64,000 bases of DNA from Hyphomicrobium sp. Its GTDB lineage: Bacteria; Pseudomonadota; Alphaproteobacteria; Rhizobiales; Hyphomicrobiaceae. Positions 1-64,000 of the stretch are shown one piece after another; position 1 is the first letter of the stretch, and each line of letters begins with the position of its first letter. The notes below the pieces were generated by a model that worked only from the letters and a program-made list of their open reading frames with translations, had not been told where the DNA came from and did not search any database. The DNA lies in contig NZ_RXIZ01000012.1 of assembly GCF_003987855.1 (NCBI RefSeq), forward strand, positions 88,164 to 152,163, written 5' to 3'. A program made the translations under genes and the position numbers.

Positions 1-1
1 C

Positions 2-2368
2 GAGACCGGCATCGCCTATGATATCTTTGCCGATCCAAACACATCCGCGCAGCGCTGGACGCTCGACCTGCTTCCGATCATCATTTCCGCCGACGAGTGG
101 AGCGGCTTGGAGCGCGCGCTCATTCAGCGAGCCCGCCTTTTCGATGCGCTTCTGCAAGATGTCTACGGCCATCAGGATTTGCTGACGGCGGGCATACTTC
201 CGGCGGAACTTATCTTCTCCGATCCGGCCTATCTCGCTCCCTGCAACGGGATCGTCCCCAGATCCGGTGGCCTCATGTTTTATGCTGCCGATCTTGCGCG
301 CGGAGAGGATGGTCGATGGCGAGTCATAGATAATCACACCGAAACGCTAGCAGGCATTGGTTTCGCCCTCGCCAATCGCGTCGTTCACACGCACGTGGCA
401 GGAGACATTTTCAACGGCTGCAACGCACGCCGCTTGGCGCCGTACTTTCAAGAGCTGCAGACCACGCTGACGCATCACAGTGGCCGCGAAAACGCGCGCG
501 TGGCGCTCCTCACGCCTGGCCCGCATCACGAAGACTATTTTTCCCACGCGTTTCTTGCTCGTTACCTGGGTTATCTGATCGTTGAGGGACACGACCTGAA
601 GACCAGAAGTGCGCAGGTCTACCTGAAGACGCTCGAGGGACTGAAAGAGATCGATCTCATCGTCCGCTGCATAAGCGGCAAATCCAGCGATCCGCTCGAA
701 CTCGATCCCACGGGTTTCATTGGTCCGTCAGGTTTGCTCAGGGTTTGCAGGGCTTCGCCGCATGCTGTGGTCAACGCGATTGGCACGGCGCTGGCGCAAA
801 ATCGGGGCCTCGGTCCTTATCTCCCGACGCTCGCCCATCACATTCTTGGCGAGGAGCTGGAATTGAAGGATGCGCCGCGCCGCTGGTTAGGAGATCCGGA
901 CGCGCGACAGGAGCTGTTCGATCATCCGGACCGCTTCAGCATTCGCAAGGCGCAGGAAGGCACGGGCCGGCCCGGCCAAGCCGCGCTGGGCTGGGAAGCA
1001 CGTGCGCTTGCCACGCCCGAACGCGAGAAAATGAAACGCGAGATCGCTCTTCACGGCGCGACGCTCGTTGCAGAAGAAAAGATCGGGTTCAGTTGCGCAC
1101 CTATTCACGGCTCTGATGGTCTTATGCCTAAGCCGTTCGCGATGCGCCTTTTCGTGTCGAAGGACGCTTCGGGAAGCTATCAGGTCATGCCTGGCGGACT
1201 AGCGATGAGCGTCGATCCCGATCGCGCCGTCGCACTCAGCGCACCGGAAGGTCAGACGCGCGATGTGTGGGTTCTCGCCGAAGGCGAGCAAGCGCCGCAC
1301 ATCAGCCTCTGGCGGCCGACGCTGGCCACGGCGCGCATAGAGCGGTCTCAGCGGGTCATTCAGAGTCGCGTCGCGGACGATCTCTTTTGGCTAGGCCGAT
1401 ACAGCGAGCGCGCCGATTGGACTATGCGCGTTCTGCGTGGCGCGCTCCGCCGTATTGAAGAGGACAGCGCACCAGACAGCGGTTGTCGCGCCGCCAGAAA
1501 ATGCCTCGAAATTCTCTTCGGCAAGGACTTGGATTTGCTGGCGCGCGGCCGTGAAGCCAAGGACGACGCGGAGATCGAGCGCTTGTGCGCGACGTTGATT
1601 GCGGGCGGCTCTGGATCGAGGACGCTTGAACGCACGCTCGACGGCCTTTACCGCGTCGCCCACCTTGTCCGCGACCGCCTATCCCTGGAAGCCTGGCAGA
1701 CATTGAGCAAATTCCGCTCAGGCGAAACTTGGCGAGAGGCTTTGAACTCCTCGCAACCCGTCGAGATGCTCGACATTCTCGATGAAGGCATCGCTGCGAT
1801 CGCGTCGTTCAACGGGTTCATGCACGAGAACATGACGCGAAATTTCGGCTGGTCGTTTCTGGATATGGGACGCCGCATCGAGCGAGCACAAAATCTCGGC
1901 GAAGCCATCCTGACGCTCTTCATTCCGCTTCCCGATGCGGAGGAATTATCGAGCAATCTGCTGCTGCTGCTCGAACTTGCCGACAGCTTCATAACCTACC
2001 GCTCGCGGTATCGCCTCGATCCGATGCTTCCGCTGGTCCTCGATCTTTTGCTGCTCGATGAAACCAATCCCCGAAGCCTCTCCTATCAACTCTCGGCGAT
2101 CGCGCGGCACCTCGAGAGCCTGCCCGATTCCTCTCCGGGCAGCGAACTTCCCGAAGATCGCCGGCTCATTATCGCTTTGCTGACTTCCATCCGTTTGGCG
2201 GATGTTGAAGCTATGGCTAAGGAAGATGATGGCGCGATGCTCGAACGTCTCCTGATGGATCAACTCGACATGCTGCCGGAATTGTCGAACGAGATTTCGC
2301 GGCATTACTTCAACGTCATGGAAGAGGCGCCGCATCGGGCCCAGACCAGGGTCGATCCGACGATATGA
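2..2368 (+). CDS. Circularly permuted ATP-grasp / alpha-E domain fusion protein (5' end outside window)
   Basis: The frame is open from base 2 with no start, and the first residues read DIFADPNTSAQRWTLDLLP, an internal part of the family, so the gene begins upstream. The N-terminal half is a circularly permuted ATP-grasp domain (DUF404/407 type), with the DVYGHQDLL and LLPAEL-like segments near the visible start. From about SRVADDLFWLGRYSERAD (near base 1365) to the end it is an alpha-helical alpha-E (DUF403) domain. These are usually two adjacent genes; here they are one chain. The family is predicted to form peptide or amide bonds, but its substrate is unknown. The stop overlaps the next gene in ATGA, so it is translationally coupled to the transglutaminase, its standard partner. 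Confidence 0.88.
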   Translation, partial: ETGIAYDIFADPNTSAQRWTLDLLPIIISADEWSGLERALIQRARLFDALLQDVYGHQDLLTAGILPAELIFSDPAYLAPCNGIVPRSGGLMFYAADLARGEDGRWRVIDNHTETLAGIGFALANRVVHTHVAGDIFNGCNARRLAPYFQELQTTLTHHSGRENARVALLTPGPHHEDYFSHAFLARYLGYLIVEGHDLKTRSAQVYLKTLEGLKEIDLIVRCISGKSSDPLELDPTGFIGPSGLLRVCRASPHAVVNAIGTALAQNRGLGPYLPTLAHHILGEELELKDAPRRWLGDPDARQELFDHPDRFSIRKAQEGTGRPGQAALGWEARALATPEREKMKREIALHGATLVAEEKIGFSCAPIHGSDGLMPKPFAMRLFVSKDASGSYQVMPGGLAMSVDPDRAVALSAPEGQTRDVWVLAEGEQAPHISLWRPTLATARIERSQRVIQSRVADDLFWLGRYSERADWTMRVLRGALRRIEEDSAPDSGCRAARKCLEILFGKDLDLLARGREAKDDAEIERLCATLIAGGSGSRTLERTLDGLYRVAHLVRDRLSLEAWQTLSKFRSGETWREALNSSQPVEMLDILDEGIAAIASFNGFMHENMTRNFGWSFLDMGRRIERAQNLGEAILTLFIPLPDAEELSSNLLLLLELADSFITYRSRYRLDPMLPLVLDLLLLDETNPRSLSYQLSAIARHLESLPDSSPGSELPEDRRLIIALLTSIRLADVEAMAKEDDGAMLERLLMDQLDMLPELSNEISRHYFNVMEEAPHRAQTRVDPTI

Positions 2369-3255
2369 TCTTCGAAATCGCCCATAAGACCCATTATCGC
2401 TACCATTCGACCGTGGTGCAGTCGCTGCACCTGATGCACATGACCCCGCGCGCGCTCTCCGGTCAGGTCGTGCGACATCATAATCTGCTGATCGAACCAT
2501 CGCCCGCTTCGCGCCAGGCAGGGGTCGACGTGTTCGGAAATCCCAATCTCATCGTCGATATCGAAGCCCCGCACAGGGAACTGCTCATTCTTTCGCGCAG
2601 CACGATCGAGAAACATCTTCCTCCGTCTGTGAAGTTAAGCGCGACCACACCTTGGGATGCTCTTGATTTTCGCTTGCTGCGGGCGGCGAATGAGCGCGAC
2701 GTACACGTCTTAATGTTCCGGTGTGCGTCTCGCTTGACCACGCCGACTTTGGAAATTGCTGATTATTCGGTCCGGTCTTTCGCGCCGTCGCGCCCAGTGC
2801 TCGAGGGCGCTATGGATCTCATCATGCGGATCTATAACGATTTCGAATTCGATCCGCACGCCACCGATGTTTCCACGCCAGTGTCACAAGTTTTCGCTAT
2901 GCGCAGGGGCGTGTGTCAGGACTTCGCGCACTTAGCGCTCGCTTGCTTGCGCGCGAGACGCATTCCCGCGCGTTATGTGAGCGGCTATCTCCACACCCAT
3001 CCACCGGTCGGCCGACCGAAGCTGCAAGGAGCGGATGCTTCCCACGCCTGGATCTCGGTTTGGGCACCGGAGAGCGGATGGGTGGACCTTGATCCTACAA
3101 ATGGCATTCTCGCCCGGGATGAGCATATCACTGTTGCCTACGGCCGGGATTATGACGACGTCAGCCCCATCAGCGGTGTGCTTCGCGGAGGTGGCGAACA
3201 TTCCGTTAGCGTCGCTGTCGACGTGAACATGGTAGCCGACGCGACCGCGAACTAA
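2365..3255 (+). CDS. Transglutaminase-like cysteine protease family protein
   Basis: 296 residues. An N-terminal beta domain typical of bacterial transglutaminase-like proteins (MIFEIAHKTHYRYHSTVVQS) precedes the papain-like core. The catalytic Cys lies in MRRGVCQDFAHLALACLRAR, the His in ASHAWISVW and the Asp in GWVDLDPTNG. There is no signal peptide, so it is probably cytoplasmic. The ATG overlaps the upstream stop by 4 bases. The genomic pairing of an alpha-E/ATP-grasp protein with such a transglutaminase is a known conserved association, thought to make and break a peptide tag. That function is inferred and not shown for this family here. Confidence 0.88.
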   Translation: MIFEIAHKTHYRYHSTVVQSLHLMHMTPRALSGQVVRHHNLLIEPSPASRQAGVDVFGNPNLIVDIEAPHRELLILSRSTIEKHLPPSVKLSATTPWDALDFRLLRAANERDVHVLMFRCASRLTTPTLEIADYSVRSFAPSRPVLEGAMDLIMRIYNDFEFDPHATDVSTPVSQVFAMRRGVCQDFAHLALACLRARRIPARYVSGYLHTHPPVGRPKLQGADASHAWISVWAPESGWVDLDPTNGILARDEHITVAYGRDYDDVSPISGVLRGGGEHSVSVAVDVNMVADATAN

Positions 3256-3373
3256 GCTCCGGCGCCGCCGCCGTCACGTCAGTACCTTTTTTGTGCCCTC
3301 TTGAAAGAGAAACCTCCAGGTTTCATCTGAGCCGCGAGATCGTGCGCAGGCACGTCGGGCACGGTGGGGATCA

Positions 3374-3946
3374 ATGCTAATCCGCGATACATCGGAAGGT
3401 TACGGCCTGATTTCCCGGCTGTTCCATTGGCTGATGGCCGTTGTCATCGTAGCGATGTTCATCCTCGGCGTCTGGATGGTCGGCCTCGACTACTACAGTC
3501 CGTACTACAATTCCGCGCCAGACATTCATCGCAGCGTCGGAATGATCCTGCTGTTCGCACTCATCCTCCGTTGGCTCTGGCGCATCGGCAACCCTAAGCC
3601 GACCGATGAAGACCTGTCCCCACTCGAGCGAAAAGCATCATGGGGTGTTCATTGGGGCTTCTACGTCCTGCTGTTTGCGTTGCTCGTCAGCGGCTATCTG
3701 ATCTCCACTGCCGACGGTGACCCCATCAGCGTCTTCGGCTGGTTCGACGTGCCCTCCGTCGTGCAGGCGCGGGGATTGGAAACACCCGCAGGCAAAATCC
3801 ATCGCATCTTAGCTTACGCGACGATCGCGCTCGCCGTCGTCCATAGCCTCGCCGCGCTGAAACACCATTTCTTCGACAAGAGCACTGTCCTCACGCGCAT
3901 GTGGTCGGGACCCAACCAATCTTCAGAGAAGGATAGACACGAATGA
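3374..3946 (+). CDS. Cytochrome b561 family protein
   Basis: 190-residue integral membrane protein with four hydrophobic helices. Histidines suited to bind haem b lie in SRLFHWLMAV, APDIHRSVGM, GVHWGFYVLL and KIHRILAYA, with a further AVVHSLAALKHHFF at the last helix. It would shuttle electrons between the quinone pool and a periplasmic partner. The stop overlaps the YceI start in ATGA, so the two are one operon. Cytochrome b561-YceI pairs are common in proteobacteria and are linked to isoprenoid quinone binding or stress. The ATG at 3374 precedes a conserved-looking N-terminus; an overlapping ORF in another frame from 3364 is a shadow. Confidence 0.9.
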   Translation: MLIRDTSEGYGLISRLFHWLMAVVIVAMFILGVWMVGLDYYSPYYNSAPDIHRSVGMILLFALILRWLWRIGNPKPTDEDLSPLERKASWGVHWGFYVLLFALLVSGYLISTADGDPISVFGWFDVPSVVQARGLETPAGKIHRILAYATIALAVVHSLAALKHHFFDKSTVLTRMWSGPNQSSEKDRHE

Positions 3947-4521
3947 AGTTCAAACGCGCTGCTTTCGCTGCTCCGCTGGCCGCCACGCTGATGTCGGTTC
4001 CTGCAGTTGCCGCCGACTACAAAATCGATACTGAGAACGCGCATGCCGCGATTTCCTTCCGGATCAAACATCTGGGTTTCAGCTGGTTGACCGGCCGGTT
4101 CGACAAATTCACCGGCACCTTCTCCTATGATGAGAAGAACCCCGACGCATCGAAAGTGAAAGTCGACATCGATACGGCAAGCGTCGACACGAACCTCGCG
4201 CTGCGGGACAAGCATTTGCGTGCTGCCGATCTGCTCGACACGGACAATTTCCCCAAGGCGACGTTCGAAAGCACGAGCATCAAAACGACGGCTCCGGGCA
4301 AGGCGGTGGTGACTGGCAACCTCACGCTTCATGGTGTCACCAAACAAATCTCGTTCAACGCCGAGCATGTCGGCGGCGGCAAGGATCCATGGGGCGGATA
4401 TCGCGATGGGTTTACCGGGACGACCGAGTTGACGCTCGCCGACTTCGGCATCAAGCGCGATCTCGGGCCCGCAGCGAAAACGGTCGAGCTGACGCTCGAT
4501 CTCGAAGGCGTTCGCCAGTAG
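3943..4521 (+). CDS. YceI family periplasmic lipid-binding protein
   Basis: 192 residues. A Sec signal peptide (MKFKRAAFAAPLAATLMSVP, cleavage after AVA-A) is followed by the YceI lipocalin-like barrel. Family marks are YKIDTENAHAAISFRIKHLG at the start of the mature part, TGRFDKFTGTFSYDE, and GVTKQISFNAEH. Family members bind polyisoprenoid chains in the periplasm. It is coupled to the cytochrome b561 gene by a 4-base overlap. It converges on bioZ with an 8-base gap and no visible terminator between them. Confidence 0.92.
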   Translation: MKFKRAAFAAPLAATLMSVPAVAADYKIDTENAHAAISFRIKHLGFSWLTGRFDKFTGTFSYDEKNPDASKVKVDIDTASVDTNLALRDKHLRAADLLDTDNFPKATFESTSIKTTAPGKAVVTGNLTLHGVTKQISFNAEHVGGGKDPWGGYRDGFTGTTELTLADFGIKRDLGPAAKTVELTLDLEGVRQ

Positions 4522-4529
4522 CGGAACTT

Positions 4530-5510
4530 TTAGAAGCGGAAGACGGCGGCGCCGCCTATCAGACCTGCGCCCGCCGCCGTCATCAGAACGATCTCGCCTT
4601 GCGGGTAAGGCTTTTGCTCGGCCGTGAAGGACAGGGTGAAGGGTATCGTCGCCGCCGAGCTGTTTCCGAAATCGGCGATTGTCGTTCGCAGACGGTCCGC
4701 CGGGATGTCCAGCTGATGCGCGATCGTCTGCATCATGCGTTCGTTGGCTTGATGCGGAATCAAGGCATCTACGGCCGCCGCGTCGAGACCGGCCTTCGCC
4801 AGCGCGGCCTCGGCGCATTGCGTCATGATCGATACCGCGCCCGTATAGACCGCGCGTCCATCATTCATCACCATCAACACGTCGGTCGGATCGCGGATTT
4901 CGGAAAACGGCATCCTGCTTCCGCCGCCCGGGATCGTGATGAGATCGTAGGATTGGCCTTTCGCCGCGAGGTGCGCCCCGATGATGCCGGCGTCGCTTCG
5001 CGGTGTCGGCGCTAGGAGAACGGCTCCCGCGGCGTCCGCGAAGAGCACGCTGCTCGCCCGATCGCGCTCGTTGATGCGCCTGGAAAGGATGTTTGCCGCG
5101 ATGACGAGCACGGGAACGCCTTGCGCACGCACGAAGCTATCGGCGAGCGTCAGCGCGTAAAGAAAACCGGCGCAGGCTCCGGCCATGTCTAGTGCGCCCG
5201 CGTTGGGAAGACCCAGGCGATGCGCGACAAGCGGGGCCGATGGCGGCAGCAGATGGTCCGGCGTTGACGTCGCGAGGAGAACGAGACCGACCGCCTCGCG
5301 TGCTAGACCCGATCGCGCCAGCGCCATCTCCCCAGCCCTGACCGCGATGTCGGAAAGCGCTTCGTCTTTCCGAGCGTAGCGCCGCGCGTCGATACCTGTG
5401 CGCCGTTTGATCCAGCCCGCTTCAAGTCCCAGCCGGGCTTCGATCTCACTGTTGGGCACAATTCGCTCAGGCGCGTAATGCCCGTACCCGATGATCGCTG
5501 TACCCATCAT
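4530..5510 (-). CDS. bioZ: BioZ, KAS III-like enzyme of pimeloyl-ACP synthesis
   Basis: 326-residue thiolase-fold 3-oxoacyl-ACP synthase III homologue. The catalytic triad is intact: Cys113 in DMAGACAGFLYAL, His253 in IPHQANERM and Asn283 in DFGNSSAATIP. It is the last gene of a bioB-F-D-A-Z operon and its start overlaps bioA by 4 bases. In Agrobacterium and Mesorhizobium the enzyme at this position (BioZ) condenses glutaryl-CoA with malonyl-ACP to start the pimelate chain of biotin. The biotin role is assigned from gene order; sequence alone would also allow a housekeeping FabH. Confidence 0.85.
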   Translation of the reverse strand: MMGTAIIGYGHYAPERIVPNSEIEARLGLEAGWIKRRTGIDARRYARKDEALSDIAVRAGEMALARSGLAREAVGLVLLATSTPDHLLPPSAPLVAHRLGLPNAGALDMAGACAGFLYALTLADSFVRAQGVPVLVIAANILSRRINERDRASSVLFADAAGAVLLAPTPRSDAGIIGAHLAAKGQSYDLITIPGGGSRMPFSEIRDPTDVLMVMNDGRAVYTGAVSIMTQCAEAALAKAGLDAAAVDALIPHQANERMMQTIAHQLDIPADRLRTTIADFGNSSAATIPFTLSFTAEQKPYPQGEIVLMTAAGAGLIGGAAVFRF

Positions 5511-6766
5511 GCGAGCACCTCATCGACGGCCTCGCTGAGCGCGGAATAGACGGACGTCAATTCGGCCTTCGTCGTGCAATAGGGCGGCATGATGTAAATG
5601 GTCGAGCCGAGAGGCCGCAGCAGCACGCCCTTTTCGAGCAGGCGGGCGCGAAGGTTCAAGGCCACATCCGCGAGATAGCCTTGCTGCGTCTGCGCGAGTT
5701 CGAACGCTGCGATGGTCCCGATCCGGCGCACGTTGGCGAAGCGCGGATCGGGTTCTAGATCATTGAGGCAAATGGCCTGGTGCTGGGAGAGCGCTATGAT
5801 GCGTTCCAGAACCGGCTCGTTCCGCCACACCTTGAGATTTGCCTCTGCCGCCGCGCACGCTACCGGGTTGGCTGTGTACGAACTTGAATGGAAGAACGTG
5901 CGCGACCGATCGGTCGAGAAGTGCGCTTGGTAGATCTCGGGAATGCAGAGCGTTACGGCGAGCGGCAGCGATCCGCCCGTCAATCCTTTGGATAGGCAAA
6001 GGATATCCGGAGAGATGCCCGCCTGTTCACATGCGAAAACCGTGCCCGTGCGGCCGAAGCACGTCATCACCTCGTCGGCAATGAATAGCACGTCGTGGGC
6101 TTTGCAGATCCGATGCATTTCTCTGAGCGTTTCGGCATCGTAAATGAGCATCCCGCCCGCGCCCAAGATCAACGGCTCGCAGATGAATGCAGCCACGTCG
6201 CCCTTCCGGCACGCGATTTCGAGCGCATCGAATGTTGGCTGGGCATGATGCGGCTTGGGGTAGGGAACGCGGCCAACATCGAACAGCAGCGGTTCGTAGG
6301 CCGCATTGAAGACCCCGCGCGCACCGGCCGACATCGTACCGATGGTATCGCCGTGATACGCATGCTCCAGCGCCAGAACGCGTGTTCGCGAGGCGCCGAT
6401 ATTCTTCCAATAGCCGAGTGCCATTTTCAGGGCGACTTCAACCGAGGTCGATCCGCTGTCGGAAAAGAAAACGTGCGCGAGACCTTCAGGAACGATTTTG
6501 AGAAGACCTGCTGCCAAGGCCTCGGCAGGCTCGTGCGTGAAGCCGGCGAAAATCACCTGATCTAACTTCGAAGCTTGGCGCTCGATGGCGGCCACGATCT
6601 TTGGGTGCCGGTGGCCGTGCGTAATCACCCACCAGGACGAAATACCGTCAAATATTCTCTGCCCATCGTCGGCTTCGAGCCACGCGCCCTCGGCTTTGCG
6701 GATATGGCGCATAGCTGGTTCGAGCGCGTGCTGAGTGAACGGATGCCAGATCGGCGATGAGGTCAT
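5507..6766 (-). CDS. bioA: Adenosylmethionine-8-amino-7-oxononanoate aminotransferase
   Basis: 419 residues, full length for BioA (class III PLP aminotransferase). It converts 8-amino-7-oxononanoate to 7,8-diaminononanoate using S-adenosylmethionine as amino donor. The PLP-binding lysine is K260 in LCLSKGLTGG and the PLP-contacting Asp is D231 in FIADEVMTCFGRTG. The N-terminal WHPFTQH and FDGISSWWV segments are characteristic of BioA rather than of other class III enzymes. It overlaps bioD upstream and bioZ downstream by 4 bases each, so translation is likely coupled. Confidence 0.96.
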   Translation of the reverse strand: MTSSPIWHPFTQHALEPAMRHIRKAEGAWLEADDGQRIFDGISSWWVITHGHRHPKIVAAIERQASKLDQVIFAGFTHEPAEALAAGLLKIVPEGLAHVFFSDSGSTSVEVALKMALGYWKNIGASRTRVLALEHAYHGDTIGTMSAGARGVFNAAYEPLLFDVGRVPYPKPHHAQPTFDALEIACRKGDVAAFICEPLILGAGGMLIYDAETLREMHRICKAHDVLFIADEVMTCFGRTGTVFACEQAGISPDILCLSKGLTGGSLPLAVTLCIPEIYQAHFSTDRSRTFFHSSSYTANPVACAAAEANLKVWRNEPVLERIIALSQHQAICLNDLEPDPRFANVRRIGTIAAFELAQTQQGYLADVALNLRARLLEKGVLLRPLGSTIYIMPPYCTTKAELTSVYSALSEAVDEVLA

Positions 6767-7410
6767 GGCCCTACGGCCCCGATATCGAGAAGATCGGCAA
6801 CCGCAAAATTCTCGGCAAATGCCCGTTGAAGAGAATTGCCATCCAGCGCCTCCACACGGGGAAGCCGACCGAGCCGACGAACGCCTCCGAACGATGTGAT
6901 CGCCTGCTCGCTGCTGACATTTGATTCGCCGATGAATGCCACGCCCAAAACCGGGATCGCGCGTCGCTTCAGCGCTTCAATCGACAGCAGCGAATGATTG
7001 ATCGTGCCGAGCCGCGTAGATGCGCACAGGATCACTGGCAACCGCCATTGGGCCAGCACGTCGATCTGCAACAGTCGCTTTGTCAGCGGCACCATGAGAC
7101 CGCCAGCGGTCTCGACGACGAGCGGCGTAGGCAGCCCGAACGGCGAAAGTCGGCGTGGATCGATTTCGACATTGTCGATCTCGGCGGCAAAATGCGGAGA
7201 CGCAGGAGTCTTGAGCCGATAAGCCTCGGCGAGGATTCGCGCCTCCGGCACATCCGCGAGACGCGACACAGTCTCGGAGTCCGTTTCCCCAGACAGACCC
7301 GCTTGAACGGGCTTCCAGTAATAGCCGTCGAGCGCGCCGACCAGGCCCGCCGAAAAAACGGTCTTGCCGATGTCAGTATCAGTCCCAGCGACGACGATGC
7401 GGATTGTCAT
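6763..7410 (-). CDS. bioD: ATP-dependent dethiobiotin synthetase
   Basis: 215 residues. It carboxylates 7,8-diaminononanoate and closes the ureido ring using ATP. The phosphate-binding loop GTDTDIGKT is at residues 9-17, and VVETAGGLMVPL is the family's second signature. It lies within the operon, overlapping bioF by 4 bases at its start and bioA by 4 at its end. The length is normal and the key motifs look intact. Confidence 0.95.
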   Translation of the reverse strand: MTIRIVVAGTDTDIGKTVFSAGLVGALDGYYWKPVQAGLSGETDSETVSRLADVPEARILAEAYRLKTPASPHFAAEIDNVEIDPRRLSPFGLPTPLVVETAGGLMVPLTKRLLQIDVLAQWRLPVILCASTRLGTINHSLLSIEALKRRAIPVLGVAFIGESNVSSEQAITSFGGVRRLGRLPRVEALDGNSLQRAFAENFAVADLLDIGAVGP

Positions 7411-8570
7411 GCCGCAGTCTCCGCTTCCGCCGCGGCGATATCATCAATGAGCCGCGAAATTTCGCTCTCCCCGGTATTGAGCGTAATCGTAAGACGCAGC
7501 CGGGCCGTACCTTCCGGTACCGTCGGAGGACGAATGGCGCGAATGTCGTAGCCGCGTCGTTGAAGGCTGCCGGCCAGGGAAACGGCCGCTGCATCGGAGC
7601 CGACGATCAGCGGCAGGATCTGTGATCCAGACGCACGAAACCGGGTCTTTGCATTCAATTCTTTACCGGCAAACGCCATAAGCTGGTGCAACTTTTCACG
7701 CCGCTCGGGATGGTCGCGGCAGATTTGGATCGCTGCCCGCACCGCAGATGCCACCAATGGCGAAGGTGCGGTGGCGTAGATGAAAGCCCGCCCGCGGTTG
7801 ATCAGGAAATCGCGCATCGATCTAGGGCCGATCACGAGGGCACCCATGACGCCCAACGCCTTGCCGCACGTATGGACCGAAATGACATTCTGGCGTCCTT
7901 CAAGCCCGGCAGCGAGTCCCCGGCCGGCCGGCCCGAAAACGCCGGTGGCGTGAGCTTCATCGATCACCAGCATGGCGTCGTGCCGGTCGGCAATTCCCGC
8001 AAGATCCTCAATCGGCGCCCGATCGCCGTCCATGCTGTAGAGACTTTCGATCGCGAGCCAAGGCTGTCCAGTGCCGCCTGCGGCACGCCAGCTCACGATC
8101 GCATCCTCAAAGCTTTGCGCATCGTTATGACGGGCAGCACGCGCGTCGGCTTTCGAGAGCCGCATGCCTTCGTGCGCGCTGGCGTGGATCAACTCGTCGT
8201 AGACGATGAGATCGCCGCGCCCGGGAAGCGTCGACCACACCGCCGTGTTGGCAACGAACCCTCCTCCGAAAAAAAGCGCCGTCGGCCCGCCGAAGAACTC
8301 TGCTGCTTCCTGTTCCAGAAGTTCGTGCTCGGGATGATTTCCGCGCAACAGGCGTGAACCGCCGGCGCCGATGGGCACGCCGCGTTCGATCGCAGCCGTA
8401 ATCGCGGCCGCAAGCTCGTGTGACTGCGCGAGCCCGAGGTAATCGTTCGACGTAAAATCTAATCCGCGCGCCGGCTCCAGCGCTCTCAGTCGCCCCCGAC
8501 GAGCGAGCGCGTCGAGCGCACGCTCATGATTGCCGGGCATCCTGGTGTCCCGCACACGTCGCAGGCTCAT
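7407..8570 (-). CDS. bioF: 8-amino-7-oxononanoate synthase
   Basis: 387-residue PLP enzyme of the alpha-oxoamine synthase family. It joins pimeloyl-ACP (or -CoA) and alanine with loss of CO2. [12 protein letters not shown] is near the N-terminus, [10 protein letters not shown] at 204-213, and the PLP lysine is K237 in HTCGKALG. The ATG at 8570 places the first codons inside the end of bioB, a 47-base overlap. A second ATG at 8540 (MPGNHERAL) would leave 17 bases of overlap and is equally possible. Confidence 0.94.
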
Positions 8571-9591
8571 GTTCGGAGGAAGGGATGTCGAGTTCGAGCG
8601 CCGATAGCCCGAGCTTGGCGAACAGCTTGCTGTCCTTGTCTTCGCCCGGATTGTCGGCGGTCAGCAAAGTGTCCCCGACAAAGATCGAGTTGGCACCGGC
8701 AAAGAAGCAGAGCGCCTGCATCTCGTCGCTCATATCGGTCCGCCCGGCAGACAGACGTACGAATGACTTCGGCATCATGATGCGCGCGACCGCTATCGTG
8801 CGCACGAAGTCGATCGGATCGATACGTTCCGCGCTTTCCAGCGGCGTGCCCGGAATGGCGATAAGCATGTTGATCGGAACGCTCTCGGGGTGCTCCTCGA
8901 GATTGGCGAGCGTGACCAGCATATCGACGCGGTCTTGGCGCTCTTCGCCCATGCCTATGATGCCGCCCGAGCAGACTTTCATCCCCGCGTCGCGCACGCG
9001 CGAAAGCGTATCCAGCCGATCCGCATAGGTGCGGGTCGTGATGACCTTGCTGTAGTAGGATTCCGACGTGTCGACGTTGTGATTGTAATAGTCGAGGCCC
9101 GCGTCTCGCAGTCTGACGATATCGGAGTCCGTCAGCATGCCAAGCGTCATGCACGTCTCCATGCCGAGCGCCTTCACGCCCTCGACCATCGCGACGACCA
9201 CGTCCATGTCGCGTTGCTTAGGGCTGCGCCAAGCTGCGCCCATGCAATAGCGCGTCGCGCCCGCAGCCTTGGCTTTCCTGGCTTCTGAAATGACGCGCTC
9301 GACTTCCATGAGTTTGGAAGCCTTGAGCCCCGTCTGGTGGTGAGCCGACTGGCTGCAATAGCCACAATCTTCCGCGCAGCCGCCCGTCTTGATCGACAAC
9401 AGACGGCTCATCTGGACCTTATTGGGATCGAACGAAGCCCGATGCACGCTTTGCGCCCGGAAGAGCAAATCCATGAACGGCAGGTCGTAAAGCGCCAGAG
9501 CCTCCTCGCTCGTCCAATCGTGGCGTGTAACCGCTGCGGGACGGCCGGCAGTGCGAGCAGCCGGTTCGAGGCGTGTAACGGTGGAAGTCAT
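8524..9591 (-). CDS. bioB: Biotin synthase (radical SAM)
   Basis: 355 residues and the first gene of the biotin operon. It inserts sulfur into dethiobiotin. The radical-SAM cluster cysteines are C72, C76 and C79 in [13 protein letters not shown]. Conserved YYNHNVDTS and the C-terminal [13 protein letters not shown] are also present, so both the [4Fe-4S] and auxiliary cluster regions look complete. An inverted repeat (GCCGGAA, 12-base spacer, TTCCGGC; 9624-9649) lies 33 bases upstream of the start and could be a regulatory or leader structure. I found no match to the BioR operator pattern in the upstream 127 bases. Confidence 0.97.
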
Positions 9592-9718
9592 TCAGGCGAG
9601 GTCTCCGAGGCCTAAGCGGCTGTGCCGGAATGTTTGCACCGCTTCCGGCCCCCCTAGCAACCGCCAAAATGCCTCCCTGTCGCGGCCAGCACCGCAGAGG
9701 TGGGGCTCAGCGTCGGGA

Positions 9719-10165
9719 TTAGTTAAGATCTTCAGGAAGCGCAGGCAGGATGCCGAATGGAACGCCGTCTTCAGCGAGCTCCCGGGCTTCTTCCGGGGTA
9801 GAGCTGCCGCGAATCTGGCGTTCTTCGACCTCGCCGAAATGCATCTTTCGTGCTTCTTCCGCGAAGCGCGGACCTACGTCCTCAGTGTTGGCAAGGACCT
9901 TCTCGGTGAAAGCGCGGAGCGCTTCGCGTAACGGCGCGCCTTCCGGGCCGCCCCCGCCAATCACGGGGAGCGCTTCTTGAGTCGCCGGTGCCTTGGCTCT
10001 CTTGGTGACGACAGAGGGCGCCATCGGCTGCTTCGCGATCTCGGTCGAGCCGCAGTAAGGGCACGCGATTTCACCGGATTTCGACTGTGCGTCATAGTCG
10101 GCGCTGGCGCGGAACCAACTTTCGAACTGGTGCCCGGCGGCGCACCCAAGAAGATATTTGATCAC
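9719..10165 (-). CDS. DUF1178 family zinc-ribbon protein
   Basis: 148 residues from a GTG start. The start is chosen because homologues begin directly at the hydrophobic YLLGCAAGHQFESWF segment, and because GTGA overlaps the stop of the upstream amidase gene. An ATG much further upstream would run back through that gene. Paired cysteines (GCAAGH... and CPYCGSTEI) suggest a small metal-binding fold. The middle is low-complexity and the C-terminus acidic. The function of DUF1178 is unknown. It often sits next to a nitrilase-like amidase and grxC in alphaproteobacteria, as here. Confidence 0.86.
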   Translation of the reverse strand: MIKYLLGCAAGHQFESWFRASADYDAQSKSGEIACPYCGSTEIAKQPMAPSVVTKRAKAPATQEALPVIGGGGPEGAPLREALRAFTEKVLANTEDVGPRFAEEARKMHFGEVEERQIRGSSTPEEARELAEDGVPFGILPALPEDLN

Positions 10166-11040
10166 TGCTCGTGTACCAGGGACGGCGACTTCGCGGGGGT
10201 AGCGATAACGACGCTGAAATCGCGGTCGTGCGTTAATGACGGGATTTTCCGGCGGATTTGATCGACGTAAGCGGTGTCGATGTCCGCAATCACCACCTGG
10301 GGATCGATACCGGCTTCCGCAAGCACCTCTCCCCATGGCGAGATAATGAGGCTGTGCCCGAAGGTTTCCCGGCCGTTCTCGTGCAGCCCGCCTTGTCCGG
10401 CAGCCAGCACGAACGCACACGTCTCGATAGCGCGGGCCCGAAGGAGGGTATGCCAGTGAGCTTCGCCCGTGGTGCGGGTGAACGCAGCGGGGCCAGCGAT
10501 AAGCTTCGCCCCGGCTTTCGCAAGCGCCCGATGTAAGGCCGGAAAGCGCAGGTCGTAGCAGATCGTCAGTCCTAACCGGCCCCACGGCAGATCGGTAAGC
10601 ATTGCCGTCGGGCCGGCCTGGTAATTCACGCTTTCGGAATAGGCTTCGCCACCGCCGAGATCGACATCGAACATATGGATCTTGTCGTAGCGGGCTGCGA
10701 TCGTGCCGTCCGGAGCTATGACGTAGGAACGATTGGCCAGGCGGCGTTCGCCCACCTTCACGGCCATTGAGCCGATGTGCAGCCAGATCTGCTTCTTGCG
10801 TGCTGCCGCAGTGAACGCTTCAAGCGCGGCGTTGCTACCCTCCGGCTTGGTTTCAGCCATCAGGCGCGCCTGATCGAGCTCCATCAGCGTCGTGCATTCC
10901 GGCGTTTGTACATACTGGGCGCCTTGCGCCGCGGCTTCGTCGATCAGTGAAATTGCGTCGGCGACATTGCGGTCGACATCGCGTCCGGCTCGCATTTGAA
11001 CGAGAGCGGCTCGAAAGGACGTCTTGGGACCGTTGGACAT
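10162..11040 (-). CDS. Carbon-nitrogen hydrolase, Nit2-like omega-amidase / deaminated glutathione amidase family
   Basis: 292 residues with the nitrilase-superfamily catalytic triad: Glu48 (TPECTT), Lys120 (RYDKIHMFDVDL) and Cys161 (LTICYDLRFP). KIHMFDVD and CYDLRFP are typical of the Nit1/Nit2 branch, which hydrolyses deaminated glutathione or alpha-keto acid amides. That fits its position one base downstream of a glutaredoxin gene. The exact substrate cannot be read from sequence. It is cytoplasmic, with no signal peptide. Confidence 0.88.
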   Translation of the reverse strand: MSNGPKTSFRAALVQMRAGRDVDRNVADAISLIDEAAAQGAQYVQTPECTTLMELDQARLMAETKPEGSNAALEAFTAAARKKQIWLHIGSMAVKVGERRLANRSYVIAPDGTIAARYDKIHMFDVDLGGGEAYSESVNYQAGPTAMLTDLPWGRLGLTICYDLRFPALHRALAKAGAKLIAGPAAFTRTTGEAHWHTLLRARAIETCAFVLAAGQGGLHENGRETFGHSLIISPWGEVLAEAGIDPQVVIADIDTAYVDQIRRKIPSLTHDRDFSVVIATPAKSPSLVHEQ

Positions 11041-11041
11041 C

Positions 11042-11302
11042 TCACGAGGCCGTCAGGAGCGTGTCGAGCCGGCCCGACCGCTCAAGATCATAAAGGTCGT
11101 CACAGCCGCCGACGTGCGTTTCGCCGATCCAGATTTGGGGAACCGTCCGCCTCCCGCCCGTCCGGGAAAAGAGTTCGGCTCGAAGGTCGCTGCGACCCGT
11201 GAGGTCAACCTCCTCGAATGCAGCGCCTTTGCGGCGCAGCAAATCCTTTGCCATATGGCAATAGCAGCAATTCCCAGCCGTATAGACCGTCACCTTCTGC
11301 AT
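11042..11302 (-). CDS. grxC: Glutaredoxin 3 with unusual CCYC active site
   Basis: 86 residues, the normal length for GrxC, with a thioredoxin fold. The active-site motif reads C12-C13-Y14-C15 where CPYC is usual; the codons TGC TGC TAT TGC are clear in the DNA. The cis-proline segment RRTVPQIWIG and the glutathione-binding GGCDDLYDLE are present. It is the first gene of a minus-strand group with the amidase and DUF1178, separated from the amidase by one base. It would reduce disulfides with glutathione; the extra Cys may alter redox behaviour or metal binding. Confidence 0.93.
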   Translation of the reverse strand: MQKVTVYTAGNCCYCHMAKDLLRRKGAAFEEVDLTGRSDLRAELFSRTGGRRTVPQIWIGETHVGGCDDLYDLERSGRLDTLLTAS

Positions 11303-11428
11303 GGATCGGCGCCTCTCAACACGCCATTTGAATAAACCGAATCAAAGGTAGCTTGTTCGCGAGGTCATGCAACCTTGCTATGCAGTTTTGCGCCGCTGTG
11401 CCGCGCCTTTGTCACGCCCTTTGCAGTC

Positions 11429-12253
11429 TCAGGAATATGGTTCTGAAACAATGGCAAGGGCCAGGACATCCACACGGCGCGCGCCAGCCCGCTTGAGGGC
11501 GATCGCAGCGGCTGACGCGGTTGCACCGCTCGTTATCACATCGTCCACCAGGACTATGGCTTTTCCCGAGACGTTCGACAATTCGTTCGCGGGTACGCGA
11601 AAAGCGCCCGTCACGTTCTTTAAACGCTGCGCACGCGTCAGCCCGACCTGATGCGCCGTTGATCGCCGCCGGACGAGCGCGAACGGATTGACAGGCTTGC
11701 CCGCGCGCCGGCCCACCTCGGCGGCCAGGATCTGCGCCTGGTTGAAACGCCGCGCCAGGAGCCGCCAGCGGGCCAAAGGGACGGGTACGAGCAGGTCCGC
11801 CTCCGCAAGCAGCTCTTCGCCTGCGACGGCCAGCCACCGTCCGAACAATCGTCTGACGTTGTGGCTGTCGTGGAATTTGAAGCCATGGATCAGCACACGC
11901 ATCAGTCCGTCGAACCGCGCAACGGCCCTGGCCCGGTCGTAGTCGGGCGGATCGGCAACAGCCGCAGCGGACAGCATCACGCCGCCCGTGTCGACGGCAA
12001 GCGGAATGCCGAGCCGGTCGCAAAGAGGCGGGCGGATGAACGTGATCTGCCGCCAGCAGCTGGGACAAAGCGCGTCATGATCAATGATGCGTGCTTGGCA
12101 ACCGAGGCATACCGGTGGCAGGAGCAGATCGAGCGCGGTGCGCCTCAGGCTGCGCAAGGATTTGAGCGACGTCATGATCCGGGTGCGCGCGAACCCAAAA
12201 GGTTGCGTTTCCGAGTCCGGATACTCTTCCGCCGCCGCGCCGTTGTTTGCCAT
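11429..12253 (-). CDS. ComF family phosphoribosyltransferase-like protein
   Basis: 274 residues. The N-terminal zinc-ribbon-like double zinc site (PPVCLGCQARI and LCPSCWRQI) is followed by a PRT-fold domain with the PRPP loop VLVDDVITSGATASAAAIAL. The family is named after competence protein ComFC; in most proteobacteria its role is not settled. The ATG at 12253 gives an N-terminal extension of about 25 residues before the first conserved segment; M27 is an alternative start. It is transcribed away from the methyltransferase gene, from a shared 59-base gap. Confidence 0.87.
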   Translation of the reverse strand: MANNGAAAEEYPDSETQPFGFARTRIMTSLKSLRSLRRTALDLLLPPVCLGCQARIIDHDALCPSCWRQITFIRPPLCDRLGIPLAVDTGGVMLSAAAVADPPDYDRARAVARFDGLMRVLIHGFKFHDSHNVRRLFGRWLAVAGEELLAEADLLVPVPLARWRLLARRFNQAQILAAEVGRRAGKPVNPFALVRRRSTAHQVGLTRAQRLKNVTGAFRVPANELSNVSGKAIVLVDDVITSGATASAAAIALKRAGARRVDVLALAIVSEPYS

Positions 12254-12312
12254 TGCACCACCCTAGCTCAACACGGTAACGCGGGCGAGCAGGCTTGGTG
12301 GAAGGAGAGGCG

Positions 12313-13221
12313 ATGGCCGGGGCGCCACAGATTTTTGACCGGCAATTGCTGAAGGCTCGTCGCGAGCGCTCCGCGAGGCGTGGTGAGGGCCATCCACTTC
12401 CGGATTTCCTTTTGGCGCGTGTCGCCGATGACTTTGTCGAACGCCTCGGCTTCGTCCGGCGCGAATTTCCGCTGGCGTTGAGCCTCGGCGATTACCGGGG
12501 CATTGTCGCCGAGCGCATCAAGGCGCTTCCCTCGATCGGGCAGGTGATCGACGCGGAGCCGGCATTCGCATCGTTGGGTCCCGACAGCACGTGGAGAGTC
12601 GTTGCCGACGATGAGTACTTGCCGTTCGCCGCGGCAAGCCTCGATCTCGTCGTTTCCGGCTTATCGCTGCAGTTCGCCAACGACCTGCCGGGAACCCTGG
12701 TTCAAATTAGCCGGGCTCTAAAACCGGATGGATTGTTTCTTGGCGCGCTGCTCGGTGGCGAAACGCTGAAAGAACTTCGCGGAGCCTGGATTCTCGCCGA
12801 AGACGAAATGCTTGGCGGTGCGTCACCCCGTGTGGCCCCTTTTGCCGACGTGCGTGAACTCGGCGGTCTGCTTCAGCGCGCTGGCTTTGCTTTGCCCGTA
12901 ACCGACAATGACGTGGTTGAGGCCACGTATGCCTCGCCGCTTGCCCTGATGCAGGAACTGAAGGCCATGGCCGCCAGCAACCCCTTGCTTGAACGGCGCC
13001 GCACGCCCGCGACGCGAGGACTTTTGCTGCGGGCAGCTGAAATTTACCAGGAGCGTTTCGGTCTCGCCAATGGACGCATCCCGGCGACGTTCGAAGTTGT
13101 AACACTGACCGGTTGGGCGCCGCACGAAAGCCAGCAAAAGCCGCTGCAACCCGGATCGGCCGAAGTCAGCTTGGCCGATGTCCTGAAATCTCGGCCAAAA
13201 AGTCCCGGAGCCAAGGAATGA
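12313..13221 (+). CDS. SAM-dependent methyltransferase, BioC/NDUFAF5-like
   Basis: 302 residues from ATG 12313, chosen because AGGAG ends 5 bases upstream; TTG 12295 and GTG 12298 in the same frame lack that support. Class I methyltransferase fold: motif I is ALSLGDYRG, weaker than the classic GxGxG, and the acidic residue at the end of strand 2 falls in RVVADDEYLPF. The post-motif SGLSLQFANDLPGTL and ALKPDGLFLGALLGG are characteristic of the branch related to BioC and the mitochondrial complex I factor NDUFAF5. Given bioZ nearby, a BioC role is not needed, so the function stays open. Its 3' end overlaps mutT on the other strand by 56 bases. Confidence 0.87.
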   Translation: MAGAPQIFDRQLLKARRERSARRGEGHPLPDFLLARVADDFVERLGFVRREFPLALSLGDYRGIVAERIKALPSIGQVIDAEPAFASLGPDSTWRVVADDEYLPFAAASLDLVVSGLSLQFANDLPGTLVQISRALKPDGLFLGALLGGETLKELRGAWILAEDEMLGGASPRVAPFADVRELGGLLQRAGFALPVTDNDVVEATYASPLALMQELKAMAASNPLLERRRTPATRGLLLRAAEIYQERFGLANGRIPATFEVVTLTGWAPHESQQKPLQPGSAEVSLADVLKSRPKSPGAKE

Positions 13222-13597
13222 GAGGTTCGTCTGCGGGCGGCATCAAATAGCGTTTAAGATCGTTGCCGCGTACCCATTGTATCGTCTGGCCTTCGCGCGG
13301 AGAAATTTCACCGTCCCACGTTCGGCACAGATAGAGCGGCATGAGGAGGTGGAATTTCTCATAGGCGTGGCTCGCGAAGTTGAATGGCGCGAGGCAAGTC
13401 CTGCAAAGCTCGACGTCGAGCTCTTCCTTGATCTCGCGACAGAGCGCGTCTTCCGGAGTTTCTCCCGCCTCGACCTTGCCGCCTGGAAACTCCCAAAGGC
13501 CCGCCATCGACTTGCCTTCGGGGCGCCGGGCAAGCAGGACCCGGTTATCATCGTCGATGAGGGCGACAGCCGCGACCAGCAGCAATGGCTTGCTCAT
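13166..13597 (-). CDS. mutT: (Deoxy)nucleoside triphosphate pyrophosphohydrolase, MutT/Nudix family
   Basis: 143 residues. The Nudix box is complete (GGKVEAGETPEDALCREI followed by KEEL). The short single-domain layout, WEFPGGK and the C-terminal IQWVRGNDL segment match MutT-type 8-oxo-dGTP diphosphatases, which clean oxidised nucleotides from the pool. The start overlaps the upstream methyltransferase stop by 4 bases. The C-terminal 18 codons are antisense to the end of the convergent methyltransferase gene. Confidence 0.9.
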   Translation of the reverse strand: MSKPLLLVAAVALIDDDNRVLLARRPEGKSMAGLWEFPGGKVEAGETPEDALCREIKEELDVELCRTCLAPFNFASHAYEKFHLLMPLYLCRTWDGEISPREGQTIQWVRGNDLKRYLMPPADEPLIPWLRDFLAEISGHRPS

Positions 13598-14253
13598 GCG
13601 CGTCGCCGCAGGAGATAGGCCGTCTCAGAAAGCTTCGTGACGCCGCGCTGCTTGAGGTTATCGCTCGCGGCAAGCGCGTCGCGTTCTTCGAGGATCGAGA
13701 TTTCGAATTCGTCGGAAAAAAGCGCTTTGACTTCGCCGGCCGGAACGGAGAAGGGCGGGCCTTTGATCTCGCCCTCGGGATATTCGATCGAAATCGTGAG
13801 AATTTGCACCTCACCGGACAAAAGCGCCGCCAGCGTTCGCGCGTACTGCGTCCGCATCGCAGGAGGCAACGCGATTAACGCCGCGCGGTCATAACAAGCC
13901 GCCACGCTGCGCAAGGATTCGGCAGGCAACTCGAAAAAATCTCCCTGATAGATTTTGTAGGGACCCGATTCGAAAATCTGGAATGCACCGCTCGAGCGTA
14001 CGGTCGGCGTAAGACTGGATTCATCAAAGAACGCTCGTACAGCGGTCTCGGACAGCTCCGCGCCAATCACCATGTGTCCCCGTTCGGCAAGCCAGGCCAT
14101 GTCCCGGCTCTTGCCGGCGAGCGGCACAAAAACCGTGCTGCCTTTCCCGAGGCCTAGGCCCGGCCAGAACTTCTGAAGTTGGGCATGGATGTGCGGCTGA
14201 TGGAAACCGATCTCACCACGCTGCCAGCGTTCTTCCCAGAAGCCATGGTCCAT
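13594..14253 (-). CDS. tpm: Thiopurine S-methyltransferase family protein
   Basis: 219 residues, usual for bacterial TPMT. It opens with the diagnostic MDHGFWEERWQRGEIGFHQ. The SAM-binding region is VFVPLAGKSRDMAWLAERGH and VIGAELSETAV, with YDRAALIALPP later. Bacterial members methylate sulfur, selenium or tellurium compounds as well as thiopurines. It is operonic with mutT (ATGA overlap) and lies 13 bases after the argJ stop on the same strand. Confidence 0.92.
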   Translation of the reverse strand: MDHGFWEERWQRGEIGFHQPHIHAQLQKFWPGLGLGKGSTVFVPLAGKSRDMAWLAERGHMVIGAELSETAVRAFFDESSLTPTVRSSGAFQIFESGPYKIYQGDFFELPAESLRSVAACYDRAALIALPPAMRTQYARTLAALLSGEVQILTISIEYPEGEIKGPPFSVPAGEVKALFSDEFEISILEERDALAASDNLKQRGVTKLSETAYLLRRRA

Positions 14254-14266
14254 GATGGGCTTTCGC

Positions 14267-15514
14267 TTAGCTACGGTAGTCCGCGTTGATCGAGACGTAT
14301 TCGTGCGTCAAGTCGCACGTCCACACCGTTGCTGCCGCCTTGCCGACCCCGACGTCGACCCGAATGACAATCTCGCTGTTCTTCATATAAGCCGCGACTG
14401 TTTTTTCGTCATACTCCTCGGCGCGTTCGCCGTCGCGTGCAACGCAGTGCGGTCCGAACCAGATCGTAAGCTTGTCTCTGTCGGCCGCTTCACCCGATTT
14501 GCCCACCGCCATCACCACGCGTCCCCAGTTCGGGTCTTCGCCGGCGATTGCGGTCTTGAGGATCGGCGAGTTGGCACAAGCCAACGCGATTTTTCGTGCG
14601 GCTTCCCAAGATTTCGCACCCTCGACTTCGAAGGTAACGAATTTGGAAACGCCTTCGCCATCTTTCGCGACCTGAGTTGCGAGATCTTGCATAAGATCGT
14701 GCAGAGCCTCGGAAAAGCCCTGCAGCTTTTTCGATTTGGCTTTGGTCATAAGTTTCTGGCCGCGCGCCTCGGCCGCGCCGGTCGCGAAAATCAAACAGGT
14801 ATCGCTCGTCGACGTATCGCCATCCACGGTCATGCAGTTGAATGTCGTCGAGGCGTGCTCGGACAGCAAATCCTGAAGGGCGTCTGACGAGATTGCCGCG
14901 TCCGTGAAGATGAAGCACAACATCGTCGCCATGTCGGGTGCGATCATGCCGGCGCCTTTGCAGAAACCGTTGAGCGTCACTTCCACGTCTCCGATGAGCG
15001 CAGTGCGGGTCGCGAGCTTCGGATAGGTGTCCGTCGTCATGATCGCGCGCGCGGCCTTCTCGAAGGCGTCAGGCTCGGCTTTTTGAGCAAGCTCGCTCAG
15101 AAGATGTGCGAACTTGGATGCATCCAGCGGCTCGCCGATGACGCCGGTCGATGCAACGAACACTTCGTGCGGTTTGCAACCCGCGGCCTCGGCGGCGTGC
15201 TCGACAGTGATGGAGACCGCCTCGCTGCCCTTCTTGCCTGTGAACGCATTGGCGTTGCCCGAATTGACCACGAGGGCTCGCGCGGCCCCTTTCTTCAGGT
15301 GCTTTCGGCAGGCAAGCACGGGCGCGGAAGCTGTTTTCGATTGAGTAAGCACGCCAGCAACCGAAGTGCCCTCCGCCAGCACCGCAAGCAGAAGGTCGGT
15401 TCGGTTTTTGTAGCGGATGCCCGCCTCAGCTGTGGCGAACGCCACGCCTTCGATGGCGGGAAGAGCGGCGAGCTTTTTGGGCGCGAACGGCGAGACGCTC
15501 GAGACTTTGCCCAT
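14267..15514 (-). CDS. argJ: Bifunctional ornithine acetyltransferase / N-acetylglutamate synthase
   Basis: 415 residues, full length. ArgJ transfers the acetyl group from N-acetylornithine to glutamate and can also make N-acetylglutamate from acetyl-CoA. It self-cleaves before a nucleophilic Thr. Here the site is in [12 protein letters not shown], with the following Thr as the new N-terminus of the beta chain. Flanking signatures [18 protein letters not shown] and [16 protein letters not shown] are intact. It lies between the parvulin gene and tpm, all on the minus strand. Confidence 0.96.
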
Positions 15515-15556
15515 GGCGGGACCTCCAAATCGGTGAGAGGTTCCCTGAAACAGATC

Positions 15557-15582
15557 GGGCCGCCATAATCAAGAGGCGGCCC
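15557..15582 (-). terminator. Stem-loop between ppiC-type gene and argJ
   Basis: GGGCCGCC and GGCGGCCC form a perfect 8-bp stem around a 10-base loop. It lies 29 bases past the stop of the PPIase gene on the minus strand. The tail has only a short U stretch (CTGTTTC), so it may be a weak terminator or an RNA-stabilising hairpin that lets argJ be read partly from its own promoter. Confidence 0.4.
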
Positions 15583-15610
15583 GGCTGCAATTGTTCCGCA
15601 GACGTCGCTC

Positions 15611-16522
15611 TTACGGCTTCGGCGCGTCCTTGGGAGCCTCCGCCGGTGCCGGAGCGGCAGCGGGTGCGGACTGCTTCTGGATCATGGCCGTGCGATCATC
15701 GATCGCCTTCTTGATGCCGGGATCGACAACTTCCACCTTGGCGCCGGACCGCAGCGATACGGCCGTCTGCTGCGCCTTTTTCAGGAGCATCGACTGAATG
15801 ATGCGATCTTTGACGATCTCGAAGGCCGGCGGCTGTTTTACGCGGCGGTCCTCAAGCTTCACGAGGTGCCAGCCGAACTGCGTCTTCACCGGATCGGAGA
15901 CCTGCCCCTTTTGCAGCTTGAAGACGACTTCTTCGAACTGCGGCACCATCTGGCCATGTCCAAAGTAACCGAGGCTGCCGCCGTCATCCTTCGAGCCGGG
16001 ATCCTTTGAATTTTCCTTGGCCAGCTGCGCAAAATCTGCGCCTTTGTCGAGTTTTTCCTTCAAAGCCTTCGCTTCTGCTTCGGTTTCGACAAGAATATGC
16101 CGGGCCGATACTTCCTCTTCAGGCTTCAGAAGCTTCACTTGCTCGTCGTAAATCTTGCGGGCATCGGCGTCCGTGACCGACGCCTTGATCACTTTTTCGA
16201 AATAGAGTTCGCGCAGCGCCCGGCGCTTCAAATAGTTGAGGCGCGTCTGGAAGTCCGCGCCATCGTTGAGTTTTTCCTTTTCGGCCGCTTCCGCGAAAAG
16301 CTGATTGTCGATCAGGAATTCCAGCAGCGAGGCGCGTTTTTGCTCTGCTGGCATGCTTCCCATGTCAGAGCCGATTTCACTCTCGGCGACGGCAAGATCA
16401 CCCTCGGTGATCGGCTTCCCATCGATCGTCGCCACGACCTTGTCGTCGGCAAACGCGGAGCTCACCGGAAGAACGGCGCCGGCGAGCGCGATGGAGAGGA
16501 TGGCAAGGGCGGTGCGCTTCAT
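15611..16522 (-). CDS. Periplasmic parvulin-type peptidyl-prolyl cis-trans isomerase
   Basis: 303 residues from ATG 16522, chosen because it opens a clear Sec signal peptide (MKRTALAILSIALAGAVL, cleavage after SAFA); an ATG 120 bases upstream adds an unlikely Arg/Pro-rich stretch. A SurA/PrsA-like N-terminal helical part is followed by the parvulin domain around residues 135-230 (VSARHILVETEAEA, GGSLGYFGHGQMVPQFEEVV, TQFGWHLVKLEDRR). The C-terminal tail is Ala/Pro-rich. It probably assists folding of exported proteins and sits divergently from secA, the motor of the export pathway. Confidence 0.93.
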   Translation of the reverse strand: MKRTALAILSIALAGAVLPVSSAFADDKVVATIDGKPITEGDLAVAESEIGSDMGSMPAEQKRASLLEFLIDNQLFAEAAEKEKLNDGADFQTRLNYLKRRALRELYFEKVIKASVTDADARKIYDEQVKLLKPEEEVSARHILVETEAEAKALKEKLDKGADFAQLAKENSKDPGSKDDGGSLGYFGHGQMVPQFEEVVFKLQKGQVSDPVKTQFGWHLVKLEDRRVKQPPAFEIVKDRIIQSMLLKKAQQTAVSLRSGAKVEVVDPGIKKAIDDRTAMIQKQSAPAAAPAPAEAPKDAPKP

Positions 16523-16713
16523 CAGCGTCGGACTCCGGTTTTGGGATAGAGGACGGGGATTTGGACCGTCTTCACGGCTTTTTCGGCACGGCGGCATAAC
16601 CCCTGTTATGCGGCCGGTAGGCGCGCCTCGATACCGGCCCAAGGCGGCAAAACCAAGTTAAATCTTGGACACCGCCCGGAATTTTGCCGCCTGACTTGCC
16701 GACTTCAAATCAT

Positions 16714-16742
16714 TGACAGTGAGGGGGGCGAGTTCTTATGTC
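16714..16742 (+). promoter_or_regulatory. Candidate secA promoter
   Basis: A consensus -35 TTGACA (16714-16719), a 17-base spacer and a -10-like TATGTC (16737-16742). Transcription would start near 16749, giving a leader of about 185 bases. A second TTGACA at 16788 has no good -10 box. Confidence 0.45.
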
Positions 16743-16821
16743 TCCCGCTGATCAGATCGGGCTTTAGAGCCCGTATCGACCGCGCAATTGACAGCGCCGA
16801 GGGAACGTTGACGCAGGCGTG

Positions 16822-16850
16822 GCGGGGAAGGCCCTTGCCGCGCATTTTTT
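16822..16850 (+). promoter_or_regulatory. Hairpin plus U-tract in the secA leader (candidate attenuator)
   Basis: GCGG (16822) pairs with CCGC (ends 16841) around an inner AAG-GCC-CTT stem. GCATTTTTT follows directly. The element sits between the predicted start site and the secA ATG, 84 bases before the latter, which is the geometry of a leader terminator. The stem has an internal mismatch, so its strength is uncertain. Confidence 0.35.
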
Positions 16851-16933
16851 GCTGATTGCTTCCCGGCGGGTAGAACTGAGCCGACCGCGCGGGCGCGCGG
16901 TTAAGACGAATTTTGTAGGGACGGAACTCAAAG

Positions 16934-19888
16934 ATGCTGTCGTTCGGTAATCTCGCCTCGAAAATCTTCGGCTCTTCTAACGAACGGAGGGTCAAAGGTT
17001 TCCGGTCGCGAGTTGCGGCGATCAACGCTCTGGAGGACGAGATCCAGAAGCTGTCCGACGAAGAGCTGCGCGAACGCACAGTCATGTTCCGCAAGCAGCT
17101 CGCAGAGGGTGCATCTGTCGACGATCTCCTGGTGCCCGCATTCGCCACCGTTCGCGAGGCTGCCAAGCGTACGCTCGGACAGCGCCATTTCGATGTTCAG
17201 CTGATTGGCGGCATGGTCCTTCACCAGGGCGATATCGCTGAAATGAAAACGGGCGAAGGTAAGACCCTTGTCGCCACTCTGCCAGTCTACTTGAACGCCC
17301 TGACCGGCAAGGGCGTCCACGTCGTCACCGTCAACGATTATCTCGCCAAGCGCGACGCCGACTGGATGGGTCAGGTGTATCGCTTCCTGGGCCTGACGGT
17401 CGGCTGCATCATCCATGATATGTCGGACGAAGATCGCAAGGCCGCCTACGCCGCCGACGTGACCTATGGCACCAACAACGAACTCGGGTTCGACTATCTT
17501 CGCGATAACATGAAGATGCACTACCCCGAGATGGTTCAGCGCGGCCACGCCTATGCCATCGTCGACGAAGTGGACTCGATCCTCATCGACGAAGCGCGCA
17601 CCCCGCTCATTATTTCGGGCCCTCTCGAAGATCGCGCCGATCTCTATCAGCAGATCGACGAGCTGATGAAGATCGTCACGCCGGAAGACTTCGAACTCGA
17701 CGAGAAGCAGCGGCAGGTGTCCTTCACCGAAGTCGGCAACGAGAAGATGGAGCGCGCGCTCGAAGCCGCCGGGCTTCTCAAGGGCACGCTCTATGACATC
17801 GACAACGTCACGATCGTCCACCACCTCACGCAGGCGCTCAAGGCGCACAAGCTTTTCCAGCGCGACAAGGATTACATCGTCAAAGGCGGCCAGGTGGTCA
17901 TCATCGACGAGTTCACCGGCCGCATGATGCCGGGACGTCGTTATTCCGAAGGCCTCCATCAGGCACTCGAAGCCAAGGAGCACGTCGAGGTTCAGCCCGA
18001 GAACCAGACGTTGGCATCGATCACGTTCCAGAACTACTTCCGACTTTATAAGAAGCTCGCCGGCATGACCGGCACGGCCATGACGGAGGCTTCCGAGTTC
18101 CTCGACATCTATGGTCTGGAAGTCATCGAAATCCCGACCAATCTTCCCGTCAGCCGTATCGACGAAGACGATGAGATCTATCGCACGCAGCGCGAAAAGC
18201 TGGCTGCCATCGTGCAGTCCATCGCCGAAGCGAAGGATCGTGGCCAGCCTATCCTTGTCGGCACGACCTCGATTGAAAAGTCCGAGCAGCTCTCCGAGCT
18301 TTTGAAGGACCAGAAGTACTTCAAGGATCTGGCTCGCCAGCTCGAAGAGCAGGCCTCGGCGATCAAGCCCGGCAAGGAAGAAGAGCTGCGCAAGCATTTG
18401 ACCGACATGGCGGCGCTGCTTACGAAATATGCCAACTCGGCCAAGTCGAACGGCGGCCATCCGATCCCGCATCAAGTTTTGAACGCCCGCTATCACGAGC
18501 AGGAAGCCAGCATCGTCGCCCAGGCGGGTCAGCCCGGCGCGGTGACGATCGCAACCAACATGGCCGGCCGAGGTACCGATATTCAGCTCGGCGGCAACGC
18601 CGAGTTCCGGTTGCGCGATTGGATTACTGAAGAGACGGATAAGGGCGCTGCTCCAGACGAGTCGGCGATCTCGGCCAAACGCGCCGAACTGGTCGTGGAT
18701 GTCGCTGAAAAGAAGAAGAAGTCGCTCGAGGCTGGCGGCCTGTATGTTCTTGCCACCGAGCGGCACGAGAGCCGCCGCATCGACAATCAGCTACGTGGCC
18801 GTTCCGGCCGCCAGGGCGACCCCGGTCGTTCGAAGTTTTATCTCGCCCTCGACGACGACCTCATGCGCATCTTCGGTTCGCAGCGCATGGACAAGGTGCT
18901 GCAGACGCTTGGCCTGAAGGAAGGCGAAGCGATCACGCACCCTTGGATGAACAAGTCGCTCGAGACGGCCCAGAAAAAGGTCGAGCAGCGCAACTTCGAT
19001 ATCCGTAAGCAGATCCTGAAGTACGACGACGTGATGAATGACCAGCGCAAGGTCATCTTCGAGCAGCGTCTCGACATCATGGGTCAGGAGGACGTTTCCG
19101 AAACCGTTGTCGAGCTTCGCAACGAGCTGATCGACGAGTTCGTCACGCGCTTCATTCCGCCTGCCGCTTACGCTGAGCAGTGGGACATCAAAGGCCTTTC
19201 CGAGCAGATGCAAGCCGTATTCGGCATCGAGCTGCCCATCGACGCCTGGGCGGCCGAGGAAGGCATCGCCGACGAAGAGATCCGTGAGCGCATCAAGTCT
19301 GCCGTCGACGCCAAGGTCGAAGCCAAGACCGCAGAGATGGGCAGCGAACTCTATCGTCAGATCGAGAAGATGGTGTTGCTCCAGACCCTAGATCATCTCT
19401 GGCGCGAGCACCTTGTTACGCTCGAGCATCTGCGTCAGGTGATCGGCTTCCGCGCCTACGGCCAGCGTGACCCGCTGAACGAGTATAAGTCTGAAGCGTT
19501 CATCCTGTTCGAGAACATGCTCGGGCGTTTGCGCGAGAACGTGACGGGGCAACTCATGCACGTCGAACTGGCGCCGCCCGAGGACCAACCGCTCCTGCAG
19601 CCCGTCGAATTGCCGCCGATGGAAGCCCATCACGTCGACGCCTCTACGGGCTTCGACGAGTTCGAGCGCGACCCCGAATTGGCGATGGCGGATGCCGCCA
19701 TCGAGGGCGCCCGTGCGCGGCGTAATGCGCCTCCTGAACCAGAAAAACGCGCCCCGCTGCAAAGCCGTCGCTCGGAAGGCGCGGTTGATCCGAACGATCC
19801 CGCCACCTGGGGACGCGTCTCTCGCAATGCGCTCTGCCCGTGCGGATCAGGCAAGAAGTATAAGCACTGCCACGGAAAGATGGACTGA
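16934..19888 (+). CDS. secA: Preprotein translocase ATPase SecA
   Basis: 984 residues. The motor drives proteins through SecYEG at the inner membrane. Walker A is [11 protein letters not shown] (K110), the DEAD-like Walker B is [15 protein letters not shown], and the second RecA domain carries [14 protein letters not shown] and [13 protein letters not shown]. The C-terminus carries the SEC-C zinc motif [14 protein letters not shown], which binds SecB and phospholipid. A roughly 50-residue insert ([17 protein letters not shown] and around) lies in the second nucleotide-binding domain, as in other alphaproteobacterial SecA. It is monocistronic, with its own leader and a hairpin at the stop codon. 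Confidence 0.98.
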
Positions 19889-19903
19889 TCCCTCGATCAG
19901 TCC
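19882..19903. terminator. Bidirectional terminator-like hairpin at the secA stop
   Basis: GGACTGATC and GATCAGTCC form a perfect 9-bp stem with a CCTC loop, spanning the secA stop codon. It lies between convergent secA and the UPF0114 gene. The downstream U-tract is poor on both strands, so termination would be partial or factor-assisted. Confidence 0.5.
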
Positions 19904-19924
19904 ACTTCGTTTGGCGTGTTGTTC

Positions 19925-20506
19925 TCAGTGGCGCTTCGAGCCGTTGCCAGCTTTCTCGGGAGCTTCGCTGGCCTCGCCATGGCTCCCGCCCGCGATCCAA
20001 TCGGAGAGCGCGAGCAACACGCTTGATACAACGAAGACCAGGTGAATGACGACGAGCCACATCAGCTCTTTCTCGCGCTCGGGCGTCACCGTTCCTAGCG
20101 ACATGAACTGACGCAACAGCTGAACCGCCGAGATCGCGACGATCGACGAAAGCATCTTGAGCTTCAAGGCTGAGAAGTCGATCGTGCCCATCCACTCCGG
20201 ACGATCGTCATGATTGGAATGGTCCATTCGAGACACGAAATTCTCGTAGCCGGAAAAGACCACGATGATCAGCAGCGATCCCGTCAACGTGAGGTCCACG
20301 AGCGTCAGCAGCCCGAGAATGACGTCGGACTCCGTCGATGTGAATGCGCCCTCTGCGAGATGGAAAAGCTCCATCAAAAACTTGATGAGCAGAATGAACA
20401 GCGACACCGCGAGTCCGAAGTAGAACGGCGCCAGTAGCCAGCGCGCGCTGAAAAGAAGGTTCTCAAGGAAGATTTCTGCGCGCTTCACCATGGTCTTGTC
20501 GGCCAT
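19925..20506 (-). CDS. UPF0114 (YqhA/TIGR00645) family membrane protein
   Basis: 193 residues with three or four hydrophobic helices (APFYFGLAVSLFILLIKFLM, ILGLLTLVDLTLTGSLLIIV, MLSSIVAISAVQLL and a late helix). The opening ERAEIFLENLLFSARWLLAP type sequence and LTLVDLTLTGSLL are diagnostic of this family. It is an inner-membrane protein of unknown function. The C-terminal tail is hydrophilic and charged. It converges on secA and is otherwise alone. Confidence 0.9.
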   Translation of the reverse strand: MADKTMVKRAEIFLENLLFSARWLLAPFYFGLAVSLFILLIKFLMELFHLAEGAFTSTESDVILGLLTLVDLTLTGSLLIIVVFSGYENFVSRMDHSNHDDRPEWMGTIDFSALKLKMLSSIVAISAVQLLRQFMSLGTVTPEREKELMWLVVIHLVFVVSSVLLALSDWIAGGSHGEASEAPEKAGNGSKRH

Positions 20507-20635
20507 TCGTTTGTCCTCGCTTTCGGTCTCGATGTCGTGCGGCGTTCAGCTCGCGAAATGCTCGCTGCCGCGATTATGCTTGGGGTACATGGGCGAAGTA
20601 AGTGCTCGCGATAAGGTGCGCAAGCGTTTCGGCGC

Positions 20636-21643
20636 CTAACGGACCAAAGGCCAAGAAAACAGCGGCTTCGGTGTTTCGCTTTCCAAGCTTGTCTGGATCG
20701 GCGGAACGGCGGTTTTTGCCTCAGCCGTTTGCGGAGCGAGCGAAGGCAAGACTGCGCTCGGTGGCGGCACGTTGTTGAGCCACTGCTCCTGCTCGCGGAT
20801 CGAGGCGATCGTCGGCGCGCACGCATCGAGCGGTCCAGGCAATGCCCCCGCTGGTGCTTCGTTGAAAATGTAGCGCCCGCTGCAAACGCCAACCATCGGT
20901 GGACGTTTCGTCCGCTCGAAAAGATCGTAACCTTCCTTCAGGTTGTTCCAGAACGGCTTCCACGGCGAAGCGCTCTGCGCCACCATGTTTTCGGATGTCA
21001 TCCGAAATGGAAGAATATGAACCGGCACGAGTCCCTCGCCCGCATCGATCGCGGCAAGCGTGAGCTGATGGATCTCTTCCGAGACTGGGTTCGTCATCGC
21101 GAAGCAGCCCACGGACGAGCAGCCGCCGTGGATGAGAATGTCTGACCCGGTTCGCGCCTGGGATTGATCCAAAATATTCGGAAAGCCGACGTCGATCGAT
21201 ATCGGCCAGCGTCCGACGTGCCGGGCCTGGGCGCGCGACACGGTGTAAAAGCCTTCAGGCGCTTGCCGGTCGCCATCTCGCAGCTTGGGGCCAAGCGTGC
21301 CGGACCAGTGGCAGACCGGATAGGTCGCGAAGAGAATGAAGGACCCGTCCTTCGACTGCTTCCAAACCTCCAGCTCCGATTCGGCCTTGAAGATCCGGAT
21401 CAGGATCGGCGATGCGAGCGTGACGCCTTTATCGCGTAGCCGCTCCTGCAGCACCCCGATGTTCGGCGTGCCCGGCAGCGGCAGTGCGCCGGTCGCGGCC
21501 GCGCGTTGGCGCTCGACCCGGTCAGGCGCAACATCCTTGAGTTCGATCGTCAGCGCATGGGCATGCTTCACCGCGATGAGGCTGAGCATCATCGCTGCGG
21601 CGAGCCCGAGGCGCGACAGATGGAACGAGGGCATGGAGAACAA
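20636..21643 (-). CDS. L,D-transpeptidase, YafK type (paralogue 1 of 3)
   Basis: 335 residues with an N-terminal signal segment (LGLAAAMMLSLIAVKHAHAL). The YkuD-fold catalytic site is HGGCSSVGCFAMTN with the nucleophilic Cys in GCF. PILIRIFKAESELEVWK and the substrate-side GFYTVS segment are shared with the two genes upstream. YafK-like enzymes act on meso-diaminopimelate in peptidoglycan, making or cutting links to it (in E. coli one releases Braun's lipoprotein). The C-terminal 80 residues are Pro/Ala-rich. It is the distal gene of three tandem paralogues. Confidence 0.9.
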   Translation of the reverse strand: MFSMPSFHLSRLGLAAAMMLSLIAVKHAHALTIELKDVAPDRVERQRAAATGALPLPGTPNIGVLQERLRDKGVTLASPILIRIFKAESELEVWKQSKDGSFILFATYPVCHWSGTLGPKLRDGDRQAPEGFYTVSRAQARHVGRWPISIDVGFPNILDQSQARTGSDILIHGGCSSVGCFAMTNPVSEEIHQLTLAAIDAGEGLVPVHILPFRMTSENMVAQSASPWKPFWNNLKEGYDLFERTKRPPMVGVCSGRYIFNEAPAGALPGPLDACAPTIASIREQEQWLNNVPPPSAVLPSLAPQTAEAKTAVPPIQTSLESETPKPLFSWPLVR

Positions 21644-21740
21644 CCAGGAGTCCTGCTTTCAGAATCCATTATCGCCGGAAACGTCGAACTCTTCAGTGAC
21701 TTTTTCCCAACACCGGTCGAGGAAGTGCAGCTTTAAACAG

Positions 21741-22583
21741 CTAGCTTTTGGCTTCGGCGCCTGTGCACTTGTCCTCGATCGAATCACTGCCCTGCGAGCC
21801 CGCGGTCCCAGGCTCGAAACGATACTGGGTCTTACAAACTGTGACCTTCGGAGGAACCCTGCTCGCCTCGAAGAGGTCGTTGCCCTCCTTGAGACTTCTC
21901 CAGAAGCCGAGGTTCGGGCTGTCGAAGTGCTGAACCATGTGTTCGCTCGTCATCCTGAACGGAAAGACTTGCACCTGAAAGCGCTTCTGCTGCCCTTGCA
22001 GCGCAGCCGTCACGAGTTGCCAGATCTCCTGCATCTGGGCGTTCGTCATCGCGAAGCATCCGACCGACGCGCACCCGCCATGCACCATGATCAGCGACCC
22101 GCTCCGGCCGTTCGCGCGGTCGAAAGCATTGGGATAGCCAAGGTTGAACGAGCGGTACCATCGGCTGTTCGGATTAAGCGCAGCCGAGTCGACCGTGTAA
22201 AAGCCCTCCGGGGCCTGGACGTCACCTTCACGGTACTTGGGCCCGATCCGGCCTGACCATCGGCAGATCGGATACGTAGCAAAGCGCTGAAACACGCCAT
22301 CGCGCTGCATCCACAATTCCAGCTCGAACTCGCTTTTGAAGATCCGGATCAGCACCGGCGATCCTTCTTTCAAGCCGGCATCGGCCAAGCGCTGCGGCAG
22401 CCGCTCCAGGTCGGGTTCGCCCGGCAGCGGCAGACCCAGGGTCCATCGGGTCAGCCGTTGGCTGCGCTCGAAGGCGATAAGAGCCCTGTCGCCGTTCGGA
22501 AGCATCGGCAGCCAGTGGGGCATGGTGAGAAACGCAACGGCTGCCGCCGCGATCAAGGCTGCAAAGACCAACACAGCTTTCAT
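21741..22583 (-). CDS. L,D-transpeptidase, YafK type (paralogue 2 of 3)
   Basis: 280 residues. A single N-terminal hydrophobic helix (VFAALIAAAAVAFLTM) either anchors it or directs export. The catalytic motif is HGGCASVGCFAMTNAQM, with SPVLIRIFKSEFELELW and APEGFYTVDSAAL conserved with its neighbours. It lies 97 bases upstream of paralogue 1 and 27 bases downstream of paralogue 3, on one strand. It probably has the same chemistry on peptidoglycan with a different location or partner. Confidence 0.9.
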   Translation of the reverse strand: MKAVLVFAALIAAAAVAFLTMPHWLPMLPNGDRALIAFERSQRLTRWTLGLPLPGEPDLERLPQRLADAGLKEGSPVLIRIFKSEFELELWMQRDGVFQRFATYPICRWSGRIGPKYREGDVQAPEGFYTVDSAALNPNSRWYRSFNLGYPNAFDRANGRSGSLIMVHGGCASVGCFAMTNAQMQEIWQLVTAALQGQQKRFQVQVFPFRMTSEHMVQHFDSPNLGFWRSLKEGNDLFEASRVPPKVTVCKTQYRFEPGTAGSQGSDSIEDKCTGAEAKS

Positions 22584-22610
22584 GCGCGTGCTCCGCTGCC
22601 GCTCGCGAGC

Positions 22611-23606
22611 CTAGTTCGCGTTTGCCACGGGCGAGGTCGCCGGAGTGGATTGGGAACCGAACGACGGCAGATGCCACGCCGACTGCGTACTCTGCTTTGC
22701 CTTGGCCTTATTGATGTCGGCAAGCGTCGGCTCGTTGTCCGGATTGGCTATCCCCTTGAGCTTGTTTCCGCTTGCCACCGCGACACCATCAGGCTCCGGC
22801 AGCGGTTTGAACGCGGTGACAAACGGACGATCGAACGCCGGACACGGGCCCGACGGGTCCGGCCTGCTGCGAGGAACGGCATCGACGACGTACCGCCGTT
22901 CGCAAACGGCGACGCTCGGCGGCACGCGGTACTTTTCGAAATAGTCGTAGCCCTGCTTCATGGTCCTCCAGAAGCCGTACCACTTGTTGTTCTTCTCGCG
23001 TGCCATGCGCGCGTCCGTCATGCGGAACGGATAGGCATGAAGTTGGAAGCTCGGCTGCCCGGCTTTGAGCGACTCCCGTGTCAGACCGTAGATCTCTTCC
23101 ATGAGAGCATCCGTCATCGCATAGCAGCCGGCAGACCGGCAGTTGCCATGCACCATCACGGAATCACCCGTGCGTCCCCAAGCGCGCTCATAGGCGTTGG
23201 GATAGCCGAGATTGAACGAGAGATAATATTTCGAATTCGGATTCATCAGCGCAGGCGTGATCGTGTAGAAACCCTCCGGCGCCTGCCGGTCGCCATAGCT
23301 CTGCTTCGGGCCGATCTCGCCGGACCAATTGCAGATCGGGTACGTCTTGAAGTGATAGAAGCGGCCGTCGTCCCGCTGCTTCCAGATCTCGAGCTCGGAT
23401 TCTTCCTTGAAGATTCGAACGAAGACAGGCGCGCCGGCCTGCATGCCTTTTTTCGCAAGTAGCGAAATCGTCTCTTTCGACAGCGGCACTTCGGACGGCG
23501 CAGGAATGGTTGGGGTGTTCGAACACGCACTCAAGAAAACGCAGGCGAGCAAAATCGTCAGCCGAACGGCAGCCCTGATCGTCGAGCCAGTGTTGGTCCC
23601 CACCAA
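22611..23606 (-). CDS. L,D-transpeptidase, YafK type, lipoprotein (paralogue 3 of 3)
   Basis: 331 residues. The N-terminus is a lipoprotein signal with lipobox LSAC (LTILLACVFLSACSNT), so this copy is lipid-anchored, unlike the other two. The catalytic motif is HGNCRSAGCYAMTDALM, with Asn in place of the second Gly. APVFVRIFKEESELEIWKQ and QAPEGFYTITPALMNPNSK are shared. It is the first gene of the tandem set. The C-terminal 80 residues are a poorly conserved extension. Confidence 0.9.
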   Translation of the reverse strand: MVGTNTGSTIRAAVRLTILLACVFLSACSNTPTIPAPSEVPLSKETISLLAKKGMQAGAPVFVRIFKEESELEIWKQRDDGRFYHFKTYPICNWSGEIGPKQSYGDRQAPEGFYTITPALMNPNSKYYLSFNLGYPNAYERAWGRTGDSVMVHGNCRSAGCYAMTDALMEEIYGLTRESLKAGQPSFQLHAYPFRMTDARMAREKNNKWYGFWRTMKQGYDYFEKYRVPPSVAVCERRYVVDAVPRSRPDPSGPCPAFDRPFVTAFKPLPEPDGVAVASGNKLKGIANPDNEPTLADINKAKAKQSTQSAWHLPSFGSQSTPATSPVANAN

Positions 23607-23780
23607 AACGTCGTTCCCCGTCCCGTTAGATCATCCATTCCGCGGGCTATTCGGACTAATCGCACAATGAACTCAAACGATTACTGAGAACTCAACGATG
23701 CCCAGTCAACTCAAGTATCGTCTCTAAATGCGGCACACCGTGGGCACGGCATCACCGTGGCACGGCGGCACCACTCAGAC

Positions 23781-24746
23781 TTAGCGGCCGATCGACAGGA
23801 AGCGTTCGTGGCGCTGGGCTCTGATGTCTTCAGGTGACTTGCCATCGAACTCGGACAGCATCCGAGCAATCGCGTTTCCCGTCGCGATGATTGCCGATTC
23901 GCGGTCGCGGTGCGCGCCGCCTGTCGGTTCCTTGATAATCCCATCGATGACGCCAAGATGATCGAGGTCCTGCGCCGTGATCTTCATGTTGGTCGCGGCT
24001 TCTTCTTTCTTGTTGCTGTCGCGCCAGATGATCGAGGCCGCGCCTTCCGGAGAGATCACCGAGTAGATCGCGTGCTCGAGCATGAGGATGCGATTGGCGG
24101 TGGCAATGGCGATCGCGCCGCCGGAACCGCCTTCGCCGACGATGACAGCGATGATAGGCACGCCGAGACGCAGACAGCACTCCGTCGAGCGCGCGATTGC
24201 TTCGGCCTGCCCGCGCTCTTCGGCACCGATTCCCGGATAGGCGCCAGGCGTGTCGACGAACGTGACGATCGGCAGGCTGAACCGGTCTGCAAGCTCCATC
24301 AGACGAACGGCTTTGCGATACCCTTCAGGCCGCGCCATTCCGAAGTTGTGCTTGATCCGCTGTTCGGTGTCGGCACCCTTCTCATGTCCCAGAACCAGCA
24401 CCGATCGATTGCGGAATTTTCCCAAGCCGCCGACGATCGCTTCGTCCTCGGCGAAATAGCGATCACCTGCGAGCGGCGTAAATTCTTCGATGAGTTCGTT
24501 GATGAAGTCCAGAGCGTGCGGCCGCTCGGGATGCCGCGCAACGAGCGTCTTCTGCCAGGGTGTCAGCTTGGCATATGTGTCGGCGAGCGCTGCCTTCGCT
24601 TTTTGCTCCAGGCGCGTGATCTCGTCGGCGATCTGCGGGCCCTTGCCTTCCGTTTGCAGCGCCTTCAGCTCGGCAACCTTGTTTTCGAGTTCGAGAATGG
24701 GTTTCTCGAAGTCGAGATAGGTACGCAGTGCGGTCGTGGCGTTCAC
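23781..24746 (-). CDS. accA: Acetyl-CoA carboxylase carboxyltransferase subunit alpha
   Basis: 321 residues, standard length. AccA with AccD transfers carboxyl from carboxybiotin to acetyl-CoA, the first step of fatty acid synthesis. The N-terminal coiled coil ([20 protein letters not shown]) and crotonase-fold core with [20 protein letters not shown] and [13 protein letters not shown]-type [17 protein letters not shown] are intact. The gene stands alone on the minus strand, with 138 bases upstream and no accD in view. Its cofactor biotin is made by the operon at 4.5-9.6 kb. Confidence 0.97.
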
Positions 24747-24884
24747 GGTAATTGGCTTCCTGACTGTGCAACTAAAGCGTGCGGCGATGGATCTTCACGC
24801 GCGACATTCGCCACGGCTAGCTGCGAGTGTCAAGGCGACAGACCTTCCAGCATCAAGTCTGACGTGCCGCGATCGCCGCGATGC

Positions 24885-26423
24885 TTAACTTTCCCCGTCC
24901 GACAGGCGTTTGACGATAGGTGTAACGGCAAACATGAGGGCCGCCGCCACGGCCACGAGCGCAGCCTGAGCCAGGAAGGACAGGGCGAGCGCATCCGGAT
25001 CGTTCGCCGCGAAGGCTCCCCCAATATCGCCGGCGATTTTGTTGCCGAAGGCAGCCGCCAGGAACCAGAGCCCCAAAACCTGCCCCGACATCCGCGACGG
25101 CGCGATACGGGTCATTGTCGAAAGCCCAACGGGGCTCAGCATCAATTCCCCGACCGTGAAGAGAAAATACAACCCCAGGAGCCACAGCGGCGACACGCGC
25201 CCGTCCGCAGCGTAATTGGCAGCCGGCACCATGAGCAGGAATGAGCCTGCCAGGAACACGAGACCGAGCCCGAACTTCACCGGTGACGACGGCTGGCGAT
25301 CTCCAAGCTTCATCCAAAGCCCGGCGGCAAGCGGCGTCAGCAGGATGACGAAGATCGGGTTCGCGGATTGAAACCAGGATGAAGGGAATGACAGGCCGAG
25401 AAAGTCCGTGCGGGTGAGCGTGTCGGCGAACAGCGTCAAAGTCGAACCCGCTTGCTCGAAGATCGCCCAGAAGACCATGGCGGCAAGAAAGTAGACGCCG
25501 ACTGCGGCCATGCGATTGGCGTCCGGATCCTGCCGCGATGCGCCATAGGCGATACCGATCAAAGGCAGTGCAATGAAGAGCCAGCGCATCCATCGGAAGC
25601 CGGTAATGTCCGATAGGAATGCCAGCGCTAGCAATCCGATCGTCACGACGATCATGACGACCCCCTGCCGGCCGAAGAACGACGTCGGCGAACCCGAGGA
25701 GGTAACGTCAGGGTCTTTCAAGTCGCGCGCCCGTCGCGCAAACAGCAGCATCGAGATCGTCATGCCGACACCGGCGGCGCCGAAGCCCCAATGCCAGCTA
25801 TGGGCGGGATTGTAGCCGGCCGCGGCAAGCCAACCCTTGAAGGTTCCGCTCTGCGCAAGAAATCCGGTGATGAGAGGCGCGAAAAACGCCCCGATGTTGA
25901 TGCCCATGTAGAACAGCGAAAAGCCCGCGTCGCGACGTGTGTCGTCTCGGCTGTAGAGAGCGCCGACCAGCGCCGAGATGTTGGGCTTGAACAGGCCGGT
26001 CCCGATCGCGATGAGGACAAGGCCGAGATAGAATGTCGTACTCGACGGCCATGCGAGCGCGTAGTGTCCCGCCGCGATCGTCGTTCCGCCGATCAGAACG
26101 CTGCGCTTGGCGCCGATCAGCCGGTCGGCAATGAACCCGCCGGGCAAAGCCAGAAGGTAAACGGCCATCGTGTAGGTGCCGTAGATGCTTCCCGCTGTCG
26201 GCGTCGCGAAACCGAGCCCGCCCTCTGCGGCCGGCGCAACCATGAACAGGGTCAGTAGCGCCCGCATTCCGTAATAGGAGAAGCGCTCCCACAACTCGGT
26301 GAAATACAGCGTCGAAAGCCCACGCGGCTGCGAGGCAAAGCCCATCACCGAACCGCGCTGCTCAGGTGCCACCGCACTCATAAGCCGCTCGTCCGTTGAC
26401 TCTTGCGCATTACCTGACGCCAT
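24885..26423 (-). CDS. POT/PTR family proton-dependent oligopeptide transporter
   Basis: 512 residues with 12 or more predicted membrane helices. The family signature is near the N-terminus: RGLSTLYFTELWERFSYYGM contains the ExxERF-like motif for proton coupling, followed by ALPGGFIADRLIGAKRS. FSLFYMGINIGAFFAPLITG is the second PTR signature. It would import di- and tripeptides across the inner membrane. An ATG 14 codons into the chain (MSAVAPEQ) is an alternative start. No peptidase gene is adjacent. Confidence 0.92.
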   Translation of the reverse strand: MASGNAQESTDERLMSAVAPEQRGSVMGFASQPRGLSTLYFTELWERFSYYGMRALLTLFMVAPAAEGGLGFATPTAGSIYGTYTMAVYLLALPGGFIADRLIGAKRSVLIGGTTIAAGHYALAWPSSTTFYLGLVLIAIGTGLFKPNISALVGALYSRDDTRRDAGFSLFYMGINIGAFFAPLITGFLAQSGTFKGWLAAAGYNPAHSWHWGFGAAGVGMTISMLLFARRARDLKDPDVTSSGSPTSFFGRQGVVMIVVTIGLLALAFLSDITGFRWMRWLFIALPLIGIAYGASRQDPDANRMAAVGVYFLAAMVFWAIFEQAGSTLTLFADTLTRTDFLGLSFPSSWFQSANPIFVILLTPLAAGLWMKLGDRQPSSPVKFGLGLVFLAGSFLLMVPAANYAADGRVSPLWLLGLYFLFTVGELMLSPVGLSTMTRIAPSRMSGQVLGLWFLAAAFGNKIAGDIGGAFAANDPDALALSFLAQAALVAVAAALMFAVTPIVKRLSDGES

Positions 26424-26683
26424 CAGGATCCTTCATCGCCTGTCACTACTCCGACGGGAGATCGCATGTTCCGGCCGCTTCTTAGTCAAGTTCTAAAATC
26501 AGCTGCTTCAATGCATTCTGCGGGAAGGCTCGGGTCCTTTCTCGCCTGTCATCGGCGGTTTATCCCGCGCGCTGCGAAAGCGTCGGGGGCATTTATAGGA
26601 CAAGTTGGTAAGCCCGCCACATATGATCTTCTCGCGAAGAACGTGTCGCGGCCACAGTCCAGTCAATTGAGAGGCTCTGCGCG

Positions 26684-27616
26684 CTATGTTTTGCTTTTGG
26701 CAAGCGGGTGATGGGCATTCACGAGCGCCTTTAGCCGCTCCTGGAGCACGTGCGTGTAGATTTCGGTCGTCGAGATGTCGGCATGACCGAGCAGCTGTTG
26801 AACGGCCCTGAGATCAGCGCCACGATCGAGCAGATGGCTCGCGAAGGCATGGCGGAGAACATGCGGTGACACCCGCTCCGGCGCGATGTCCGCCGCCAGT
26901 GCGAGATCTTTCAGATCTTGAGCGAAACCTTGTCGGGTGACGTGACCGAGCGTCGAGTTCGATGGAAAGAGCCACTGGGAGTTATCGAACCGTCCGGACA
27001 CCGCAAGAAAATCGTCGAGAGCCTGGCGCGCGGAAGCATTGAGCGGCACCATACGCTCTCTTCCGCCTTTCCCTTTGATGATCAGGACGCGCGCATCTCC
27101 CCGCAGTACGCTGCGCGGTAGCCCGACCAGCTCGGAAACGCGCATGCCTGTGGCGTAGAGAAGCTCTAGCAGGCAATGGAAACGCAGCGCTCGAAACTTT
27201 GCGCGACCCTCCTGCCCGGTGCACTGGCCTTGGGATGTTTCGAGAAGGCGATCGACCTCTGCAACACTGAGAACCTTGGGCAGCGCGCGCCTCTTCTTCG
27301 GTCCCTGAAGCGTGGACGTCGGGTCGAGAGCAATAGCGTCTTCAGCCACGAGGAACCGATAGAACTGCTTGATGGCCGAGAGCCGGCGAGCCCGCGAGGA
27401 TGGCGCCTGGCCCTCACTTGCCAGATGGCCAAGGTAGGCCTGCACATCCTCAGCCACAGCGTCTGCTGGGGCGATCCCGCGATCGGCTAGAAAACCGATG
27501 AAGCCTTCAAGGTCGGCCCTATAGGCTTCGATCGTGTTTGCGGCGGCGCCGCGCTCGGCCGAAAGCATTGCCAGGAAGTCCGCGACATGACCATCCTGTC
27601 TCGGGGTCGACCTCAT
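26684..27616 (-). CDS. xerD: Tyrosine site-specific recombinase XerD
   Basis: 310 residues from ATG 27616; a longer form from 27694 adds an Arg-rich stretch not expected for Xer proteins. An N-terminal SAM-like DNA-binding domain (FLAMLSAERGAAANTIEAYR) is followed by the catalytic domain with Arg in ATGMRVSELVGL, Lys in IKGKGGRERMVPL, HVLRHAFASHLL, LLGHADISTTEIYTHV and the nucleophilic Tyr. XerD with XerC resolves chromosome dimers at dif. Xer rather than phage integrase is supported by length, motif spacing and the absence of mobile-element context. It starts 7 bases after the stop of the upstream large exported-protein gene. Confidence 0.93.
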   Translation of the reverse strand: MRSTPRQDGHVADFLAMLSAERGAAANTIEAYRADLEGFIGFLADRGIAPADAVAEDVQAYLGHLASEGQAPSSRARRLSAIKQFYRFLVAEDAIALDPTSTLQGPKKRRALPKVLSVAEVDRLLETSQGQCTGQEGRAKFRALRFHCLLELLYATGMRVSELVGLPRSVLRGDARVLIIKGKGGRERMVPLNASARQALDDFLAVSGRFDNSQWLFPSNSTLGHVTRQGFAQDLKDLALAADIAPERVSPHVLRHAFASHLLDRGADLRAVQQLLGHADISTTEIYTHVLQERLKALVNAHHPLAKSKT

Positions 27617-27623
27617 GACGACC

Positions 27624-29483
27624 TCAGTTCGTTTCGGTGCGCGGCCATGTCGGTAGGACTGCCTCCAGTCCCAGGCGCCGGGCGTCCGCCTCAAGACCAG
27701 CGCGCTTAAGCGCCCGGATGCTGTCGCCGAGCGCGATCAGATTGGCATCCGCCGCGCCATTCGGCCCAAGCGCCTTCATGACGAGCAGAACGGTGTGCCC
27801 GAACTCGCGTTTCTTCGAGGCAACCTGCAACTCGGTCAGCACCCCGGTTTCAGGAAGATAACCGGACGTCGGCTGGGCGATCTTGTTCGCGGCTTCCCAC
27901 AGCGGGATCGGAACGAGGTAGTCGAGCGCCTCCATCACCGTCGTCAGCCGATAGAGCGCAGCCGCAGGGAAGCGACCGCTCGACGCATAACTCTCTAGAC
28001 TTGAGAAACTGCGACCGCGATCAGGTTCGTTGGGATCGGCAATGTCGATCAGCGCCCGCCAGTGCCCAAGTCCTGGACCGCCACCCTGTTCCGCCACCTG
28101 GATCCAGTTGCGCGCCATGTCGAACTGGCCGGAGGCGAGGCCGATTTCGACGCCGGTCTCCGCGAACCAGCTGATCTCGGGCGCAGGCTGGAGCTCGGCT
28201 GTGGCCTTAGCGATCATTTTCGCGCCGATCATGCCGAGGCCCTCGTGCTTGACGTCATCGAGAAACGTGCGGATGAGGCGTGCTTTGCGCATCGGCGTGC
28301 GTTCGTCTTCCGCAGCCTTCAGGAGGGCCGCGCGGCGCGCAACGCCTTTGGGCCCCCGATCGTTCAGCAGGTCGTCGGGCGGCACCTTCTCAGCATTGAC
28401 CCGATAGATGCCTGCGAGCATCGCGGGTGTCAGCGCATTGAGCCGCGCCGCCGCTTCCGTAGCGGGAAAGCCGAGATCGACAGGCGTCGAATGATCCGTG
28501 GCGAGCGCCGCGAGAAGAGCTGGCTCGCCTTTTTCAAGGATGAGCTTATGGGGCAGGCCGCCCACGCGCTCCGCGATGCGGTAGTCGAGCAGCGACACCT
28601 GCTTCACCGGCGTGTATTTCGGCTTCGATCCAGACGAGAAGGCGTCGAGCGCTTCGAGGCCTGGCGACGTTTCCACGCCTTCCTCGCGCGCGAGGTCAGC
28701 GGCGAGACCGGCGGCTGACTTGTCGCCCTGAACCTCCGAGCAATATCCGGCCATCAAGATGACTTGGCCTTTGAGGCGCGCTGGGATGCTGCCCTTCAGC
28801 GTCGAAGACCGCGAAACGAGCTCGCACGCTTTATCCGAATGCCCAGCCGCCAGTTCGTTGCGTGCTTCGAGCGATGCCAGAAGTGAGCTGTCGCCCGGCG
28901 GCTGCTTGGCGATTTGCGCTGCGGCTTCGCGCGCGAGTCCTGACCGATAGAGCGCTTCAAGCCGAAGCGCGGTGAAGGTGCTGTTTCCTCCGTCGCCGGA
29001 CGGAGACGACGTGATGAGCTTTTTCCAGAGATCGTGGAGGACCGGGGATCGCGGCGGGATTTCGATTGTCGCGATGAGCTTTTCGAGCCCGGCGACGTCG
29101 AGGCCGCCCCACAGCTCATAGGGCAAGCCGGAGCCGTCGCCCGACATGACGGGTGCAAGGTCACCTTTGTCGACCGTTGGCGGGATTGCGTCCCGCATGA
29201 CGGAGTCACCGGCCGGTGGCGCAGACTTACGATTTGGATCAGAGTTGCCCCCGCTGCCCGATGGGCGCGTCCACATATCGTCGTCCTTGCCACCCGAAGG
29301 CGTCCCGAGCGGCTGCAAATATGAGCGCTGCTCCGGCGGCGGAGAGTAGGCATCATCGGGACGCGCGCGTTTCTTGGCGGGCGGCGCGGTGGACCCACCG
29401 TTTCCTGGATCCTGGGCCTGCGCAGGCAGCGAGACGTTCGCGGCGATCAACGCGAGACCCGCAATGAGGACGTGCCGCGTCAT
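27624..29483 (-). CDS. Large exported protein of unknown function
   Basis: 619 residues from ATG 29483, chosen because it opens a signal peptide (MTRHVLIAGLALIAANVSL, cleavage after AQA); M37 of the longer frame at 29513 is an alternative. After a Pro/Gly-rich, disordered stretch of about 90 residues the rest is helical and Ala/Leu-rich, with repeats such as LARDLA/AAGLAADLAREEG that resemble TPR-type solenoids. I recognise no catalytic motif. It lies between xerD and a small membrane peptide, all on the minus strand and closely spaced, so probably co-transcribed. Possibly a periplasmic scaffold; function unknown. Confidence 0.75.
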   Translation of the reverse strand: MTRHVLIAGLALIAANVSLPAQAQDPGNGGSTAPPAKKRARPDDAYSPPPEQRSYLQPLGTPSGGKDDDMWTRPSGSGGNSDPNRKSAPPAGDSVMRDAIPPTVDKGDLAPVMSGDGSGLPYELWGGLDVAGLEKLIATIEIPPRSPVLHDLWKKLITSSPSGDGGNSTFTALRLEALYRSGLAREAAAQIAKQPPGDSSLLASLEARNELAAGHSDKACELVSRSSTLKGSIPARLKGQVILMAGYCSEVQGDKSAAGLAADLAREEGVETSPGLEALDAFSSGSKPKYTPVKQVSLLDYRIAERVGGLPHKLILEKGEPALLAALATDHSTPVDLGFPATEAAARLNALTPAMLAGIYRVNAEKVPPDDLLNDRGPKGVARRAALLKAAEDERTPMRKARLIRTFLDDVKHEGLGMIGAKMIAKATAELQPAPEISWFAETGVEIGLASGQFDMARNWIQVAEQGGGPGLGHWRALIDIADPNEPDRGRSFSSLESYASSGRFPAAALYRLTTVMEALDYLVPIPLWEAANKIAQPTSGYLPETGVLTELQVASKKREFGHTVLLVMKALGPNGAADANLIALGDSIRALKRAGLEADARRLGLEAVLPTWPRTETN

Positions 29484-29517
29484 CGTTCCCCAGTTCCGGT
29501 GTCTATGCACCATGACC

Positions 29518-29661
29518 CTACCGTCGGATTTTGACCCCTGAAACGGGCTTGCTGATCGTCTGCTGTTCCGGCTCAAAACGCGTGGCGAGCACGTAGAGGC
29601 CGCCGAAAACCGCCGCGGCAAGCGCGCAAAGTACGAACAATAGCCGGAAAAGGCTCGGCAT
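29518..29661 (-). CDS. Small single-pass membrane protein, 47 residues
   Basis: A short ORF from ATG 29661 to TAG: MPSLFRLLFVLCALAAAVFG is a strong hydrophobic helix, followed by GLYVLATRFEPE and a hydrophilic tail ending KIRR. The layout (Met-Pro-Ser-Leu-Phe-Arg, one helix, LAT-x-x-EP) resembles a small protein conserved in Rhizobiales. It ends 34 bases before the start of the large exported protein, so it is probably the first gene of that operon. The role is unknown; it could be a membrane partner of the downstream protein. Confidence 0.6.
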   Translation of the reverse strand: MPSLFRLLFVLCALAAAVFGGLYVLATRFEPEQQTISKPVSGVKIRR

Positions 29662-29911
29662 TTCTGTGTTCCGTCCCGGCCTTTAGGTGAGCACCGTTGA
29701 TGGCGCGATTATGACTCGGTTTTGCATTTTATCCGCAGCCTGGACGGCTCCCCTTCCTGTTCCGCATCCCCGATGGCAACGGTCAGGCGATATGGTTCCA
29801 AATTGCGAACGTTTTGGGTTCATGGCATGACGGCGCGCAAATGACCATTCCGCCACGAAGCCCTCTGACGAAACTAACCGATTCGCTGGCGCAACCGGCA
29901 CCGAGCGGCGC

Positions 29912-31603
29912 ATGACGGAAGCCGAAGCAATCGCGCTTGCGAAAAAACGGATCGGCAGACGGCCGATCGTTCTCGTCGGCCTCATGGGCTGCGGCAAGTC
30001 TTCGGTCGGCAAGCGACTGGCGTTCAAGCTGAACCTTCCCTTCATCGATGCCGATGAGGAGATCGAGCGCGCGGCTGCCAAGACCATCAACGATATTTTC
30101 GCCGACCACGGCGAAGCGCACTTTCGCGATGGCGAGCGCAAGGTGATCGCCCGTCTTCTTGGCAACGGCGCCCAGGTGCTCGCGACCGGCGGCGGCGCAT
30201 TCATCCAGGCCGAGACGCGCCAGCGCATTAAGGACGGCGCATTTTCGATCTGGCTAAGGGCCGAATTGCCGGTACTGATGCGGCGCGTTTCCAAGCGCGA
30301 CACCCGGCCGTTGCTTCGCGAAGGCAATCCCGAAGTGACGATGCAGAAACTGATTGAAGCGCGATACCCGATTTACGCAGAAGCCGATATGACAGTCGAC
30401 AGCCGAGACGAACCCCACGACATCATCGTCACCGAGATCATCAATCGGTTGGCTACCGGAGCAGACGGCGCGCCGCCGACCTCTCTCGAGCCCAACCCGT
30501 CGCGCTCGGTTCACGTCGAACTGGGGGACCGCTCGTATGATGTGCTGATCACCCGCGGTATCCTTCGCGACGTCGGCGCCCTTATCAAGGCGCGCTTCGG
30601 CACCGTCAAATGCGGCGTCGTGACGGATGAAAATGTCGCTCGCCATCATCTTTCGACACTTGAAGACAGCCTGAAAGCCGAGGGCATCTTCGCCGGGTCT
30701 ATCGTCATGAAGCCTGGTGAAGCGACGAAGAACTTCCGCGACCTGGCTGAGCTCTCCGAGCGCTTGCTCGAACTTGGCTTGGAACGCGGCGATCTCGTCC
30801 TGCCATTTGGCGGCGGCGTCATTGGTGATTTGGCGGGTTTCGCCGCAGGCATTCTGCGTCGCGGTGTGCGCTTCGTTCAGATCCCGACATCGTTGCTCGC
30901 GCAAGTCGATAGTTCCGTCGGCGGCAAGACGGGCATCAACACGCGGCAGGGCAAGAACCTCATCGGCGTCTTTCATCAGCCGAGCCTCGTCGTCGCCGAT
31001 ACCTCCGTTTTGACGACGCTTCCCCCGCGCGAGATGCGCGCCGGATATGCCGAAGTGGCAAAGTACGGACTGCTCGGAGATGCGCAGTTCTTCTCCTGGC
31101 TTGAAACCAACTGGCAGAGCGTCTTCGGCAACAACGGTCCCGCTCTGACGACGGCGATCGAAACGAGCGTGGCGGCGAAAGCGGCAATCGTCGCCCGCGA
31201 TGAAACGGAAACCGGCGATCGCGCCCTCCTGAACCTCGGCCATACCTTCGGCCACGCGCTCGAAGCCTGGACGGGGTACTCCGATCGTCTTCTTCACGGC
31301 GAAGGCGTCGCCATTGGCATGTGCATGGCCTTCAGGTTCTCAGAACAACTGGGCCTTTGCCCCGCAGGATCCGCCGACAGGGTCGCAAGTCATTTGCGGG
31401 CCGTCGGGCTCCCGACCCGGATAGCCGACATCCCTGGCGATAAAGCCGACGCCGCCGAACTGCTTCGCCTCATGGGTCAGGACAAGAAGGTAAAGGCGGG
31501 CAGGCTGACGTTCATTCTCGTCCGGGATATCGGCCAGGCCTTTGTGACACGCGATATCGAACCCGGAACGGTCCTGGACTTTCTGAAGCGGGAAATCGGC
31601 TGA
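29912..31603 (+). CDS. aroKB: Bifunctional shikimate kinase / 3-dehydroquinate synthase fusion
   Basis: 563 residues. Residues 1 to about 185 are shikimate kinase: Walker A GLMGCGKSS (about 23-31), DADEEIE and the GGGAFIQ substrate loop. From about 195 (VHVELGDRSYDVLI) the chain is AroB. It has PFGGGVIGDLAGF and SSVGGKTGIN for NAD and substrate, and metal ligands in GYAEVAKYG, LNLGHTFGHALE and LHGEGVAIGM. The enzymes catalyse two nearby shikimate-pathway steps that are not consecutive. aroK and aroB are usually adjacent genes in alphaproteobacteria; here there is no stop between them. The ATG at 29912 is used. Confidence 0.95.
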   Translation: MTEAEAIALAKKRIGRRPIVLVGLMGCGKSSVGKRLAFKLNLPFIDADEEIERAAAKTINDIFADHGEAHFRDGERKVIARLLGNGAQVLATGGGAFIQAETRQRIKDGAFSIWLRAELPVLMRRVSKRDTRPLLREGNPEVTMQKLIEARYPIYAEADMTVDSRDEPHDIIVTEIINRLATGADGAPPTSLEPNPSRSVHVELGDRSYDVLITRGILRDVGALIKARFGTVKCGVVTDENVARHHLSTLEDSLKAEGIFAGSIVMKPGEATKNFRDLAELSERLLELGLERGDLVLPFGGGVIGDLAGFAAGILRRGVRFVQIPTSLLAQVDSSVGGKTGINTRQGKNLIGVFHQPSLVVADTSVLTTLPPREMRAGYAEVAKYGLLGDAQFFSWLETNWQSVFGNNGPALTTAIETSVAAKAAIVARDETETGDRALLNLGHTFGHALEAWTGYSDRLLHGEGVAIGMCMAFRFSEQLGLCPAGSADRVASHLRAVGLPTRIADIPGDKADAAELLRLMGQDKKVKAGRLTFILVRDIGQAFVTRDIEPGTVLDFLKREIG

Positions 31604-31678
31604 GCAAGTTATCCCCGCCCTCTCGGGGTGTGTTAGATTGCTCTAACGCATTCTGAACAGGGACCGAACCCGCCGGCC

Positions 31679-32977
31679 ATGACCATCGTCATAAGCTTTT
31701 TAGCCATTCTCCTGCTGATCGTTCTGTCGGCGTTCTTCAACGTCAGCGAGACGTCGCTCACGGCCGCATCTCGGGCACGAATGCACGCTCTTGAGGAAGA
31801 CGGAAATGTTGCCGCAGCGCTCGTCAATAAGGTGCTGTCGCGGCCCGAGAAGATGATCGGCACGGTGCTGCTCGGTAATACCCTCGTCGACGTTCTGGCG
31901 GCGGCTTTGGCCTCTCACATCGCGGTCGACCTCTACGGCGAGGTTGGCGTCGCCTACGCCACCGGCATCATCACGATCTTGATCGTGATCTTTGCGGCGG
32001 TGCTCCCGAAAACCTATGCGCTTGCCTATTCCGACCGCGTCGCGCTCATCGTCGCGCCGATCATGCAGGGCTTGATCTATGTTCTCACGCCGTTCACCCG
32101 CGCAGTGGAATTCATCGTTCGCAACATCCTGATCTTGACGCCCGGTAAGGCGGACGACGAAGCCAACATCCTAGCGGCTCACGAAGAGATCCGCGGCACG
32201 ATCGACCTCCAGGCCCGGGAAGGGACGGTGGCGAAGGGCGATGCCGAGATGTTGGGCGGCATTCTCGACCTGGGCGATCTCCAGGTCGCCGACATCATGG
32301 TCCATCGCACCAAGATGGAAACGCTCGATATCGATGAGCCACCGGCGAAAATCATCGATCAGATCATGCGCTCGCAATATACGCGCATGCCGCTATGGAA
32401 GGACGAGCCGGAGAACATCGTCGGCGTTCTGCATTCCAAGGACCTGCTCCAGGCGCTCTCGCGCAACGATTGGCAGCCGGAAAAGCTCGATATTGCGAAA
32501 TCCGCGACAGAACCCTGGTTCGTCCCGGACACGACCACGCTGCGCGATCAGCTCAACCAATTCCTGAAGAAGAAAATTCAGATGGCCTTGGTGGTCGACG
32601 AGTACGGCGAGGTCCAGGGCCTCATCACGCTCGAGGACATCCTGGAAGAAATCGTCGGCCAGATAACTGATGAGCACGACAATCCGGACAGTCACATCCG
32701 CTTGCAATCGGACGGTACTGTGAATGTCGACGGCACCGTTGCAATTCGCGACATCAATCGCCATCTCGATTGGGATCTACCCGACGACGAAGCTACGACG
32801 ATCGCCGGCCTCGTTATTCACGAGGCCCAGACGATCCCTGAACCGGGCCAGGTGTTCACGTTCCATGGCTACCGGTTCGAAATTCTCCGCAAGAGCCGCA
32901 ACCGCATCATGGCGCTTCGGATCAAGCCGATCGCGACCAGCCCCGTTCAAAGCAGCACGGCGCGCTCCTCCGGTTGA
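31679..32977 (+). CDS. CNNM/CorC (HlyC) family membrane protein with CBS domains
   Basis: 432 residues. An N-terminal DUF21/CNNM transmembrane domain has about four helices (IVISFLAILLLIVLSAFF, FFNVSETSLTAASRARMHAL, MIGTVLLGNTLVDVLAAALA). A CBS pair follows, including MVHRTKMETLDIDEPPAKI and NIVGVLHSKDLLQAL. A CorC/HlyC C-terminal domain (GTVAIRDINRHLDWDLPDD) completes it. Related proteins handle Mg2+ or Co2+ export; the older name haemolysin C is misleading. It starts 75 bases after aroKB and its stop directly abuts the stop of convergent bolA with no gap. Confidence 0.92.
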   Translation: MTIVISFLAILLLIVLSAFFNVSETSLTAASRARMHALEEDGNVAAALVNKVLSRPEKMIGTVLLGNTLVDVLAAALASHIAVDLYGEVGVAYATGIITILIVIFAAVLPKTYALAYSDRVALIVAPIMQGLIYVLTPFTRAVEFIVRNILILTPGKADDEANILAAHEEIRGTIDLQAREGTVAKGDAEMLGGILDLGDLQVADIMVHRTKMETLDIDEPPAKIIDQIMRSQYTRMPLWKDEPENIVGVLHSKDLLQALSRNDWQPEKLDIAKSATEPWFVPDTTTLRDQLNQFLKKKIQMALVVDEYGEVQGLITLEDILEEIVGQITDEHDNPDSHIRLQSDGTVNVDGTVAIRDINRHLDWDLPDDEATTIAGLVIHEAQTIPEPGQVFTFHGYRFEILRKSRNRIMALRIKPIATSPVQSSTARSSG

Positions 32978-33271
32978 TCAGTGCGAACCCGCAGCCTTCG
33001 GCATGGCTTCGCCGGGGGCGAGGGTGGATAGCGCCAGCGCGTGGATGCCACCCGCAAGCTCGTCCTTGAGCAGATCATTCACGAGACGGTGGCGCTCAAC
33101 GCGAGACTTGCCTGTAAAGGCGTCCGAAACTATGAGAACGCGGAAGTGGCTTTCGCCCGTACCCGGTGAGTTCCGATGGCCGGCATGAAGCTCGGATTCG
33201 TTGACCACGTCTAGACGTGTGGGCTGCAATCCGATCATAAGCTTTTCGCGAAGTCGGCCTGTAACGGACAT
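32978..33271 (-). CDS. bolA: BolA family protein
   Basis: 97 residues with the BolA fold. GHRNSPGTGESHFRVLIVSD contains the conserved loop with ligand His, and SRVERHRLVNDLL is the helical signature with the second conserved His. BolA proteins bind [2Fe-2S] clusters jointly with monothiol glutaredoxins and affect morphology and iron sensing. It converges head-on with the CNNM gene, with stop codons touching. The order bolA - dnaJ-like - cobS - cobT is common in Rhizobiales. Confidence 0.92.
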   Translation of the reverse strand: MSVTGRLREKLMIGLQPTRLDVVNESELHAGHRNSPGTGESHFRVLIVSDAFTGKSRVERHRLVNDLLKDELAGGIHALALSTLAPGEAMPKAAGSH

Positions 33272-33423
33272 CTTTTTCTCTCAAGGTGCTCCTTCATACG
33301 AACAAGCTGAACGCCGCCCGCCATGAAAGAGCCTGTTAATGGATTGACTGCACAGTCACGACGGAAATCAAGAGTTTTCTTGCCGCCTTGTTTCGACGAC
33401 GTTGAACCCTCATAATTCAGCCA

Positions 33424-34050
33424 ATGAAGCTCGATTCAAAATTTTTCGATAGCATCCGCGTCTCTTCGAAGCGCCAGAGCAGCGCCAAGAAGGAAACGCG
33501 CGCGCCGTTGTGCCAGTGGAAGGGCTGCGAAAAGCCCGGTCCCCACAAAGCGCCCAAGGGTCGTGGCCGCGACGGCGAGTACTTCAATTTTTGTATCGAT
33601 CACGTTCGGCAATATAATCAGGAATATAACTACTTCGACGGCATGAGCGACGCGGAAGTCAGCAACTTCCGCAAGGACGCTCTGACCGGTCATCGCCCCA
33701 CCTGGAAAACCGGCGCCAACGCTTGGGCGCACGGCACGCGTGATGGCTCTATGGACGCGGAAGCTGCCGCGCGCGTCAAGGCGGGCACCGAGCGTATGAC
33801 GCGCAAGGTCCGCTCTTCGCGCACCGCGACCGCGCCGACATTTCGCCGTCAGCTGAAGCCGCTTGAGCGCAAGTCGCTCAAGGTTCTGGATCTTGGCGAA
33901 GACGCAAGCCGCGAGGACATCAAATCGCGGTTCAAGGAGCTGGTGAAAATTCACCATCCCGATGCCAACGGCGGGGATAGCAGGTCTGAGGAAAAGTTGC
34001 GTGAAATCCTGCAAGCCTATAACTATTTAAAGCAATCTGGCCTGGCCTAA
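33424..34050 (+). CDS. DnaJ-like J-domain protein
   Basis: 208 residues. The J domain is C-terminal: KVLDLGEDASREDIKSRFKE, with the HPD motif in KIHHPDANGG, ending LQAYNYLKQSG. The N-terminal 100 residues carry CQWKGCEKPGPHKAPKG and FNFCIDHVRQYN, a Cys/His arrangement that may bind zinc. There is no Gly/Phe linker or classical zinc finger, so it is a specialised J-protein rather than DnaJ itself. It lies 91 bases upstream of cobS, a conserved placement. Confidence 0.9.
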   Translation: MKLDSKFFDSIRVSSKRQSSAKKETRAPLCQWKGCEKPGPHKAPKGRGRDGEYFNFCIDHVRQYNQEYNYFDGMSDAEVSNFRKDALTGHRPTWKTGANAWAHGTRDGSMDAEAAARVKAGTERMTRKVRSSRTATAPTFRRQLKPLERKSLKVLDLGEDASREDIKSRFKELVKIHHPDANGGDSRSEEKLREILQAYNYLKQSGLA

Positions 34051-34141
34051 TCCTCCGAGCCCTTGAAACGGGTGCACCCCCATGAGAGTTGCTCCGGATA
34101 GAGGCCTTTGCGGCAGCTGGGCAATCTGATCGGGAATTCCA

Positions 34142-35149
34142 ATGGAAATGCGCACGTCTACAAGCCCGAACGGCGCGGCTGCGGGTCATCTTCCGGACAT
34201 GAAATTGTCCGTTCGACAAGTCTTCGGCATCGATAGCGATCTTGAGGTTCCCGCCTATTCGCAGCCGGATGCACATGTCCCCGAAGTCGATCCCGATTAT
34301 CTCTTCAATCGCGACGTGACGCTCGCGATTCTTGCCGGCTTCAAGCACAACCGCCGCGTGATGATCCAAGGCTATCACGGCACCGGCAAATCCACCCACG
34401 TGGAGCAGGTGGCCGCGCGCCTGAATTGGCCCTGCGTCCGCATCAATCTCGACAGCCACGTTTCGCGCATCGACCTCGTCGGCAAGGACGCCATTGTCCT
34501 GAAGGACGGCAAGCAGGTGACCGAGTTCAAGGAAGGTATTCTTCCCTGGGCTTTGCAGAACAACATCGCTCTGGTGTTCGACGAGTACGACGCCGGCCGA
34601 CCGGACGTAATGTTCGTCATTCAACGCGTGCTCGAAGTCTCAGGCAAGCTGACGTTGCTCGATCAGTCGAAAGTCATCCGCCCGCATCCCGCGTTCCGGC
34701 TGTTCGCGACAACGAACACGATAGGCTTGGGCGACACCTCCGGCCTCTATCATGGCACGCAGCAGATCAACCAAGGCCAGATGGATCGCTGGTCGATCGT
34801 CGCGACGTTGAACTATCTGCCCCACGACGACGAGGCGAAAATCGTTCTGTCGAAGGTGAAGTCCTTTGCCAAAAGCGAAGCCAAGCGCAAGCAGATCTCG
34901 CACATGGTCCGCGTCGCCGATCTGACGCGATCGGCCTTCATCAACGGCGACCTGTCGACGGTGATGAGCCCGCGTACCGTCATCACGTGGGCGGAGAACG
35001 CAGAAATTTTCGGCGACATCGGTTTCGCGTTCCGCGTCACGTTCCTCAACAAGTGCGATGACCTCGAAAAGCCTCTCGTCGCGGAATTCTATCAGCGCTG
35101 TTTCGGCGAGGAACTTCCCGAAAGTACGGCGAACGTCGCTCTGACCTGA
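34142..35149 (+). CDS. cobS: Aerobic cobaltochelatase AAA+ subunit CobS
   Basis: 335 residues of MoxR-like AAA+ ATPase. Walker A is [15 protein letters not shown], Walker [17 protein letters not shown], with [14 protein letters not shown] as sensor 1. With CobT it forms the chaperone-like motor that helps CobN insert cobalt into hydrogenobyrinic acid a,c-diamide, in the aerobic B12 pathway. The second start (M3) is possible. cobT begins 28 bases downstream. CobN is not in the window. Confidence 0.96.
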
Positions 35150-35177
35150 TCTGTTGGGGCCGCGAGATGGGCCGTTC

Positions 35178-37070
35178 ATGACATCACCACCCAAACGCCG
35201 CGAAGCCGCGTCCGAGCCGCTGAAACGCGTGCTCGGCCCGGCCGTTCGCGCCATTGCCGGCGATAGCGAGGTCGAAGTCGATTTCGGTCCCGGCAAGGGC
35301 GACGTGCTGGGCAAGGCGGTGCATCTCCCGGATCTTCCGCGCGCGCCATCGGCAAAAGATATCGCGCTAGCCCGCGGCTGGGCGGATAGCCTTGCCCTGC
35401 GTATCGGGTGCCATGACGCCAAGGTTCATCGCCGGATCGCGCCATCCTCCGGACCGGCACGTGCGGTGTTCGAGGCCGCCGAGCGCGCGCGGGTCGAAGG
35501 CATCGGCTCGATCCGCATGCCGGGCATGGCGGCCAATCTGACGGCGCGCCTCGAAGACCAATATAGCCACGGCCGGTTCAGGTCTGTCGCCACGCGCGCG
35601 GAAGCGCCCCTTGAGGATGCGCTTGCGCTTTTGATCCGCGAGCGCCTGACGGGCCAAGCCCCCCCGGCCTCGACAAAGGGCCTCGTCGAAGCTTGGCGTC
35701 CGATGATCGAAGCCCGCGGCGGCAAGCTGTTGAACAGGCTCGAAGGCCTGTCCGAAAACCAGGAGCAGTTCGGCCGGCAGATCCGTGATCTTCTGAAGAT
35801 CCTAGAAATGGCGGATCAGAGCGATCAGCCGCAGCCGGAAGACGACGACGAGCAGGAGGACGAGGGCGCGGCGGACGGCGGCTCAGAAGAGTCTGAGGAG
35901 AAGAGCGAAGAGTCGACTGACGGCCAGGATCAGGAAACCGACGAGCAGCTTTCCGAGGGCGATCTCTCCGAAACCGAGGAGACGATGGAATCCGGCCAGA
36001 CCGAGCCGCAGGAGCTGGATGACAGCGACCTCAACGAGGAGGAGACGCCTGCGCCATGGCGTCCGAACGCAACCGTCCTCGATGACCCAGAAGCCTTCGG
36101 ATACAAGGTCTTCACGCGCGCCTATGACGAGGAAGTCGGTGCCGACGAGCTTTCGACGCCTGAAGAGTTGGAGCGCCTGCGCGCTTTTCTCGACAAGGAA
36201 TTGAAGACGCTCTCCGCCGCCGTTGCCAAGCTCGCCAACAGGCTTCAGCGTCGCTTGCTCGCGCAGCAGAACCGCGGCTGGGATTTCGATCTCGAAGAGG
36301 GCCAGCTCGACGCCGCCCGTCTAACACGCATCATCACCGATCCGACCGGCGCTCTGTCGTTCAAGCGCGAGCGCGACACCGACTTTCGCGATACGGTCGT
36401 CACCCTGCTGCTCGATAATTCCGGCTCTATGCGCGGCCGGCCGATCATGGTGGCTGCCTGTTGCGCCGATATTCTGGCCCGCACGCTCGAGCGTTGCGGC
36501 GTCAAGGTCGAGATCTTAGGTTTCACCACCAAGGCCTGGAAAGGCGGGCAGTCGCGCGAGGAATGGCTCGCGGCAGGCAAGCCTCCGGCGCCGGGACGTC
36601 TCAACGACCTCCGTCACATCATCTACAAGACGGCCGATGCCCCATGGCGGCGCGCGAAAAATTCGCTCGCGTTGATGATGCGAGAGGGCTTGCTCAAGGA
36701 AAACATCGATGGCGAAGCGTTGGCGTGGGCCCACGCGCGCCTCGTCAGCCGGCCCGAGCAGCGCCGCATTCTCATGATGATCTCCGACGGAGCGCCGGTC
36801 GACGACTCGACGCTCTCCGTGAATTCGGGCAGCTACCTGGAGCAGCACTTGCGGCAGGTCATCCACGAAATCGAGAACCGCTCGCCCGTCGAGTTGATCG
36901 CCATTGGGATCGGCCACGACGTGACGCGTTACTATCAGCGTGCTGTCACGATAACGGACGCCTCCGAACTTGCCGGGGCCATGACCGAGAAACTGGTCGA
37001 GCTTTTTGACGAGCATCACGAGGCCGACAAGGCCGACACCTCACTTCGTCGTCGCTCCCGCACCCATTGA
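35178..37070 (+). CDS. cobT: Aerobic cobaltochelatase subunit CobT
   Basis: 630 residues from ATG 35178; a TTG 24 bases upstream is in frame but less likely. The N-terminal CobT domain is followed by a very acidic linker at about 215-295 (runs such as [15 protein letters not shown]), then a C-terminal von Willebrand A domain. The VWA domain carries MIDAS motif [11 protein letters not shown] (DxSxS) and [16 protein letters not shown]. It partners CobS in the AAA+/VWA complex. Spacing to cobS (28 bases) and to the downstream gene (9 bases) indicates one transcript. Confidence 0.95.
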
Positions 37071-37079
37071 GGCTATGCT

Positions 37080-38180
37080 GTGCTCTCAGAGCTCTGTCGC
37101 CGATTGGTACTCGCAATCGCGCTGCTGGCGCTTGGGCCGGCACTCTCGCATGCCGATCCCAAGCCCGACATTTCTGATCTGACGGCCGCCCCCATCGTCG
37201 TCACCGGCGAACCGTTCTCGACGTTCGTGCGTGGCGGACCTGATCGCTCCCTCGGCAAACTGACGTTTTTGGGCGGTCTGGTCCTGACCTCGCCTTCGCC
37301 TTTCTTTGGCGGTTGGTCGGGCCTGCTCGTCGGCGATGACGCAAAGTCGATTCTGGCGCTTTCCGATATCGGCGTCTGGATGACGGCAGAGTTGACCTAC
37401 GCAGGACGTCATCCCTCCGGCGTAACAAATGCGCGTCTCGGCCCGCTCCTCGATAAAAAAGGTGCGCCCCTCACCGACCGTCGCGGCCGGGATTCTGAAT
37501 CGATCGCGCTTGAGAACGGCACGCTGTCTCGCGGCTCGGTGTTGATTGGCTTCGAAGGCCGGCCACCCCGCATCGAGCGCTATGATCTCGGAGCCGACGG
37601 CATTGGAGCGGATCGCGCCAGCCTCAAGCTCGCGCCGGGCATGAACCGCATGGGCGCCAACAAGGGTTTGGAAGCGCTCACCATCATGAAGGGCGGTCCT
37701 TACAAAGGGCAGGTGATCGCGTTTTCGGAGCGCCTTTACGATCCCTCGCGAAATCACACCGGCTGGCTTTGGACCAAAGATGGTCCCGTCACCATCCACC
37801 TTCAGAACGTCGGCGACTTCGACATCACCGATATCGCGAGCCTGGAGGACGGCACGCTGTTTGTGCTGGAGCGTCGGTTCCGCTGGCTCGAAGGCGTGAA
37901 GATGCGGCTCATCCGCGTTTCCCCTGACGGCATCGCTCCCGGCCGTACGCTGGATGGCGAAACGCTCATCGAAGCCGACATGGCCGACAATATCGACAAT
38001 ATGGAAGGATTGGCCGCTACCCGGCTCAAAAGCGGCGAAGTCCTGATCACGATGATCTCGGACGACAACTTCAATCACCTGATCCAGCGGACGTTGTTGC
38101 TGCAGTTCGCACTGAAGGACGTCAAACAAGCGAAAGCCCGGCCGCCGAATGAGGCGCCGGGCTCTAACGTTCGCAATTGA
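37080..38180 (+). CDS. Exported esterase-like activity of phytase family protein
   Basis: 366 residues from a GTG start 9 bases after cobT. The start gives a good signal peptide (LVLAIALLALGPALSHA). The mature part is a beta-propeller-like domain. Recognisable pieces are FLGGLVLTSPSPFFGGWSGL, GRDSESIALENGTLSRGSVL, NKGLEALTIMKGG and NIDNMEGLAATRL, as in the family named esterase-like activity of phytase. No enzymatic activity has been tied firmly to this family. It is periplasmic or secreted. Its link to cobST appears to be positional, and it is convergent with rpmB. Confidence 0.87.
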   Translation: MLSELCRRLVLAIALLALGPALSHADPKPDISDLTAAPIVVTGEPFSTFVRGGPDRSLGKLTFLGGLVLTSPSPFFGGWSGLLVGDDAKSILALSDIGVWMTAELTYAGRHPSGVTNARLGPLLDKKGAPLTDRRGRDSESIALENGTLSRGSVLIGFEGRPPRIERYDLGADGIGADRASLKLAPGMNRMGANKGLEALTIMKGGPYKGQVIAFSERLYDPSRNHTGWLWTKDGPVTIHLQNVGDFDITDIASLEDGTLFVLERRFRWLEGVKMRLIRVSPDGIAPGRTLDGETLIEADMADNIDNMEGLAATRLKSGEVLITMISDDNFNHLIQRTLLLQFALKDVKQAKARPPNEAPGSNVRN

Positions 38181-38191
38181 TCAGCGGAGAT

Positions 38192-38485
38192 TTAGGCGGC
38201 TTTGGAAGCCTGCGCCTTCTGGATCTCACGCTTCAGCTTGAGGCAGGTTGCCGACAGCTCGTCGTTGTTGGCCTTCAGCAGAAACGCATCGAGACCGCCG
38301 CGGTGCTCGACCGACTTCAAAGCGCGAGCCGAAACGCGCAAACGGACCTTGCGGCCGAGCACATCGCTCAGCAACGTTACATTGCAAAGGTTCGGACGAA
38401 ACTTCCGCTTCGTCTTGTTTTCGGCGTGGCTCCTGAGTTGGCCCGAGAGGGGCAACGTCCCCGTCAGCTCGCAGCGCCTGGTCAT
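38192..38485 (-). CDS. rpmB: 50S ribosomal protein L28
   Basis: 97 residues. [20 protein letters not shown] and [12 protein letters not shown] are the L28 signature, followed by [19 protein letters not shown]. It is of the long alphaproteobacterial form with a Lys/Ala-rich C-terminus. Its upstream region has a good promoter and an early hairpin with U-tract (separate entries). It is transcribed alone and convergent with the phytase-like gene, 11 bases apart. Confidence 0.97.
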
Positions 38486-38545
38486 AACTCTCTCCTATGC
38501 CGCTCCTCCGCGTGGGGGCGGTCGATCGAAAACTTGCTGTTTCAG

Positions 38546-38582
38546 CAAAAAATTGCACCCCGCAAGCAGGGCCTGCGGGGGT
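38546..38582 (-). promoter_or_regulatory. Leader hairpin with U-tract upstream of rpmB (candidate attenuator)
   Basis: On the minus strand CCCCGCA and TGCGGGG form a 7-bp GC-rich stem with a 9-base loop. It is followed after 5 bases by TTTTTT (38551-38546). The hairpin starts only a few bases after the predicted start site and ends 60 bases before the rpmB ATG, so it looks like a leader terminator rather than the end of another gene. Confidence 0.45.
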
Positions 38583-38591
38583 TTCGGCAGC

Positions 38592-38621
38592 TGTATAATT
38601 GACATCCAAGTGCCGCGTCAA
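38592..38621 (-). promoter_or_regulatory. Candidate rpmB promoter
   Basis: Reading the minus strand: TTGACG (38621-38616), an 18-base spacer, then TATACA (38597-38592). The start site would be near 38585. This is a good sigma70 match for a strongly expressed ribosomal protein gene. Confidence 0.5.
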
Positions 38622-38725
38622 GACGGACGGACAGGCCGATCGGAAGAAGTTCGTAAGTCCCACAATAGTCGCAAACAGTCCGCACATCAAAGATCTGAAG
38701 GGCCAAGGGGTTACAGGGATACGAG

Positions 38726-39580
38726 ATGGCCAGTTTCGGAGCCGGCGCGCGGGGGCGAAGCGTCCTCGCCTTTTTGGCGGTTGTTTCTGCTACTTTGCCT
38801 GTCCAAAAGGCCGCCGCGGTCGACGCCAATTGGCCAACCCAGGTTTCCGCGCTTTATCGCCTATCTTTCAATGGTTTCGACGTCGGCACCTATCGCTTCG
38901 ACGCGCATTTCACGGGCAGCGCGTATTCCGCGATCGGCAAAACCGACATTTCCGCGTTTTTCGGCGCCTTCAAGTGGGTCGGGAACTTCTCTGGCAGCGG
39001 GACCTTGGAAAATTCCGGAGTCCATCCGGCGGCCTTCGATATGAGTTACAAAACAAAAAAGAAGACCACGTCCGTGAAAATCGGCTTCGCCGGTCCAACC
39101 GTCTCCTCCGTCGTTCTCGTGCCGCCGAAATCTCCTTCGCCCGAAACGATCAAGCTCAAACCCGAAAACCTAAAGAACGTCTTCGATCCGATGGCCGCAA
39201 TGATAGCGGTCTCTGACGCGAGCCCTGAAAACGCCTGCAATCGGACGCTTCCCGTCTTCGACGGCAAGGCCCGTTATGATCTGCATTTGACGTTGAAGGG
39301 GCGGGAGCGGATTTCCGAGCGTCATCCATCGGGCCAGCCAAAAGAGCTGCTGGTTTGCCGGGTGAAATATGTGCCCATTGCCGGCCACAAACCAAAGGAT
39401 TTCACCGAACCTTGGATCGATTACAATAATCTTGAGATAGCGCTGCGTGCGGTGCCGACGGCCGGAATTTACGTGCCTTATCGCGTCACGGTGCCGTCCG
39501 GCGTTGGCTCTGCGGTGATGACGGTCGACACCATTAATATCACGGGCGCCAACAACCAGCAGATCGCGCTCAAGCGCTGA
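38726..39580 (+). CDS. DUF3108 domain exported protein
   Basis: 284 residues. The N-terminal export signal (VLAFLAVVSATLPVQKAAAV) is followed by a beta-rich domain typical of DUF3108: ALYRLSFNGFDVGTYRFD, FSGSGTLENSGVHPAAFDM, KNVFDPMAAMIAV and VCRVKYVPIAGHKP. Function is unknown; members occur in the periplasm of many proteobacteria. It is divergent from rpmB and 118 bases upstream of the helicase gene. M1 at 38726 is used as the only start giving a clear signal sequence. Confidence 0.85.
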   Translation: MASFGAGARGRSVLAFLAVVSATLPVQKAAAVDANWPTQVSALYRLSFNGFDVGTYRFDAHFTGSAYSAIGKTDISAFFGAFKWVGNFSGSGTLENSGVHPAAFDMSYKTKKKTTSVKIGFAGPTVSSVVLVPPKSPSPETIKLKPENLKNVFDPMAAMIAVSDASPENACNRTLPVFDGKARYDLHLTLKGRERISERHPSGQPKELLVCRVKYVPIAGHKPKDFTEPWIDYNNLEIALRAVPTAGIYVPYRVTVPSGVGSAVMTVDTINITGANNQQIALKR

Positions 39581-39698
39581 TGCGCGCCGCGCGCGAGGCG
39601 TTCTGCACGGTATGGCACTCTTTGTCCGCGGACCGAATAATCCTTGATCTCGGGGCCCTCCTCTGCAATGCCAGGGCACGATCGGAGTCAATGCACGA

Positions 39699-42600
39699 AT
39701 GGCAAGTGATCTGGAAGCCCGCATCCGAAACGTGACGGCGGTGCTCGGACCAACCAATACCGGCAAAACGCATCTTGCGATCGAGCGGATGCTCGGTCAC
39801 GAAAGCGGCATGATCGGCCTTCCGCTGCGCCTGCTCGCGCGCGAAGTCTACGACCGGATCAAGCAACGGGTCGGTGCCGACAAAGTCGCTCTCATCACTG
39901 GCGAAGAAAAGATCAAGCCGGAGCGGGCGCGCTATTGGGTGTCGACCGTCGAGGCCATGCCGCGCGACATCGATGTGGATTTCCTCGCCATCGATGAGAT
40001 CCAGCTGTGCGCCGATCCTGAGCGCGGCCACGTCTTCACTGATCGCTTGCTGCATGCACGGGGCCGGTCCGAGACGCTGTTGCTTGGCGCGCAGACGATG
40101 CGTGAGGCGATCAGCGATCTCATTCCCGGCGCTAATTTCATATCGCGCCCGCGATTGTCGAAATTGACTTACAGCGGCGAGAAGAAAATCACGCGTCTGC
40201 CTGCGCGTTCGGCCATCGTCGCGTTCTCGGCGCAAGAAGTTTATGCGCTCGCGGAATTGATACGACGGCAGCGCGGCGGCGCCGCGGTCGTGCTTGGCGC
40301 GCTGTCACCGCGCACGCGCAACGCCCAGGTCGCTCTCTACCAGTCGGGCGATGTCGAATTCCTGATTGCGACTGATGCAATCGGCATGGGCCTCAATCTC
40401 GACGTTGACCACGTCGCATTCTCGGCGCTGAGGAAGTTCGATGGCCACAATCATCGCAACCTGACGCCGGGCGAAATCGGCCAGATCGCCGGCCGCGCCG
40501 GCCGTCACATGAACGATGGCACCTTCGGCGTGACAGGTGGAGCAGAGCCGCTCGACGCCGATATGGTGGAGCGCCTCGAAACGCACAGCTTCGATAGCAT
40601 CCGCACACTGCAATGGCGCAACCGAGATCTTGATTTTTCCACCCTCGATGCGCTTCACGCATCGCTTCGCCAGCTGCCGCGCGAGCAGCGCCTGACCCGC
40701 GCCCGAACCGCCGATGACGTTGCCGCGCTCGAGGCCTTGAGCGCGGATCGCGAGATCACGGATCTGGCTTCGTCGCGAGCCCGCGTCGAACTCCTGTGGG
40801 AAGTTTGTCAGCTCCCCGATTACCGCAAGATTTCCAATCAAAGCCACGCCGATCTTGTCTCGAACGTCTACAAACATCTGACGAGCGGCGACAATCGCAT
40901 CCCCGAGGACTGGTTCTCAAAGCAGGTTTCTCTCGCCGACCGTACGGACGGCGATATCGACACGCTCGCGACCCGCATTGCGCACATTCGCACCTGGACT
41001 TTCGTTGCCAATCGTCCTGACTGGCTCAAAGATCCGGTTCATTGGCAGGAGCGGACGCGAGCTATTGAAGATAGTCTCTCCGACGCATTGCACGAACGCC
41101 TGACGCAAAGGTTCGTCGATCGCCGGACCAGCGCTCTGATGAAAGGCATGCGGGACAAGGACGAATTGACGGCCGATATCGCCGATGACGGCGCCATCAC
41201 GGTCGAAACCCACTTCGTTGGGCGGCTCAAAGGCTTTCGTTTCACGCTCGATTCCGCCGCCGATGGGATCCATGAAAAGGCCACGCGCCAGGCGGCGATG
41301 CAGGTGGTCACGCGTGAGCTCGGCATGCGGGCGCGCCGCGTCGCTGCTGCGCAGAACGACGCCTTCAAGCTGTCGCGAACCGGCTCCATCATCTGGCGCG
41401 AGGACGAAGTTGCGAAGCTCGAAGCGTCGGAAGATCCGCTCGCGCCGGGTGTGACGCTCATCGCCGACGAGTCGATGAGCGAATCCGATCGCGAAAAAGT
41501 CCAAGCTCGCATCAAGACCTGGATCAGCGACACCATCGCCGACAAGCTGAAGCCGCTTGTCGAAATGTCGAAGAGCAGCGAGCTTCAAGGTTTGGCGCGA
41601 GGTATTGCTTTTCAGTTGAAGGAAAGCCTCGGCGCACTGAAGCGCGAGACCATTGCCGACGACATCAATGCGCTCGATCAAGCGGCTCGCGCGGAACTCC
41701 GCAAATACGGTTTGCGCTTCGGAGCCTTCAACATCTTCTTTCCGATCATGCTGAAGCCCGCAGCGGCCGATCTCGCGGCAACGCTGTGGCTCTTGAAGCA
41801 TCCACCCGCGAATGGAGCGACCCCGCAGTTGCCCCGTCCGGGACTGACATCGGTCGTTGTGGATCCGGCAACGCCAGAAGCGCTCTATCGCGCCCACGGC
41901 TTCCATTTGTGCGGTCCGCGCGCCATCCGCCTCGATATCCTTGAACGGCTCGCCGATCTTATTCGCCCGTTGCTCGCGTGGCGCGCGGGTCCAGGCAAGA
42001 CCGACGCGCCGCCGAAGGGCTCCACCGGCGACGGCGGGTTCCGCGCCACCGATGATATGATGTCGATCCTTGGCTGCTCGGCCGAAGAACTGGGCGAAGT
42101 CCTGAAGGCTTTGGGCTTCCGTCTCGAGCGGCGGCCTGTGCCTGCGGCAACGCCAGCGCCGTCAGCCGCTGAAGCTGCAGCGGTTACCTCGGAGGCAGCT
42201 CCAGCCGCCGAGACGTCCCCAGAGCTTCCCGCGGCGGCAGCTCCGAGTGAAACGGAAGCCGTGGACAGCAGCGGCGATCTCCCTGCGGCAGCTGACGCCG
42301 CCGAGCCGGCCAATGAGGCCTCCGCCGACATCTCCGCATCAGCAGCAAGCGATGCCACGGCGCCGGCAGTCCCCGACGAACAGAAGTTTGAGGAGGTCTG
42401 GCGTCCGCGCCGTCACCAGCGTCCTGAGCGGCGTGAAGGCCAGCGTCGCGACGGCGGCCGCCATCGTCATCAGGGCCATCGCCATCAACCGAACTCGGGT
42501 GCACAGGCGAGCATTGCTGCGGCCACACCGCCTGCGGAAGGTTCAAGTGCGGGCCAGACGCCTAAGTCGAATGTGCGCCCGGATCGCCAGCATAACCGCA

Positions 42601-42890
42601 ATCGCCACCAGGATCGTCGCGATGATCGCCCGCGCTCCGAGGCGAGAGGTGCCGAAAATCGCAATCACGACCAGGGGCCGAGAAAAGACGAAGGCCATCG
42701 TCCGCGCCGGGATGATGACCGCAAGGGCCGCCGCGACGATAATCGGCGGCGGGAGGATCGCCGATCTCCGCAGTTGATCAGTGCGGCACCGCCAAAGTCG
42801 TCGGCAAGCGACTCGTCCTCGCCATTTGCGGCGCTGGCTGCCCTCAAAGCTCAGATGGAGAAGCGGAGTGAAGGCTCCGGGTCGACCTGA
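39699..42890 (+). CDS. SUV3-like superfamily 2 RNA helicase with basic low-complexity tail
   Basis: 1063 residues. The helicase core is N-terminal: Walker A GPTNTGKTHLAIERM, DEAD-type FLAIDEIQLCADPERGH, then TDAIGMGLNLDVDHVAFSAL and GQIAGRAGRHMNDGTFGV as motifs V and VI. The middle (roughly 350-780) is an alpha-helical, SUV3-related region. After about residue 815 comes an Ala/Pro/Glu-rich stretch. The last 130 residues are Arg/His/Asp-rich (for example RRHQRPERREGQRR) and probably bind RNA. The mitochondrial relative Suv3 acts in RNA decay. The S4 protein gene overlaps its 3' end. Confidence 0.92.
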   Translation: MASDLEARIRNVTAVLGPTNTGKTHLAIERMLGHESGMIGLPLRLLAREVYDRIKQRVGADKVALITGEEKIKPERARYWVSTVEAMPRDIDVDFLAIDEIQLCADPERGHVFTDRLLHARGRSETLLLGAQTMREAISDLIPGANFISRPRLSKLTYSGEKKITRLPARSAIVAFSAQEVYALAELIRRQRGGAAVVLGALSPRTRNAQVALYQSGDVEFLIATDAIGMGLNLDVDHVAFSALRKFDGHNHRNLTPGEIGQIAGRAGRHMNDGTFGVTGGAEPLDADMVERLETHSFDSIRTLQWRNRDLDFSTLDALHASLRQLPREQRLTRARTADDVAALEALSADREITDLASSRARVELLWEVCQLPDYRKISNQSHADLVSNVYKHLTSGDNRIPEDWFSKQVSLADRTDGDIDTLATRIAHIRTWTFVANRPDWLKDPVHWQERTRAIEDSLSDALHERLTQRFVDRRTSALMKGMRDKDELTADIADDGAITVETHFVGRLKGFRFTLDSAADGIHEKATRQAAMQVVTRELGMRARRVAAAQNDAFKLSRTGSIIWREDEVAKLEASEDPLAPGVTLIADESMSESDREKVQARIKTWISDTIADKLKPLVEMSKSSELQGLARGIAFQLKESLGALKRETIADDINALDQAARAELRKYGLRFGAFNIFFPIMLKPAAADLAATLWLLKHPPANGATPQLPRPGLTSVVVDPATPEALYRAHGFHLCGPRAIRLDILERLADLIRPLLAWRAGPGKTDAPPKGSTGDGGFRATDDMMSILGCSAEELGEVLKALGFRLERRPVPAATPAPSAAEAAAVTSEAAPAAETSPELPAAAAPSETEAVDSSGDLPAAADAAEPANEASADISASAASDATAPAVPDEQKFEEVWRPRRHQRPERREGQRRDGGRHRHQGHRHQPNSGAQASIAAATPPAEGSSAGQTPKSNVRPDRQHNRNRHQDRRDDRPRSEARGAENRNHDQGPRKDEGHRPRRDDDRKGRRDDNRRREDRRSPQLISAAPPKSSASDSSSPFAALAALKAQMEKRSEGSGST

Positions 42891-43326
42891 GCTAGCCTCT
42901 GGAAGCGCGGAGGCCCAGTCCTCCCTGCAGCGCATCGACCAGTGGCTTTGGTTCGCCCGGATCGCGAAGTCCCGGACGTTGGCCCAGGCGTTGATTGCGC
43001 GAGGAAAAGTTCGGGTCAATCGCGTTAAGATCGATAAGACCAGTACGACCGTGAAGCCGGGGGACGTTCTGACCCTATCGCTCGGGCCGCGCGTTATCAG
43101 CATTGAGATTGTCGGGATCGGAGTTCGCCGGGGTCCCGCCCCTGAGGCCCAAGCACTCTATCGGGATCTGACGCCGAAGCCCGCGCCACAGCTGTCGGGA
43201 GAGCCCGGCTCAGAACCCCAGCCAAGCGACGGAATGGCGATGGCTTCGGGCTTGCGTCCCAACGGAAGCGGCCGGCCTACAAAACGTGAACGGCGGCTAC
43301 TCGATAAAATCAGGGGACGGGAATGA
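42868..43326 (+). CDS. S4-domain RNA-binding protein (Hsp15-like)
   Basis: 152 residues from GTG 42868, chosen because upstream codons of the frame are Arg-rich shadow of the helicase tail. The S4 domain is at about 20-70 (QRIDQWLWFARIAKSRTLAQ then ARGKVRVNRVKIDKTSTTV). A charged, disordered C-terminus ends RPTKRERRLLDKIRGRE. The closest known role is Hsp15, which rescues stalled 50S subunits carrying nascent chains. The coding start lies 23 bases inside the helicase gene, suggesting translational coupling of two RNA-acting proteins. Confidence 0.88.
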   Translation: MKAPGRPELASGSAEAQSSLQRIDQWLWFARIAKSRTLAQALIARGKVRVNRVKIDKTSTTVKPGDVLTLSLGPRVISIEIVGIGVRRGPAPEAQALYRDLTPKPAPQLSGEPGSEPQPSDGMAMASGLRPNGSGRPTKRERRLLDKIRGRE

Positions 43327-43451
43327 AAGTGTGACGCCCCGTCCACCTAGGCAGCCGTGATGCCTATGCTAAGAAGAGCGCCGCTTGCGAAGAGCAATTG
43401 ACCAGCGGCGCGCCGCAGCTGACGCCGCCACAATAAGAACCGGGAAGTCGA

Positions 43452-43790
43452 ATGACCTACGTCGTCAACGAGAAGTGCATCAAGTGCAAATACACCGATT
43501 GTGTCGAGGTCTGCCCTGTCGATTGCTTTTATGAAGGCGAGAACATGCTCGTCATTCACCCGGACGAATGTATCGATTGCGGGGTCTGCGAGCCAGAGTG
43601 CCCGGTCGACGCCATCAAGCCGGATACTGAGCCCAACATGGAAAAATGGATGGAGCTCAACCGGCAGTATGCAGACGCCTGGCCCAACATCACGGCTAAA
43701 AAAGCGGCACTGCCTGACGCAGATGCAGCGAAGGACGAAGCGGACAAGTTTGAGAAATATTTTTCGCCAAACCCTGGTTTGGGCGACTGA
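43452..43790 (+). CDS. fdxA: 7Fe ferredoxin FdxA ([3Fe-4S][4Fe-4S])
   Basis: 112 residues. Cluster ligands are in [20 protein letters not shown] and [14 protein letters not shown], the pattern of FdxA-type seven-iron ferredoxins, where one Cys of the first motif is displaced. The C-terminal 50 residues ([20 protein letters not shown]) are the usual helical extension. It is a cytoplasmic electron carrier with unknown partners here. A long inverted repeat (GCGCCGCT/AGCGGCGC, 43378-43411) lies in its leader. The stop overlaps a short ACTGA-TTTT-TCAGT hairpin with a T-rich tail, a possible weak terminator. Confidence 0.95.
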
Positions 43791-44257
43791 TTTTTCAGTT
43801 TTCTGACATTTTCGAAAGGTCTTAGGGGAGCTCTTACATAAGCTGTTGGTTTCGCGGGGTTATTTAAAGCCCGCCTTAAGCTCGTCCAGATTGTCTCACA
43901 AGGCGACCCTTCAATTGCCGTCAAGACTGTGTTAGAGTCAGCTGTGATGGCGTTAAGTCTGCACAAATCCGGAACGGCCGCGAACAAAAAGGGGTTGCCT
44001 CCCTCTGATGGGCAGCTCTCGATAAGACGTTATGGGGCGTCGTTGGGCCACTTCAGAGTCGGGCAGGATTTGCAAAGCTAGGCCTCAAATCAGCGCGCAG
44101 GGGACGGTCTCTCGTCAAGATGAGGCCCGGATCAATGCGCGCCTGTCGTTCGGGCTTGTTTCGCCCGGCGGCGCCAATGCTCCGCCCCCATCGGGCGGAC
44201 TGTCGGCCGGACCGGTCATCGCCGGAAAAGCCCAGTATGCGAGAGTGAGAGATCGAT
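43791..44257. other. Intergenic region fdxA-carD
   Basis: 467 bases. A T-rich stretch follows fdxA. There is a TCCGCCC-CCATC-GGGCGGA hairpin (44181-44199) in the presumed carD leader. No ORF has convincing composition. The region differs from flanking genes in being AT-richer up to about 43960. The length of the leader suggests regulation of carD, but I cannot name a regulator. Confidence 0.5.
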
Positions 44258-45289
44258 ATGGCTCAGAAGAAGAAAGCTCCGGTCAGCCCCAAGTCCGCAG
44301 CGAAAAGTGCCGTCCGCAAATCAATGCCTTTGAAAGTCGCCGCAAGCGCTAACAAGGTCGCGAAACCTGCTGCCAAGGCGAAGGTCGAGGCTCCGGCCAA
44401 GACCAAGCACGCCGCCCAGCAGCCCGCGCCTGCAAAGGCTGTAAAAAAGCCTGTTGCGCCGGTCGTTCAGAAGCCTGTCGCGAAAGCTGACGCTACTCCC
44501 GCCAAGAAGCCGGTGGCACCCACTCCCGTTGCTCCGCACGTTGCCGCCGCACATTTGTCGAAGGCTGCCGCTTCGGCCGCGCCGCAGCGCACCGTCGCCG
44601 TGCCCGCAAACGCCCACAAGGCCGCGAGCCAGAAGATTTCGGCACCTGTAGCCAGCGCTCAGCAGCCGGCGGCCCCTAAGGATGTCGCCGAAAAAGCTGC
44701 GGCCGCTCGTCAGATCCTGGCGGTCCAGAAGAAGCCGGTGAGCCAGCGCCACGGCTTCAAGGCCAACGAATTCGTCGTCTATCCTGCTCACGGCGTCGGC
44801 CGCATCGTCGGCATCGAAGAGCAGGAAATCGCCGGCATGTCGCTCGAACTCTTTGTCATCACCTTCGACAAGGAGAAGCTGACGCTGCGCGTGCCCACCG
44901 GTAAGCTCGCCAGCGTCGGTATGCGTAAGCTCGCCGACGAAGGCCTGGTCAAGAAGGCGATGGAAACCCTCAAGGGCCGCGCTCGCATCAAGCGCACCAT
45001 GTGGAGCCGCCGCGCGCAGGAATACGTGGCCAAGATCAACTCGGGCGATCTGATTGCGATCGCCGAAGTTGTCCGCGACCTCTATCGTTCGGAAGCTCAG
45101 CCCGAGCAGTCTTATTCAGAGCGTCAGCTCTACGAAGACGCGCTCGATCGCATGGCGCGCGAACTTGCTGCCGTTGAGAAGCTCGACGAGCGTGGTGCCG
45201 TACAGCGCATCACGGACATTCTCTCCAAGAGCGCCAAGGGCCGCCGCCTCGCTGAAAGCGAAGCCTCTGTCGAGGAAGAAGCCGCCTAA
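44258..45289 (+). CDS. carD: CarD/CdnL-type RNA polymerase-binding regulator with basic N-terminal tail
   Basis: 343 residues, twice the usual CdnL length. Residues 1 to about 160 are Lys/Ala/Pro-rich and repetitive (for example KPAAKAKVEAPAKTKHAAQ, PVAKADATPAKKPVAP), like histone H1 tails. The CarD domain begins at HGFKANEFVVYPAHGVGRIV; this Tudor-like part binds the RNAP beta subunit. A helical C-terminal domain with MWSRRAQEYVAKINSGDL and LYEDALDRMARELAAVE contacts promoter DNA at the -10 edge. CdnL stabilises open complexes at rRNA and other promoters. The tail may add nonspecific DNA binding. Confidence 0.92.
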   Translation: MAQKKKAPVSPKSAAKSAVRKSMPLKVAASANKVAKPAAKAKVEAPAKTKHAAQQPAPAKAVKKPVAPVVQKPVAKADATPAKKPVAPTPVAPHVAAAHLSKAAASAAPQRTVAVPANAHKAASQKISAPVASAQQPAAPKDVAEKAAAARQILAVQKKPVSQRHGFKANEFVVYPAHGVGRIVGIEEQEIAGMSLELFVITFDKEKLTLRVPTGKLASVGMRKLADEGLVKKAMETLKGRARIKRTMWSRRAQEYVAKINSGDLIAIAEVVRDLYRSEAQPEQSYSERQLYEDALDRMARELAAVEKLDERGAVQRITDILSKSAKGRRLAESEASVEEEAA

Positions 45290-45303
45290 GCCTCGACTTC
45301 AAG

Positions 45304-46212
45304 TCAGAGCGATTTCAAGTTTACAGCGCTCGGTTCCACACCTTCCGGTGGAGCCGGGCGCGCTTCTTTTGGGGCTGCCGGCTCGGCTGGCTGCGCATCC
45401 GTGGGCTCGAGCTGCGAAGGGTCCGCGATGTCGATCATCGGCCCGTTGCGCCGTTCGATCCAGCCGCGCACGACAACCGTCGTATTCGCCAGCGCATCGA
45501 GCGATTTGTCGAATTCCGGATTGGCGGTGAGAACCTTCTTGTCGATCCGCGCCGTAAAATCGGATCGCCAGTCGTTGCTGAAATTCAGATACGTCGCGCT
45601 TTTCGTCCGGCCCACCGATACCAGCGACCCTCGCACGCGCACGTACTTGCCACGCTGTTTCATGATCTCGGCCGGGTGCTCGGCCGGAAGTGTGCGGTAG
45701 ATGCCGTTGCTCCAAAGCCCCGCGCGCGTGCGGCGCGCTTCGGCTTCGTTCGCCATGAGTTCGCGCGCGCACGCAAAGCTGTCCGGCAAGCCGTAGGCGC
45801 GTGCGAAACCGCCTCTGAGGAGCGCACCTTGAATCCAATCCTCCCGGCCATTTTCGAGAACGAAGACGTGAGCCAATTGACGGCCATACCGGTCAGAGCG
45901 CCGTCCCGAGAACGCAAGTTTCACGCGCTTTGCCAGGACGAGGTCAGATAAGGCTTTGGTCGCGTCGATCTCAGGCGGCCAGGCTCCCGCGGCCGCGTCA
46001 GCGTCCCGCGCCCTTGGCGAAAGCGCTCCGATGAGCCTTACCGCCTTACCGTCATCGAGAACGAGAGTCTCGCCGTCGATGATGCGGGTGACGGTCCGGA
46101 TCGGCCCAGGTTCGAGTGTGCAATTCGGCGTTGTTCCTGGATCGGACGATGCAGGAGCAGGCGAGCAGAGCATCGCCACGCCGATCAGACCTATCCAAGG
46201 ACGGCTTGCCAT
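45304..46212 (-). CDS. SNase-like (thermonuclease-fold) exported protein, catalytic acids substituted
   Basis: 302 residues with a signal peptide (GLIGVAMLCSPAPASS). The SNase domain is at about 35-150: TVTRIIDGETLVLDDGKAVR, then RLIGALSPRARD where active nucleases have R-x-x-G-I-D-A-P-E, and DRYGRQLAHVFV. The Arg residues equivalent to staphylococcal R35 and R87 are present, but the D40 and E43 positions are Leu and Arg. It may therefore be a binding domain rather than an enzyme. The second half contains a KYVRVRGSLVSVGRTKSAT OB-fold-like segment. It is convergent with carD with a 14-base gap. Confidence 0.83.
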   Translation of the reverse strand: MASRPWIGLIGVAMLCSPAPASSDPGTTPNCTLEPGPIRTVTRIIDGETLVLDDGKAVRLIGALSPRARDADAAAGAWPPEIDATKALSDLVLAKRVKLAFSGRRSDRYGRQLAHVFVLENGREDWIQGALLRGGFARAYGLPDSFACARELMANEAEARRTRAGLWSNGIYRTLPAEHPAEIMKQRGKYVRVRGSLVSVGRTKSATYLNFSNDWRSDFTARIDKKVLTANPEFDKSLDALANTTVVVRGWIERRNGPMIDIADPSQLEPTDAQPAEPAAPKEARPAPPEGVEPSAVNLKSL

Positions 46213-46338
46213 GCCGAATAGAGATCACAAGCGCAGCATTCCGCCAAGGCGGGCTATGCCTGCGCTTTAGCAATCTAATGAAGGAATGAAAACATCAGTG
46301 CCGCGACGGCAAGTCTTCTGCGCCGCCGTCTGCAGCGA

Positions 46339-47034
46339 TCAGAAGCGGTGCACAAAGCCGAAGCTGAATTTGTCCATCGACGCGCTGACTTCATCGTCAT
46401 TGGACGGAAGGGAGTCGAAGTGTTCGCCGGAGAACTCGACACGCTTGTATTCAAAGCGCAGGCCGCTGTCGTTGCTCCAGAGGTATTCGATGCCACCGCC
46501 AGCGGTCCAGCCTGACAACGTGTTGGTATCGCTGACGCCCAGCGAGCGGTTCTTCACTTCCAGATTGGAGAATGCGTAACCGCCCGTGGCGTAAATCAAA
46601 GTGCGATCCATAAGTAGGAATCCGGCGCGGGCACCGACCGACCCATCGAAGTCGGCGTGAGCTTTGTAGCCAGAGACACCATCTATGCGGGAACTGTCAT
46701 TGTAGAGGAAATCGTAGCTTAGATCGGCAGTGGGACCGAAGATAAAGCCCTGGTAGCGGAAGTCGTAACCCACCAACGCGCCCAAAGTGAACCCATCTGC
46801 ATCCTTCAAGTGGCTATCGCCGAACGACATGCTGGTATAGCTGAGGATCGGTTTCCAGTAGAAACCCTCCCACGAGGCCGGCGACGGCCGCTCGTCATAA
46901 TTTGGAATGATGAGGTTATAGGGGCTGCTGAGATTGCCGAGGGGCCTTACTTCATCGGGAAGGCTCTGGGCCATTGCTGCGCCCGCCGGCAACATGAACG
47001 GTGCCAGGGCCATCGCGGCCAAAGTCTTTCTCAT
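46339..47034 (-). CDS. Outer membrane beta-barrel protein
   Basis: 231 residues from ATG 47034, which opens a signal peptide (MRKTLAAMALAPFMLPAGAA, cleavage after AMA). The mature chain alternates polar and apolar residues as in Omp25/31-type porin-like barrels: EGFYWKPILSYTSMSF, GALVGYDFRYQGFIFGPTAD, VGARAGFLLMDRTLIYATGG and the final SMDKFSFGFVHRF ending in aromatic F. An upstream ATG at 47085 lacks a signal and is rejected. Function is unknown; likely a structural surface protein. Confidence 0.82.
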   Translation of the reverse strand: MRKTLAAMALAPFMLPAGAAMAQSLPDEVRPLGNLSSPYNLIIPNYDERPSPASWEGFYWKPILSYTSMSFGDSHLKDADGFTLGALVGYDFRYQGFIFGPTADLSYDFLYNDSSRIDGVSGYKAHADFDGSVGARAGFLLMDRTLIYATGGYAFSNLEVKNRSLGVSDTNTLSGWTAGGGIEYLWSNDSGLRFEYKRVEFSGEHFDSLPSNDDEVSASMDKFSFGFVHRF

Positions 47035-47431
47035 CAGTGCAGTCCCCTCAACTGTCCCCCGGTCGAAGACCGAAGCGGAAATCACTCACACTCGCCGGTC
47101 GCAGCTTCGCCGTTTCCGGCCCGCGAGTGGTCCCTTACCTGGCCTCACTCTCCAGTATGGTTACCGTTTTGAACAGTAGGCATTTGAAAGATTTGCAGGA
47201 TTATTTCGCGGGTGTGGCCCGGCGGTCGGCAAATTGTGGATACATCAAAGCCGGAGGCTTGCGCCTGGAGCAAAGAAATGCGCCGGGCGCGGCTCCCCTG
47301 AGGAATTTGAATGTCGCGAAACCGTCGTGAGTCGCGCTTACGCATGGTGCTGCGCTTGACCTCCATCGGCGCTCACCGCATAGCTCTTGAACCCGCTGTT
47401 GCGCCGACGCGGGATCACAACGCTTGGGCGG
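47035..47431. other. Intergenic region between the barrel gene and tRNA-Arg
   Basis: 397 bases with only short shadow ORFs. A weak promoter-like TTGACC (47356-47361) with CATAGC 17 bases later lies about 47 bases before the tRNA and may serve it. I see no other structure. Confidence 0.45.
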
Positions 47432-47508
<77 letters not shown>

Positions 47509-47569
47509 ATTCGAGGCGCGTTTCAGACGCCTCTGGAGCCGCCGCCAATCTAAGGAGAGTATTGCGCGG

Positions 47570-48193
47570 ATGGCCGCCAAGATTGAGGTCACCATTGCCG
47601 ATCAAAATCCGGTGGTCCGTGCAGGTCTCGACGCGTTGATCGAACGCGACGGTCGCTTCAACGTCTGCGGCGTCCATGCGACGGGCGAAGCCCTGGTCTC
47701 CGCCTTGAAGACGCGCCCGGTCGAGATTGCCGTGGTTGGCTGGACCTTGCCCGACATGAACGGTGGCGCCGTACTGCAGCGCGTGCGTCAGGAAAAGTGG
47801 CAGACGCGGATCATCATCTACACGGGCGAGCGCTCGCACGACGTGCTTCGCCAAGCCATCAAAGGCGGCGCGTGGGGTTTCGTTTCCAAGACTGAAGATC
47901 CGCAGGTTCTGCTCGAAGCGGTCGTTTCGGTCGCGCGTGGCCGCTTGTCGCTGCCTTACGTCGACATCGACTTGCTGAATCACGATCCGCTCGAAGGTTT
48001 GACGGCGCGCGAGCGCGAGCTTCTTGCTGCGCTTGCGAACGGCTGGACGAATTTGCAGATCGCGGCGCGTATCGGCATCTCGCGCAACACGGTGAAATAT
48101 CATCTGAAAAATTTATACGATAAACTCGGTGTTTCGAACCGGGCGATGGCTGTTGCGCTGCATGTCTCCGTTAACCGTTCCGAGCAGCAGTAA
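47570..48193 (+). CDS. LuxR/NarL-type response regulator with degenerate receiver domain
   Basis: 207 residues. The receiver domain (1-125) has lost key residues: the acidic pair is D11-Q12 (IADQNPVV) and the phospho-acceptor Asp position is Gly57 (AVVGWTLPDMNGG). Thr85 and Lys107 remain. The C-terminal LuxR helix-turn-helix is intact (LTARERELLAALANGWTNLQ, ISRNTVKYHLKNLYDKLGVS). It is thus unlikely to respond to classical phosphorylation. No histidine kinase is adjacent. It lies 232 bases upstream of the serine-cycle genes on the same strand, making it a candidate regulator of them, by position only. Confidence 0.9.
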   Translation: MAAKIEVTIADQNPVVRAGLDALIERDGRFNVCGVHATGEALVSALKTRPVEIAVVGWTLPDMNGGAVLQRVRQEKWQTRIIIYTGERSHDVLRQAIKGGAWGFVSKTEDPQVLLEAVVSVARGRLSLPYVDIDLLNHDPLEGLTARERELLAALANGWTNLQIAARIGISRNTVKYHLKNLYDKLGVSNRAMAVALHVSVNRSEQQ

Positions 48194-48425
48194 AGCCCGC
48201 GCAAAATCAGAGATACAACGCTGCACAAAAGCGTAACGAGGTGGGTAGCTGAGCCTGCCCAACAGGGTGTTGATAGTTTTCCGTTCCCACCATCACTGTC
48301 CGCCTGCTAGTTAAGACTGACGCCCGCATCTGCATCGGGCGGAAGGATCAGCAAAAGCATGCCGAATTCTCTTCCCTGTTGCGCGGGAACTGTCGGCTTG
48401 GCTCAACGCAGCGTGGAGGAACGCC

Positions 48426-49646
48426 TTGAATATGATCACGCCCCATCTTTTCATTCCCGGCCCGACGACGATTCCCGATGCCGTGCGTATGGCTATGAAC
48501 CTTCCGATGGAAGACATGCGCTCGCCGGAGTTTCCGAAGTTCACGCTGCCGATCTTCGAAGACCTGAAGAAGGTTTTCAAAATGAAAGACGGCCGCGTTT
48601 TCATCTTCCCGTCATCGGGCACTGGTGCATGGGAATCGGCGATCGAGAACACGCTCGCCCCGGGCGACAAGGTTCTGATGAGCCGCTTCGGTCAGTTCTC
48701 GCTGCTTTGGGTCGATATGGCCGAGCGTCTCGGATTGAAGGTCGAGCTCTGCGATGAAGAGTGGGGCACGGGCGTACCGCTCGAAAAGTATGCCGACATC
48801 CTCGCGAAGGATAAGAACCACGAAATCAAAGCCGTCTTCGCGACGCATAACGAAACCGCGACGGGCGTGACATCGGACATCGCCGGTGTTCGCAAGGCCC
48901 TCGATGCCGCCAAGCATCCGGCTCTTCTCTTCGTCGACGGCGTCTCGTCGGTCGGCTCGCTCGAAATGCGCATGGGCGAATGGGGCGTGGACTGCTGCGT
49001 CTCGGGTTCGCAGAAGGGCTTCATGCTTCCGACCGGCCTCGGCATCCTCGCCGTCAGCCAGAAGGCGCTCGACGTCAACAAGACGGTCAACGGCCGCATG
49101 AACCGTTGCTTCTTCTCCTGGGAAGACATGATCAAGACGAACGATCTTGGCTACTTCCCCTACACGCCTGCAACGCAGCTGATCCGTGGTCTGCGCGCTT
49201 CGCTCGATCTCATCCTCGCTGAAGGCATCGACAACGTTGTCGCTCGTCATCACCGCATGGCGTCGGGCGTTCGCGCAGCTGTCGACGCCTGGGGCCTGAA
49301 GCTCTGCGCCAAGGAACCGAAGTGGCATTCCGACACCGTCTCGGCGATCCTCGTTCCTGAAGGCGCTGATGCGAATGCTGTCCTGAAGACGGCTTACTAT
49401 CGCTACAACACGTCGCTCGGAACGGGCCTCAACAAGGTCGCCGGCAAGGTGTTCCGTATCGGCCATCTCGGCGCCGTCGATGAGTTCATGATCGGTGGCG
49501 TTCTCTTCGCCGTCGAAATGGCGATGAAAGACTCCGGCATCAACGTCAAGCTTGGTTCGGGTACAGGCGCCGCCGCCGAGTACTTCTCCAAGACCGCGAC
49601 GAAGTCCGCCACGAGCGTCACGCCGGCTCAGGCAAAGGCCGCCTAA
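48426..49646 (+). CDS. sgaA: Serine-glyoxylate aminotransferase
   Basis: 406 residues from TTG 48426, which is 5 bases after a strong GGAGGA; ATG 48432 (two codons later) is the alternative. It is a class V PLP aminotransferase; the PLP lysine is K197 in VSGSQKGFMLPTG and D171 lies in LFVDGVSSVG. TPHLFIPGPTTIPDAVRMAM and MEDMRSPEFPKFT are close to the known Hyphomicrobium methylovorum enzyme. It converts serine and glyoxylate to hydroxypyruvate and glycine, the central serine-cycle step. A CGCCCG/CGGGCG stem-loop (48321-48341) sits in the leader. Confidence 0.96.
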   Translation: MNMITPHLFIPGPTTIPDAVRMAMNLPMEDMRSPEFPKFTLPIFEDLKKVFKMKDGRVFIFPSSGTGAWESAIENTLAPGDKVLMSRFGQFSLLWVDMAERLGLKVELCDEEWGTGVPLEKYADILAKDKNHEIKAVFATHNETATGVTSDIAGVRKALDAAKHPALLFVDGVSSVGSLEMRMGEWGVDCCVSGSQKGFMLPTGLGILAVSQKALDVNKTVNGRMNRCFFSWEDMIKTNDLGYFPYTPATQLIRGLRASLDLILAEGIDNVVARHHRMASGVRAAVDAWGLKLCAKEPKWHSDTVSAILVPEGADANAVLKTAYYRYNTSLGTGLNKVAGKVFRIGHLGAVDEFMIGGVLFAVEMAMKDSGINVKLGSGTGAAAEYFSKTATKSATSVTPAQAKAA

Positions 49647-49656
49647 GACTTGAGAA

Positions 49657-49682
49657 GCGCCCGGCTCGATGATGCCGGGCGC
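49657..49682 (+). terminator. Intercistronic stem-loop between sgaA and mclA
   Basis: GCGCCCGGC and GCCGGGCGC form a perfect 9-bp stem with an 8-base loop, 11 bases after the sgaA stop. No U-run follows (TCACTCGCTTCTTCG). It may cause partial termination or protect the sgaA mRNA 3' end, allowing sgaA and the downstream genes to differ in level. Confidence 0.5.
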
Positions 49683-49753
49683 TCACTCGCTTCTTCGCAT
49701 CCGTTGTTCCGAAAATAAAAACACTCGCTTCAGATCTAGGAAGGCAATTCCCA

Positions 49754-50710
49754 ATGAGCTTCTCGCAGTTCCCGCTCCGCAAACAGAGATTGCAGCGCTC
49801 CTATCTCGCGGTTCCGGGCTCCAACCCGAGCATGATCGATCGCGCCATCAAGAGCGCCGCCGACTACGTCTTTCTGGATTGCGAAGATGCCGTCGCGCCG
49901 CCGGAAAAAGAACAGGCCCGCAAGAACATCATCCAGGCTCTGAACGATCTTGACTGGAAGGGCGCAGGTAAGAGCGTCTCGGTTCGCATCAACGGCCTTG
50001 ATACGCACTATATGTATCGCGACGTCGTCGACATCGTCGAGCAGGCCGGCGCCAAGCTCGACACCATTCTCATCCCGAAGGTCGGCGTTCCCGCCGACGT
50101 CTACACGGTCGAGTGCATCGTCAGCCAGATCGAAGTTGCCAAAGGTCTAAAGAACCAGATCGGCACCGAAGCGCTGATCGAGACGCCGCTCGGCATGGCC
50201 AACGTCGAAGCAATCGCCGCTGCTCCGAGCCGCCTGGAATCGATGCACTTCGGCGTCGCTGACTATTCCGCTTTCAACAAGGCACGCACCGTCGTCATCG
50301 GCGGCCTCAACCCGGATTACCCCGGCGATCAGTGGCATTTCCCGCTCTCGCGCATGACGGTTGCTTGCCGCGCTTACGGCCTGCGTCCGATCGATGGCCC
50401 GTTCGGCGGCATCGACGATCCGGAAGGCTACAAGGCCGCCGCTCGCCGTGGCGCAGCGCTGGGCATGGAAGGCAAGTGGGCCATCCACCCCTCGCAGATC
50501 GAACTCGCCAATGAGATCTATTCGCCGACCGCCAAGGAAGTCGAGCGCGCCGAGCGCATTCTGGTCGCTCTGAAGGAAGCCGAAGCCCAGGGCAAGGGCG
50601 CCGCTTCTCTCGACGGCAAGATGATCGACGCGGCTTCCGAGAAGATGGCTCGCAACTTGCTCGTCACGGCAGCTGCGATCAAGTCGGCCGAAGCAGCCCG
50701 CGCGAAATAA
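49754..50710 (+). CDS. mclA: L-malyl-CoA lyase
   Basis: 318 residues of the CitE/HpcH superfamily. It cleaves L-malyl-CoA to acetyl-CoA and glyoxylate, regenerating the serine-cycle acceptor. SYLAVPGSNPSMIDRAI binds CoA, FLDCEDAVAPPEKEQARKN has the Mg-binding acidic residue, and TEALIETPLGMANVEAIA plus MHFGVADYSAF complete the metal site. GMEGKWAIHPSQIELAN is the C-terminal lid with the catalytic Asp supplied by a neighbour in this family. It may also act on beta-methylmalyl-CoA. mtkA follows after 41 bases. Confidence 0.95.
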   Translation: MSFSQFPLRKQRLQRSYLAVPGSNPSMIDRAIKSAADYVFLDCEDAVAPPEKEQARKNIIQALNDLDWKGAGKSVSVRINGLDTHYMYRDVVDIVEQAGAKLDTILIPKVGVPADVYTVECIVSQIEVAKGLKNQIGTEALIETPLGMANVEAIAAAPSRLESMHFGVADYSAFNKARTVVIGGLNPDYPGDQWHFPLSRMTVACRAYGLRPIDGPFGGIDDPEGYKAAARRGAALGMEGKWAIHPSQIELANEIYSPTAKEVERAERILVALKEAEAQGKGAASLDGKMIDAASEKMARNLLVTAAAIKSAEAARAK

Positions 50711-50751
50711 GAAACGCCAGGAACGTCAAATTATCCTAGGGAGGTCCTACA

Positions 50752-51918
50752 ATGGACATTCACGAATACCAGGCGAAAGAACTTCTTACGAAGTTTGGCG
50801 TGCCGATCCCGCGCGGTGGCCTGGCCTATAGCCCCGAGCAGGCAACCTACCGCGCGAGCGAGCTTGGTGGCGCTGTCGTCGTAAAGGCGCAGATCCACTC
50901 GGGCGCGCGCGGCAAGGCCGGCGGCGTAAAGCTCTGCCGCAACGAGCGTGAGATCGAGGAAGCAGCCGAGTCCATGCTTGGCCGCAAGCTCGTCACCCAC
51001 CAGACGGGACCGGCCGGTAAGCTGGTCTCGCGCCTCTACATCGAGGAAGCGACCAACATCGATCGCGAGATCTATCTTGGTTTCGTCATGGACCGCGCGT
51101 CCGAGCGCATCGTCGTCGTTGCGTCCGCCGCAGGCGGCATGGATATCGAAGAGATCTCCGCCACGCAGCCCGACACGATCATTCGCGTCACGGTCGACCC
51201 GGCCGTCGGCATGCAGCAGTTCCAGGCCCGCGAGCTTGCATTCGGTCTCGGAGTCGATCCTGAGATCGTCAACAAGCTCGTACCCGCCATCATGGGCTGC
51301 TACCGCGCGTTCCGCGACCTCGATGCGATGATGGTAGAGATCAACCCGCTCGTCATCACCAAGGAAAAGCAGGTGCTGGCGCTCGACGCAAAGATGTCGT
51401 TCGACGAGAACGCGTTGTTCCGCCGCCCGCACATCGCCGAGCTTCGCGACAAAAGCCAGGAAGATCCGCGCGAAACCTATGCCTCTGACCGCGGCCTTTC
51501 CTACGTCGGCCTAGACGGCGACATCGGCTGCATCGTCAACGGCGCCGGCCTCGCGATGGCGACGCTCGACATGATCAAGCTCGCCGGCGGTGAGCCAGCG
51601 AACTTCCTCGACATTGGCGGTGGTGCATCTCCCGAGCGCGTGACGAAATCTTTCCGCGCCGTGCTTCGCGACAAGAACGTTCGCGCCATTCTCGTGAACG
51701 TCTTTGCCGGCATCAACCGTTGCGATTGGGTTGCCAAGGGCGTCGTAGACGCTGTCAAGGAACTCAACATCACGATGCCGATCGTCGTCCGTCTCGCCGG
51801 AACGAACGTTGAGGAAGGTCGTAGGATCATCGACACCAGCGGTCTCACCGTCATCAGCGCGGACACGCTGGCAGAAGCGGCAAAGAAAGCCGTCGAAGCG
51901 GCGAAAAAAGCAGCCTAA
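50752..51918 (+). CDS. mtkA: Malate-CoA ligase (malate thiokinase) subunit beta
   Basis: 388 residues of the succinyl-CoA synthetase beta family. [20 protein letters not shown] opens the ATP-grasp domain, [19 protein letters not shown] binds ATP, and [16 protein letters not shown] binds phosphate/CoA near the C-terminus. Assignment as malate rather than succinate ligase rests on the neighbours mclA, ppc and sgaA. A GGGAGG Shine-Dalgarno lies 8 bases before the ATG. It forms a heterotetramer with MtkB. Confidence 0.94.
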
Positions 51919-51936
51919 ATCCGGAGAAACGCACCA

Positions 51937-52836
51937 ATGGCTATCTTTATCAATGAAAAGACGCCGATCCTGATCCAGGGCTTCACCGGACGTATCGGCA
52001 CGTTTCACGCGCAGGAAATGATCGATTACGGCTCGAACGTCGTCGGCGGCGTGACGCCGGGCAAGGGCGGTTCGTCCCATCTCGGCCGGCCGGTGTTCAA
52101 CACCGTCAAGGGCGCTGTCGATGAGACCGGAGCTGAGGCTTCGATCGTGTTCGTGCCGCCGCCGTTCGCGGCCGACGCGATCATGGAAGCCGCCGATGCG
52201 GGCATCAAATACTGCGTCTGCATCACCGACGGTATTCCCGCCCAGGACATGATCCGCGTGAAGCGCTATATGCGCCGCTACAAGAAAGAAGGCCGCATGG
52301 TCCTGACGGGACCGAACTGCGCGGGCACCATCTCGCCAGGGAAGGCGATGCTGGGCATCATGCCGGGACATATCTACCTTCCTGGCCGCGTCGGCATTGT
52401 CGGCCGCTCGGGCACGCTGGGATATGAGGCAGCCGCGCAGATGAAGGCGCTGGGTATCGGCGTTTCGACATCGGTCGGCATCGGCGGCGACCCGATCAAC
52501 GGCTCGTCGCACCGCGACGTTCTCGAAGCCTTCGAGGCGGATCCTGAGACGGATGCCGTCCTGATGATCGGCGAGATCGGCGGACCGCAGGAGGCGGAAG
52601 CTGGCTTGTATGCCAAGGAGCACATGAAGAAGCCGGTGATTGCTTACATTGCTGGCCTGTCTGCTCCCAAGGGCCGCCGCATGGGACACGCCGGCGCCAT
52701 CGTCTCGGCATTCGGTGAATCGGCTGCTGAGAAGGTTGAGATCCTGAAGGGCTGCGGCGTCACGATTGCGCCGACGCCGTCCGAGATGGGCTCGACCATC
52801 GCCCAGGTCCTCGGCCAGATGAAAAAGGTAGCCTGA
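51937..52836 (+). CDS. mtkB: Malate-CoA ligase (malate thiokinase) subunit alpha
   Basis: 299 residues of the succinyl-CoA synthetase alpha family. The CoA-binding Rossmann part has LIQGFTGRIGTFHAQEMI and VVGGVTPGKGGSSHLG. The phospho-histidine is in APKGRRMGHAGAIVS, and VGIGGDPINGSSHRDVLEAF is conserved. It activates malate with ATP and CoA to malyl-CoA, the substrate of MclA. It follows mtkA after 18 bases. Confidence 0.95.
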   Translation: MAIFINEKTPILIQGFTGRIGTFHAQEMIDYGSNVVGGVTPGKGGSSHLGRPVFNTVKGAVDETGAEASIVFVPPPFAADAIMEAADAGIKYCVCITDGIPAQDMIRVKRYMRRYKKEGRMVLTGPNCAGTISPGKAMLGIMPGHIYLPGRVGIVGRSGTLGYEAAAQMKALGIGVSTSVGIGGDPINGSSHRDVLEAFEADPETDAVLMIGEIGGPQEAEAGLYAKEHMKKPVIAYIAGLSAPKGRRMGHAGAIVSAFGESAAEKVEILKGCGVTIAPTPSEMGSTIAQVLGQMKKVA

Positions 52837-52939
52837 GTTCCAAATTGGCCGGAGTGCGCCTTTGCCTCCGGCCATCCGCCTCGCTACATAAGAACATACG
52901 TGAGAAGTCGGTCCCCAGGAGGGACATGGAGCCTTGGTG

Positions 52940-55789
52940 ATGCAGGATACGACGCCCGCTGTCGGTTCGGCCAAACTCGACGAAACCGAGCTGGTCAATC
53001 AACTGAAGCGTCTCAGAGCGCAAATCCCTGACAACCCCTCGCTCAATCCCATTCTGAACGTCGCCTTCGATCTTTCTCGCCGGCTCGAATCCAGCGAAGT
53101 GACCTTCGACGAGATGAAGGCCCTCGCTGGCCGCCTGATGGATCGCGCCTTTGTGCGTCGCGCCCGCGGCCTGCGCGAGAAGATCGGCTACGTCGATCAA
53201 TCGACCACCCTCAAGGATTTCACCGCCTACGTTGAAAAGACCGCCAACGAGTCGGGCAATAATCTGGAAGCATTCGCCGAGCGCTGGTCACGGGCGCGCA
53301 CCGGCATCGTTCTTACCGCTCACCCGACGTTTGGGCTCTCGGATGCCCTCTATCGCCGGATGGTCGACATCGCTGTCGCCGATCCATCTTCGGACGTGGC
53401 CATCGGCCTGCCGCACCGTCCCGAAGACAAGCTTACCCTGCACCACGAGCACAAGTGTGCGCAGGACGCGATCCGCAATCTCCGCAACGCTTACGAAGAG
53501 TTGCTGCACGGGTTCTATAGCGTCGCCGCGCAGAAGTTCGGCGACGCCGCTTTCAAGGTCCGTCCGAAGATGACGACCTTTGCGTCCTGGGTGGGTTACG
53601 ACCTCGACGGCCGTACCGACATCACCTGGACTTTTTCATTCGAGACCCGTTTGCGCGAAAAACGCGCCGCGCTCGCCGATATTCGTGAACGCTTCGTCGT
53701 TCTGAAGCACAAGCTGGAAAGTGGCGATGCAGCTCAACGCGTCGCCCGTCAGATCGTCGGCAAGCTCGATCTCGGCATCGCCGCCGTCGATGAGCAGTTG
53801 AAGGCTCTTGAAGGCTTCACGAACAACACGGAAGGCCTTGCGAAGGCGGCCAACGTCATGACCAAGACGGACGGCTACAATCTGCTGACCGTCGAGTCGC
53901 TTCAAGCGCTCTTCGATACACTGATCGACACTGTGCAAGCCCCGCAAATGAAGCGGGCGACGGCAGCGCTTGCCGGTCTGGTCGAGGCGACTGGTCTTGG
54001 CATGTCGCATATCCATCTGCGTATCAACGCGCTGCAGCTGCACAACGCCTTCCGTGCGTATGTGCATGAGCCTTGGACGCGCGACCTCACCGAAAGCCAG
54101 TCACTCGTCCGTATCGTCGAGATGATCAAGAACACGCCGCGCGAGACAGTGAACTTCGCGACGCTTGATCTGGAAAGTGCGACCGCGATCCGCCAATTCG
54201 CGTTGACCGCGCAGATCATGAAGCACGTCGACAAGGAAACGCCGATCCGCTTTCTGATCGCGGAATGTGAGTCTCCCGCGACCGTGTTGATCGCCGTGTT
54301 CTTCGCCAAGCTTTTCGGCGTCGATCACATCACCGACATCTCACCCCTGTTCGAGACGCCGACCGGCCTTGAGAACGGCGCCCGCATCATGGAGCGCCTG
54401 GTCGAGGAAGAGACCTATCGGGAGTACGTGCGCGGCCGCAAGCGCCTGAGCATCCAGACAGGGTTTTCCGACGCTGGCCGGTTTATTGGTCAGATCTCCG
54501 CGACCCTCGCAGTCGAACGATTTTACAAGGCGCTCGCTGCGCTCGTCGACACCGCCAAGCTCGAAGGCATCGAAACGCTTCTGTTTTCGACCCACGGCGA
54601 GTCCATGGGCCGAGGTGCGCATCCCGGCACGCTGTACCGTCGCCTGCACTATGTGATGACGAACGAGGCGCGCCGCCGATTCGGCGCCGCGAATATTCCT
54701 GTCAAGCACGAGACCAGCTTCCAAGGCGGTGACGGTTACGTATTCTTCGGCAACCGCGCATTGACGACGCGCGCGCTGGCCACCATCATCGTGGACGGTG
54801 ACATTCCACCGGCCGAAAAGGATCCGTTCTACGCCGCGCAGGATTTCAGTCTCGACTTCTTCTTGAGGTTGCGCGCATTCCAGCAGGACCTGTTCGCGCA
54901 CGACGGCTACCGCGCCGTGCTTGGCGCCTTTGGCCCGAACCTCCTGTTCAAGACAGGTTCGCGTCCGGTGAAGCGCCAGGGCGATCACGCTTCCGATCGT
55001 GGCAATCCAGCCCGCATGCGCGCTATCCCGAATAACGCAATTCTGCAGCAGTTCGGCTACATCGCGAACGTCGTTGCGGGCCTTGGAACGGCAGTCGGGG
55101 TCGATCGCGATCGCTTTTACAAGCTCGCTAGGAAGTCGAAGCGGCTGCAGTCGCTGCTTGCGATGATCGCCCACGGCAAAACGATATCCAGCCTCAACGC
55201 GATGGCCGCCAACGCTCAACTGTTCAACGCCGGCCTTTGGGCTTCCCGCGCCTCGTGGGGCCGCGAACAATCCTTAAACAGCGCCTTCCGCACCCTCGCC
55301 ACGCATCTGCTTCCCGACGATCGTCACGGCGACATCTCCGAACTCGTCCATCTTCTGCGTCTCGATGCGATCGATCTCCACGCCATTCTCGCCGATCTCA
55401 ACATCGAAGACGGAATGGTGCCTGACGAGAACCGCTTGGAGCTGGATCTTCTGCAGGCGATCCGTCTCGCGCTCATCATGCGCATCTTCATTCTGGCGGC
55501 GCAGCTTCCCCGCTTCGCACCGCAAGACGGTCTATCGCACACGCAGGTTCTCGAGATGGCGTTGAGCCTTGAGATCCCGGAAGTCCTGAGCGTGCTCCGC
55601 AAGGCCTTCCCGCATGACGAGAAGAACCTGACAGCGAAATCATTTGACGAGCAGGCGAGCTACCGGCCGCGCGGCATCGACGATTACGCGCGCCTCGAAA
55701 CCGAAATCCTCACGCCGATGGAGACCTCGTACGAATTCGTGCGGGAGATCGGGACGGGGATATCGCACCACTTCGGGGCGTTCGGCTGA
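52940..55789 (+). CDS. ppc: Phosphoenolpyruvate carboxylase, divergent methylotroph type
   Basis: 949 residues from ATG 52940, with GGAG 8 bases upstream; TTG 52934 and GTG 52937 are in-frame alternatives. It supplies oxaloacetate in the serine cycle from PEP and bicarbonate. Family marks are IVLTAHPTFGLSDALYRRM (catalytic His), SWVGYDLDGRTDITW, and LLFSTHGESMGRGAHPG, which corresponds to the catalytic Arg loop. Both loops differ from the E. coli consensus (TAHPTE and FHGRGGSIGRGG), and the chain ends GTGISHHFGAFG rather than in the usual Asn-Thr-Gly. Methylobacterium PEPC, likewise acetyl-CoA-independent, is the likely nearest relative. It is the last gene of the block. Confidence 0.93.
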   Translation: MQDTTPAVGSAKLDETELVNQLKRLRAQIPDNPSLNPILNVAFDLSRRLESSEVTFDEMKALAGRLMDRAFVRRARGLREKIGYVDQSTTLKDFTAYVEKTANESGNNLEAFAERWSRARTGIVLTAHPTFGLSDALYRRMVDIAVADPSSDVAIGLPHRPEDKLTLHHEHKCAQDAIRNLRNAYEELLHGFYSVAAQKFGDAAFKVRPKMTTFASWVGYDLDGRTDITWTFSFETRLREKRAALADIRERFVVLKHKLESGDAAQRVARQIVGKLDLGIAAVDEQLKALEGFTNNTEGLAKAANVMTKTDGYNLLTVESLQALFDTLIDTVQAPQMKRATAALAGLVEATGLGMSHIHLRINALQLHNAFRAYVHEPWTRDLTESQSLVRIVEMIKNTPRETVNFATLDLESATAIRQFALTAQIMKHVDKETPIRFLIAECESPATVLIAVFFAKLFGVDHITDISPLFETPTGLENGARIMERLVEEETYREYVRGRKRLSIQTGFSDAGRFIGQISATLAVERFYKALAALVDTAKLEGIETLLFSTHGESMGRGAHPGTLYRRLHYVMTNEARRRFGAANIPVKHETSFQGGDGYVFFGNRALTTRALATIIVDGDIPPAEKDPFYAAQDFSLDFFLRLRAFQQDLFAHDGYRAVLGAFGPNLLFKTGSRPVKRQGDHASDRGNPARMRAIPNNAILQQFGYIANVVAGLGTAVGVDRDRFYKLARKSKRLQSLLAMIAHGKTISSLNAMAANAQLFNAGLWASRASWGREQSLNSAFRTLATHLLPDDRHGDISELVHLLRLDAIDLHAILADLNIEDGMVPDENRLELDLLQAIRLALIMRIFILAAQLPRFAPQDGLSHTQVLEMALSLEIPEVLSVLRKAFPHDEKNLTAKSFDEQASYRPRGIDDYARLETEILTPMETSYEFVREIGTGISHHFGAFG

Positions 55790-55795
55790 GTCGAC

Positions 55796-56746
55796 TCAGC
55801 GCCGGGCGTTGCCCCGGCGCTTTCCTTCAGAAGTGCCAGCCGTAAGATCTTCGGCGAACAACGCGAAAATTTCGCCTTTGCTGGTTTCTGTGTCGAGCCA
55901 GAGGAAGGGCAAATCGGGCCGGGCCGCCTCCAAGTCCTTCTGCGCCTCGCCAATCTCGACGATGAGACTTCCTTTCGGCGCGAGCCACTTAGGCGCTTCT
56001 TCGAGGATGCGTCGCACCAGATCCAGACCGTCTACTCCCCCGAGATGCGCGAGCTTTGGTTCGGCTTTGTACTCAGGTGGAAAGGCGGCAACGCTTTCGG
56101 CCGTGACATACGGCGGATTCGATATGATCACGTCATACCGCTCCGGCGGCAAGCTTCCGAACAAGTCCGATTTCAACGCGCGAACACGGCTTTCCAGTCG
56201 ATAGTCCCTGATATTCCGGTGCGCGACTGCCAGAGCATCCTCCGAGATATCGACCGCATCGATTTTCGCGTTTGGAAAGGCTTCAGCCGCCAAGATCGCG
56301 AGGCAGCCGGATCCCGTGCATAGATCGAGCACGCGCGTGATGCCGTTGGCGTTTGCCACGATCGTTGAGAGATGATCGTCCGCCAGTAGCTCGCCGATCA
56401 GCGATCGCGGCACGATGACCCGTTCGTCGACGTAAAACTTGCGGCCCTGGATGAAGGCGGCATTCGTCAGATAAGCGGCCGGCTTGCGCGTTTCGATTCG
56501 TGTTGAGATCACGAATTCGACGTTGTCGCGTTCTGCTGCCGTCAATCGGCAATCGAGCCACGGGTTGATGTCTTCGATCGGCAGGTCGAGCGTCGAAAGA
56601 ATGAGAAAAGCCGCTTCGTCGACCGCGTTATCGGTCCCGTGCCCATAGATCAGCCCCGCCCGAGTCATGCAGGTGACGGCGTATCTCAGCCAGTCGCGAA
56701 CCGTCTTGAGCTCATCGAGGGGCGATCGCGGAGACTCTGATGGCAT
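55796..56746 (-). CDS. prmB: Ribosomal protein L3 N5-glutamine methyltransferase
   Basis: 316 residues from ATG 56746; a longer frame from 56818 adds a Ser/Arg-rich stretch. An N-terminal helical domain is followed by a class I methyltransferase domain: motif I VLDLCTGSGCLAILAAEAF and the diagnostic glutamine-methylating NPPY in IISNPPYVTAES. IVPRSLIGELL and the spacing favour PrmB over PrmC/HemK. It methylates a Gln of L3 during ribosome assembly. It converges on ppc. Confidence 0.92.
   Translation of the reverse strand: MPSESPRSPLDELKTVRDWLRYAVTCMTRAGLIYGHGTDNAVDEAAFLILSTLDLPIEDINPWLDCRLTAAERDNVEFVISTRIETRKPAAYLTNAAFIQGRKFYVDERVIVPRSLIGELLADDHLSTIVANANGITRVLDLCTGSGCLAILAAEAFPNAKIDAVDISEDALAVAHRNIRDYRLESRVRALKSDLFGSLPPERYDVIISNPPYVTAESVAAFPPEYKAEPKLAHLGGVDGLDLVRRILEEAPKWLAPKGSLIVEIGEAQKDLEAARPDLPFLWLDTETSKGEIFALFAEDLTAGTSEGKRRGNARR
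55798..55828 (+). terminator. Terminator at the end of the serine-cycle block
   Basis: AGCGCCGGG and CCCGGCGCT form a perfect 9-bp stem with a 6-base loop, followed by TTTCCTTC. It starts 9 bases after the ppc stop and overlaps the 3' end of convergent prmB. A 14-base palindrome CTGAGTCGACTCAG spans the ppc stop just before it. Confidence 0.55.
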
Positions 56747-56765
56747 GAAAATGCCCTGGGAAAAC

Positions 56766-57776
56766 TTAGGTCGTAGCCGGGAGCTCGTCGAAACCGATGA
56801 GCCTGCGCTGCTCTTCATCCCAAAGCTTGAGACGGGTGCAGCGAAGGCTTTCGCCCAGCGTCAGCCGGTTGATGGATTTGAGTTCCGGACTTGCCTCGAG
56901 ACATCCCATGAGCCGGTAATTGGGAATCATGCTGTTGAGGTGGTGGATGTGGTGCAGGCCGATATTCCCCGTGAACCAGTTGAGGACCTTCGGCAGATCG
57001 TAATAGGAGGATCCGAGTAGGGCGGCGACCTGAAAATCCCAGCCCTCCGTCTGCTCCCACGTCGTTTCTTCGAACTGGTGCTGGATGAAGAACAGCCAGC
57101 CGCCCGCTGCCGCCGCGATGTGCAGCACCGGTAAACCGACCCAAAGCACATTGGCGATGCCGAAGGCGTAGCAAAGCGGCGCATAGAGCGCGACCAAGCC
57201 GAGATTCAACGCCAGCACGCTCTTCCAGGCATCCCGCGCGGCCAGCGAATGGAGCCACGGCAGGCGCTGGATGATCACGAAATAGGCGGGAACGCCGATG
57301 CCGAACAGAAAAGCCGGATGGCGGTAGATCTTGTACTGAAGCTTAGCAAGGGTCGAAAGCTTCCGATATTCGGCTACCGTCATCGTCTTGATGTCGCCAG
57401 CGCCGCGACGATCGAGATTCCCTGACGTTGCGTGGTGCTGTGCATGCTCGCGCCGCCAAAGACCATATGGGGCAAGCGTCAGAAGGCTCATCGCGCGGCC
57501 GACAAAATCGTTCAGCGCCCGGGAAGCGAAGAACGAGCCATGCCCGCAGTCGTGCTGGATGATGAAGGCCCTGACAAGTAGCCCAGCCGCAGGCAGCGCC
57601 AGCAGAAGAGTAGCCCAGTAGGCGTGATTGACGGTCGCGAACATGGCGCCGACGATTGCGATGAGAGGAACGATCGTCGTCAGTAGCTGCAGCGCCGCGA
57701 GCCGAGGAACGGAGCCTCGGTATTTTTGGCAATGTGCGGCGAGACGGCGAACGCGCTGTTTGTCGGTTTCGGGCAT
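56766..57776 (-). CDS. Fatty acid desaturase family membrane protein
   Basis: 336 residues from ATG 57776; an AGGAGG lies 2 bases upstream, a short spacing, so the longer frame from TTG 57917 (383 residues) remains possible. The three His boxes of membrane di-iron desaturases are present: HDCGHGSFF, REHAQHHATSG (HxxHH type) and HHIHHLNSMIPNY. Four or so hydrophobic helices surround them. It acts on acyl lipids or carotenoids in the inner membrane; the double-bond position is not predictable. It lies 19 bases upstream of prmB on the same strand. Confidence 0.88.
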   Translation of the reverse strand: MPETDKQRVRRLAAHCQKYRGSVPRLAALQLLTTIVPLIAIVGAMFATVNHAYWATLLLALPAAGLLVRAFIIQHDCGHGSFFASRALNDFVGRAMSLLTLAPYGLWRREHAQHHATSGNLDRRGAGDIKTMTVAEYRKLSTLAKLQYKIYRHPAFLFGIGVPAYFVIIQRLPWLHSLAARDAWKSVLALNLGLVALYAPLCYAFGIANVLWVGLPVLHIAAAAGGWLFFIQHQFEETTWEQTEGWDFQVAALLGSSYYDLPKVLNWFTGNIGLHHIHHLNSMIPNYRLMGCLEASPELKSINRLTLGESLRCTRLKLWDEEQRRLIGFDELPATT

Positions 57777-58029
57777 TGCCTCCTGCGTTGAGAGGCGCTC
57801 GCGAACCAAAGCGTCGGCCCGACCTTCTGCCTGCAGCGGCTGCTTAAGGTTCACGTTCAATGCTTTGTCCCCCTGAGGAATCGACAGGCGCACAGTGGCA
57901 GCGGTCGCGTAGCACAATCAACCTGCTCCGCGAAACGCCAGTGACGTCATTTGAGGCAGTAAAACGTGCGGAAAGTCGCGATTTCTGCGCAAAAATCGTC
58001 GCGTTGTCCGCCGCGGGAGCATTGGTGCG

Positions 58030-58061
58030 AAAAAAAGAGGGCCGGAATGTGCCCGGCCCTC
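58030..58061 (-). terminator. Rho-independent terminator of the triple-repeat exported protein gene
   Basis: On the minus strand GAGGGCCGG and CCGGCCCTC form a perfect 9-bp stem with a 7-base loop, followed at once by TTTTTTT. It lies 34 bases past the stop of the gene at 58096. This is a textbook intrinsic terminator and separates that gene from the desaturase operon. Confidence 0.88.
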
Positions 58062-58095
58062 CCGATTTCTCCCATGGCGACCCATCGCCGGAACC

Positions 58096-59463
58096 TTAGT
58101 GCTGGCCCCAGATCTCGACGATTGCCGAGCCCCTGCCCTTGGCCGAGGAGTCGAAGAACCGCGAGCGATACTTAGCTTCGATATGGTCGATGGCTTGACG
58201 GCGTCCGCCCCGGATATCGATCGGGCCGAACGTGCCACCGGCGTCGACACGCGTCCGGATCGGGACCGTCTCCTCCTCACCGTCGCGGTAGACCACCTTG
58301 ATCTCATTCAGGGTGATGGCGCGATCACGTACCGTCACGCGCAGCCGCCGAAAGCCACCCTCGTTGCTGGCGATCGGAATGATATCCTTGTCGAATCCGA
58401 TGAAGCCCGCGGTCTGCGCACCAAGCAGCACCCAGCCCTGGTTATACTTGCGGCCTTCGCCGTTGGGTCCAAGCCAGCCGGGAGCGTACTGCCCGAAAAG
58501 TTCGATACGCGCCTGACCGTTGAAGCTCGGCCGTGAGCGATAGACCAGCTGAATCTCCCGGATGAACCGGTCTCCCCTGAGGTCGATCCAGTTCGTACGC
58601 GAGTTCTTCGGTATGTCGGCGTTGATCGCCAGCGTATCGCTTTCGCCATTCGCGTAGACGATTTTCATCTCGTTGATGTGGATGTCGTTGTCCAACACAC
58701 GCAAGCGAATTCGCGCGAACTTGCCGATTTCCGCTCCGACGCGAATGACATCGCGGTCGGTCAGGAAGCCGACGTATTGGGCCCCAAACAGCACGTCGCC
58801 GCCCGGTGTTTGTTGACCGGGTGCCGTCGGTGTCGCCACCGGAACTGTAGGACGAACGGCGATGCCCGAGTTCCCGCCACGCGGCGGTCCGTCATAGCTT
58901 TCCGCCGGCCCGCTACGGCCTGCACGATCCATCGACCGGCCTTCCGGGTCCTGGATGCCGATGACCTGGAGCCGCCCGCGGCCGTAACCAGGTGCCTGCT
59001 CGATCACGATTTGATCGATGAACTTGCTGTCGAAAGTGGGATTGATCGGCCGGCTGCGCTCGCCCCAGTACATGTCGATCTGGCGATCCTCGGTCCACAC
59101 GCTGCCATCGCCGTAGACGATTTTCACGCGTCGGACATCGAACAGCTTGCCCATCGCATTCTTGATACGAATGCCTTTATAGGCGCCCTTGGCCTGCCGC
59201 ACGTCGATCGTATAGCGGTCGAGCGATAGGTCGACGTCCGTTTCGGTGATCAGAATGAGCTGATCTCCGTGACGATAATGATAGCGATGCCTGTGGCGGT
59301 GACGGTAGCGCCAGGATTGCGCCTCCGCGACCGATGCTTTGCTCGTCAAGCCGATCAGGCCGGCGGCGCCGACCGTGACTGCTGTACCGACGCCGCCCAA
59401 CTCTGCCGCGCCTGTGGCCAAAATGGCGCACAGCCCCAGTACCAGTCTGCGCAACATAAACAT
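58096..59463 (-). CDS. Exported protein with three DUF2541-like beta repeats
   Basis: 455 residues from ATG 59463 (M at 59457 equally good), which opens a long signal segment (LRRLVLGLCAILATGAAELG onward). Right after it comes an Arg/His-rich run, WRYRHRHRHRYHYRHGD. Three related beta modules follow. Each contains a V-x-V-x-Y-x-[DN]-G strand followed by an IDLRG or DIRGGR motif and I-x-x-I-x-x-x-Y-x-S: near KIVYGDGSVWTEDRQ, KIVYANGESDTLAINAD and KVVYRDGEEETVPIRTR. The modules resemble the DUF2541 family. Function is unknown; the His-rich strip could bind metal. It is monocistronic, with its own terminator. Confidence 0.78.
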   Translation of the reverse strand: MFMLRRLVLGLCAILATGAAELGGVGTAVTVGAAGLIGLTSKASVAEAQSWRYRHRHRHRYHYRHGDQLILITETDVDLSLDRYTIDVRQAKGAYKGIRIKNAMGKLFDVRRVKIVYGDGSVWTEDRQIDMYWGERSRPINPTFDSKFIDQIVIEQAPGYGRGRLQVIGIQDPEGRSMDRAGRSGPAESYDGPPRGGNSGIAVRPTVPVATPTAPGQQTPGGDVLFGAQYVGFLTDRDVIRVGAEIGKFARIRLRVLDNDIHINEMKIVYANGESDTLAINADIPKNSRTNWIDLRGDRFIREIQLVYRSRPSFNGQARIELFGQYAPGWLGPNGEGRKYNQGWVLLGAQTAGFIGFDKDIIPIASNEGGFRRLRVTVRDRAITLNEIKVVYRDGEEETVPIRTRVDAGGTFGPIDIRGGRRQAIDHIEAKYRSRFFDSSAKGRGSAIVEIWGQH

Positions 59464-59979
59464 AACCCCTCTGGTTACTAACGCCCGTGCCCCTAGCGCG
59501 CGCACTTTAGCGATAGCGACTCAAAACAGGGAGCGCTCTGACCGTTGTTAGACTGTTCAGCAAAAACGATGGTGTGAATCTGCAACACAAACTTCTGCCA
59601 GCTTCGCCCGCAGCTTGTGCGCGCTAAAGAAGAATCCGTGTTTGCTCGCTTATGCGCCGTTTGCACACGGATTTATTTGCTCTGTGCAAAGACGGGACTG
59701 CACCCCAATCCCACAAACAGGGCAGTGCTGGTTAGAGAACTTGCGGTTGCAAGATGTAATGACAATTCAGATGGCGCTCGACTAGCGAGGTTAGATGCGC
59801 AATCAACACACGACGATCCAGCTTAGCTTAGCAACGCGGAGAATCCTGGGGCAGCGCTAGTTGCTCGTAGGCATCTATGACATTGCACCGCGGCAACAGG
59901 GGAGGACGAAAGACTTAGCGGTGTCGCGAAAGCCCTGTCTGTGATGCCACCAACAGCTGTATAGTCAGTATAGATCTTG
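59464..59979. other. Long intergenic region upstream of the predicted sRNA
   Basis: About 516 bases, AT-richer than its surroundings and with frequent stops in all frames. It probably carries the promoter of the minus-strand exported-protein gene and, toward its end, that of the small RNA. -10-like hexamers TATAGT (59960-59965) and TATAGA (59969-59974) face right. No ORF here is convincing. Confidence 0.5.
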
Positions 59980-60051
59980 GCGTCGCTCCCACGTTCCCTG
60001 ACGTAGATCTACTTAAGCCCCGCAGTCTCCCCCGACTGCGGGATTTTTTTT
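59980..60051 (+). ncRNA. Predicted small RNA with C-rich loops
   Basis: A plus-strand terminator at 60019-60051 has no plus-strand gene to serve: the nearest is ppc, over 4 kb away and already terminated. TATAGA (59969-59974) would start a transcript near 59980, giving about 72 bases. It could fold into ACGT-TCCCTG-ACGT, GTAGATCTAC (palindrome) and the terminator hairpin with loop TCCCCC. Loops rich in UCCC that can pair with Shine-Dalgarno sequences are common in Hfq-dependent sRNAs of alphaproteobacteria. No known family is recognised. The start is uncertain, and a longer transcript is possible. Confidence 0.5.
60019..60051 (+). terminator. Strong orphan Rho-independent terminator
   Basis: CCCGCAGTC and GACTGCGGG make a perfect 9-bp stem with a 6-base loop, followed by ATTTTTTTT. 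The U-tract exists only on the plus strand, so the element ends a rightward transcript, not the minus-strand gene whose stop is at 60069. Confidence 0.85.
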
Positions 60052-60068
60052 GTTCGAAGCCGTGAACT

Positions 60069-61259
60069 TCAGGATTTGTCCCAAGCGGCAAAGCCTGCGG
60101 CTTTTGCCTCGTCCTCGCTGCAGAACCAACGGCCGCCCCGATCAGTCCTGACGCGCGCCTCCGCGTACGCCTCTGACCATGGCAGGGCGTAGATCTTCGC
60201 GGACGCACGCACCACGCCCTTGATCGGACAACCGTCCGGCGCATCGCGCTTGGCGGCTTCCCATGCTTGATCGCGCCACGCTTGCGGGCGAACGACTTCT
60301 CCCTGCCAGATGCCGCGCTTGGCTTCCTTTGCGGAGCTTTCCTCGCTGCTGAGCGAACCAAAGAACGACGTGTCCGTCGCGAACGCATAGCCGTCTCGGA
60401 CAAGACCAACTGCGATGTCGTTTGAGCCGTCGACAAGACAATGGGCAAGCGTGCGGCCATCGCTATCCTGGCCGGAGGCGGTGCAGGTCACCTGATGGCC
60501 GCGAACAACCTTGTTGAGCGCCGCGCGCGCCGCAAAGGCGCAGTTCCAGCGGCGGCCGTTGTCGCGATAGCAAGGCTGCGCGGCGGCAGGCGCCTCGATC
60601 CCTTCAAGCCGTACGAGCGTGCCGTCGACCCGCAAGACGTCGCCGGAAAGGGCGGCGGCAGCTCCGGAAATAACATTGGAAACGGTGACGCGATGCGATG
60701 AGCCACCGGCAGCGGCGTCGACTGGGGCGTCCGATCCGATGTTCAATACCGGCGCGCTGATCCCATCCGCGCTGCGCAGCATCGGACCGCCGATGTAGAT
60801 CAGTCCGAGAACGAGCGCCGCGGTGATGAGGTGATGCGCCTGCAGCGGCGACTTTTTCGCCAGCGCAGGCAAGATAGAGAGCTTTTCTCGAACGGCATCC
60901 GCCGCCACGCGCGTCATCGGGCCTAACGGAGCCAAGATTCCAAGCAGTGCATCCTTCACCACGTTCCAACCGAAACGCGCCCACCGCGCCAGCAGCCAAA
61001 ACACGGCGATAGCTACATCGGCGATCGTCCAGCCAATGACAGAGAGAGCGCGAAAGAAGCCGTTCTTCGCCGCCGCCGCCCCTGCAAGTCCCGCGTCGAC
61101 GCCGGCGTCAGCGACGTTCTTGACCTTCTCGATTGCAGCAACGCGCGCGTCCTCAATCCGGCGCTGCCGGTCGGCGCGGCGCACGAGAACCGTCGTCCGC
61201 ACATAGTCTTTCCACTCGAAGCCTTCGCTTCGCCTGCGCCACCCGAACATCAGGTGCAT
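60069..61259 (-). CDS. Membrane protein with SNase-like and C-terminal sunset domains
   Basis: 396 residues. An N-terminal amphipathic part is followed by two hydrophobic segments (VIGWTIADVAIAVFWLLARW and ITAALVLGLIYIGG). Next comes an SNase-like domain (about 190-320): GDVLRVDGTLVRLEGIEAPA, with active-site positions equivalent to D40 and E43 occupied by Glu and Ala, and DSDGRTLAHCLV retaining Arg. The last 55 residues form a sunset-type module, CPIKGVVRASAKIYALPWS and GGRWFCSEDEAKAAGFAAW, which often follows thermonuclease domains. It is 104 bases upstream-to-downstream from the kinase gene on the same strand, possibly one operon. Confidence 0.85.
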   Translation of the reverse strand: MHLMFGWRRRSEGFEWKDYVRTTVLVRRADRQRRIEDARVAAIEKVKNVADAGVDAGLAGAAAAKNGFFRALSVIGWTIADVAIAVFWLLARWARFGWNVVKDALLGILAPLGPMTRVAADAVREKLSILPALAKKSPLQAHHLITAALVLGLIYIGGPMLRSADGISAPVLNIGSDAPVDAAAGGSSHRVTVSNVISGAAAALSGDVLRVDGTLVRLEGIEAPAAAQPCYRDNGRRWNCAFAARAALNKVVRGHQVTCTASGQDSDGRTLAHCLVDGSNDIAVGLVRDGYAFATDTSFFGSLSSEESSAKEAKRGIWQGEVVRPQAWRDQAWEAAKRDAPDGCPIKGVVRASAKIYALPWSEAYAEARVRTDRGGRWFCSEDEAKAAGFAAWDKS

Positions 61260-61363
61260 CCTCCCCGCAGAAAGATTCGTTGTTTGGCATTTTCGGGCGA
61301 ATGATGGCAGCCCTTTGTCAGTTCAAGAGCGGCCAACAAGCTTTTCGTCGGCGCAGAGCAGGT

Positions 61364-63724
61364 TCAATTGCGCTGCGCGACCTGCGCTTCGGGCAGCGAC
61401 CAAAGCCTTATCATGCCGTCCTGCCCCCCGGTCAAAAGCGTTCGCCCATCGCTGGAGAAGGCAACGGCCGTGGCGCCAGTGCCAAGCCCGCTGAGCGGCA
61501 AATAGGTGCGCGGCCGTTTCAGGTTTCGGACGCGCACGACCCCGTCCTCCGATGCGGAGGCGAAGAGATCGCCCGTCTCAGAGAACGCCAGCGACGTGAT
61601 GCGCGTGTTGTGCCCGCTGAGTGTTCGCTGCATTCGATATGAATTCATCGATAGCAACTTGACGGTGCCGTCGAGACTGCCGGTCGCAAGCGAAGCTCCA
61701 TCAGGGGAAAAAGCAAGCGCGGAAATGAAGTCCGAATTATTGCGATAGAGACGGCGCATATCCTTCGTCTCCGCGCTCCATATTCGCACCGCCCTATCCG
61801 CGCCGCCCGAGGCTATCCAGCGCCCGGTCGGATCGACGGCGAGCGCCTGCACGGCATTTTCGTGACCCTCAAGCACCGCGACAGGTGCGCTTTCGAAAGC
61901 GGTCTCCCAAAGCGCGACGGTCCAATCGTGGCTCGCCGCCGCGACCCGATCTTCCGAACCGATAAAGTCGACCGCCCAAATGGTCGCGTCGTTGCGCTTG
62001 AAGCTGTACAGCCGCCGCTTGGTATCGAGATCATAAACGGCCACCACGCCGTTGGCGTGACCCGTGACGACCCGGTTGTTACGCACGGCGAGTGACACGG
62101 CTGGACCATCATCCAACGTTATCGTGCCAAGCTGGTAGCGTGTGTCGTAGGACCAGATTTTGAGCTGCGGCTCGTGCGCGGCTGTGACGATGAGGTGGCC
62201 GTCGCCGCTAAGAGCCATCCGCTCGACGGGCGCGCCGTAGGCCTTTATCTCCGCGGTTTCGGTGAGCGTCGGCTCAGGCGCCGACGGCGTCTTGCCGATC
62301 GCTCCCGTGGTGATCGCGGCCTTCGGCGCGGTCAGAAATTGCGGAATGCGATCATGGAACGCGAATACGACGGCCGCCGCCGCAGCGCCCATGATGAGCT
62401 TGGTCTTCAACCAGCGCGTAACCGACCGGCGCGGCACGTCCGGATTGGGTCGCGCCTTCTGCTTCGACTTTGCTTTTTCTGCTGCTGGCCGAGGCGGAGG
62501 AGGCAGTGGCGGCAACTTCTCCGCGGCCTTTGCAGCTTTGGCAGCCTTATCTACCTTTGCTTTCTCAGCGCGCGCTTTCGCTTTTTCGGCGGCGGCGGCC
62601 TTTTTCAAAGCCGCAGCAGACGGTGCGGCAGCTGCCACCGGCGGCTTGGTCTTGCTTTTTGCGCCGGCCGGATCTTTCAGCGACTCGACGAAGTCGAGCA
62701 TCACGCCTTTGGGACCAGGCGCATCGGGCGGCGGCGGAACAGGGGCGTTCGTAACGACTTCTGTCGCCCGCTTTTCCTCCTCTTCCTTTCGCCAAACTTC
62801 CGTTTTTTCGCGAAGCCGCTGGAAGAGACCTGGCTTTTCCGGATCGGGTGCCAGCAGTGCGCCCCGCCATTCCGCGACCGACCTCGGACGCGCATCTACG
62901 GACAGCGCAAGGGCTTGCTGAATGGCGCCAAGGAAGGATGCACGATAGCCCGCGAGAGCGGCATCGCGAACCGGCACCATCTCGTCCTTCATCATACGTG
63001 ACGGCGAATCCGGCGGCCGCTTGCCGGTTACGGCATGATAGAGCGTGGCGGCGAACGCATAGATGTCGGACCACGGACCCTGCTGCCGGCTTGTTTCGGC
63101 GTACTGTTCGTAGGGGCTGTAGCCGGGTTTCACGAGCGCGGACACAGTCTTCGTTTTGGAATGCGCCGCGATATCGCTCCGCGCTGCGCCGAAATCGATC
63201 AGCACCGGATCTCCGGTGTTGCGAATGATGATGTTGTCCGGCGCAATATCCCGATGCAGGAAGTCGGCCTTGTGAATGACCTCCAGCGCATCGAGTAGCG
63301 GTGCTACGATCTGATCAAGTTCTTTCTGCCGCGGCGCCCGGCCAAGGTCTTTGAGCCAGTTCTTGAGGCTTTTGCCCTCCTCGAACCGCAACACCATGTA
63401 GGCGGTGTTGTTGGCGCGGAAGATGCGATGCACCTTGACAATGTTGTGGTGGTCGAACTTCGCCAGCGTCTGCGCTTCTTCAACGAAGCGGTCGAGGCCC
63501 CAGTTGTAATCGCTCGTGCAACTTTCTGAGCGGGGAGTCGCCTCGTGATTCTCGGTACGGAGCGCAAAATCGCTTGGAAAATATTCTTTGATGCTGACTT
63601 TCCGGGTCAGTTCCGGTTCGTCCGCGAGGTAGGTGACGCCGAAGCCGCCCGCACCGAGCACGCGCACGATTTTGTAATCGCCCGCGAGTTCCGTGCCGTC
63701 CGGTAAAGCGACAAGCTGCGTCAT
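61364..63724 (-). CDS. Serine/threonine protein kinase with transmembrane helix and WD40 repeats
   Basis: 786 residues. The Hanks-type kinase domain is at about 15-280: glycine loop VLGAGGFGVTYLAD, Lys in VSIKEYFP, catalytic HRD in FLHRDIAPDNIII, DFG in VLIDFGAARSD, and activation-segment GYSPYEQYA. A Lys/Ala-rich charged linker (300-430) leads to one membrane helix (LIMGAAAAAVVFAF). The last 300 residues are about seven WD40 repeats outside the cytoplasm (VLEGHENAVQALAVDPTGRW, TLSGHNTRITSLAFSETGDL, DGMIRLWSLPEAQVAQ). It would couple an outside or scaffold sensor to phosphorylation inside. No phosphatase is seen in the window. Confidence 0.92.
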   Translation of the reverse strand: MTQLVALPDGTELAGDYKIVRVLGAGGFGVTYLADEPELTRKVSIKEYFPSDFALRTENHEATPRSESCTSDYNWGLDRFVEEAQTLAKFDHHNIVKVHRIFRANNTAYMVLRFEEGKSLKNWLKDLGRAPRQKELDQIVAPLLDALEVIHKADFLHRDIAPDNIIIRNTGDPVLIDFGAARSDIAAHSKTKTVSALVKPGYSPYEQYAETSRQQGPWSDIYAFAATLYHAVTGKRPPDSPSRMMKDEMVPVRDAALAGYRASFLGAIQQALALSVDARPRSVAEWRGALLAPDPEKPGLFQRLREKTEVWRKEEEEKRATEVVTNAPVPPPPDAPGPKGVMLDFVESLKDPAGAKSKTKPPVAAAAPSAAALKKAAAAEKAKARAEKAKVDKAAKAAKAAEKLPPLPPPPRPAAEKAKSKQKARPNPDVPRRSVTRWLKTKLIMGAAAAAVVFAFHDRIPQFLTAPKAAITTGAIGKTPSAPEPTLTETAEIKAYGAPVERMALSGDGHLIVTAAHEPQLKIWSYDTRYQLGTITLDDGPAVSLAVRNNRVVTGHANGVVAVYDLDTKRRLYSFKRNDATIWAVDFIGSEDRVAAASHDWTVALWETAFESAPVAVLEGHENAVQALAVDPTGRWIASGGADRAVRIWSAETKDMRRLYRNNSDFISALAFSPDGASLATGSLDGTVKLLSMNSYRMQRTLSGHNTRITSLAFSETGDLFASASEDGVVRVRNLKRPRTYLPLSGLGTGATAVAFSSDGRTLLTGGQDGMIRLWSLPEAQVAQRN

Positions 63725-63866
63725 TGTCCTCGAGCGCGGGCCCCCGCGCGCTTGTGATTACCCATTGTAGGTTTGGCCGGCGCTTCGGGGCGTCTGCAAC
63801 CCCGGACGCGAGGCTCACTCCGGCTTCTCATCGAGCCGGTTCGATCTTGTCTATGTTTTGATCCCA

Positions 63867-64000
63867 TGACGCAAGAATGTGGCGTATCGACGGGCGATGA
63901 ACCCGCGATGAATAATTCGCCAAGGTGTCGCTTTCGCGCCATGTTGCCGCCGCCATCTGCTCACCAACTTCCCGTTGCGGACAGGGATTCGATCGATGCT
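63867..64000 (+). CDS. Possible start of an unidentified gene (3' end outside window)
   Basis: From ATG 63867 (or 63909) the frame stays open to the window end and is divergent from the kinase gene. The 44 visible residues (MTQECGVSTGDEPAMNNSPR and on) match nothing I recognise. A phosphatase or FHA protein often neighbours such kinases, but nothing here shows that. It may be chance. Confidence 0.25.

Follow-up and report, generated by a model that had tools for sequence, protein, structure and literature searches.

The window, the whole 64,000-nucleotide stretch of Hyphomicrobium DNA that was analysed, very likely carries a real, previously unlisted gene for an RNA of about 80 bases that, judging from sequence, is kept across most of the Hyphomicrobiaceae. 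The initial annotation had read this site as an sRNA gene, and the comparison with related genomes agrees with that reading: sequence and conservation point to a promoter, visible as a footprint, and an intrinsic terminator of the RNA's own in an intergenic region, to two conserved and covarying hairpins with conserved C-rich loops as an unpaired seed, and to no conserved open reading frame. We place the locus in a putative new RNA family that belongs to a known kind; no Rfam 15 model reaches its cut-off there. Furthermore, we consider it probable that the product is a free-standing, self-promoted and self-terminated sRNA that acts in trans, its C-rich loops repressing at ribosome-binding sites. 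The features on which this reading is built are as follows, with positions counted in the window.

59934-59939, plus strand: -35 box, CCTGTC, of the alphaproteobacterial CTTGAC type, with the C-T-T-G columns kept in the genus
59957-59962, plus strand: -10 box, CTGTAT, separated from the -35 box by 17 bases
about 59970-60050, plus strand: predicted sRNA of about 81 nt, placed from the promoter and terminator positions and from covariance-model matches
59971-60011, plus strand: hairpin 1, from the MFE fold (z -4.2) and covariation
59986-59998, plus strand: loop 1, 13 bases, CUCCCACGUUCCC, unpaired in the MFE fold, candidate pairing seed
60019-60042, plus strand: hairpin 2, the intrinsic terminator stem-loop, with nine perfect pairs (60019-60027/60034-60042)
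60028-60033, plus strand: terminator loop UCCCCC, kept across the genus copies, candidate pairing seed
60044-60051, plus strand: T8 tail of the terminator, read from the sequence
60069-61259, minus strand: gene for an SNase-domain protein (PF00565, 41.2 bits), the convergent neighbour, given for context only

The near-perfect rightward terminator that had drawn attention to the site, described as a 9-bp stem with eight Ts, is a perfect 9-bp stem followed by T8 at 60019-60051 on the plus strand. Seven of its nine pairs are G-C. As had been stated, it stands in a gap (approximately 59464-60068) whose flanking genes all run leftward, both neighbours being carried by the minus strand. A lax scan for the terminator consensus returned 8 sites in 8 kb against 8.0 in shuffles, and since this is no more than the shuffles yield, a loose match is uninformative. 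Under a strict criterion (a stem of at least 9 and at least 7 T of 8), which was chosen after the site had been seen, there were 2 sites in the whole 64 kb compared to 0.025 per shuffle over 40 shuffles. The other strict site, at 58037-58062 on the minus strand, is also of a strong intrinsic type and lies beyond the end of the DUF2541 gene.

Upstream of the terminator, a predicted promoter, CCTGTC-N17-CTGTAT, occupies 59934-59962 and is footprinted in 19 genus loci. When these loci were aligned on the -10 box, its T-G-T-A columns were kept in 18, 16, 19 and 18 of 19; because the box is itself the anchor, this does not provide an independent test; independent evidence comes from the -35 box, where the C-T-T-G columns were kept in 16, 16, 17 and 16 of the 19 loci. 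The window's own -35 box reads C-C-T-G at these columns. With the -10 box anchored and the spacing fixed at N17, the mean match to CTTGAC/CTATAT was 8.05/12, as compared to 2.99 (maximum 3.95) for mononucleotide shuffles. Of the 22 columns displayed ahead of the -35 box, 16 carry less than 0.3 bit among the same 19 loci. For three of these loci (L028-L030), a shift of spacing or register by one or two bases improves the fit. Four spacer columns, C -10, A -8, C -7 and G -1 as numbered from the -10 box, are likewise conserved, each in 15-16 of the 19 loci; these conserved bases, at 59947-59956 in the window, could be a regulator site or could reflect simple relatedness.

From the positions of promoter and terminator, the predicted RNA measures about 81 nt, its 5′ end being inferred some 8 nt downstream of the -10 box and its 3′ end being placed at the T run. 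When 59960-60053 was folded, two hairpins were predicted with an energy of -30.7 kcal/mol (z = -4.2), and none of 200 shuffles was equally stable. Hairpin 1 consists of a lower stem of seven pairs (59971-59977/60005-60011) and an upper stem of six (59980-59985/59999-60004), separated by a two-base bulge. The -10-like box, the upstream hairpin and the palindrome GTAGATCTAC (60003-60012) listed in the initial annotation were all found in place, the palindrome falling almost wholly within the 3′ arm of hairpin 1 in the MFE fold. Its further remark that UCCC-type sequences occur in two loops applies to UCCCCC and to loop 1, each of which is unpaired in that fold.

Conservation was followed outward from the genus. 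With 59900-60060 as nucleotide query, 11 of the 22 Hyphomicrobium genomes gave a match; about 430 bases of the gap (59464-59899) lie upstream of this query. A covariance model built from these 11 sequences (R1) matched 19/22 genomes of the genus, 29/103 of the family and 8/397 of the order. The covariance search across Hyphomicrobium that had been proposed as a check thus recovered the locus in 19 of 22 genomes, and the loss of the stem-loops in relatives, named at the time as an outcome that would speak against the RNA, did not occur, as both hairpins are conserved and covary. For a second model (R2), 29 sequences were used and the lower stem was included; it had matches at E ≤ 0.01 in 84 of the 103 family genomes and at E ≤ 1e-5 in 80 of them, and indicated a single copy in the window's genome. 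Within the order R2 matched 91 of 297 genomes at E ≤ 0.01. Among the 24 order matches that were inspected, L056, L058, L061 and L063 are without the loops and L046, L047, L052 and L054 are of the ar14 type; we therefore confine our claim to the family. In a class-wide sample at E ≤ 1e-5, R2 matched 3 of 288 genomes besides the window's own. Since the genome searches scored the top candidates per genome (in the R2 family search, for example, 39 of usually several hundred or more), misses are possible. Two genomes, G015 and G017, gave no match by R1 or R2.

Several weak or doubtful members are kept in these counts (L038, L055, L186, L194 and L195). L038 is without the GCGCC stem. L055, from a small genome of the same genus (G007), is a weak match (E 1.9e-6) that has C-rich loops and no SNase match found, and is possibly a diverged or a different RNA. 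When 20 lower-scoring family matches were inspected singly, UCCC preceded the terminator in 20/20 and GUCCC in 14/20; the membership of L186, L194 and L195 is doubtful. In addition, a 24-base terminator pattern matched 15 stretches in 84,980 species genomes, nine in records named Hyphomicrobium and three in records named "Proteobacteria bacterium". Two more are actinobacterial records with neither neighbour gene present and are probably chance matches. A contig labelled as a Pirellulales MAG (L089, JAICUM010000413.1) carries the pattern together with both Hyphomicrobium neighbour genes and is probably misbinned.

Support for the structure comes from the wider relatives, since RNAalifold on the first 11 close sequences recovered both stems with a covariation term of +0.04 and 2/15 pairs changed on both sides, which is no covariation gain. 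When 38 sequences, 36 of them distinct, were aligned by fitting to R2, 88.8% of cells were paired and 15/22 pairs were changed on both sides, with a covariation score of 0.314 versus 0.153 for shuffled and at most 0.071 for slid alignments; relatedness inflates such scores, and the slid controls are equally affected. The terminator stem had 100% of its cells paired, and 5/9 of its pairs showed changes on both sides among the 36 distinct sequences. Two single internal-loop pairs of this alignment (36% and 35% paired) were unsupported. Because the R2-fitted alignment leans toward the structure, a MAFFT alignment of 18 sequences was counted too, in which 97.2% of cells were paired and the covariation score was 0.277 versus 0.185 shuffled and at most 0.069 slid. 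Further pair types on the MAFFT alignment did not rise above shuffles, 110 of 500 being equally high.

The loops are also conserved. All but one of the 19 genus copies have UCUCCCCCG as their terminator loop, and the exception reads UCUUCCCCCG, with one inserted U. The region of loop 1 carries UCCC in 16 of 19 copies, with three being without it. The low-complexity C runs differ in length between genera. A conserved open reading frame was looked for in the 19 genus copies and none was found: a closed frame of at least 6 codons occurs in only three, of which L016 and L017 share four residues and the window's own, a 9-codon TTG frame, differs. In the window, no plus-strand ORF of at least 60 aa starts within about 390 bases downstream of the sRNA.

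At all 19 genus loci the SNase gene follows the sRNA directly, in tail-to-tail orientation, with 21-98 bases between the end of the SNase match and the end of the sRNA match. It is also present at 10 of 17 distinct loci from other genera and at 9 of 20 lower-scoring family loci, some of the stretches being truncated. On the other flank the neighbour is less constant: a DUF2541-domain gene on the minus strand, ending at 58096 in the window, has a strong match at 13 of 19 genus loci and a weak one at one more; one of the other five is a short contig. As the RNA is present in some genera with no nuclease match nearby, we read the SNase gene as context and not as an obligate partner.

The constant SNase neighbour within the genus nevertheless suggests an alternative, a cis-acting partner of the nuclease gene: the RNA or its terminator would overlap the SNase mRNA at its 3′ end, and antisense pairing and colliding polymerases would then control the stability of that mRNA or block read-through. 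The short tail-to-tail distance, and the SNase gene at other-genus and lower-scoring loci, speak for it, but seven of the 17 other-genus loci (L035, L038-L041, L044 and L068) show no SNase match within the 1-1.5 kb fetched. Moreover, a simple antisense overlap needs no conserved promoter, covarying stems or conserved C-rich loops. The stem in the window is without a T run on its minus-strand side and is therefore no intrinsic terminator of the nuclease transcript. We consider a cis-acting role distinctly improbable. The 9-codon TTG frame of the window could likewise be taken for a tiny leader ORF, or the terminator and hairpin could be conserved without any functional RNA; the promoter footprint, the conserved loops and the rarity of closed frames among the genus copies argue against both, and we find this reading hardly credible.

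Two further alternatives accept the RNA and differ as to its action or its ancestry. It could bind protein or serve as a decoy instead of pairing with mRNA, titrating a C-binding protein or mimicking the anti-Shine-Dalgarno sequence of 16S rRNA, and in keeping with this, conservation among the unpaired parts is highest in the short C run of the terminator loop, and the length of the C runs varies across genera. We know of no C-binding protein partner for this lineage, which counts against such a role. In addition, the comparable C-rich motifs of AbcR1/2 are reported to act by pairing (PMC5461406), and we judge a decoy very improbable. The RNA could also be a lineage-specific, distant derivative of ar14 that has lost the 5′ hairpin and changed its loops, a true homologue and not an analogue. 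This reading concerns ancestry and is compatible with a trans-acting sRNA. It gains from the scores described below, ar14 ranking first among Rfam families by bit score at the window, and from the ar14-type loci that R2 picks up in another family of the order. However, every family score falls under the ar14 cut-off, the number of hairpins and the loop motif are unlike, and some score is obtained for any RNA that combines C-rich loops with a GC-rich terminator (as with ncS54, anti-hemB and ErsA), so that descent from ar14 appears unlikely, if worth keeping in mind. A trans-acting sRNA of a family of its own is the reading that we carry forward.

Known families were represented by the Rfam 15 models with their gathering thresholds (58.8 bits for ar14 and 40 bits for ar15), over which the 64 kb holds one tRNA only. 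The suggestion that the RNA was unannotated, made with an Rfam scan as its check, is borne out in that no family reaches its cut-off, the nearest being ar14 (RF02344) with 23.7 vs 58.8 bits. Seven matches below threshold fall at the locus (ar14, ncS54, anti-hemB, ErsA, trpB, NsiR1 and Hrs10); they look like resemblances between C-rich terminators and were not taken as homology. The models were also run on 15 of 29 and 20 of 24 loci of relatives, and the best ar14 score in relatives was 38.7 bits (L031). Over its cut-off ar14 was found in 0 of 103 family genomes, with up to 30 candidates scored per genome; at E ≤ 1 it gave sub-threshold matches in 45 of 103, none of them in the window's own genome. 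As a positive control, true ar14 was recovered at 75-78 bits in L046, L047 and L052 of the order. R2 in its turn matches ar14-type loci in one further family within the order, with E from 2.7e-10 to 8.7e-7, and three of these pass the ar14 cut-off.

The likeness to ar14/NfeR1, a family that presumably includes SmelA075, lies in hairpins ended by a terminator, in C-rich loops resembling an anti-Shine-Dalgarno sequence, and in an alphaproteobacterial promoter of its own with a 17-base spacer. The NfeR1 promoter is given as CTTAGAC-N17-CTATAT (PMC10746234). Members of ar14 are described with three hairpins and CCUCCUCCC in each, and NfeR1 with a length of 123 nt (PMC10746234; PMC3927594), whereas the RNA described here would have two hairpins, about 81 nt and the loops CUCCCACGUUCCC and UCCCCC, with loops of the same class in relatives. 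Membership in ar14 was rejected on the score, on the two hairpins in place of three and on loops other than CCUCCUCCC.

For AbcR1/AbcR2 (ar15, RF02345), no match was found at the locus at E ≤ 10, and 0 of 103 family genomes exceeded the cut-off, with sub-threshold matches in 12; the positive control gave ar15 over the cut-off in 3 of 101 order genomes. Loop 1 of the window holds both motifs described for Brucella AbcR, M1 CUCCCA and M2 GUUCCC (PMC5461406), side by side. Their places in AbcR are hairpin 1 and the linker that follows, whereas in the window both are within one loop. Each occurs in 1 of 19 genus copies, that of the window alone, and GUCCCA occurs in 10 of 19, so the motif pair may be a coincidence. 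With motifs misplaced, each exact in a single genus copy, and no match at the locus at that E value, membership in ar15/AbcR was also rejected.

Two other RNAs share parts of this design. RSs0680a/CcsR of Rhodobacter (RF02791), for which we take RS0680a to be the CcsR RNA, has the same short form with two stem-loops and differs in its loop motif, CCUCCUCCC; CcsR1 gave no match at the locus at E ≤ 10. An anti-SD motif is reported in each of the two stem-loops of RS0680a (PMC3927594). PmaR of Agrobacterium shares a C-rich single-stranded loop, described as required for target regulation (PMC6234868), but forms one long spoon-like hairpin, regulates mostly positively and has sites mostly away from ribosome-binding sites. 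Relatives under a SmelC291 model have been reported in Hyphomicrobiaceae (PMC3927594).

In our proposed mechanism, an alphaproteobacterial sigma-70-type promoter of the gene's own, CCTGTC-N17-CTGTAT, would drive transcription of the RNA from the plus strand, and the gene's own intrinsic terminator would stop it. The modelled product of about 81 nt would then expose the C-rich loops CUCCCACGUUCCC and UCCCCC on its two hairpins. By analogy, these loops most likely pair with purine-rich stretches (GGGGGAG / GGGA) at the ribosome-binding sites of several mRNAs, and the pairing would lower translation in the anti-Shine-Dalgarno mode of ar14 and the AbcR sRNAs. In alphaproteobacterial sRNAs of that type, the motifs are described as pairing partners of ribosome-binding sites or of other mRNA regions (PMC3927594; PMC10746234; PMC5461406). 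A short, intergenic, self-promoted and self-terminated RNA with C-rich loops on variable stems follows the same design, and this leads us to propose the same mode, in which other genes are probably turned down as the loops pair with their ribosome-binding sites. Transcription itself, pairing in trans, repression and the involvement of any chaperone are steps that we infer.

A search for possible targets is weakly suggestive. The pattern CGGGGGAGA-N2-12-ATG, complementary to the terminator loop, occurs at 81 sites in 22 genomes (2 being the sRNA locus itself, one site counted twice) versus 26 for the reversed pattern, a difference weakened by the enrichment expected of any Shine-Dalgarno-like purine run before ATG. 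Five orthologous site pairs recur between genomes, a number without a control for recurrence. One member of each was compared with Pfam, which gave one ABC-transporter ATPase, one outer-membrane beta-barrel and three without a match; these recurrent sites are weakly suggested as sRNA targets. One site in the window's own genome lies ahead of a gene for an outer-membrane efflux protein. As for a chaperone, Hfq is encoded in the genome. NfeR1, founder of the nearest known family, is reported to be Hfq-independent (PMC10746234). In 7 of 19 genus copies the T run after the terminator stem is 5 or shorter, and in three of these it is 3 or shorter, so Hfq dependence is not assumed.

A full-text literature search for Hyphomicrobium and sRNA returned nothing on sRNAs of the genus by title or abstract. 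The family Hyphomicrobiaceae includes methylotrophs and denitrifiers. The present study supplies a covariance model and predicted boundaries for the new RNA family, and a lineage without a recognisable ar14 or AbcR offers a test ground for the shared logic of C-rich loops. A bolder and rather doubtful extension is that the Hyphomicrobiaceae use this RNA as their own broad post-transcriptional regulator, with the terminator as its main seed and the C-run loop reading G-rich ribosome-binding sites. Apart from the best matches of their genomes to the new family, L069-L071 and L073-L076, from other genera of the family, are candidates for terminator-ended RNAs with C-rich loops that score 31-48 bits with ar14, and the Hyphomicrobiaceae may own several sRNAs of this kind.
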